Source: a virus
IMG/VR virus record: IMGVR_UViG_3300038552_000129
Location: 1-26,588 of that record
Length of the DNA: 26,588 bases
Reading direction: 5' to 3' (one strand)
The position numbers and the translations under genes are program-made. Position 1 is the stretch's first letter, and every line of letters starts with the position of its first letter. Below, piece by piece: positions 1 to 26,588 of the stretch. The notes beneath the pieces were generated by a model. It was not told the origin of the DNA. It made no database searches and saw nothing but the letters and a program-made list of their open reading frames with translations.

Positions 1-836
1 AGATTGCCTGTTAGTTCTCGTCTGTCAGTGATGTGGAGGGTGTTATTCGAGCTATTACGGTGAACCGTCGCGATGAACAAGTTTGTATTGTGGTCCGTGC
101 GCTCGGTCGTGGTTCCGATGACTTGGGGGGCGCCCGCGTTGTACTCGACGTAAATGTAAGTGATGTCGTCAACGGTCGGGGTAATGGGGGTCGACGACCA
201 GTCAAAGGAGAGACAGTTCGCTACGTCGGAATCCGTCGCCCGGATTCGCCCCGAGCCTGCGGCGACCGTAACCGTGCCGTCCCCGTCGTCCGCGACGGTG
301 CCGCCAGTGATGACGCCAGTTCCGCCCGTTACGCTGAGATGCTCGTAGAGGTTATCGTAGGTAGGGGAGCCAATCTTACCGCTAAGGTCAATCTCAGAGG
401 CTTCGTAGTCGCCCGCTGCGGCAACGACGGCGCCCGTTCGCCCGAAGACGGAGGACACTGCGCCTCCGCCCGAGGTCATGTTGAGCCACGACGCGGCGCC
501 CGCGGTCGCGTCCATCAAGATGTATGCGGCTTGCGTTGCGGAAGTCTTTACCCAGAGCGTTCCGACTTCGTAGCCGTCAAGCTCGTCGTCGTTGACGGTG
601 GGGGCGCTTGCGGAGGAAACTGCGGTCGTTACGTTCCCGAGTTGGACCCACGTCGGGGTCGAGTAGTTCGCGAGAACCCAGTACGAGTTATCGTCCGTCT
701 GTCGCGCGACGGAGCCCACGTCATCCGCGTCGAGTAGTAGCGCGAGACGCGCCGCTGCATTAGCGACCGTCCATCGAACGATGGAGCCAACGTCTACGCC
801 TGTAAGAAGACGGTGTCTTCGAGTGCCAATCGCCAT
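1..836 (-). CDS. Tail-fibre-like structural protein (partial, C-terminus off window)
   Basis: An open frame of 278 codons starts at ATG 836 and runs without a stop off the left edge. Residues about 127-144 carry VSSVFGRTGAVVAAAGDY, a motif recurrent in phage tail fibres and receptor-binding proteins (the VSSVNGKTG/GRTGAV type). The N-terminal part (residues 1-120) is rich in short beta-like segments with a YWVLANYSTPTWVQLGN stretch, typical of fibre attachment domains. It follows the neck gene with only three bases between stop and start, in the structural operon. The receptor-binding end would lie beyond the window. The fibre assignment rests on the motif and position; another tail or decoration role is possible. 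Confidence 0.72.
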   Translation of the reverse strand, partial: MAIGTRRHRLLTGVDVGSIVRWTVANAAARLALLLDADDVGSVARQTDDNSYWVLANYSTPTWVQLGNVTTAVSSASAPTVNDDELDGYEVGTLWVKTSATQAAYILMDATAGAASWLNMTSGGGAVSSVFGRTGAVVAAAGDYEASEIDLSGKIGSPTYDNLYEHLSVTGGTGVITGGTVADDGDGTVTVAAGSGRIRATDSDVANCLSFDWSSTPITPTVDDITYIYVEYNAGAPQVIGTTTERTDHNTNLFIATVHRNSSNNTLHITDRRELTGN

Positions 837-839
837 GTT

Positions 840-1418
840 CTAGTCCGTGTCCACTGTCACGTAATCAGCACTCTCATCGGCGACGGGAACATCGTCCTCG
901 TCGACCACGTATTCTTGAGTGTCGATATTTACGTATTTGATGTAAGAGCCGTCGTGGTTATCGTCGGTCGTGTACGCGCGAAGCCCGAACGCGATGTCCA
1001 TATCTGTCTGAGATACCATTCGCCCCGACCAGATGTAATCCGAGTCGACGAGTTCGTCCGAGTCGATGTACGCTAGGTCCGCGTCGCGAAGGTCGTCCAT
1101 CGCAGATTGGGAGTGCAGCGCGACTCGGAAAGTCTCCGCGTACTGCCGCGCGCTAGAGCCTAGCGCCTGCGAGAAGGCGCGGAAGGAGAGGCGAAGGACA
1201 AGCCTCCGCACGCCGACCACAGTAACAGAAGTGGAGTCGGTGTCAAAGTCGTAAGTCTGAATCCGCTCGTCGTGTCCGGCTTTCGTGATAGCTCCGAGGT
1301 ATGCCAGGACGTAGGGCTCCGCGTGCGCCTTTTGAGACTGACGTCCCCACTCGCACGGGATTCCCGAGTATGTCTCAACCCACGTAGTCAACGCGGTTTC
1401 GATAGCACCTAGATTCAT
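840..1418 (-). CDS. Phage neck terminator protein (LIC_12616-like)
   Basis: A 192-residue protein in the place where neck or tail-terminator proteins sit, directly after the HK97 gp10-like gene. The N-terminal pattern (ALTTWVETYSGIPCEWGRQS, then a beta-rich stretch with GHDERIQ) matches the phage neck terminator family named after LIC_12616, which caps the head-tail junction or the tail tube. The C-terminal third is strongly acidic (many Asp residues from about 150 onward). The start at 1418 follows the upstream stop by three bases and has no strong Shine-Dalgarno, suggesting translational coupling. Family recognition is from sequence pattern and gene order, not from a search. Confidence 0.68.
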   Translation of the reverse strand: MNLGAIETALTTWVETYSGIPCEWGRQSQKAHAEPYVLAYLGAITKAGHDERIQTYDFDTDSTSVTVVGVRRLVLRLSFRAFSQALGSSARQYAETFRVALHSQSAMDDLRDADLAYIDSDELVDSDYIWSGRMVSQTDMDIAFGLRAYTTDDNHDGSYIKYVNIDTQEYVVDEDDVPVADESADYVTVDTD

Positions 1419-1421
1419 GCT

Positions 1422-1886
1422 CTACTTTACCTCGTAGCGAATCGCGTCGATGAGGGTTTGCGTGTCGATGAGGGGAGTGTCCCCGTGTTTCTGCGCGAGC
1501 GTCGAGGGGGCGTTCGGCGGGGGAATCCGTTGCTTGATGCGACGGATGATAGCTTTTCGATAGGCGGAGCCGCGTTTGGTGAGGGCGGTTCGCATCGCCT
1601 CGTCTGTCATGAGAACTCGGAGAACATCGTTCCCGAGTTGCTTCGCGATGTTGTCGATGTTCCCGTCGACCCAATCACGAATGAACGAGCGCGCGGGAGT
1701 TGTGATGGTCCCGTACTCGTTGAAGAAGGCGATGTCGCCGATAGGCTTCCCGTCCTTAGGGTGCGGGGTGTCCGCGGTCGACTCCATGATTCCAACGCGG
1801 AGCGTGGGTTGCGTCCTCGAAGATTCGTTCTTCGCGTCTGCCGCCCAGTGGTCGATTTCCTTCCAGAGGGCGCCCTTCTTCGCCAT
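1422..1886 (-). CDS. HK97 gp10-like head-tail connector/tail completion protein
   Basis: A 154-residue protein carrying the hallmark of the HK97 gp10-like family: a VGI strand near residue 31, then IAFFNEYGT and PARSFIRDW at about 52-72. In this family the protein takes part in head closure or tail completion. Its length is usual for the family. The start ATG overlaps the stop of the preceding DUF4054 gene (TAATG), so the two are probably translationally coupled. The order DUF4054, gp10-like, neck protein is the standard connector order of tailed phages and supports the call. Confidence 0.78.
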   Translation of the reverse strand: MAKKGALWKEIDHWAADAKNESSRTQPTLRVGIMESTADTPHPKDGKPIGDIAFFNEYGTITTPARSFIRDWVDGNIDNIAKQLGNDVLRVLMTDEAMRTALTKRGSAYRKAIIRRIKQRIPPPNAPSTLAQKHGDTPLIDTQTLIDAIRYEVK

Positions 1887-2185
1887 TACAGAATCATCCC
1901 TCGTCGAGCGACGAGCGGAAGTATCTCCGCATCGAACAGCTTCGAGTAAACAGATTGTCCGTCGTCGTTTGTAAGTTGGAGTTGTTTCCCGAAGGGGGAG
2001 AGGGCGAGCAGATGCGCCGCCTTGTACCCGACCGCCACGTTGTAGAGGTCGTTATCGGCTTCGCCGAAGGCGTCCTCGTCGAGCATCGCTTCCGCTTCCC
2101 CGAGCTTGACGTTGACGTATGCGTCCGTGAGTTCGGAGAACTCGGGGAAGTCCGTCTTGAACTCAGATGCAGTCGGGGCAGCCAT
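1886..2185 (-). CDS. DUF4054-family head-tail adaptor
   Basis: A small 99-residue protein with the DUF4054 pattern: FKTDFPEFSELTDAYV at about residues 9-24, then a helix with LGEAEAMLDEDAFGE, then AVGYKAAHLLALSPFG. Members of this family are head-tail adaptors similar to HK97 gp6 and SPP1 gp15, sitting under the portal. The ATG overlaps the stop of the upstream structural gene (ATAATGG) and its own stop overlaps the next start, so three connector-region genes form one tightly coupled cluster. Confidence 0.8.
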   Translation of the reverse strand: MAAPTASEFKTDFPEFSELTDAYVNVKLGEAEAMLDEDAFGEADNDLYNVAVGYKAAHLLALSPFGKQLQLTNDDGQSVYSKLFDAEILPLVARRGMIL

Positions 2186-2934
2186 TATCCGGCGTCGGTC
2201 GCGGTTACGAGGGCGGTCGCAGTGCGCGCGACTTCGTCCGCAGCGATGGTTAGGTCGAGTTCGGCGTCGGGCTCTGCCGCGATTCCGATGTAACAGGTAG
2301 TGACGGAGTCGACGTCAGTAACAGCGTCCACGGCGGCGGCGAGGTTCGACTGGTCGACGTCCGCGCCGGTGACGAGCGCGTTGATGTGCGCGACGACGGC
2401 TGCGATGACGGCTGCGGTAGTCGCTGCGCCGGTGTAGGTCACGTCTACGTAAATCGGAACGATGGTCGGCGTGTCGAAGGTGATACTGTCCGTGACAGTG
2501 TACGCGCGCTCGGAGGCGCCGATGGTCAAGTCGGTCGTCTCGCCCGTCGGGTTCGCGTCGAGGGAAAGCTCGAAGGTATCGGTCGTCAGTACGGTCGCGA
2601 GAGCGGTGATGGCATCACTCATCGCGGAGGCGTCGACGTCCGCGCCAGTGGCGAGCCCGTTCGTGTAATCGAGGATGATGTCTTCGACGCTCGCTTCGGT
2701 CACGGCGGTCGTCGTCGCGGGGGTCACGACAACGTTGTACGTAATAAGCTTCGCCGTGTAGTACGGGTTCGCTGCGCGAGCCGCGTCTGCGGTCGAGAGC
2801 CCCTCATCCTGGAGCGAGTCGAGCAGAGTTACGCTCGAAGAGACATCGTTGTCGAGGGAGCGCCGTTTGAGTGCGGCGATGTCCGCGTTGTCGAGAACGG
2901 TCGAGTAAACTTGAGTCGGAGTTCCGATAGCCAT
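2185..2934 (-). CDS. Structural protein with an internally duplicated domain
   Basis: A 249-residue protein between the major capsid gene and the DUF4054 adaptor. After an N-terminal region, two stretches of about 85 residues resemble each other: residues about 66-155 and 158-249. Each has a VxVT strand, a helix ending in NGLATGADVD or NALVTGADVD, and then a DLTIGASERAYT or DLTIAADEVART segment. The helix plus G-A-D-V pattern is reminiscent of the repeats in baseplate J-like proteins, but the location beside the capsid gene fits a head or head-vertex protein. ATG 2934 has an AGGA about 12 bases upstream. Structural role is likely from position; the precise role is unknown. Confidence 0.6.
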   Translation of the reverse strand: MAIGTPTQVYSTVLDNADIAALKRRSLDNDVSSSVTLLDSLQDEGLSTADAARAANPYYTAKLITYNVVVTPATTTAVTEASVEDIILDYTNGLATGADVDASAMSDAITALATVLTTDTFELSLDANPTGETTDLTIGASERAYTVTDSITFDTPTIVPIYVDVTYTGAATTAAVIAAVVAHINALVTGADVDQSNLAAAVDAVTDVDSVTTCYIGIAAEPDAELDLTIAADEVARTATALVTATDAG

Positions 2935-3026
2935 GATGGGGAGTTCCTGTGTTGGTAAGGGCGAAGGGTGGAGAGTTGGGGCGTGTTACCTTTTCACGGG
3001 GCGCGAACGATTGGCTCGCGCCGCGT

Positions 3027-3085
3027 AAAAAAGTGATGGGGGAAACCGAAGGAGGAAGGACACACAAAACCGCCTCCGGCTCCCC
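3027..3085 (-). terminator. Probable intrinsic terminator downstream of the capsid gene
   Basis: On the minus strand, about 20 bases after the capsid stop, GGGGAGCCGGAGG can pair with CCTTCGGTTTCCCC, giving 13 base pairs with one bulged U and two G-U pairs. Six T residues follow (plus-strand A run 3027-3032), separated from the stem by several bases. The gap between stem and T run makes it weaker than an ideal terminator. It would let the highly expressed capsid message end before the downstream connector genes, with read-through feeding them. Confidence 0.5.
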
Positions 3086-3107
3086 ATCTTCACGAGGTGA
3101 GTTGAAG

Positions 3108-4106
3108 TTATGCGATTTGAATGTCGGCGAACGCCATCGCTAGCGGGTAGCGCACGACGGTTCCGAACGACTTACCACGCGCCTGGACGGTGTAGGTGAA
3201 GCCCTTCTTATCGGCGGCAGCCTCATCGTACATAAGCGGGATGATGTGCTCTGCGACAGCGGAGCTACGTTCCCACGCGATGATGCGGTCGTGGTTCGCG
3301 GCGGCGCCTTGCCCGGTAAGAGAAACCATCCGACGAACCTCGACGCCCGGCATATTCTTACGGAAGGCTTCGAGGACAGTCTCGGCGGTTCCGTCCGCGA
3401 GACGAGTCGAGGTGATGAGGTTCCAGATGAACGGCGAGACGAGCACTTCGGTCGCCTTGTGGAGCGACGAAGAGTTGTCGTCGACGTGATTCACGAGGTC
3501 GACGAGGGTGCTGTACTGCCCGGTAGCGGTAACAGTCGTCCAGTCGTCATCGGTCACGTTCGCAGTCTCGTCGGGAATGTTGGCGTCGTTGAAGAAGCCG
3601 GTCGCGACAGAATGGTCGGTCGAGCCCGTCAAGCCGTGGTCGTTGATGGCTTGCGCGATAGCGCGAGCACAAGCGCGCGCCTTGCTAGCGGTGAGGTCGT
3701 ACCCACTCGCAGCGCCACGCTCGCCCTCGCCGATGGTGTAACGGTAGCCAGCGCCGAACTCCGCGATGAGGCGGGTATTCGAGGCAAGGCTCGCGTTTAC
3801 CAGCGGAGCGTCAGTCGAGTCGTCGCGCATCAGCTTCGCATTACCAGTCTTCGTCTCGACGTAGTAGGTCATCGAGGTCGCGCCACGGTCGAACGACATC
3901 CGAGTCGGGATGACGCTAAGCCCCTCAAGGTTCTGCGAGAAAAGTTCCTCGTAGATGACCTCTTCGGTCGCCTCAAGTTGTCCGCGAGTGAAAACCACTT
4001 CGCCAGCGTCCGCGCGTAGACCCTTCACGGCGCACAGTTCGCGCAGCTTCGAGTCAATGCGGTCGCTAGCCGCCTGCAAATACAGTTCTTTAGTTGCTTT
4101 GTCCAT
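3108..4106 (-). CDS. Major capsid protein (DUF2184-like)
   Basis: A 332-residue protein of the usual major-capsid length, with features of the DUF2184 capsid family: an N-terminal helix, EEVIYEELFSQNLEGLSVIPT at about 48-68, a TYYVETKTGNAKLM segment, an E-loop-like acidic stretch, FGAGYRYTIGE near 117, and a C-terminal P-domain with VSPFIWNLITSTRLADGT and VRYPLAMAFADIQIA. It forms the icosahedral shell. It follows the decoration gene by 22 bases and has an AGGAG Shine-Dalgarno at the start. A probable terminator follows. Order protease, scaffold, decoration, capsid is canonical. Confidence 0.85.
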   Translation of the reverse strand: MDKATKELYLQAASDRIDSKLRELCAVKGLRADAGEVVFTRGQLEATEEVIYEELFSQNLEGLSVIPTRMSFDRGATSMTYYVETKTGNAKLMRDDSTDAPLVNASLASNTRLIAEFGAGYRYTIGEGERGAASGYDLTASKARACARAIAQAINDHGLTGSTDHSVATGFFNDANIPDETANVTDDDWTTVTATGQYSTLVDLVNHVDDNSSSLHKATEVLVSPFIWNLITSTRLADGTAETVLEAFRKNMPGVEVRRMVSLTGQGAAANHDRIIAWERSSAVAEHIIPLMYDEAAADKKGFTYTVQARGKSFGTVVRYPLAMAFADIQIA

Positions 4107-4128
4107 TGTAGTAAACTCCTACGCCTTA

Positions 4129-4602
4129 TCAGGCAAAGGCTCCGAGGAGCTTGATTACGCCGACAGAGCCCGAAGCGGTCGCCGTCTTGAAGACAGCGTT
4201 CGGGAGGACGGTCGCGCCCGCGTCAGCGGTGCCGCGCACGGCGCCAGTGGTGTGGACGAGGTAAACCTTTCCGCCCGCGAGCGAGTTCGCAGCCGTCACG
4301 GTGACGAAAACTTCGCCCTTCGTGCAGATGCGGACAGCTTCGCCGTCGGTGTACGACGCGGAGGTGCGGTAGGGGTCGAGGATAGCGATACCCACGGGGG
4401 TATGCTCGGTTCCGTCGACGTCGTTCGCGCCGTCAGGGAGAGCGCAGGTGGTCGAGGGATTGGTGTCGCCGGGGCAAACGAACAAGCCAGGAGCAATCGT
4501 CTCCTCCGCAAGTCGCGAAGTAAACTCGGCTCCCTCGGTGGTCGCCATCTGCCCTGCAAGCCCGTCCGCGGGTGCCGCGGAGACGCTAGTCTGAACTGCC
4601 AT
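4129..4602 (-). CDS. Capsid decoration (cement) protein
   Basis: A 157-residue protein just upstream of the major capsid gene, the standard place for head decoration proteins. The sequence is rich in Gly, Ala, Thr and Val with few Lys. It includes EETIAPGLFVCPGD near residue 33, LPDGANDVDG, a DPYRTSASYTDGEAVRICTKG stretch and GEVFVTVT, the barrel-like pattern seen in DUF2190-type and related cement proteins. ATG 4602 is preceded by AGGA. It would bind the outside of the expanded shell and stabilise it. The exact subfamily is not certain. Confidence 0.7.
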   Translation of the reverse strand: MAVQTSVSAAPADGLAGQMATTEGAEFTSRLAEETIAPGLFVCPGDTNPSTTCALPDGANDVDGTEHTPVGIAILDPYRTSASYTDGEAVRICTKGEVFVTVTAANSLAGGKVYLVHTTGAVRGTADAGATVLPNAVFKTATASGSVGVIKLLGAFA

Positions 4603-4645
4603 GATTATGTTCCTATGGAGTTGGGGTGTTTTGTGTTAGGTGTAC

Positions 4646-4666
4646 CCGCTTCGGGAGCCGAAGCGG
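4646..4666. other. Intercistronic stem-loop between scaffold and decoration genes
   Basis: A perfect 9-bp inverted repeat (CCGCTTCGG and CCGAAGCGG) with a 3-base loop lies in the gap between the scaffold-like gene and the decoration gene. Read on the plus strand it is followed by TGTTTTCTTT, like an intrinsic terminator, although no plus-strand gene is present. On the coding strand there is no U tract, so it may instead be an mRNA processing or stability element that sets scaffold and decoration levels apart, or a block to antisense transcription. Confidence 0.5.
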
Positions 4667-4674
4667 TGTTTTCT

Positions 4675-5151
4675 TTAGGGGAGCTTCGAGAGAAGCCTCG
4701 AACGAAAATCGTCTTCGAGCTTCTTCTCGGGCTTTCCGACAATGCGCTCGCGGAACGCGGCGCGTGATTCGGGGGTCGAGACGTCGACCTTCTTGTCGGG
4801 CTCGGGGGTCGCGGCTTTCACTGCGGCGAGAGCGGCGGCGACAGCCTTCTCGACTGCCTCCCCGATGAGTTTGTTGATGTCCTGCGGAGCGGGGGGAGGA
4901 GGGGGCGAAGGCACAGGAGCGGGAGCCGGGGCGGGCGTGGGCTCTACGGGGGCTGCTGCTGGCGCCTCGGGAGCCGCGGGGGGAGGTTCCGGGGCGGGGG
5001 GAGGCGAGGGTAGCGGGGCGGGGGCGGGAGCCTCTGCGGGGCTCGTAGGGGCTTCGGCTGGCGCCATCCGCGCCTGGAGTGCTTTCGTCGCCTCGACGAG
5101 CGCCTGTACTGCCTCGACGGTGGCGGCGGGTTTCTTCGCGTCTTCGGTCAT
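4675..5151 (-). CDS. Scaffold-like protein with Pro/Ala-rich linker
   Basis: A 158-residue protein starting at ATG 5151, chosen because AAGGACACC lies just upstream, the Shine-Dalgarno used by many genes here; an in-frame ATG at 5175 overlaps the protease stop but lacks such a site. Residues 1-30 form a helix; about 33-90 is a low-complexity Pro/Ala/Glu linker; about 93-115 is an Ala-rich helix (NKLIGEAVEKAVAAALAAVK); the C-terminus is charged (FRERIVGKPEKKLEDDFRSR). Helix-rich, low-complexity composition and position between prohead protease and capsid genes suggest a scaffolding protein with the basic C-terminal end binding the shell. No family was recognised by sequence. Confidence 0.62.
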   Translation of the reverse strand: MTEDAKKPAATVEAVQALVEATKALQARMAPAEAPTSPAEAPAPAPLPSPPPAPEPPPAAPEAPAAAPVEPTPAPAPAPVPSPPPPPAPQDINKLIGEAVEKAVAAALAAVKAATPEPDKKVDVSTPESRAAFRERIVGKPEKKLEDDFRSRLLSKLP

Positions 5152-5171
5152 AGGGGTGTCCTTCCCTTGGT

Positions 5172-5828
5172 TCATAGTTTCGTCAGAGCGTCCGCGAGCT
5201 TGCGGAGCGCGAGATTCAGGGGGTCGATGCCCTCTGCGAGGGAGTCCATCCGGAACGCCTCGAAGTCGAGGTTCCCGTCGGAGTCCAGACGCAACGATAC
5301 GTCGCGTCCGAGCCTCGCCCATCCTTGGGGACCCAGAGCGGCGTGATTGTAGACAATGTTCGTCTGGAGGAAGTCTGCCTCCTCGTCGGACGGGAGCGCC
5401 TCGACGGGGTCCATCGAATATCCTAGCGAGACTTCGACGAGCTTGCCTTCCTCGACCATCGCAATCGCGCGAGGGTCGTGTAGCTGTAGAGTGCCTTCGA
5501 CGTAGGGAGCCTTCGCGTCAACGCGAATCACGTTTCCCACGGCGAGGTGATGCCAGTTCGAGAGGTCGACGAACATTGACCTCGGATGGTCAATGGTAAC
5601 AGGCACACCGACGAGGGAGTCGAGGGAGTCGGGGCGAAACACTTCGGAGTCGCTTCGCCTCTCGCGAACCGTCTCGGTTCCGAACTTGTACCCGAAGACG
5701 CCCGTCTTCGTCAAACGACCGTGGACACGGAGCGCCCCGTTCGAGGTTCTCTCGGAGGCGTCGATGCGAAAGCAGGTCGCGCGTGTTTTCTGTGACATCA
5801 TATTCTGTGACATGTAGTGTATGGTCAC
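5172..5828 (-). CDS. Prohead maturation protease (DUF2213-like)
   Basis: A protein of up to 218 residues with the DUF2213 pattern: LTKTGVFGY near 39, RERRSDSEVFRPDSLDSL, GVPVTIDHP (His81), then VEVSLGYS (Ser134) and a YNHAALGPQGWARLG segment around 160-174. In this phage protease group the His and Ser form the core of the active site that cleaves scaffold and capsid during head maturation. The listed start is GTG 5828; in-frame ATGs at 5813, 5801 and 5798 are alternatives and none has a good Shine-Dalgarno, so the start is uncertain. It lies only nine bases after the T run of a strong terminator, which is unusual for the first gene of a structural operon. Confidence 0.75.
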   Translation of the reverse strand: MTIHYMSQNMMSQKTRATCFRIDASERTSNGALRVHGRLTKTGVFGYKFGTETVRERRSDSEVFRPDSLDSLVGVPVTIDHPRSMFVDLSNWHHLAVGNVIRVDAKAPYVEGTLQLHDPRAIAMVEEGKLVEVSLGYSMDPVEALPSDEEADFLQTNIVYNHAALGPQGWARLGRDVSLRLDSDGNLDFEAFRMDSLAEGIDPLNLALRKLADALTKL

Positions 5829-5836
5829 ACTCTGTC

Positions 5837-5891
5837 AAAAAAAGGGGAGGGGGCGAACACGGAGGGGGGTGAGTTCCGTGCTCGCCTCCCC
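5837..5891 (-). terminator. Strong intrinsic terminator before the structural operon
   Basis: On the minus strand GGCGAGCACGGA pairs with TCCGTGTTCGCC over 12 base pairs (one G-U) around an 11-base loop, and the stem can extend past one mismatch through a G-rich/C-rich pair. Seven T residues follow (plus-strand A run 5837-5843). It ends transcription coming from the 6.26-kb promoter-like box or from the lysis cassette. The prohead protease start follows at once, so the capsid operon needs read-through, antitermination or a weak promoter overlapping this site (TTGACA at the end of the T run, without a convincing -10). Confidence 0.75.
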
Positions 5892-6256
5892 CGAGGGAAG
5901 ACCCAACAAACCAACCCCAAACCAACTAAGGGGCGAAGATGTCCGGCACTAACTTTACAGAAGGGCGCCGGTTTCCCTTCAAACCGAGAGCTACTCGGGC
6001 TCGGACAGCTACTCCGAGAGAAATAAGGCACCGTCCCCGAGGACCCGCTCGACGCGCCGAAGCGGTCGTAACGCAGCGGGGAGTCCCGTCGCCAGACTCC
6101 CCTATGCACACGGGCGTCGCCTTCTGCACTACTGGCATCGTCGACCCGCCCGGTGGACGGCAAAACTTTGAACGCAGCCCCGAGGAGGGAGGCTAAGCCT
6201 CGCTCTCCCCGGTCGACTCTGCGAAAGATTTTTTAGGAGCGAACTAGTGCCTCTCC
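5837..6256 (-). ncRNA. Candidate structured leader or non-coding RNA
   Basis: Between the endolysin and the prohead protease about 490 bases hold no convincing gene. On the minus strand the interval begins with a promoter-like box (predicted start near 6256) and ends at the terminator at 5837-5891, giving an RNA of roughly 420 nt. Perfect or near-perfect hairpins lie along it: 6189-6201 (inside a longer stem closed by 6173-6177 with 6219-6223), 6078-6102 (8 bp), 6042-6067, 6000-6018 (6 bp), 5984-5998 (5 bp) and 5970-5985 (5 bp). The 6000-6018 and 5984-5998 hairpins are one base apart and share AGTAGCT in their loops. It could be a trans-acting RNA or an antiterminating late leader. No known RNA family was recognised. 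Confidence 0.5.
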
Positions 6257-6275
6257 ATTCTAAGCATACGTAGAA
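6253..6275 (-). promoter_or_regulatory. Conserved box copy 3 (extended -10-like, dyad)
   Basis: Minus strand reads CTACGTATGCTTAGAATGG, with TATGCT (6268-6263) as a possible -10 and predicted start near 6256. TTCTA and TAGAA flank the centre as a dyad. There is no good -35; the upstream DNA is AT-rich (an AGCTTTTTTAGCTT tract). Two similar boxes occur at 8.5 and 23.9 kb. Confidence 0.5.
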
Positions 6276-6319
6276 CCCGAGGATTAAGCTAAAAAAGCTA
6301 AGGATTTCAATGCTAATCG

Positions 6320-7006
6320 TCAGTGATTTTTGAGAGCTAGCCGCTCGACTGCCTCGCCGAACTTCCACTGCGAGGGTCCGGGGTCCCACGGAAGCCCCGC
6401 CTTCGTCACTCGCGCCAGAGGGTGCGCGTCGGAGTGAGTGATGACGTGGTACGGGTCGAGGGGAATCCCGTACTTGTCCCCGAGGTGTCTGACCATCATG
6501 CGGAGAGCGGACCACGCTGCGGGGGTCCAAGCCTCCCGAGCGCCCGCACGGGGCGGGGCGACCTCGATTCCGATGGTTAGCTCGTTCGCGGAGCCATCTC
6601 GCCACAGGGAGCCTCCGAGGAGGTCGCGGGGGCTGCGACAGCCGGGGAACCGCTCCCGAAACCAAGAGAGCCCCGAGGGGTACGGCTTCGCCCATCCGGG
6701 GAGCTTATACTTCCACGCGCCCGCGGAGCCTACGTGCCAGGCGACCGTCATGGGGTCGACGAGCTTGCACACGATTCCCCACTCGCCGTCTACGAGGTAA
6801 TGGGGCGCCTCCTTCGAGATGCGCTCGTACACGTATCTCGCCGCCGCGTAGGGGTTCCCGAACGTGTCGGGGTGTTCTTGCCAGCGATTCCAGGGACCCG
6901 CGCCCGTCGTGTGTATCACGATTCCCCGAGGCTGCACCTTCCGGGGGCGAAGGACCTTCAAACGAGTCGCTAGCGCCTCGCCCGAGTCGATGATGAGGGT
7001 CGTCAT
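6320..7006 (-). CDS. Endolysin: N-acetylmuramoyl-L-alanine amidase (Amidase_2/PGRP fold)
   Basis: A 228-residue zinc amidase that would cut the bond between muramic acid and L-alanine in peptidoglycan. GIVIHTTGAG gives His32, AWHVG gives His91, IGIEV lies at 145-149, and THSDAHPLARVTKAGLPWDPG supplies His191, Lys202 and Asp208. By comparison with AmpD, His32, His191 and Asp208 would bind zinc. There is no signal peptide or cell-wall-binding domain, so a holin is needed for release. The start is ATG 7006, which overlaps the stop of the preceding small membrane-protein gene (ATGA); a frame-open upstream ATG lacks support. It ends the lysis cassette and is followed by the non-coding leader region. 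Confidence 0.88.
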   Translation of the reverse strand: MTTLIIDSGEALATRLKVLRPRKVQPRGIVIHTTGAGPWNRWQEHPDTFGNPYAAARYVYERISKEAPHYLVDGEWGIVCKLVDPMTVAWHVGSAGAWKYKLPGWAKPYPSGLSWFRERFPGCRSPRDLLGGSLWRDGSANELTIGIEVAPPRAGAREAWTPAAWSALRMMVRHLGDKYGIPLDPYHVITHSDAHPLARVTKAGLPWDPGPSQWKFGEAVERLALKNH

Positions 7007-7077
7007 CTGGCACTCCTCCGTCCCCATTCGATGAACGCGAGGACGATGATTGCTGCAACTAGGGTCGTTGAGGTCAC
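7003..7077 (-). CDS. 24-residue single-span membrane peptide of the lysis cassette
   Basis: A very short gene starting at GTG 7077, whose GTGA overlaps the stop of the upstream membrane gene, and ending in ATGA with the endolysin start. It encodes one hydrophobic helix (TLVAAIIVLAFIEW) followed by a basic end (GRRSAR), so probably N-out or membrane-inserted with a cytoplasmic basic tail. Exact overlap on both sides with coding neighbours argues that it is translated. It may be a holin accessory or pinholin-like peptide. Confidence 0.55.
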   Translation of the reverse strand: MTSTTLVAAIIVLAFIEWGRRSAR

Positions 7078-7250
7078 TTCGCCCGCCTGTCTCGTCGAGC
7101 TTCGGCGATTACGAAGGGGAGCACGATTGCGGTGGGAAGCGCCGCCGCCGCCCATCCGAGCCATGTTCCCACGACGGGAACAGAGCGGAAGGCGAAGAAG
7201 AAGATGGCGGAGAGCGCCGCCCATGCGAGCGAAAGGATTGTCCACTTCAT
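7074..7250 (-). CDS. Putative holin, 58 residues, two membrane segments
   Basis: Starts at ATG 7250, overlapping the preceding stop (ATGA). Two hydrophobic segments are visible: about residues 4-22 (ILSLAWAALSAIFFFAF) and about 27-50 (VGTWLGWAAAALPTAIVLPFVI), followed by a basic tail EARRDRRAK. Small size, two helices, charged C-terminus and position two genes before the endolysin are the usual signature of a class II holin, which opens the inner membrane to free the amidase. No family match is claimed. Confidence 0.68.
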   Translation of the reverse strand: MKWTILSLAWAALSAIFFFAFRSVPVVGTWLGWAAAALPTAIVLPFVIAEARRDRRAK

Positions 7251-7333
7251 GGAAGCCTCCTCGCCCAGATTCCGAGGGCGCACACGAGACAGATGAACGC
7301 TAGGACGAAGGGGAGAAGCTCGGGGGAGTTCAT
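7247..7333 (-). CDS. 28-residue single-span membrane peptide of the lysis cassette
   Basis: Begins at ATG 7333 inside the stop of the upstream gene (ATGA) and ends in an ATGA overlap with the putative holin. The sequence is almost wholly one helix (LLPFVLAFICLVCALGIW) followed by ARRLP. Perfect overlap with both neighbours supports translation. It may be a second holin, an antiholin or a membrane regulator. Confidence 0.55.
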   Translation of the reverse strand: MNSPELLPFVLAFICLVCALGIWARRLP

Positions 7334-7524
7334 AGCGACCTCCGAACGAACGCCCGGTGAAGGGACGTCTTCTCTTCTCGTCGAGGGCGGTACGCGCGGA
7401 GCGCCTCGGGCGCATCTTCGAGAACGTTGAACGTCCCGTCCGAGTTGAACACGAAGAGGACGTTCCGATGAACGGCTTTCGGCGAAGGGATGTCGTAGCC
7501 CCTTCCGGCTTGCGAGGCTCGCAT
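7330..7524 (-). CDS. Hypothetical protein, 64 residues
   Basis: A small basic protein (VLFVFNSDGTFNVLEDAPEAL in the middle, RRPREEK-type basic residues toward the end). The ATG overlaps the preceding stop (TAATG) and the stop overlaps the first lysis-cassette gene. No family was recognised; its tight packing suggests it is expressed with the lysis genes. Confidence 0.62.
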   Translation of the reverse strand: MRASQAGRGYDIPSPKAVHRNVLFVFNSDGTFNVLEDAPEALRAYRPRREEKTSLHRAFVRRSL

Positions 7525-7799
7525 TAGACTTCGCCCGCCGGGGTTGAGAGGAACTCGTCGAGAAGGATTCCGAGCGCTTCTCGAAGCGCGCGCGCCGCCT
7601 CGAAGTCGAGGGACATGAAAGCCCCTTCGTTGTCTCCGTTCGCGATGTTGATGAAAGCGACCGCTCCCGCCTTCGGGTTGTCCGGACAGAGGGTCAGGAT
7701 AGTCGTCGACCCGTCCTCGTATGCCTCGACGTCTTCGATGATGAGTTGCCTCTCGGACAAGTCCTCGAAGTCGTTTCTGATAACTGGAGTCTGCGTCAT
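7524..7799 (-). CDS. Hypothetical acidic protein, 91 residues
   Basis: ATG 7799 was chosen because AGGACACACA precedes it, the common Shine-Dalgarno of this genome; an upstream in-frame ATG at 7847 would overlap the previous gene. The protein is acidic, with a beta-rich centre (STTILTLCPDNP, AVAFINIANGD) and a C-terminal helix (FEAARALREALGILLDEFL). No known family was recognised. Confidence 0.65.
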   Translation of the reverse strand: MTQTPVIRNDFEDLSERQLIIEDVEAYEDGSTTILTLCPDNPKAGAVAFINIANGDNEGAFMSLDFEAARALREALGILLDEFLSTPAGEV

Positions 7800-7833
7800 T
7801 GTGTGTCCTATCTGCGGGGGCTTCCCGCGAAAC

Positions 7834-7989
7834 TTATCTGTGAACAATCTCGACGAGGGAGAGTTCCTCGTGCTCGCGAAGGAGTTCGTCGAGACGACTT
7901 AGCGCCTCGAAGCGCGTCTCGAAGGGCTCCACAGTGGGGCTCCGTTCGCCCTCCGTCGGGAGGATATAGACCAGGATGTACGCGGTCAT
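7834..7989 (-). CDS. Hypothetical protein, 51 residues
   Basis: Starts at ATG 7989, which overlaps the stop of the 52-residue gene (ATGA). The sequence begins MTAYILVYILPTEGE and ends with a charged helix (RFEALSRLDELLREHEELSLVEI). Overlap with the upstream gene and good coding character support it. Function unknown. Confidence 0.6.
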   Translation of the reverse strand: MTAYILVYILPTEGERSPTVEPFETRFEALSRLDELLREHEELSLVEIVHR

Positions 7990-8144
7990 CTGCCGCGCCT
8001 CGCGTGCTTCGACGCCTCGATTGCGGCAATCTGTCGCTTCGCCTTCTCGGGGGTCGGATGACATCCTAGAACCTTCCCGTTCGGCTCCTCGACGCAGTAC
8101 ACAGTTTTATTGTTCCGTTGTCTCTTCTTCACTGCGAGGGGCAT
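7986..8144 (-). CDS. Small phage protein, 52 residues, overlapping its upstream gene
   Basis: ATG 8144 is preceded by AAAGGAGGAGCAG, one of the strongest Shine-Dalgarno sequences in the window, and the gene begins 38 bases inside the end of the upstream zinc-ribbon gene in another frame. The protein has a basic N-terminus and then VYCVEEPNGKVLGCHPTPEK with an amphipathic helix AKRQIAAIEASKH, a pattern seen in many small phage proteins of unknown role. It ends in an ATGA overlap with the next gene. A GTG at 8132 in the same frame is a weaker alternative. Confidence 0.72.
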   Translation of the reverse strand: MPLAVKKRQRNNKTVYCVEEPNGKVLGCHPTPEKAKRQIAAIEASKHARRGR

Positions 8145-8505
8145 CTGCTCCTCCTTTCACGAGGACAAGCCCCGGGGTCGTCTTCTCCGGCATGGGCGCC
8201 GTGAACCCTATCGCGAGCCCCGTGGGGTCGCTCTGAATCTGCATCGACCAGCCGCATCCAAGGGAAGTGCATCGCCACACGTAGGGCGCGTAATGCCTCG
8301 GGACGGTCGTCGACCGCCCTCTCCCGCAACCGGGACAGACGAACTTGAACGGCACTTCGCCCTCGTCGAGAGGGTATTTCCGGATTCTGGACAAAGGTGT
8401 CCCTTTCTTAGGCGATAGGAGAACGTCTCCGCTCTGCGGGGCGCCGCCTGCGGCGACCTCCGGGATGAGGGCGCGGCTCTTATCTGTCGTCTCCATTCTT
8501 AGCAT
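8107..8505 (-). CDS. Zinc-ribbon-like protein, 132 residues
   Basis: The central part has FVCPGCGRG near residue 55 and WRCTSLGCGW near 77, two Cys pairs fitting a zinc ribbon, followed by a Glu/Thr-rich tail. ATG 8505 has GAAGG eight bases upstream; ATG 8496 is an alternative without one. The start lies inside the second copy of the recurrent promoter-like box, so if that box is a promoter the first codons could not be on its transcript; it may act as an operator here. Nucleic-acid binding is plausible from the ribbon, but no family was recognised. Confidence 0.65.
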   Translation of the reverse strand: MLRMETTDKSRALIPEVAAGGAPQSGDVLLSPKKGTPLSRIRKYPLDEGEVPFKFVCPGCGRGRSTTVPRHYAPYVWRCTSLGCGWSMQIQSDPTGLAIGFTAPMPEKTTPGLVLVKGGADAPRSEEETTEQ

Positions 8506-8514
8506 ACGTAAAGC
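8494..8514 (-). promoter_or_regulatory. Conserved box copy 2
   Basis: Minus strand reads TTTACGTATGCTAAGAATGG, matching the 6.26-kb copy almost base for base, with TATGCT at 8506-8501. It overlaps the start codons of the zinc-ribbon gene and lacks a -35, so operator function is as likely as promoter function. Confidence 0.45.
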
Positions 8515-8570
8515 CTTCGCCCTTCGCCCACTTCCTGAACAATATCAACGCTAATGTCCAGTAACGGGAT

Positions 8571-8588
8571 TGTGTCAAAATAGACACA
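8571..8588. promoter_or_regulatory. Operator-like dyad overlapping a TTGACA
   Basis: TGTGTC-AAAATA-GACACA is a perfect 6-bp inverted repeat with an AT-rich centre. On the minus strand it contains TTGACA (8578-8573), a consensus -35, but only a weak -10 (CATTAG or ATTAGC) follows at proper spacing. It may be a repressor operator over a weak promoter for the 8505 gene. Confidence 0.45.
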
Positions 8589-8673
8589 TGCTCCGTCGCC
8601 CTTCGGGGACATGTTGCCCCTCGAAGGGAGCGAAGCTCGTCGAGACTGCCTCCGTCGCCTTCGCCATCGGGGA

Positions 8674-8735
8674 GGATTACAGTGAGGGTGCAGAGGATAT
8701 TACAGCGAGGGTGCAGAGGAATACAGTGAGGGTGT
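8674..8735. repeat. Three tandem ~23-bp repeats
   Basis: Units ATTACAGTGAGGGTGCAGAG, ATTACAGCGAGGGTGCAGAG and TACAGTGAGGGTGTTGG follow one another with a 23-base period and few substitutions. They are contiguous, with no spacers, so not a CRISPR array. Confidence 0.7.
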
Positions 8736-8927
8736 TGGGGGTTCATCCAACCCACCTCCCCGTACACCCCCCCACAAAAACCTACACCTCCCACACCTCC
8801 TCACCTCGACCTACATCGCAATCGTTTCATACTGAACAAGCCTGTCAAAAAGCGTGCCACGCAGGGGCGAAGCTGCGAAGGTGCAGCTCGTCGAGGGTTG
8901 GCACGGAACTTGCTTGCAGTGTGCGTC

Positions 8928-9090
8928 GATGTAGGTGCGGAACCTCGGCTCCCGAGCGCAGCGAGGGGGCTGCATTTGTGCTGGCACGAATCTTGCACGC
9001 CGTCGAGGGCTGTTCAGGTGAGGCGATGTAGGTGCAACTTGTTGCGATGTGGGCGCGTGTAGGTGCGGCACCCCACCCCCATGTAGGTGC
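8928..9090 (+). repeat. Cluster of GATGTAGGTGC direct repeats
   Basis: Two exact copies (8928-8938, 9025-9035), one copy lacking the first base (9081-9090), and two variants (9046-9056 GATGTGGGCGC, 9057-9066 GTGTAGGTGC). An inverted near copy lies at about 8808-8819. The spacing is irregular (97, 21, 11 and 24 bases), unlike coding repeats. Confidence 0.65.
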
Positions 9091-9189
9091 GCGGGGGGGA
9101 AGGGGGCTCGCCGACCCCCCGAACGCGCACAGGATTTTTTGAGAATCCCGTTCCAGTCTCACGGTAACGCCCACCGAGGCAAGCGCCCT

Positions 9190-9402
9190 TTACTTCCGCC
9201 CCTCCCGAGTAAAGCTCCGTTGCCTTGCGTCCCCGTCGAGGCATCCCTCCTCGTGCCTTCGCCCCCCGTGGGGGAGGGGGCGCCAGCACACGAGGCACGT
9301 CCCGCGGCGGTAGCACTCCTCGCAGAAGGCGCGCCCGTCCTCTTCGAGGAGGGCGGGGAGCTCTCCGCAGTTCGAGCAGAGGGGAGGAGGCGGCTTCGTC
9401 AT
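9190..9402 (-). CDS. Small zinc-finger protein, 70 residues
   Basis: The protein has CSNCGELPALL, FCEECYRRG and CLVCWRPL, three CxxC knuckles, plus a HEEGC end, spaced like a treble of zinc-binding motifs within about 45 residues. The start is ATG 9402; the upstream sequence has no good Shine-Dalgarno, so the start is less sure. The pattern of knuckles argues strongly for a real gene. Such small phage zinc proteins often bind nucleic acid or host polymerase, but nothing more can be said. Confidence 0.6.
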   Translation of the reverse strand: MTKPPPPLCSNCGELPALLEEDGRAFCEECYRRGTCLVCWRPLPHGGRRHEEGCLDGDARQRSFTREGRK

Positions 9403-9578
9403 GGCGGCTTCTGGTAGCCCCGGAGAGGGCGGGAGGGGAGGGGGGTAGCTAGGGGACTAGCGGCGGGGTTGGGTTCGCCCCGCAGCGGGCGTTCTGAGGG
9501 CTGCGAGCGCGAGGCGCAGAGCGAGGCGCCGGAAGGGGGCGCGGTAGCGGGGGTTCGCTCGGAGCCACTCCCCCCAAG

Positions 9579-9764
9579 TCACGCGGAGGGCTCCTCGTCG
9601 AAGTTGAGGGATAACTGTTCGACGACAAGCTCCTCGTCGAAGTTGAGGGATAACTGTTCGACGACAAGCTCCTCGTCGAGTGCAGCCTCGCGCAGAGCGG
9701 CGCAGATGCGGAGGAGCGCGTCGAGGTCGCTCCCCTCGATTGTGAAGGTCACTTTCGTTGACAT
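9579..9764 (-). CDS. Hypothetical acidic protein with tandem 13-residue repeat
   Basis: A 61-residue protein starting at ATG 9764 after an AAAGGACC site. Residues 1-30 look like a beta strand then a helix (DLDALLRICAALREAALDEE). The C-terminal half is two exact copies of DEELVVEQLSLNF, followed by DEEPSA. The repeat is exact at DNA level (two 39-bp units), so it is recent. Function unknown. Confidence 0.65.
   Translation of the reverse strand: MSTKVTFTIEGSDLDALLRICAALREAALDEELVVEQLSLNFDEELVVEQLSLNFDEEPSA
9591..9679. repeat. Exact 39-bp tandem repeat (2 copies plus 11 bp)
   Basis: Unit 1 is 9591-9629, unit 2 is 9630-9668, and the first 11 bases recur at 9669-9679. The period is 13 codons, so the reading frame of the host gene is kept. 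The copies are identical, pointing to recent slippage or unequal recombination. Confidence 0.9.
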
Positions 9765-9785
9765 GGCGGCGGTCCTTTCAATAGC

Positions 9786-9815
9786 AGAAAGCCCCCCGGC
9801 GAGTTGCGCCGGGGG
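9786..9815 (-). terminator. Intrinsic terminator upstream of the repeat-bearing gene
   Basis: Minus strand CCCCCGGCG-CAACT-CGCCGGGGG is a perfect 9-bp stem with a 5-base loop, followed by GCTTTCT. The short T tract makes it moderately strong. It separates the 9882-10229 gene from the 9764 gene. Confidence 0.6.
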
Positions 9816-9881
9816 ACCTTCAGGGTTCAGCGGTCCGAGTTCTCGGGGTCCGCGGAGAGTTGGGGGGAGGGGCGAAGTCCC

Positions 9882-10229
9882 TCAGAGGGAGTTCTCGAAC
9901 ACCGTCTCCGTCGAGACGGGATGCAGAAGGTAATCGCTCGCGGTGATGTCCGCGAAGATGTCCCCCTGTCGGTTCCGCATGACGTCGATGAGGACGTGGT
10001 CGAAGCCGTCGTTGATGAGGTCGACGGCGGCGTCCGCGACGTACAGGCGAAGGGCGCGAGAGACGGCGAGGTCAATCGAGTCTTCGATGAGGGTCTTCGT
10101 CGCGGAGAGCGACTCGAAGCGAACCGCACCCTCGTAGCCCCCGAGGTCGAAGTTGATGAAATAGAGGGGGTCGCCCGAAGCGGAGCGGGAGACGAGGACA
10201 CTGACGCGGGAAAGGGTGAAGGTGGACAT
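9882..10229 (-). CDS. Hypothetical protein, 115 residues
   Basis: ATG 10229 follows AAAGGAGTTTGAT, a strong Shine-Dalgarno that overlaps the stop of the upstream gene. The protein has a beta-rich N-terminus (TLSRVSVLVSRSASGDPLYFINFDLGGYEGAVRF) and a helical centre (LIEDSIDLAVSRALRLYVADAAVDLI). No family was recognised. It closes a short operon ahead of a terminator. Confidence 0.7.
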   Translation of the reverse strand: MSTFTLSRVSVLVSRSASGDPLYFINFDLGGYEGAVRFESLSATKTLIEDSIDLAVSRALRLYVADAAVDLINDGFDHVLIDVMRNRQGDIFADITASDYLLHPVSTETVFENSL

Positions 10230-10230
10230 A

Positions 10231-10479
10231 TCAAACTCCTTTGTTGGTTTGGAAGGTGTAGGTAGCGACGATGGTCCAGAGGGTTTGCGGCTGCGCGAAG
10301 ATTTCCGATTCGCATGAGGCGCAGCACACGACCTCGACCGCGCGTTGGCGTTGACTCATCTTCGAGCGGGTCCGGAGGGGCTCGTAGCGAAGGAGAGAGC
10401 CGAAGGCGACAGGCGCATCGCAGAGAAAGCAACGCGCCGCGCGACTGGTTTGGGTTGGGGTGCTTGGATTCTTGTTCAT
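10231..10479 (-). CDS. Small Cys-pair (zinc-finger-like) protein, 82 residues
   Basis: CFLC at residues 17-20 and CCASC at 52-56 form two Cys pairs about 32 residues apart, fitting a small zinc ribbon. The start ATG 10479 is exactly where a predicted transcript would begin (see the promoter at 10486-10514), so the message may be leaderless. An in-frame start farther up (ATG 10551) would add a 24-residue extension and is possible. Function unknown. Confidence 0.62.
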   Translation of the reverse strand: MNKNPSTPTQTSRAARCFLCDAPVAFGSLLRYEPLRTRSKMSQRQRAVEVVCCASCESEIFAQPQTLWTIVATYTFQTNKGV

Positions 10480-10485
10480 ACCCTC

Positions 10486-10514
10486 ACTCTGACGGACGGA
10501 ACGGGGGGCGGCAA
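10486..10514 (-). promoter_or_regulatory. Putative leaderless-type promoter with GC-rich inverted repeat
   Basis: Minus strand TTGCCG (10514-10509), 17 bases, CAGAGT (10491-10486), then GAGGGT and the ATG at 10479. The -35 sits in the loop of GGGGGGC-TTGCC-GCCCCCC. The -10 is weak, but spacing and downstream sequence match the stronger promoter before 12389 exactly. Confidence 0.4.
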
Positions 10515-10635
10515 GCCCCCCGATGTCGATTTGTGGGTCCGTGTAGGACATCACTCCCCCCGACCCCATCCGCCCCGCTTCGCCTCGACGAGAGTCGATA
10601 TGGCGAGGGACGCTCGGGGGGGAGTGTCGAGCCTA

Positions 10636-10944
10636 TCAGCACTTTTCGTCTGCCGCCTCACAAAAATCGCTGAGGGAGAGGAGCCCCGTCCGCTCGTCGA
10701 TGAGGTCGAGGAGGCTCGCGGCGTGAACCCCGAGGAAGCTCCGCTCGACGACCCCGTCGCGGAGGAACTTGACGGAGTAGAGCCCGGACGCGAGGTCTAG
10801 GGCGATGCGAACGTGCGAGACTTTCGCGGGGTTGCGGCGCACGTTGAAGGTGAGGGAGTTCGCGGTGAAGACGAAGTCCCTCGCCCCTAGCGCGCGGAGC
10901 GCTGCGGGTCCTAGCTCGTACTTGATGTCAGATGCGATAGTCAT
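10636..10944 (-). CDS. Conserved phage hypothetical protein, 102 residues
   Basis: The start has AGGAGA upstream. The N-terminal half (IASDIKYELGPAALRALGARDFVFTANSLTF, then VRIALDLASGLYSVKFLR) matches the pattern of a small protein widespread in phage genomes: a helix, a LGA(K/R) turn, a xNSLxF strand and a xYxVxF strand, with a C-terminal LLDLIDERTGL helix. The role of that family is not established. It sits in the run of small genes between the RuvC-like resolvase and the gene-free interval. Confidence 0.68.
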   Translation of the reverse strand: MTIASDIKYELGPAALRALGARDFVFTANSLTFNVRRNPAKVSHVRIALDLASGLYSVKFLRDGVVERSFLGVHAASLLDLIDERTGLLSLSDFCEAADEKC

Positions 10945-10953
10945 GGCTGTCTC

Positions 10954-11508
10954 CTACAGTTTCAGGGTCCAATCGGTGAACGAGGGGGCGCGGTCGACAT
11001 AGCTGGAGAGGTCCTCCTCGTACACGGCGAGGGCTCCCCGGCTTCGCCCCGTGGAAGTGAAGGGTTCCCGCGCGAGGCGCTTCGCGTCCCCGTAGGAGAA
11101 GCACCATCGGAGGCGATGCTCCCGCCCCGAGACTCCCTGTCTCCAGGCAACCCCGAGGATGGGGTTCCCCTCGGGGGTCCGACGAAGCGCTTCGGGGTAG
11201 AAGACGAACGAGCGGCGCTCGGGGGCGTAGCGGTCGTGGTCGTAGCTCTTGACTTGGAAGCGCCCGATGTCTGCTCCGTGGTTCCCGTCGTGGACGTCGA
11301 GGTCGGGGTCGGGCAGTCCGAGGAGACGCGAGACGTAGAACTCCGAGAGGGCGCCGTCGATGAGGCTCCGCGCGTAGTTCTTCGCGGCTTCCCAACCCAG
11401 ACGGTACGGACGTGTCGCGAGCTTGTCCTCCGCGAAGCGCTCCGCGAGGCGCCCGTGCTCGGGGAGAACCGCGAGAACAGGCGCCCCGTAGATGCGAACG
11501 ATGGTCAT
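10954..11508 (-). CDS. Putative PD-(D/E)XK-like nuclease fold protein, 184 residues
   Basis: Starts at ATG 11508, overlapping the previous stop (ATGA). A helix with LIDGALSEFYVSRLLGLP (Glu56) precedes GADIGRFQVKSYD, giving Asp80 and Q85-V86-K87. This looks like the core of a restriction-endonuclease fold (E, then D, then (E/Q)xK), with Gln in place of the usual Glu, as in some restriction and homing enzymes. A phage DNA-processing or host-DNA-degrading role is possible. The fold call is inference from the motif; length is normal for small members. Confidence 0.5.
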   Translation of the reverse strand: MTIVRIYGAPVLAVLPEHGRLAERFAEDKLATRPYRLGWEAAKNYARSLIDGALSEFYVSRLLGLPDPDLDVHDGNHGADIGRFQVKSYDHDRYAPERRSFVFYPEALRRTPEGNPILGVAWRQGVSGREHRLRWCFSYGDAKRLAREPFTSTGRSRGALAVYEEDLSSYVDRAPSFTDWTLKL

Positions 11509-11852
11509 CGGGGGAGACTCGACCAGGTTTGGTAGAAGTCCTCGGTCGCTTCGAGGGCGCCGACTACCGCGTAGAAGAACGCCTCGGAGAGAACCGCGAT
11601 GCGGACGCAGACGGGGAAGGGGAGCCCCTCCGCGTAGATGTCGAGGGGGTCGGGCGCGTTGAGAACGAAGTCCTCGAACCAGTCCCCGAAGTGCAGCCGC
11701 GCGCAATCGTAACGGTCGTCCTCGTCGCTCGTCGGGCGAACGTCCGAGATGTCCCACCGCCCCGCGTCGGCGGAGGCGTTCCAGGCGTCGAGGGCATGGT
11801 CGACGAGCGCGTCGTCGTCCATCTGGAGGAGTTGTCCGAGTGTCTTCTTCAT
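11505..11852 (-). CDS. Hypothetical acidic protein, 115 residues
   Basis: ATG 11852 has AAAGGACACC just upstream. The protein starts MKKTLGQLLQMDDDALVDHALDAW, then has a WDISDV segment, an acidic stretch and a hydrophobic C-terminal helix (VCVRIAVLSEAFFYAVVGALEATEDFY). Its stop overlaps the next start. No family was recognised. Confidence 0.68.
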   Translation of the reverse strand: MKKTLGQLLQMDDDALVDHALDAWNASADAGRWDISDVRPTSDEDDRYDCARLHFGDWFEDFVLNAPDPLDIYAEGLPFPVCVRIAVLSEAFFYAVVGALEATEDFYQTWSSLPR

Positions 11853-11866
11853 GGGGTGTCCTTTGG

Positions 11867-12178
11867 TTAGAGGTAGAGTGGAACGATGCCTGCGTCTGAA
11901 ACGTGAACTGCGGAGGTCGTGAAGCCTCCGAACCATGCGTGAACATCTGCGCCCGTGGCGTCGAACTCGACGTCGACAAGCTCGCAGGGGTTCGAGAATC
12001 GGTCGGTGATGAAGAACGCGAGGCGCGTTCGCGTGTTCTCCCCGAGCCCGAGGATGCGGAACGCGTGCGCGAGAACCTCCGCGACTGTCTTGCCGTAGTG
12101 GTCGGAGGAGTCTTCGCCGTTCTCGACGGAGATGCGGAACCCGACGGGGGTTCGATTGATGGTGAAGGCTTTCGTCAT
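11867..12178 (-). CDS. Hypothetical protein, 103 residues
   Basis: ATG 12178 is preceded by AAAGGACACC. Pattern: FTINRTPVGFRISVENG strand pair, then a helix (TVAEVLAHAFRILGLGE), then RLAFFITDRF and VDVEFDATGADV strands. It looks like a compact alpha/beta domain. Unknown function; part of a run of small genes with the same type of Shine-Dalgarno. Confidence 0.68.
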   Translation of the reverse strand: MTKAFTINRTPVGFRISVENGEDSSDHYGKTVAEVLAHAFRILGLGENTRTRLAFFITDRFSNPCELVDVEFDATGADVHAWFGGFTTSAVHVSDAGIVPLYL

Positions 12179-12203
12179 GGTGTGTCCTTTCGTTAGAGTC
12201 CTC

Positions 12204-12389
12204 TTACAGTGAATACGCGAAGTTCAGGATTTCGTCGAAGGTGCCGAGCGCCCAGTCGACGTCATCGCCGTTGCCGCCGATTCCGAGAACGGAATCGATG
12301 ACGTTCTGGCGAAGGCTCTCGTAGGCGTCTTGGCTATCCACGAAAAGCGCGTTGCCCATCGCGATGTCTTTGAGTTTTGTTGTTTCCAT
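12204..12389 (-). CDS. Hypothetical protein, 61 residues, possible leaderless message
   Basis: Begins METTKLKDIAMGNALFVDSQ and has an acidic C-terminal half (GNGDDVDWALGTFDEILNFA). The ATG lies seven bases after the last base of a good -10 hexamer, so transcription would start at the A of the start codon and the mRNA would have no leader. There is no proper Shine-Dalgarno. No family was recognised. Confidence 0.65.
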   Translation of the reverse strand: METTKLKDIAMGNALFVDSQDAYESLRQNVIDSVLGIGGNGDDVDWALGTFDEILNFAYSL

Positions 12390-12395
12390 ACCCTA

Positions 12396-12424
12396 ACTAT
12401 AGAGCTCCCCCGGAGGGGCGTCAA
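12396..12424 (-). promoter_or_regulatory. Sigma70-type promoter giving a leaderless mRNA
   Basis: Minus strand TTGACG (12424-12419), 17 bases, TATAGT (12401-12396). The predicted start is 12389, the A of the next gene's ATG. The -35 lies in the centre of a perfect inverted repeat AGGGGC-TTGAC-GCCCCT (written on the minus strand), a possible operator. It is the best sigma70-type match in the window after the one at 23.9 kb. Confidence 0.68.
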
Positions 12425-12555
12425 GCCCCTCGACGAAAAAAGTTTTCGCACGCCTTTTCGAGCGCGATTTCAGCCTCCCTCTCCGACTTCCGCGGTCCTC
12501 CCCGCGTCCTGTACCAGCGCCAGACAGCCTCGACGAGAGCCTGTCCGGAACTCAC
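12421..12555 (-). CDS. Possible small protein, 44 residues
   Basis: A GTG start at 12555 overlaps the stop of the upstream 65-residue gene (GTGA), the junction type used elsewhere here. The product is a basic amphipathic peptide (GQALVEAVWRWYRTRGGPRK, then SEREAEIALEKACENFFRRG). There is no clear Shine-Dalgarno, so the call rests on the junction and helical composition. Its stop codon lies in the inverted repeat of the next promoter. Confidence 0.45.
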   Translation of the reverse strand: MSSGQALVEAVWRWYRTRGGPRKSEREAEIALEKACENFFRRGA

Positions 12556-12749
12556 TCCGCACCGTCCGGCTTGAGGTCATGGTACGCCTGGTCGAGCGCG
12601 TATGCGAAAATCTTCGCGCCCGTGCTGCCGTGCTGGAACAGAAGGTCGATTTCGCGGAGCAACTCGCGACGAACCTCCTTCCAGTTTCCGTCGTAGCGTT
12701 CGACGTATTCGTTGACGCACCTTTGCGCCGTCTTCGCGTAGTCGTTCAT
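12552..12749 (-). CDS. Hypothetical helical protein, 65 residues
   Basis: ATG 12749 overlaps the resolvase stop (ATGA) and has GGAGG nearby upstream. The sequence is nearly all helix (KTAQRCVNEYVERYDGNWKE, VRRELLREIDLLF, KIFAYALDQAYHDL). Unknown function; translationally coupled to the resolvase. Confidence 0.65.
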   Translation of the reverse strand: MNDYAKTAQRCVNEYVERYDGNWKEVRRELLREIDLLFQHGSTGAKIFAYALDQAYHDLKPDGAE

Positions 12750-13297
12750 GGGTCTAACCTCCCTGCCCTGTATGCGGCGACGACACACGCTGCCGCGTCG
12801 AGGATATGTGGCTTCGCCACGTTGCGCGAACTCTGAAGAAGAGTGGAGAGTTCGGGATAACGTTCGAGGAGATGCGCGTGAACACTCTCCTCGCTCGGGA
12901 CGCGTCCGCTCTTGATTCCGAGGACGTCCTTCCTGATACGCTGCGGCTGCTCGACGACGACGACCTCGGGGAGCCATCGCGCGAGCAACGAACCGACGAC
13001 TCCGTTCGCCGCTCCGAGCTTTACTGCGGCTTGTGTGTGTCGAGGGTAACTCATGCCTTCGATGCACACGGCGAAGATGTCGCAATCGTACTCGCGCCCC
13101 TCCTCGACGAAGTAGATGAGGTTCTCCGCGATTGCGCTCGCGCGCATCGTCAAGTCCGCTGCGGCGGAGAGTTCATCACACTTCGTCGTTGAGATGCAGC
13201 CGACCCTCGTGAAAACGACGTCGTCGATTTGACGGGGTATGCTCGCGATGGCGACCCCGAGGCTTGCGAAGCCGGGGTCGAAGCCGATTATTCTCAT
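12746..13297 (-). CDS. RuvC-like Holliday junction resolvase
   Basis: A 183-residue RNase H-fold protein. MRIIGFDPGFASLGVA gives the first catalytic Asp (Asp7); FAVCIEGMS gives Glu80; KPHILDAAACVVAAY gives His164 and Asp167. These match the D-E-(H/D)-D layout of RuvC and of phage RuvC-type resolvases, which cut four-way DNA junctions made during recombination-dependent replication or before packaging. The length is usual. ATG 13297 overlaps the previous stop (ATGA). It would work with the YqaJ exonuclease and ERF protein encoded farther upstream. Confidence 0.85.
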   Translation of the reverse strand: MRIIGFDPGFASLGVAIASIPRQIDDVVFTRVGCISTTKCDELSAAADLTMRASAIAENLIYFVEEGREYDCDIFAVCIEGMSYPRHTQAAVKLGAANGVVGSLLARWLPEVVVVEQPQRIRKDVLGIKSGRVPSEESVHAHLLERYPELSTLLQSSRNVAKPHILDAAACVVAAYRAGRLDP

Positions 13298-13509
13298 GAC
13301 TGCCTCCCGCGTAACCAAATCCGCTGTTCTTCTGTCCACTCCCGCGGTCGCTCTACGAAGCGGATGACCACTCCAGGGGAGGAGTTCCACTTCCGGATAG
13401 TCGTCTCCAGATGGTCGACCCGTGCCTTCGCCATGTCGAGGTCGAAGTAGACGTTGTCGATGATGTCGTCTTGCTGCTCCGACTTGTAGGTCACGATATA
13501 GATTTTCAA
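13294..13509 (-). CDS. Hypothetical protein, 71 residues, TTG start
   Basis: A clear coding stretch (KIYIVTYKSEQQDDIIDNVY, FDLDMAKARVDHLETTIRKW, VVIRFVERPREWTEEQRIW) has no ATG or GTG. The best start is TTG 13509, which overlaps the previous stop (TTGA) and follows AAGGACAC. Beta strand then helix then strand suggests a small folded domain. The stop overlaps the resolvase start. Unknown function. Confidence 0.65.
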   Translation of the reverse strand: MKIYIVTYKSEQQDDIIDNVYFDLDMAKARVDHLETTIRKWNSSPGVVIRFVERPREWTEEQRIWLRGRQS

Positions 13510-13829
13510 AGCGAGTGTCCTTCCTCGACGGGGGCGTCCTTCCGGGGGCGAAGCCCCGCAGCCGCCCGCAGAGCCGCGGCGCGGGTAGCGAAGCACAGAT
13601 GTTCGACGGGGTCCCCGAGTCGCCAGAGAAACCGCTTCTCGGAGCCGCGAGGCGCCTTCCACAGGAACAGTCTCGCCCCGTTCGAGTTCTCGACGAGCCA
13701 CACGGGGGGTTTCCGTCGGACGCGCGTCGTGAGGACGTCGAGCCCGAACGCCCGCTCGACCCCGACCCTTCGCCACTTCGTCACCTTCGAGAGCCACTCG
13801 GTGCGCTTGCGTTGTCTTGTGTTACCCAT
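13506..13829 (-). CDS. Hypothetical basic protein, 107 residues
   Basis: Begins MGNTRQRKRTEWLSKVTKW, three bases after the preceding stop, with GAGGTGA as Shine-Dalgarno. Basic throughout, with strands VWLVENSNGARLFLWKAP and KRFLWRLGDPVEHLCFAT and an Ala-rich helix. It could bind nucleic acid given its charge, but no family was recognised. Confidence 0.65.
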   Translation of the reverse strand: MGNTRQRKRTEWLSKVTKWRRVGVERAFGLDVLTTRVRRKPPVWLVENSNGARLFLWKAPRGSEKRFLWRLGDPVEHLCFATRAAALRAAAGLRPRKDAPVEEGHSL

Positions 13830-13832
13830 GAT

Positions 13833-14003
13833 TCACCTCGTAAGTGCCTTTAGTTGCGCGAGACTCTCTCGCATCTCCTCCCAATCTTCGACGAGCGGTT
13901 CTGGAATGTATGAGTCAGGAAGCCGCTCGACAAGTTCCCGAGCATGTTTCGCGATTCTCCACAGTGCTCGAAGCCGTTCAATATCGTCTGTTCTGAGTTG
14001 CAT
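13833..14003 (-). CDS. Small helical protein, 56 residues
   Basis: ATG 14003 is preceded by GGAGTGAAAC, and the start follows the upstream stop by three bases. The product (MQLRTDDIERLRALWRIAKH, ARELVERLPDSY, then DWEEMRESLAQLKALT) is two charged helices. The tight packing on both sides and the strong Shine-Dalgarno support it. Function unknown. Confidence 0.7.
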   Translation of the reverse strand: MQLRTDDIERLRALWRIAKHARELVERLPDSYIPEPLVEDWEEMRESLAQLKALTR

Positions 14004-14006
14004 GTT

Positions 14007-14285
14007 TCACTCCGTAATCGCGCGGAAGAAGTCGCGCTCTTGACTTTGTAGGTTCTCACAAACGCCCCGAGCCTTGCGGGTCGCGGTCGTCCTCGACATT
14101 AGACTCGGGTTGATGTCCTCGACGAGCGCCCCGATGCAAGCGCCCATTCGAGTCGATTGCGCCGCCGCGGTTCGATGAACTCCCCATGAGAAGAGGACGA
14201 CGAGCGCGAGCAGAAGCAACCAAGGGGAGAGATGTTTCCTCCGCATCGGGGGAGGCTCTTGCGAATCGAACCTTGCTGTTTTCAT
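14007..14285 (-). CDS. Signal-anchored or secreted small protein, 92 residues
   Basis: After a basic N-terminal stretch (MRRKHLSPW), a strong hydrophobic helix LLLLALVVLFSWG spans about residues 22-36; AAAQ near 41-44 could be a signal peptidase site. The outside part has two Cys and ends charged. ATG 14285 overlaps the upstream stop (ATGA). It might act in the envelope with the lipoproteins encoded just upstream, or be a spanin-like or superinfection factor; none can be shown. Confidence 0.62.
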   Translation of the reverse strand: MKTARFDSQEPPPMRRKHLSPWLLLLALVVLFSWGVHRTAAAQSTRMGACIGALVEDINPSLMSRTTATRKARGVCENLQSQERDFFRAITE

Positions 14286-14809
14286 TGTGTAATCTCCGTA
14301 TTGCCAGACTCCAGGGACGGAACGCGGCGCTTGATGAACTGCCGCCAATCGGTGAACTTCGCACGGCGAAGGGCATACGCGGGGAAGTAGCCCCACGACT
14401 CGCGCTGCTCGCGACTCATGTAGAACAGGGTTACGCAACGTTGTCCCCATCCTTCGATGCGATGAATCGTTGTCCAGTCCATCGTATGCGTCTGGAAACG
14501 ACTTCGATGCACGAACACTCCGCCCGGACGTTCTTCGATGTAGAACCCAGAGAGGACGAAGCTCCGCATGTAGCACCATCGGTGGTTATGAAACGTGTCT
14601 TCCTGTTCGGGTTCGAGGAACCGTTGAAGGTAGAGACGCCCCTTGACGAGCGCAATCTGCGCGAGCATCAACGTGTCGGGGTCGTCCGCGCGGGGGACGA
14701 TGCGCGAACGATTCGGGAGGAGAAGATACAGCGTCCAGAATAGGTGATGTATCAACTCGTCCCAAATCTGTCCGAGCGTGAATCCGAGGCGAAGGCTATT
14801 CTTCCTCAT
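14282..14809 (-). CDS. Cupin-like phage protein, 175 residues
   Basis: The central motif FHNHRWCYMRSFVLSGFYIE, with HRIEGWGQRCVTLFYMSREQ and RESWGYFPAY and a WRQFIKRR end, follows the pattern of a small phage protein family with a cupin fold (HxH in a strand, then a GxY strand, then HRI and WGF motifs). His residues may bind a metal. ATG 14809 was chosen because GAGGA precedes it at good spacing; it overlaps the end of the acidic gene. An enzymatic role is plausible but unproved. Confidence 0.6.
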   Translation of the reverse strand: MRKNSLRLGFTLGQIWDELIHHLFWTLYLLLPNRSRIVPRADDPDTLMLAQIALVKGRLYLQRFLEPEQEDTFHNHRWCYMRSFVLSGFYIEERPGGVFVHRSRFQTHTMDWTTIHRIEGWGQRCVTLFYMSREQRESWGYFPAYALRRAKFTDWRQFIKRRVPSLESGNTEITQ

Positions 14810-15041
14810 CGTCGTCCTCATCGTCGCAGTTCCAGTCGAACTCCACTTCGAGAAGTTCGCCGTCGACCTCGATTGTCCAGTTCTCTCCGTTGACGACTGC
14901 CTCAAGGAACTCGCTCTCCATTTCGTCGAGGGCGGCGTCGATGTCCGACGTCTCCTCGCGCTCCGGGCGACGTGCGCCGCCGTGCGGTCCTCCGTGCCTG
15001 GTCCACGCGTCGAGCGCGTTTATGTTTCGGGGCTTCTTCAT
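14796..15041 (-). CDS. Hypothetical very acidic protein, 81 residues
   Basis: ATG 15041 follows AGGAGAAGGAC. The N-terminus is basic (MKKPRNINALDAWTRHGGPH) and the rest is acidic, ending in a run of about ten Asp and Glu residues. This charge split is seen in DNA-mimic or chaperone-like phage proteins, but nothing specific was recognised. Confidence 0.65.
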   Translation of the reverse strand: MKKPRNINALDAWTRHGGPHGGARRPEREETSDIDAALDEMESEFLEAVVNGENWTIEVDGELLEVEFDWNCDDEDDDEEE

Positions 15042-15050
15042 GTCCTTCTC

Positions 15051-15773
15051 CTAGTTGATGTTCTCGACGACCCAATCGCCGAGGACGAGTAGATTAGCAA
15101 AGCCGACGGGTCCGTCGCAAACTCCCGCTTCGCCGAAGCCGAAGGAGTTCACGCCGACCAGGGAGTAGGAGCCGTCCGCGTGTAGCGCGTAGAGCCCACC
15201 GCCCGAGTCGCCGTTGCAGATTGACTCTGTCCCGATGATGACCTCGTCGTAGCGAACGACCGCGTAGACAATCCTCTCGTGAAGGGCGCCCTCGGAGCCG
15301 ACCCCGTAGCCTTGCGCGACGAGGTTCTCACACTCGATAGGCTCCGACGCGATGGTCACGTAAGGCTCGGGAAGAACCTCCGCAACGAACGCGAGCCGGA
15401 CATCGTAGCGAACGTTTCCGTTGTAGTCGGGGTGTGGGACGTGCGCGACCACGGGGTACCGCCCGACGTTCTCCACTTCGATGAACTTCGGCGTTCGACA
15501 ATGTCCAGCGGTGAGAACCGTGTGCGGTCCGATGACGGTTCCCGAACAGAACCCACCGCCCGCGAACACCTTCGCGGAGCCTCGACGGTCCTGCGAGGGG
15601 ACGCCGTCGATGATAGCCGCTTCGGTGCTCCCGACGCGCTCTCCGTCGTGGCGACAGATGGGCGAGTAGTCCATATCGTCTCCGCCGCAACCCGCGAGGG
15701 CGCGCCCGAAACAGAACAGGATGAATGCTACGCCAATCCAGAAGACTACGTTGTTCTCTGTTCGTTCACTCAT
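15051..15773 (-). CDS. Trypsin-fold (S1) serine protease, predicted lipoprotein
   Basis: A 240-residue protein with an N-terminal hydrophobic helix and lipobox (ALAGC, Cys29), so it should be exported and lipid-anchored. The S1 protease core follows: IIDGVPS at about 54-60, SGTVIGPHTVLTAGHC (His91), YDVRLAFV (Asp124) and CNGDSGGGL (Ser190), a full catalytic triad. The residue matching chymotrypsin 189 is Ser184, not Asp, so specificity is probably not tryptic. Several Cys could form disulfides. ATG 15773 overlaps the upstream lipoprotein stop (ATGA). An S1 protease is uncommon in phages, and anchoring suggests envelope or superinfection action. Confidence 0.86.
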   Translation of the reverse strand: MSERTENNVVFWIGVAFILFCFGRALAGCGGDDMDYSPICRHDGERVGSTEAAIIDGVPSQDRRGSAKVFAGGGFCSGTVIGPHTVLTAGHCRTPKFIEVENVGRYPVVAHVPHPDYNGNVRYDVRLAFVAEVLPEPYVTIASEPIECENLVAQGYGVGSEGALHERIVYAVVRYDEVIIGTESICNGDSGGGLYALHADGSYSLVGVNSFGFGEAGVCDGPVGFANLLVLGDWVVENIN

Positions 15774-16228
15774 GCGATGCTCCACTCCGTCGGGCAAGGT
15801 CCGAGTTCCTTGTCGCAACCTATTGGGTCGTTGTCGTCGTCTTGCGCGAGGGTCGAGAGAAACGCGCTCTCCTCGACGCAGCCGAAGTCGTTGCACGCCA
15901 CGACGGAGAAGTCTCCCGAGGGAGGGGCGTCGATGTACGTGAGGCGACGGTCGGCGTCTTCGGTGATGTCGTAATCCCACCAAGCGAGGCGCGAGCCGTA
16001 GTACGCCTCGACATCCTTCGCCCGCCAGACGAGAACGGTGCAGCGATTCTCCGCGACGGGGGCGTCGCAGGAAATCTCGATTCGCGGAAGCTCCGCGGGA
16101 GTTCCCGTGTCCTCCGCGTCGCCGCAACCCGCAACCCACGCTCCGAGGAGGATGATGAGGGCGAGAAGGGCGAAGGTTAGGAAGCTGACGAGGTACCCGA
16201 GCGCTTTCTGTTTTTGCGTGTATTTCAT
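15770..16228 (-). CDS. Predicted lipoprotein, 152 residues
   Basis: ATG 16228 has AAGGACACA upstream. A hydrophobic helix is followed by a lipobox (WVAGC, Cys35), then a mature part with CDAPVAENRC, CNDFGC and an Asp-rich linker ending CDKELGPC. Cys residues come in pairs, suggesting disulfides outside the cytoplasm. An Ig-like or fibronectin-like beta fold is possible (CTVLVWRAKDVE, SGDFSVVACN). It is coupled to the serine protease gene, so the two may work together. No family was recognised. Confidence 0.72.
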   Translation of the reverse strand: MKYTQKQKALGYLVSFLTFALLALIILLGAWVAGCGDAEDTGTPAELPRIEISCDAPVAENRCTVLVWRAKDVEAYYGSRLAWWDYDITEDADRRLTYIDAPPSGDFSVVACNDFGCVEESAFLSTLAQDDDNDPIGCDKELGPCPTEWSIA

Positions 16229-16236
16229 TGTGTCCT

Positions 16237-18144
16237 TCACTTTGTGGCGAACCAGTTCGGTCCGGTTTTCGGTTCGGCGAGAACGGGAACCTTGAGCCCG
16301 AGCTTCGGTCCCGCCCCTTCGAGGCACTCCTTCAAAAGCGCGCGAGCTTCCGCTCCGCGTCCGATGGGGTGCTGCGTTAGTACCTCGTCGTGAACCGTGG
16401 TCACGATTGAGAACCCTTCCGGAGCGCGAGCCCGGAAGTCGTTCATCCCGATTACGAGGAGGTCGCGTGACCCCCCTTGTACGAGGTAGTTGACTACGAG
16501 GCGACAGCCCCGCGACCAGATTGCAGAGTTCACGCGAGAGCGGAGAGGCTTCCCACCCTCACCGTAGCGAGGAGAGAACGCGTCTGCTCCGAGCTTGTAC
16601 TTCGAGATGAGGTGTTTTGCGAGCGCCATGTACCCCTCTGGGTCGCGTGCCTTCCACTGTTCGGGCTGAAGCTCCGGAAGGTAGCGAATCCTTCCCGCCC
16701 GCGTGCGAACCCACGGTACGGGTCCCCGCTTCGAGGCGATGTCGATTACGTGGCGGCGCCACGCCTCGACGCGAGGGTACTTCGCGTGCAGTAGCTTGAG
16801 GAGTTCCGCGCCCTCCTCCTCGGGAACGCCGACAGTTCGGGCGAGCTTCGCGGGTCCTCCTCCGTAGAGGAGGAAGCCGAAGTTCACCGTCTTCCCGCCG
16901 TCGCGCCCGACCCCCATCGCTTCGCCTGTCTCCGTGTGGAGGTCCTTCCCGTCGACGAAGGCTTGCAATAGCGAGCCGCCGCAGTAATCGGCGAAGTAGC
17001 GAAGCTCGATTTGGGAGTAGTCCGCGGACGTGAACTCGAAGCCGGGGTCAGGGAGGTAACACGACTTTATCAGTTCCGCGTATTCTCCGTGACTTGGTTG
17101 ATTCTGAATATTGGGGTGCGAAGACGAAAGCCGTCCCGTGACTGTCCCGAGATGAAACAGGTCGGGGTGTAGCTTCTTATCTTCCCACTGCAACGATTCC
17201 TCGATGAGTCCGTCCGTGTACGTATTGACGACCTTCGTTACGGCTTGGAAGTCGAGGCGAAGCTGCGCCAACTCTGCGCCCGGAGTCGCCTTGTCAACTT
17301 GCTCCTGCATCGTCTCCGCGTCCGTCGAGAACGCGCCCGTCTTCGTCCTCTTCTCGGTGCGCCAGAGCCCCGACTCGAAGAGGTCCTGTAGTTGCTTCGA
17401 GGAGGTGATGGAGATGTCCCCCGCGAGTTCCTTCCATCGCGCCGCGGCGAGGTCCCGCTTCGTCTCCGCGTCCGAGCGTGCCGCGCGGAGCTTGTCGCGG
17501 TCGAGCCCGATTCCGAGGAGCTTCATCTCCGCGAGCGAATGGGCGAAGGTACACTCCTCCGCGAACCAGTCGACGAGCTTCGCCTTCTCCAGTTCGGGGA
17601 GGAACTTGTGCGCGAGCGCGAGCGTCCCGCGCGCATCCTGACACGCGTAGGCTAGAACTTCCGCAGCCGAGCGCGTTCCGATGGTGGGGTCGAAGGGAAG
17701 CCCCTTCTCCCCGAGCGCTTCGAGGGAGAGCCCGACGTTCTTCCCCGTGACTAGCCACGCGGCGAGCATGGAGTCGCGGAGCCCTTCGAGCGGGTACCCC
17801 GAACGAAGCATCATCTGATGGTCGAACTTGGCATTGTGCGCCCACAGACGCCCCGCAAGCGCGAGCGCGCGAAGCCTTTCGCACACCTTGTGCAAGTCAT
17901 GGAAGGAGGCGTTCGTCCCCTTGTGTCGAAGGGGAAGGTAGTACGCGGAGCCGTCCTCGAAGGCGACGGAGAGCCCGAGGAGGGCGGAGAAGGAGACGTT
18001 GATGAAGTCCTGTCCCTGGAGGAGCGGTCCGACTGCCTCCGTGTCGAACCCGACGAGCCCGTCCTCGCCGAGCGCCGCGTCGAGCCTCCGAAGGAGCTTT
18101 GTTACCTTGAGCGGAGTGTGCGCGAGAACGTCCTTCGTCTTCAT
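16237..18144 (-). CDS. Family A DNA polymerase with 3'-5' exonuclease
   Basis: A 635-residue replicative polymerase. The exonuclease domain shows GFDTEAVG (Asp34), AHNAKFD (Asp108) and YACQDA (Tyr166, Asp170). The polymerase domain shows motif A SADYSQIELR (Asp375), motif B with R414-x3-K418-x3-F422 and Tyr427 (GGKTVNFGFLLYG), and motif C TTVHDEVL (Asp586). There is no 5'-3' exonuclease domain. Phe422 matches E. coli Phe762, often associated with virulent phages. ATG 18144 overlaps the DUF3310 stop (ATGA). It would copy the phage genome with the helicase upstream. Confidence 0.95.
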   Translation of the reverse strand: MKTKDVLAHTPLKVTKLLRRLDAALGEDGLVGFDTEAVGPLLQGQDFINVSFSALLGLSVAFEDGSAYYLPLRHKGTNASFHDLHKVCERLRALALAGRLWAHNAKFDHQMMLRSGYPLEGLRDSMLAAWLVTGKNVGLSLEALGEKGLPFDPTIGTRSAAEVLAYACQDARGTLALAHKFLPELEKAKLVDWFAEECTFAHSLAEMKLLGIGLDRDKLRAARSDAETKRDLAAARWKELAGDISITSSKQLQDLFESGLWRTEKRTKTGAFSTDAETMQEQVDKATPGAELAQLRLDFQAVTKVVNTYTDGLIEESLQWEDKKLHPDLFHLGTVTGRLSSSHPNIQNQPSHGEYAELIKSCYLPDPGFEFTSADYSQIELRYFADYCGGSLLQAFVDGKDLHTETGEAMGVGRDGGKTVNFGFLLYGGGPAKLARTVGVPEEEGAELLKLLHAKYPRVEAWRRHVIDIASKRGPVPWVRTRAGRIRYLPELQPEQWKARDPEGYMALAKHLISKYKLGADAFSPRYGEGGKPLRSRVNSAIWSRGCRLVVNYLVQGGSRDLLVIGMNDFRARAPEGFSIVTTVHDEVLTQHPIGRGAEARALLKECLEGAGPKLGLKVPVLAEPKTGPNWFATK

Positions 18145-18692
18145 AGTGTCCTTCCTTGCCAGTCGTTGAGTTTCCGAACGCACGCGTCGGAGCAAAACAT
18201 AATCTCAGCGTCGAACCCCGGAACCCCCTTGATGAAAGTTTCCGAGAGTTTGATTTCGTGGTCGCAGTACGCGCAGTAACCGCGAATCTCGAAGGGGCGA
18301 TAGTTGTAGAAGTTGTTCTTCACTCGCGCCCCCGCGTCGTCATCTCCCGCCACGCGCTGTTCGCTCGTGACGACGAGGTATTCTCCGGCGAGGTTCATCG
18401 GGGGGGAGACGCGCGTCGGTCGACCATACGGGTCGAACACGACCTCGGGATACTCCTCCTCCTCCTTCTCGACGGGAGCCGTGCGGCTCTCTTCCTCCGC
18501 GATGACTCGCGCGAGGTACCATGCCGCCTTCTTCAAGTCTTCGAGCTTGTGTCCCTTGTACTCGCAGCGGCAGACGTACTTCAAAACGTTCGCGAGGCGA
18601 AAGTCTGTCTTCGCATATGTTTCAATAACGTCGATGACTTCGATTCCGTTTTGATTGTAGTGCTTCGGATTATTGACGGGGTCGTGTGTCAT
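18141..18692 (-). CDS. DUF3310 protein with C-terminal zinc finger
   Basis: Residues 1-60 carry the DUF3310 pattern: NNPKHYNQNGIEVIDVIETY, FRLANVLKYVCRCEYKG, LEDLKKAAWYLARVI. This small phage domain is often placed beside replication genes and its role is not known. The last 50 residues add CAYC and CSDAC pairs, a likely zinc finger, so the protein (183 residues) is longer than many members. ATG 18692 was chosen because AAAGGAC precedes it and because DUF3310 normally begins just before PxHY; an in-frame ATG at 18800 would add 36 residues and touch the tRNA end. Confidence 0.82.
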   Translation of the reverse strand: MTHDPVNNPKHYNQNGIEVIDVIETYAKTDFRLANVLKYVCRCEYKGHKLEDLKKAAWYLARVIAEEESRTAPVEKEEEEYPEVVFDPYGRPTRVSPPMNLAGEYLVVTSEQRVAGDDDAGARVKNNFYNYRPFEIRGYCAYCDHEIKLSETFIKGVPGFDAEIMFCSDACVRKLNDWQGRTL

Positions 18693-18799
18693 TTCGTTTG
18701 TCCTTTTCGTTGCGGGTAGACGTTTTGTAACTCGTAGTCCTTCGCGAACCGCACACCGGCGCGTTGAGGCGTTGCCTATTTTATGAGTGTCCTTTTTCA

Positions 18800-18873
18800 T
18801 GGAGCCCTCGGGGAGAGTCGAACTCCCGGCTCGTCGATACCAACGACGCGATTTACCACTAATCGACAAGGGC
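18800..18873 (-). tRNA. tRNA-Thr (anticodon GGU), CCA encoded
   Basis: A 74-base cloverleaf folds on the minus strand: acceptor GCCCTTG with CGAGGGC; D stem GATT/AATC with loop AGTGGTA; anticodon stem CGTCG/CGACG with loop TTGGTAT, giving anticodon GGT (reads ACC and ACU); a 4-base variable loop; T stem GGGAG/CTCCC with loop TTCGACT; then U and an encoded CCA. All stems pair fully apart from one G-U. It lies between the SSB-like and DUF3310 genes. U at the discriminator position is unusual for a bacterial tRNA-Thr as far as I recall. It may supplement the host pool for phage genes. Confidence 0.93.
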
Positions 18874-18883
18874 TTGATGGACG

Positions 18884-18926
18884 TCTCGTCGCGGGGGGGA
18901 CGTGCGTCCAACCCCTCGCGACAAGA
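18884..18926 (-). other. Long hairpin just before the tRNA
   Basis: Minus strand TCTTGTCGCG pairs with CGCGACGAGA (10 bp, one G-U), and GGGG with CCCC inside it after a mismatch. No T tract follows, so it is not a classic terminator. It lies 11 bases before the tRNA 5' end and might direct tRNA processing or shield the upstream message. Confidence 0.5.
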
Positions 18927-18938
18927 GCATCCCGTAAC

Positions 18939-19292
18939 TCAGAACTCGTCGTCGCCGAAGTCCTCTGCGTCCTCCTCTTGCTCGACGGGAGCCGGAGCGC
19001 TCGCCCCGCCGTTGTACGGGGGACGCGCCTCAAGCGCCTCGAACACGTTTAGATTGATGAAGAATCCCTTCTTCGGGTCGATGACATACTTCGCCCCGGA
19101 GCGAGTCTTGATTGCGACCACGTCGTCGTCGACGGGGTAGCCGTTCTTCGTCTCCGTGGGGTGCGGAAGGGCAAGGCGAACGGTGAAGACGCCGGGGAAC
19201 TTCGAGCGCCAAACGGGACCGAAGTTCATCTTGTCCTTTTTGCCTTCGCCAGTTGAGATGAGTTGTAGCTTTGCCGGTGGTTTTCCTGCCAT
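18939..19292 (-). CDS. Putative single-stranded DNA-binding protein
   Basis: A 117-residue protein between the ERF annealing protein and the polymerase. Residues 20-85 are strand-rich with several aromatic and basic residues (MNFGPVWRSKFPGVFTVRLA, GAKYVIDPKKGFFINLNVF), consistent with an OB-like domain. The tail after a Pro/Ala linker is acidic and ends EDFGDDEF. An acidic tail ending in Phe is the interaction tip of bacterial SSB and of T7 gp2.5, which bind polymerase and helicase. No family was recognised by sequence, so the SSB call is from tail, size and position. ATG 19292 has AAAAGGA upstream. Confidence 0.5.
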   Translation of the reverse strand: MAGKPPAKLQLISTGEGKKDKMNFGPVWRSKFPGVFTVRLALPHPTETKNGYPVDDDVVAIKTRSGAKYVIDPKKGFFINLNVFEALEARPPYNGGASAPAPVEQEEDAEDFGDDEF

Positions 19293-19309
19293 TTGTCTTT
19301 ATCCTTTTC

Positions 19310-19747
19310 TTACCAGTCGTCACCGTCGGTCGTCGCATTGTCGGACGTCGAGTGACCTTTGTTGCTTTTCACTGACGCGGCTTCGTTGCCGTCGTCGTCA
19401 TCGTCTGCGGAGATTCCCGCGAGCGCTTGCACCGTGTATCGGCGCAGGTATGTCAACGCGGAGCCGAGTTGCTGCGCGTTATTGTACGGAGGAATCTCCG
19501 CCGTTGTGGAGATGAACTCTCCCGAGGTATGCACGAGCATTGTGACTAACTGCTTACCCTCTACCATTTGAATGATGGCGAGTCCGTTCGCCGTGAACGC
19601 TGGAATCACGGCGTCGAGGACTGCCGTGAGGTCGGCGTACTTGTTTCGGAAGTGTGGGTTCACCCTGTTTCGTGCGGGGTGCTTTATTGCGGCGCGCGCC
19701 TGTACGAGCGCGCTCGCCAGCTTCCCGACTGATTCATTTCTTAGCAT
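19310..19747 (-). CDS. ERF-family single-strand annealing protein
   Basis: A 145-residue protein with the ERF pattern: a helix with LASALVQARAAIKHP, NPHFRNKYADLTAVLDAVIP at about 30-49, GLAIIQMVEG, then PPYNNAQQLGSALTYLRRYT and GISADDDDDG. ERF proteins anneal complementary strands in phage recombination. It overlaps the end of the YqaJ exonuclease gene by 14 bases and has AAAGGACC upstream; an exonuclease-annealase pair is a common recombination unit. It is shorter than P22 Erf and lacks its C-terminal domain, ending in a low-complexity Ser/Asp tail. Confidence 0.85.
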   Translation of the reverse strand: MLRNESVGKLASALVQARAAIKHPARNRVNPHFRNKYADLTAVLDAVIPAFTANGLAIIQMVEGKQLVTMLVHTSGEFISTTAEIPPYNNAQQLGSALTYLRRYTVQALAGISADDDDDGNEAASVKSNKGHSTSDNATTDGDDW

Positions 19748-20525
19748 TGAGGTCCTTTCTTAGTTGTTCGATATGGGGAGCGATTCGGTCGTTGACAGCG
19801 TCGAGGATTCCGAGCCACGTATCAGAGAGCGGGTACGCGTGCGCGTGCATATGCGAAGCCCCGCCCTTCACGACGGCGAGGTTCCAGTGAAACCCCGAGA
19901 GCGCCATCTGCGTCTGCACTTGCCCGAGATAGTACACGGGCATCGTCGGTCCGTGTTTCTGGAATCGCCCGAGGATTATCTTCGAGTTGCCGCCACGGTC
20001 GCGAGGCTCGCGCGAGTAACCATCCGCCCACGGGGAGACGCCATAGTCCGACGTCTGTTTCATCTCCAGAAGGCAACGCGTCTCGCGAGGGAGTTGACGA
20101 ATCGCGCGGGTCACGTTCTCGGGAGCGTCGAACATCTCGGGGCGAGCGAGCCCGTCCCACTCGGAGGGGACGAAGGAGAAGCCGTCGAGGGTCGTTGCGA
20201 GGAACTTCCATCGGTCATTTCCGACGAAGTAGTGGCACTCCGCCGTTACGATTCCGGAGTAGCGCTCGAAGAGTTTTCGATTGTGGTCCTCTTCGTCGCG
20301 CCCCCAGAGAACCGCAACTTCATCCTTGAACTTCGGGGAGGTCCCGTCGCGTTTCATCCGGAGGATTTCGTCAAGGTCCCCGTCCATCCAACCTTCCCGC
20401 CACCAGCCCATCGAACAGAGTTCGTCGTGAGTTAGCAGTTTGAAGATGTCGCTCGCGGAGATGAACCCCCGACGTTTCCACAACCACTCTTCTTCGTTCT
20501 TCCATGCGTCGGCGAGTATCTTCAT
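19734..20525 (-). CDS. YqaJ-type recombination exonuclease
   Basis: A 263-residue protein of the YqaJ/lambda-exonuclease group, which chews 5' ends to expose single strands. Motifs: RRGFISASDIFKLL at about 18-31, WGRDEEDHNRKLFE (Glu79), ATTLDGF (Asp114), CLLEMKQTS (Glu154, Lys156) and YYLGQVQTQMALSGF (Gln202, Gln206). These give the D-E-K active site and the helix after it. ATG 20525 overlaps the preceding stop (ATGA). The ERF gene overlaps its end, so the pair is probably made together for recombination and replication restart. Confidence 0.87.
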   Translation of the reverse strand: MKILADAWKNEEEWLWKRRGFISASDIFKLLTHDELCSMGWWREGWMDGDLDEILRMKRDGTSPKFKDEVAVLWGRDEEDHNRKLFERYSGIVTAECHYFVGNDRWKFLATTLDGFSFVPSEWDGLARPEMFDAPENVTRAIRQLPRETRCLLEMKQTSDYGVSPWADGYSREPRDRGGNSKIILGRFQKHGPTMPVYYLGQVQTQMALSGFHWNLAVVKGGASHMHAHAYPLSDTWLGILDAVNDRIAPHIEQLRKDLNAKK

Positions 20526-20758
20526 CGGGAATCCTTTCTGTAGAGGTTTACGATTCCCCACAAGTTGAGCGCGACGTAGAGCCACACGGCGGGGAAGGAG
20601 AGGGCGAGCATCGTCTCCGTCACAAGGAAGCAACCCAGAACGAAGAGGAAAAGGTATCGGTTCACAATGCCGCGCCCGAGTAGCCAATAGTTTACGATTT
20701 GAGCAACGAACGCCGACGCGACGATGGCGTTGAACATTATCTGCATCTCGCCGTTCAT
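20522..20758 (-). CDS. Small integral membrane protein, 78 residues
   Basis: ATG 20758 overlaps the preceding stop (ATGA) with GAGGA a little upstream. Two or three hydrophobic segments are visible: about 8-26, 33-52 (RYLFLFVLGCFLVTETMLAL) and 55-72 (AVWLYVALNLWGIVNLY), followed by RKDSR. It recalls small PnuC-like or membrane-scaffold phage proteins, but the match is too loose to name. It lies between the Ntn-hydrolase candidate and the exonuclease. Confidence 0.62.
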   Translation of the reverse strand: MNGEMQIMFNAIVASAFVAQIVNYWLLGRGIVNRYLFLFVLGCFLVTETMLALSFPAVWLYVALNLWGIVNLYRKDSR

Positions 20759-21282
20759 TGTACGTCCTCGAAGAAGGGGTCGCAGACGGAGTCGCAAAGT
20801 CGAGCGGTCCAGACAAGCCCCTCGCGAACAATGATAGAGACGTTCTTGAAAGTCCGCTTCGAGGGGGCGGGGAGCCGTCCGACGAGGTAGCTCGTCAGGA
20901 CTGTCGCCCCGTGTCCGACGCACGCGTCGTGTTTTCGCCGAAGGATTCCGCCGTCTCCGCCGACGACCGCGAGGTCGTGCGCGTCCGCGTAGAGGAGTTG
21001 TGCGGAGAGACACTCCGTGTGGTCCTTCGTCATCTCGGAGGCAACTTCGCGAACACACTCTGCGAGCGTATCGGGGGAGGGCGCTTTGTTCTTCGTCTCG
21101 AAGCGAGCGCGAATCCTAGAGAGGGCGAAGTCATCTCCAGACTCACCGACGTAGAACCCGTCATACGTCCACCATTTACCCTCTTCCATGAGTTGACGAT
21201 ACCCGTCCTCGTACCCGACGGCGGCGTCCGAGGCGATGTAGATTCGCCCGTCGGCGAGCTTGCTCGAAAATACGACAGTCAC
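20755..21282 (-). CDS. Ntn-hydrolase (proteasome/HslV-like) candidate, 175 residues
   Basis: GTG 21282 is supported by GGAGGTGA six bases upstream and a GTGA overlap with the small upstream gene. The N-terminus is M-T-V-V-F-S-S-K, then DGRIYIASDAAVGYEDG. Met removal would expose Thr2, and the Asp of IASD matches Asp17 of proteasome beta and HslV subunits, which have a T...D...K active centre. Lys36, in EEGKWW, is a candidate for the Lys. Length is close to HslV. A phage peptidase or a self-processed hydrolase are both possible. The family call is by motif only. Confidence 0.58.
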   Translation of the reverse strand: MTVVFSSKLADGRIYIASDAAVGYEDGYRQLMEEGKWWTYDGFYVGESGDDFALSRIRARFETKNKAPSPDTLAECVREVASEMTKDHTECLSAQLLYADAHDLAVVGGDGGILRRKHDACVGHGATVLTSYLVGRLPAPSKRTFKNVSIIVREGLVWTARLCDSVCDPFFEDVQ

Positions 21283-21365
21283 AACTCACCTCCGCCCGCG
21301 AGAATCGTTCCGATGCGAACGCCGCAGAGAATCCCGATAACAAGTCCCCATAAGAAGAACGTCAT
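21279..21365 (-). CDS. 28-residue membrane peptide
   Basis: ATG 21365 follows an AGGA at eight bases, just after the nuclease stop, and the stop overlaps the start of the Ntn-hydrolase gene (GTGA). The product has one hydrophobic helix (TFFLWGLVIGILCGVRIGTIL) followed by AGGGEL. The junctions and Shine-Dalgarno support translation. Its end also carries the Shine-Dalgarno of the next gene. Confidence 0.58.
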   Translation of the reverse strand: MTFFLWGLVIGILCGVRIGTILAGGGEL

Positions 21366-21367
21366 AG

Positions 21368-21829
21368 CTAGTTCCTGATTTCGTCGCGCGAGCGCGTAAG
21401 GGTTTCGATGTCCTTCACCGGAACGATGAACCCGAGGGACACCTTCATCCCGAGTTCGCGGTCGAAGTCCCCGCCCCTCTTCGAGGGATAGAGCGGGGCG
21501 ATGTCGAGAAGCTCCGTTCGGTATGCAGAGAGAAGCCGGTCGCCGATGATGAACACGTAGACGTCGGCTTCACTCTTGTAGATTCCCGAGGGCTTCCCTC
21601 TGCACTCGTATTCGAGGAAGATGTTCCCCCACCGCAACGCCGACGGCTCCGTCTTCACTTCGACGAGCAACATTCGCCCGTCCTCCTCGTGAACCATCTC
21701 GAAGTCATATCGAAAGTCGCGGGAGCGGTGTGCAACCCGCCATCCGTGAGAGGCGAAGTCTCTGATTACGTGTTTCTCCCCGGCGTTCCCGAAGGCGAGG
21801 TCGCGCTCGAAGGCTTTGCGGTGGACCAT
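21368..21829 (-). CDS. PD-(D/E)XK nuclease, Holliday-resolvase-like
   Basis: A 153-residue protein with a helix carrying GNAGEKHV (Glu18), then YDFEMVHEED (Asp42), LLVEVKTE (Glu57, Lys59), and FLEYECRGKPSGI followed by SEADVYVFII. The E-D-ExK layout and the SGI/ADxYVF region are typical of small PD-(D/E)XK enzymes such as archaeal-type resolvases and phage recombination nucleases. It follows the helicase with no gap. It could process branched replication intermediates, although RuvC is also present, so a separate function is likely. Confidence 0.75.
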   Translation of the reverse strand: MVHRKAFERDLAFGNAGEKHVIRDFASHGWRVAHRSRDFRYDFEMVHEEDGRMLLVEVKTEPSALRWGNIFLEYECRGKPSGIYKSEADVYVFIIGDRLLSAYRTELLDIAPLYPSKRGGDFDRELGMKVSLGFIVPVKDIETLTRSRDEIRN

Positions 21830-22722
21830 TAGAAATCAATCTCCGCGCCCGGTAGGGGCGCCGTGGGAACCGCGAAGAACTCCGCGGGTTGCAGTGACCC
21901 CGCGTCATCGCGGAGCATATCGAACTCGATTTCCTCCCCACCGAAGACAGACTTCGCGACGCGGAATCGAACTCGATTTCCGACGGGCGGGGAGCCCTTC
22001 GGGAGCGAGTCGGGGTCGACGGTGAGTTTGTGCGCGAGGATGATGAGGCGTGCCTCGTTCTCCAAATCGCCAGACTCCTTCAGATGGTAGATGCTCGGGA
22101 CCTTCTCTCCGTCCGTAAGGCGACGGAACTGCGAAACTGCCATCCCTGCGATGTTGGCGCGCTTGCACGCCTGCTGAAACGCCGTGAAGGTCGAGGCGAC
22201 TTCGTTGCGTCTGTCGTTCCCTCCATGCCCTCGAACCTTCTGGAGATAGTCGAGCCACACGAGCCGACAGCCTCGCGCCGCGAGAACCGCGATTGCCTCC
22301 TCGACCGCCGCGAGCTTGCCCTCGGGGTACGTGAACGAAATATGATTCGCCGCTCCCGATACCGCCGCCTTATTGACCCTCTTCAACTCGGGGTCCGTCA
22401 GGAACTTCCGGCGAATATATCGCGAGCTGATTCCCGTCAGATGCGCCAGAACGCGCGCCCCGATGACGTCGGGTCCATCTTCGAGGGAGATGATTCCGAC
22501 GCGAGTCTCGGAGGCGAGCGCCGCGGCGAGGAGGGCAGAAGACTTTCCGACGCCGGTCGCTGCGGCGAGGATGCCACACGACGCGGGTCCGAGCCCCCCG
22601 AGTTCTTCGTCGACGATTCTGAAACCCGTCGCGATGATTTCGGGGCGACCTTCGCGGTCGAGGAAGAAACTATCAACGGCGGCGTTGAGAGTGTCGACCA
22701 TGCTATAGACTTCAAGTCCCAT
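21829..22722 (-). CDS. DnaB-like replicative helicase (RecA-fold, no N-terminal domain)
   Basis: A 297-residue ATPase with ATGFRIVDEELGGL before Walker A AATGVGKS (54-61, Lys60), SLEDG with Glu81 as catalytic acid, Walker B LVWLDYLQ (Asp158), a SQFRR segment (Gln197) and VPSIYHLKESGDLENEAR at about 208-225, which resembles the DnaB sensor/Arg-finger region. The length is that of a DnaB C-terminal domain alone, so loader or primase contacts would be made by other proteins; no primase was seen here. It probably forms the fork helicase. The start at 22722 overlaps the upstream gene by 11 bases; Met8 (22701) is an alternative. Confidence 0.85.
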   Translation of the reverse strand: MGLEVYSMVDTLNAAVDSFFLDREGRPEIIATGFRIVDEELGGLGPASCGILAAATGVGKSSALLAAALASETRVGIISLEDGPDVIGARVLAHLTGISSRYIRRKFLTDPELKRVNKAAVSGAANHISFTYPEGKLAAVEEAIAVLAARGCRLVWLDYLQKVRGHGGNDRRNEVASTFTAFQQACKRANIAGMAVSQFRRLTDGEKVPSIYHLKESGDLENEARLIILAHKLTVDPDSLPKGSPPVGNRVRFRVAKSVFGGEEIEFDMLRDDAGSLQPAEFFAVPTAPLPGAEIDF

Positions 22723-23026
22723 TTGTCTCCTTCAAGTATTTGAGGGCGGCGGCAACTAGTCGTCGAGCTTCTCTCCACTCAGGGGCGGGGTAGGGTCGTT
22801 GGAAGGGGAGTTCGTCGAGCGCGAGGTCGAGGTCTGCGATTGACTCAGCCAATCGGAGTTCCGCCGTTCGAGCCCAACGTAGAGCATGATTTGGAATCGG
22901 GTCCAGCGGCGAATCACGGCGTGCGCGAGTGCAGCCTTCGCCCTCCTCGCAACGACAGACACGCCCCGAGATAGAGCAGATTTTTTGCGTTCGCGCTGCA
23001 TCCTTTACCTGCTTTTCGTTCGCCAT
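22712..23026 (-). CDS. Hypothetical protein with Cys-rich segment, 104 residues
   Basis: ATG 23026 overlaps the upstream stop (TAATG). The N-terminal part has CSISGRVCRCEEGEGC, four Cys in 16 residues, then a helix with LAESIADLDLALDEL and a C-terminal helix. It ends inside the helicase start, suggesting coupling. Function unknown. Confidence 0.66.
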   Translation of the reverse strand: MANEKQVKDAARTQKICSISGRVCRCEEGEGCTRARRDSPLDPIPNHALRWARTAELRLAESIADLDLALDELPFQRPYPAPEWREARRLVAAALKYLKETNGT

Positions 23027-23394
23027 TATGGATTCGTCCCGAACGGCTTCGCGAGACTGTCGCGGAGCCGTTGCCTGTAATCGTCGTCGTCTTCGTTTGG
23101 TAATCGGGGGCAGTTCAGAACCGAACCCCAAGTGTCCAGAGAGAACCAGGCGCTCCCTGTGTTAGGGCGCGCGGGAGGGAGCCAACTGAAGCGGGGCTCC
23201 GTCGGCTCGTCTTCGATGTCGAAGCCGTCGGGGTCGCCCGTGTCGTCGACGAGCATAACCCACTCCGACCACAACTTGAAGTCGAAGAAGATGCAGCCGT
23301 GTTGGACGCAGCGAGCCGGAACTCCAAATCCGAGATACGCGGGAGCGCCGCACTGCGGACAAGTGTGCGGCGCTGCGTCGTTACTCTCCGACAT
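23026..23394 (-). CDS. Zinc-ribbon protein, 122 residues
   Basis: ATG 23394 lies inside the end of the 160-residue gene. The N-terminus has CPQCGAPAYLGFGVPARC and then HGC, a ribbon of CxxC...CxxHxC type, followed by FFDFKLWSEWVMLVDDTG strands, then a tail with DDDDYRQRLRDSLAKPFG. Start and stop are both in overlap with coding neighbours. No function was recognised. Confidence 0.68.
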   Translation of the reverse strand: MSESNDAAPHTCPQCGAPAYLGFGVPARCVQHGCIFFDFKLWSEWVMLVDDTGDPDGFDIEDEPTEPRFSWLPPARPNTGSAWFSLDTWGSVLNCPRLPNEDDDDYRQRLRDSLAKPFGTNP

Positions 23395-23863
23395 AGTACG
23401 TCTCCCCGTTCGGGAGGAGATTGCTCCCCGTCTCGGTGAAGGCAAGCTCGTCGAGGAACCGATGCACTCGCGTCCCGAGCGCGACAGACTTCGGCGCCCA
23501 CGCGAGCGGGGTCGAGATGACGCGCGGATGGAGGTACGACTCGACATACTCCGTTCGCCGCCCCGCGATGTAGACGGGGTTCGCGTCGGGGTATTTCGGG
23601 ATTTCACGGCGCACGATAGCGCGAGCGAGCTTCTCAAGGAAGACTTCGCCCGCGGTTGCGCGTGTTTTGTTTTTGCCTATGACGATGACCAGAGGGCGGT
23701 CGCCGTCGATGCACTCGCGAATCGTGCTCGTAAGATGGCGGTCGACCCACTCGAAGCGGTCGAACGTCCCGAGCGCAGCTTCGCCGTTCTCCGTAAGCCC
23801 GATGATGAGGTCGTCCCCATCCGTCGCGAGCACTACGAATGTCGCGTGGTTGTGTGTCTTCAT
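23381..23863 (-). CDS. Hypothetical protein, 160 residues; first gene after a promoter
   Basis: ATG 23863 follows AAAAGGACACACA, and a strong promoter lies about 30 bases upstream. N-terminal strands FVVLATDGDDLIIGLTE, then a helix, then RPLVIVIGKNKTRATAGE, suggest an alpha/beta fold, with a long C-terminal half (EIPKYPDANPVYIAGRRTEY). Being first in the operon that leads to replication genes, it may be an early protein that affects the host. No family was recognised. Confidence 0.7.
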   Translation of the reverse strand: MKTHNHATFVVLATDGDDLIIGLTENGEAALGTFDRFEWVDRHLTSTIRECIDGDRPLVIVIGKNKTRATAGEVFLEKLARAIVRREIPKYPDANPVYIAGRRTEYVESYLHPRVISTPLAWAPKSVALGTRVHRFLDELAFTETGSNLLPNGETYYVGE

Positions 23864-23892
23864 TGTGTGTCCTTTTCGGTGTTCCCACTCTT

Positions 23893-23921
23893 AGTATACG
23901 AAAGAGGGGAAGTGTTCTCAA
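23893..23921 (-). promoter_or_regulatory. Strong promoter (conserved box copy 1)
   Basis: Minus strand TTGAGA (23921-23916), 17 bases, TATACT (23898-23893), then AAGAGTGGG with predicted start near 23886. The -10 region lies in a dyad (CTCTT...AAGAG around GTATAC) and matches the boxes at 8.5 and 6.26 kb. It is the only copy with a recognisable -35. Confidence 0.72.
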
Positions 23922-23944
23922 ACTTTCTCAGTTGTTATCGACAG

Positions 23945-24709
23945 TTACTTCGGGAGAACGACGGGCTCCGCTATGCAGCGACAACCCCATCCGCTCCCCG
24001 GATTCCCTTCTTCGTCTTCGCGGGTTCCTCCGCCCATCGGAGGGTCGTCCCACTTCTGGATTGTCCCGTCGAGGGAGGCGTGCCACTCGCGGACGCGTTC
24101 GTCCTTCGCCGTTACCCACAGGTAGGACGTGACCCCCGCGAGAGTCGAGGCGCTCCCGAGGAGTTGCGTATTCAGGTTCAGCAACGCGGAGGACGCAGCG
24201 TTCCGCGCCCGCGTAGCTGCGACCGCGGTCGCGAAGGCGATAGCGCCCCGCGCCGCCTCTGCGGTCGCCGTCTGGTTTGTGGCGGCGAAGGCTAGGGCGC
24301 CCGCCGTTCCGACCGTTCCCGTGGCGACTGCCGCCCGCGAGAGCCATCCGTTGACCTCCTCGGAGATTGCCGTCGCTTGCTCCGAAACCCACTTCTCTAT
24401 GATGGCGGGGTTCGGCTCGGGGACCCACCGCCCGAGGAGGGTCGAGAGTTGAAGGCGCTTCTCCGCGGAGAGACGTTCGGCGAACCTCCGGAGCTTCGCA
24501 CGGAGCTTGTTCCCGTTGAGGAGCGCCGCAGAGGAGAGCCCGAGGAGTTCCGCCAGCGCCCGCAGTTGCGGGTCATCTTCGGCGTCGAGGCGAACAAGAT
24601 GCGAAGCGGTTAGCTTCTGCGTCCCGATGCGCCCGACGTCGTGGACAATCTTCGCCCGGAAGAACTCGTATTCGCGTTCGAGGCGAAGCGGGAGGGAGAA
24701 GTTCGACAT
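23945..24709 (-). CDS. Mu gpF-like head morphogenesis protein
   Basis: A 254-residue protein that ends in the Mu gpF signature: VREWHASLDGTIQKWDDPP, then a Gly/Glu-rich loop and GWGCRCIAEPVVLP. In this family the C-terminal domain is kept close to the portal and may be packaged in small numbers. The N-terminal 150 residues are helical and Ala-rich. It follows the portal gene by three bases, the standard pairing. The usual next genes (protease, scaffold, capsid) are not here but 18 kb away. Confidence 0.85.
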   Translation of the reverse strand: MSNFSLPLRLEREYEFFRAKIVHDVGRIGTQKLTASHLVRLDAEDDPQLRALAELLGLSSAALLNGNKLRAKLRRFAERLSAEKRLQLSTLLGRWVPEPNPAIIEKWVSEQATAISEEVNGWLSRAAVATGTVGTAGALAFAATNQTATAEAARGAIAFATAVAATRARNAASSALLNLNTQLLGSASTLAGVTSYLWVTAKDERVREWHASLDGTIQKWDDPPMGGGTREDEEGNPGSGWGCRCIAEPVVLPK

Positions 24710-24712
24710 CTC

Positions 24713-26500
24713 CTACAGTCCTTGCTCGGGGGCTCCGAGCCCCGCGAGCGGATTGACGGGGGTAGGCTTCGGCTCTCGCTGCTTCTCCTCGAACTTGTTC
24801 GCGGGAAGGGGCGAGAAGATAGCCTCCGCCGTCTCCTCGGTGAGAGGGAACGAGGCGAGGGCGATTGCCTTCGCCGTTTCGATGGGGAGGGTCCCGTCTG
24901 CGGCTGCGATGGCGAGGTCCTGTAGCGCCTTCACTTGCGCGCCGTTCAGAGCCGCCTTCTGTGGCTCCGAGCCGGGCGGGGTATCTAGTCCCTCGGGGGA
25001 GCCGACGGGCGCCCCTGCGGTGCCTTCTAGCGCCCCGGCGACGCCTTCCTCGACGACTTGCATGTCGGCGTCGAGTTCCGCCATCTCCTCAGCGCTCCGA
25101 AGCTCGTCGGGGGTCATGCTCGGGAAGAGGGTGTTCTTCTCCCGCGAGCGGTGAGAGGCGACCTTCTCGGGGGTCAGAACGTTCGCGGCGACGAGCGCTG
25201 CGTCGGCGCCCGCGACTTGCGCGTAGTTGTTTACCTGGTCCTGTAGGCTCGGGGTCCAGAGAGACGGGAACTCGACGCGGAGGTCCTCCGGAACCTCGCC
25301 TCCGAGGGGAGACGACGGGTCGACGAGGAGGGCGCGGTAGACGTCGAGGATATGGGGTCCGAGTTCGAGGGACTGCTCCTTCGCAACTTGCTGGTTCCAG
25401 ATTTCGAGGTCCGACTGTCCGGTCGCGTTCAGCCCCGCGGGGGACATACCCCAAAGGATGGTCATGGGCTGTCCCGACGAACCCGCAACGCGCTGCATCG
25501 CGGAGAGGACGACGTTCGCCGCCTCCTGTAGCTTCGCCTCGACGCGGAAGAAGTCTTCCTCCTCCCCGAGAACGATTGCGCGGAAGTTTGACTTCGCCGC
25601 GTTGATTAGTTGAAAACGTGCCTGGAGAAGGTCGGCGTTCTCGGACGCGAGCATACGAAGAAGCCCCTCGACCTTGTAAACGGGAATCGAGTTCTCCGCG
25701 AGCGTGTTCAGGATTGCGCCATACGCCATCTCGAACTGTTTCAACGCCTCGTAGCATCGGCGAAGGACAGAGTCTCCCCATCCGTCGTTATCTCGGAAGC
25801 GGTCGTCCGTCGTGGTCACACCGTACAGGGGAAGGATGTAGCTCGCGTCGACGACGATGGAACCGACGACGGGCTTCCCCGTCTCGCCGATACCGTCGAA
25901 GGTCGGGAGCTTATAGTCGTAGGAGAGAACGGTCGAGAAGTTCTGGTCGACGAGGTCGGCGTTCCAGCTTCGCGCGGTGAGGTCCTTCGACGGAACGGAA
26001 CGGAGGAACTGCGGAGGCGCCGCGGGGTCGCGGGGCTTCTCAAAGTTCGAGCCGGAGTCGGAACCGATGAATGTCCCGCCGCCCCCGAAGAGGCGCGAGT
26101 AGATGCGCGTCTTCTTCACGACAGCGGTGACGTCGAAGTTCGCTTCGCCCCATGCGACCACGTCGCGGCGAAGCTCCTCGGTCGACCCCTTCCAGACGAG
26201 GTCATACCCGCCGCGGAGGGAGTCGAGCACAACGCGCTCGACGATGGTGGCGGCGACGTCGTTGTCGAGGTAGAGCGCTTCGAGGGTATCGTCTGCTAGC
26301 TCGTCGTTCTCTGCGAAGAGGTAGCTCGTCGACTTGTCGTAGCCGGTGATTCCGGCGCCCGTGGTCGAGGAGTAAAACCCGTCGAGGCGAGACACGTTAC
26401 GGAGCGCGTTGCGCCCCGCCTCCGCGTCGAGTCGAAGTTGTTTCTGTTTCGCGTAGCGTTCTCGTCTGCGAGCGTTGCGCTCGTCTTGTGTCATAGCCAT
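24713..26500 (-). CDS. Portal protein (DUF1073-type)
   Basis: A 595-residue protein whose pattern matches the DUF1073 portal family: YLDNDVAATIVERVVLDSLR near 85, TRIYSRLFGGGGTFIG near 130, a W-rich YILPLYGVTTTDD stretch, then MQRVAGSSGQPMTILWGMSP, then LGPHILDVYRALL. These form the ring through which DNA enters the head. The last 130 residues are a Pro/Glu/Ala-rich extension beyond the usual length (about 450-500), including ETAKAIALASFPLTEE repeats of helical type. ATG 26500 directly follows the upstream stop; Met3 (26494) is an alternative. MuF-like gene follows. Confidence 0.85.
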   Translation of the reverse strand: MAMTQDERNARRRERYAKQKQLRLDAEAGRNALRNVSRLDGFYSSTTGAGITGYDKSTSYLFAENDELADDTLEALYLDNDVAATIVERVVLDSLRGGYDLVWKGSTEELRRDVVAWGEANFDVTAVVKKTRIYSRLFGGGGTFIGSDSGSNFEKPRDPAAPPQFLRSVPSKDLTARSWNADLVDQNFSTVLSYDYKLPTFDGIGETGKPVVGSIVVDASYILPLYGVTTTDDRFRDNDGWGDSVLRRCYEALKQFEMAYGAILNTLAENSIPVYKVEGLLRMLASENADLLQARFQLINAAKSNFRAIVLGEEEDFFRVEAKLQEAANVVLSAMQRVAGSSGQPMTILWGMSPAGLNATGQSDLEIWNQQVAKEQSLELGPHILDVYRALLVDPSSPLGGEVPEDLRVEFPSLWTPSLQDQVNNYAQVAGADAALVAANVLTPEKVASHRSREKNTLFPSMTPDELRSAEEMAELDADMQVVEEGVAGALEGTAGAPVGSPEGLDTPPGSEPQKAALNGAQVKALQDLAIAAADGTLPIETAKAIALASFPLTEETAEAIFSPLPANKFEEKQREPKPTPVNPLAGLGAPEQGL

Positions 26501-26588
26501 TTACTTGATTCCAGATGCAAAGGTTCCGGCGAAGCGGAACGCGTTCGCCAAGTTGAGAGGGGTGTTCCCCGCCATGAAAGCGAGATAC
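26501..26588 (-). CDS. C-terminal end of an upstream gene (possibly terminase large subunit)
   Basis: A frame open from the right edge to TAA at 26503-26501 ends in residues LANAFRFAGTFASGIK. The portal ATG follows at once. In most tailed phages the gene before the portal is the large terminase, so that is the likeliest identity, but the 28 residues seen cannot prove it. Confidence 0.5.
   Translation of the reverse strand, partial: YLAFMAGNTPLNLANAFRFAGTFASGIK

Follow-up and report, generated by a model that had tools for sequence, protein, structure and literature searches.

Gene content around the interval

The window, by which we mean the whole stretch of DNA analyzed here, is an IMG/VR record of 26,588 bases that is classed as linear and has a G+C content of 61.5%. 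All of its called genes lie on the minus strand, and matches to PHROGs and Pfam identify portal, head morphogenesis, helicase, exonuclease, DNA polymerase, endolysin, head protease, and head and neck genes. One phage protein, among the 42 proteins of an alignment from the window, has a match to the Pfam Trypsin domain (E = 6.6e-13). The interval considered here (6319-5829, minus strand) separates the end of the endolysin gene (Amidase_2; 6320 to 7006), which is the last lysis gene ahead of it, from the head maturation protease gene (5172 to 5828; PHROG 530, E = 5e-38), for which GTG 5828, ATG 5813, and ATG 5801 are the possible starts. No Shine-Dalgarno sequence is seen before either of the two ATG starts (5813 and 5801). 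Downstream of the interval, the protease gene is followed on the same strand by scaffold, capsid/head, and neck genes.

The head module of this phage is split, with portal and head morphogenesis (26500-23945) situated ~18 kb from protease and capsid (5828-840), and replication and lysis genes fill the ~18 kb between head morphogenesis and protease. In most relatives, the protease closely follows head morphogenesis. The split nevertheless has a precedent, because in Vibrio phage K373 endolysin, exonuclease, and other genes also separate head morphogenesis from the protease.

The gap between endolysin and protease measures 491 nt to GTG 5828 and 518 nt to ATG 5801, and only one gap in the window, that at 8145-9456, is longer. 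A preliminary description of this DNA had called the interval gene-free and had named a conserved coding frame across it as evidence against its reading. In a codon model derived from the phage's own usage, all six frames of the gap are non-coding and both flanking genes are coding, in agreement with that description. The two open reading frames considered as candidate genes were both rejected: an 85-codon frame on the plus strand (5939-6196) has a negative codon score and no PHROGs match among the matches listed, and a 70-codon frame on the minus strand (5926-6138) likewise scores negatively.

A repeated promoter motif and a strong terminator bound the interval

The upstream end of the interval carries the promoter motif TACGTATGCTTAGAATGGAGA (6272-6252, minus strand), which contains a -10-like TATGCT and a poor -35 element. 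The same sequence reappears at 8510-8490, heading the lysis genes, with 20 of 21 bases identical, and a third, weaker copy (TTCGTATACTAAGAGTGG) occurs at 23902-23885, after head morphogenesis; the match between copies was equaled in none of 100 shuffles. The similarity between the copies at 6272 and 8510 is sharply bounded (23 of 26 bases identical), and this abrupt end speaks for a functional motif more than for a duplicated segment. The copy at 23902-23885 carries a sigma70-type TTGAGA-N17-TATACT (10/12), and the presence of a good promoter in this third copy suggests that the TATRCT common to the copies serves as the -10 element. A scan with a promoter consensus returned none near the interval. 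The motif, TWCGTATRCTWAGARTGG, is 18 to 21 nt long, and its copies lie on the minus strand before the putative head leader, before the lysis genes, and before the gene that follows head morphogenesis; it probably represents the phage's own class of promoter. Transcription from the copy at 6272-6252 would start at about 6258-6250. The promoter-like box that had been noted at the opening of the interval is therefore better supported than first thought, since it belongs to a 21-nt motif that is common to 8510-8490 and, weakly, to 23902-23885.

Within the copy at 8510, ATG 8496 lies 4 nt past the -10-like TATGCT and opens a reading frame, which, from this spacing, may be leaderless. Elsewhere on the minus strand, TTGACG-N17-TATAGT (12424-12390; 10/12) is followed by 6 nt and then by ATG 12389, and this promoter probably serves a leaderless transcript.

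The downstream end of the interval is occupied by an intrinsic terminator (5837 to 5892, minus strand), in which a 17-bp hairpin (5892-5846) containing an 11-nt loop and a single mismatch leads into CC and then seven uridines (5843-5837). Its folding energy is -31.9 kcal/mol, as opposed to -17.5 +/- 2.6 kcal/mol in shuffled sequences (z = -5.56), and none of 200 shuffles folded as stably. It ends 8 bases before GTG 5828 and 23 bases before ATG 5813, so the preliminary description was right to place a strong terminator immediately before the protease. A terminator scan did not report the 5892-5846 hairpin, most likely because of the scan's loop limit and the mismatch in the stem. Among 125 relatives, 21 carry a terminator-like site in the 220 nt that precede the protease, compared with 4 to 12% for most other head genes tested; a terminator at this location is thus not unusual in itself.

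An inverted repeat, TGTGAC...GTCACA, and a direct repeat of 15 nt, ATGTCACAGAA, surround the protease start (5835-5790, minus strand), and it is possible that these repeats form an operator.

Folding of the RNA between promoter and terminator

The sequence between the promoter motif and the terminator corresponds to a predicted non-coding leader or free RNA of ~420 nt (5837 to 6256, minus strand). The folding energy of this leader is at chance when the terminator is left out (z = -0.84) and reaches z = -1.70 when it is included. Eight Watson-Crick hairpins of at least 5 bp occur at six sites, against 4.1 +/- 2.5 in shuffled sequences (P = 0.09), so that the earlier count of at least six hairpins holds as a count, but the number lies within chance. 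Among the perfect stems of the leader, the longest, at 8 bp, is formed by GGGGAGTC-TGGCGACGG-GACTCCCC (6078 to 6102, minus strand).

Two hairpins had been singled out as a tandem pair, and they are present exactly as described: CTCGGA-GTAGCTG-TCCGAG (6000 to 6018, minus strand) and, one base past it, CCGAG-TAGCT-CTCGG (5984 to 5998, minus strand), which have GAGTAGCT in common. A tandem pair sharing at least 7 bases appears in 1 of 1,000 shuffles, and this is the sole such pair in the window. Despite this low frequency, the pair was selected after inspection and therefore constitutes weak evidence. Beside it (5940 to 5986, minus strand) are the stems CGGTTT/AAACCG and GAAGGG/CCCTTC, of which only one can form at a time, and a candidate pseudoknot between CCGGC, in a loop, and GCCGG. 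At least one pseudoknot of the same definition arises in 29% of shuffles, and as many as observed arise in 1.7%.

Pairing of the leader with the arms of the terminator is no better than that of shuffled leaders (P = 0.38 and P = 0.49), and an antiterminator helix was rejected on these grounds. The possibility that the leader masks the protease start was likewise rejected, as this pairing is weaker than chance. With the covariance models of Rfam 15, no match in the interval exceeds the gathering score, the only match in the window being a tRNA elsewhere, and a relaxed search of the interval yields chance-level matches only. Membership in a known RNA family was accordingly rejected, there being no Rfam match beyond noise. 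Nothing shows the inner hairpins to be more than chance.

Search for homologous intervals

No DNA match was found in GenBank phages. Searches with single proteins recovered nothing from IMG/VR (protease, capsid, and endolysin) or from GTDB genomes (protease). A search with a protease alignment recruited 80 IMG/VR loci and 52 genome loci with proteases that are 28 to 44% identical, and an interval-like sequence is absent from all of them. At this distance the interval does not align. Of two pattern scans for the promoter motif, one gave no match and the other gave six single matches resembling chance. Scans for the tandem-hairpin and pseudoknot patterns recovered no related interval, and among 23 IMG/VR stretches with a repeated GAGTAGCT core, none forms paired hairpins. 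With no homologous interval found in IMG/VR, GTDB genomes, or GenBank phages, nothing shows that the leader RNA is conserved.

One distant relative offers a comparison of layout. In contig L017 (IMGVR_UViG_3300022208_000008), whose protease is 34% identical, positions 4747-5002 hold a promoter-like TTGACA-N17-TATAGA, a small open reading frame, and a strong terminator whose T-run leads into the protease ATG. As in the window, a promoter-like site and a short region precede a strong terminator that abuts the protease start, and no clear Shine-Dalgarno sequence is present. Unlike the window, the region in L017 reads as a small coding frame of ~45 to 51 codons, and the two regions share no sequence similarity.

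A late leader as the favored explanation

The repeated motif, the non-coding stretch, and the terminator likely delimit a bounded non-coding transcription unit, to judge from the sequence, and this unit would probably serve the capsid genes as a leader. The reading that we favor, tentatively, is a late unit of the kind formed by lambda pR' and tR', in which an RNA of ~420 nt is mostly terminated and read-through feeds the head operon. RNA polymerase would start at the phage motif at 6272-6252 and produce the untranslated RNA, and most polymerases would stop at the terminator (5892-5837). Polymerases that read through would most likely supply the head operon (protease, scaffold, capsid, and neck), their flow being set by a trans-acting factor or simply by incomplete termination. 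We infer the start and stop of transcription, regulated read-through, and the dependence of the head operon from this arrangement.

In lambda, the late leader consists of pR', the 6S leader RNA of ~190 nt, and tR', and it is antiterminated by Q. The unit described here resembles it, at the level of sequence, in having a promoter, an untranslated leader, an intrinsic terminator, and late genes on the same strand. It differs in lying after the lysis genes and before the head genes and in its length of ~420 nt, as opposed to ~190 nt. A layout of promoter, leader, and terminator is itself ordinary. The pR'-tR' region of Stx phages gives rise to a small RNA, StxS (PMC7873438), and here too the RNA transcribed up to the terminator could itself be a product. 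Stability, Hfq binding, and a target set StxS apart from the RNA predicted here, which might, or might not, be an independent product.

That the motif occurs between genes at three places, always on the same strand, argues for the late leader, as does the lack of a promoter with a good -10 element past the terminator. Since ~18 kb separates portal and head morphogenesis from the protease, a promoter near the protease also makes sense. Against the late leader, an antitermination gene was not recognized in this incomplete genome; the PHROGs and Pfam matches listed for the window proteins, which come from a contig that is a fragment, include no Q-type antiterminator. Chance-level folding of the leader, the lack of antiterminator pairing beyond chance, the failure to find a homologous interval, and the perfect TTGACA at 5838, which would allow a separate head promoter, also count against it. 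The earlier proposal of a structured RNA or leader is thus upheld in its layout of promoter, non-coding RNA, terminator, and late genes, chiefly because the promoter motif recurs and the terminator is strong, but not in its put-like component or as a new structured RNA. Should the late-leader model hold, this phage would join those in which an untranslated leader and its terminator control entry into the head genes, and it would be one in which portal and protease, split by replication genes, need separate promoters. The repetition of the promoter motif makes the model testable.

Alternative explanations

The head operon could instead have a promoter of its own. A perfect -35 hexamer, TTGACA, lies at the end of the terminator (5838-5833, minus strand), and its best -10 element, at a spacing of 16, is TACATG, which is poor; together they score 9/12. 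TTGACA occurs six times on the minus strand of the window, and three occurrences (5838, 8578, and 8848) are outside called genes. The preliminary description had found no convincing promoter downstream of the terminator, which is correct in that no good -10 element was found but overlooks the perfect hexamer, and its presence makes a separate head promoter a live rival. A head promoter near 5838-5833 would perhaps be an activated one. Under this alternative, which we consider possible but unlikely, the interval is a self-contained small-RNA gene whose free RNA of ~420 nt would function in trans or inside the phage particle, and the head operon uses its own TTGACA promoter. The boundaries of the unit, a promoter at 6272 and a terminator at 5837, suit such a gene, and the exact TTGACA is well placed. 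The lack of a Shine-Dalgarno sequence before the protease would fit a nearly leaderless transcript beginning close to the ATG, and functional small RNAs come from some phage late leaders, such as that of StxS (PMC7873438). The poor TACATG speaks against it, as do the lack of an Rfam match beyond noise even in the relaxed search, folding at chance once the terminator is excluded, and the failure to find relatives.

Equally unlikely, in our estimate, is that the interval is a plain insulating spacer. Transcription of the lysis operon would then end at the terminator, the RNA would be functionless, and the promoter at 6272 would be either redundant or a relic. Such a relic might perhaps have belonged to a small leaderless gene that has since been lost: after the motif at 6272 comes ATG GAG AGG CAC TAG, and after the copy at 8510 come ATG and an open frame of greater length. 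A spacer would be expected to fold and pair no better than chance, as is observed here, and both the terminator-like sites that 21 of the 125 relatives have ahead of the protease and the terminator of L017, which abuts the protease ATG behind an apparent small coding gene, agree with it. However, ~490 non-coding bases are long for a compact phage, being exceeded only by 8145-9456, and the promoter motif matches the 8510 copy at 20 of 21 bases.

Far less probable is a new kind of cis-acting RNA, belonging to a lineage without close sequenced relatives, in which the tandem AGTAGCT hairpins and the pseudoknot or switching stem would allow polymerase to pass the terminator and so time the head genes. 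Were the RNA itself to cause read-through, it would represent a second kind of protein-free antitermination, and the present evidence does not favor this.

Comparison with put RNA

The put RNA of HK022 brings about antitermination by binding directly to the beta' zinc-binding domain, with no phage protein. It is ~70 nt long and forms two stem-loops with internal bulges; putL lies immediately after its promoter and putR ~270 nt after its promoter, both upstream of terminators (PMC9378689). The interval resembles these sites in placing two neighboring hairpins on a phage transcript, downstream of a promoter and upstream of a terminator, with the tandem pair ~235 to 270 nt past the presumed start and ~90 nt before the terminator hairpin. 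It differs in that put precedes an early operon and the interval precedes a late one, and in that the tandem hairpins occupy 35 nt (19 + 1 + 15) with uninterrupted stems rather than ~70 nt with bulges.

The putL and putR sequences of HK022 were located by self-comparison and confirmed through annotation in related phages, and a covariance model was built from seven aligned put RNAs, whose consensus structure shows covariation. The model scores 96 bits on putL and 55 bits on putR of HK022. In the window it gives 32 weak matches, the best of which (11 bits, E = 0.22; 6218-6154) falls inside the interval but away from the tandem hairpins and is without the invariant GGCGGG and AGG segments. Three matches at least as high, up to 15.4 bits, occur in a control of 94 kb of G+C-rich phage and prophage DNA. 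Because the scores in the window are at background and none falls on the tandem hairpins, membership in the put family was rejected, and the put-like working proposed for the leader has no support. Direct action of the tandem hairpins on RNA polymerase to pass the terminator is therefore highly improbable, notwithstanding their one-base separation and a distance from the presumed start similar to that of putR, and the 23 IMG/VR stretches without paired hairpins point the same way.

Other sequence features of the window

The largest stretch of the window with little coding signal is 8500-9456. It contains several ACCTACA/TGTAGGT repeats (9088, 9064, 9033, 8936, 8815, and 8786), three near-copies of ATTACAGTGAGGGTGCAGAGGA at 8676-8741, and the two TTGACA sequences at 8848 and 8578, and could function as a control region or as a replication origin. 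At 9590-9667, an exact tandem duplication of 39 nt is situated within a small reading frame.
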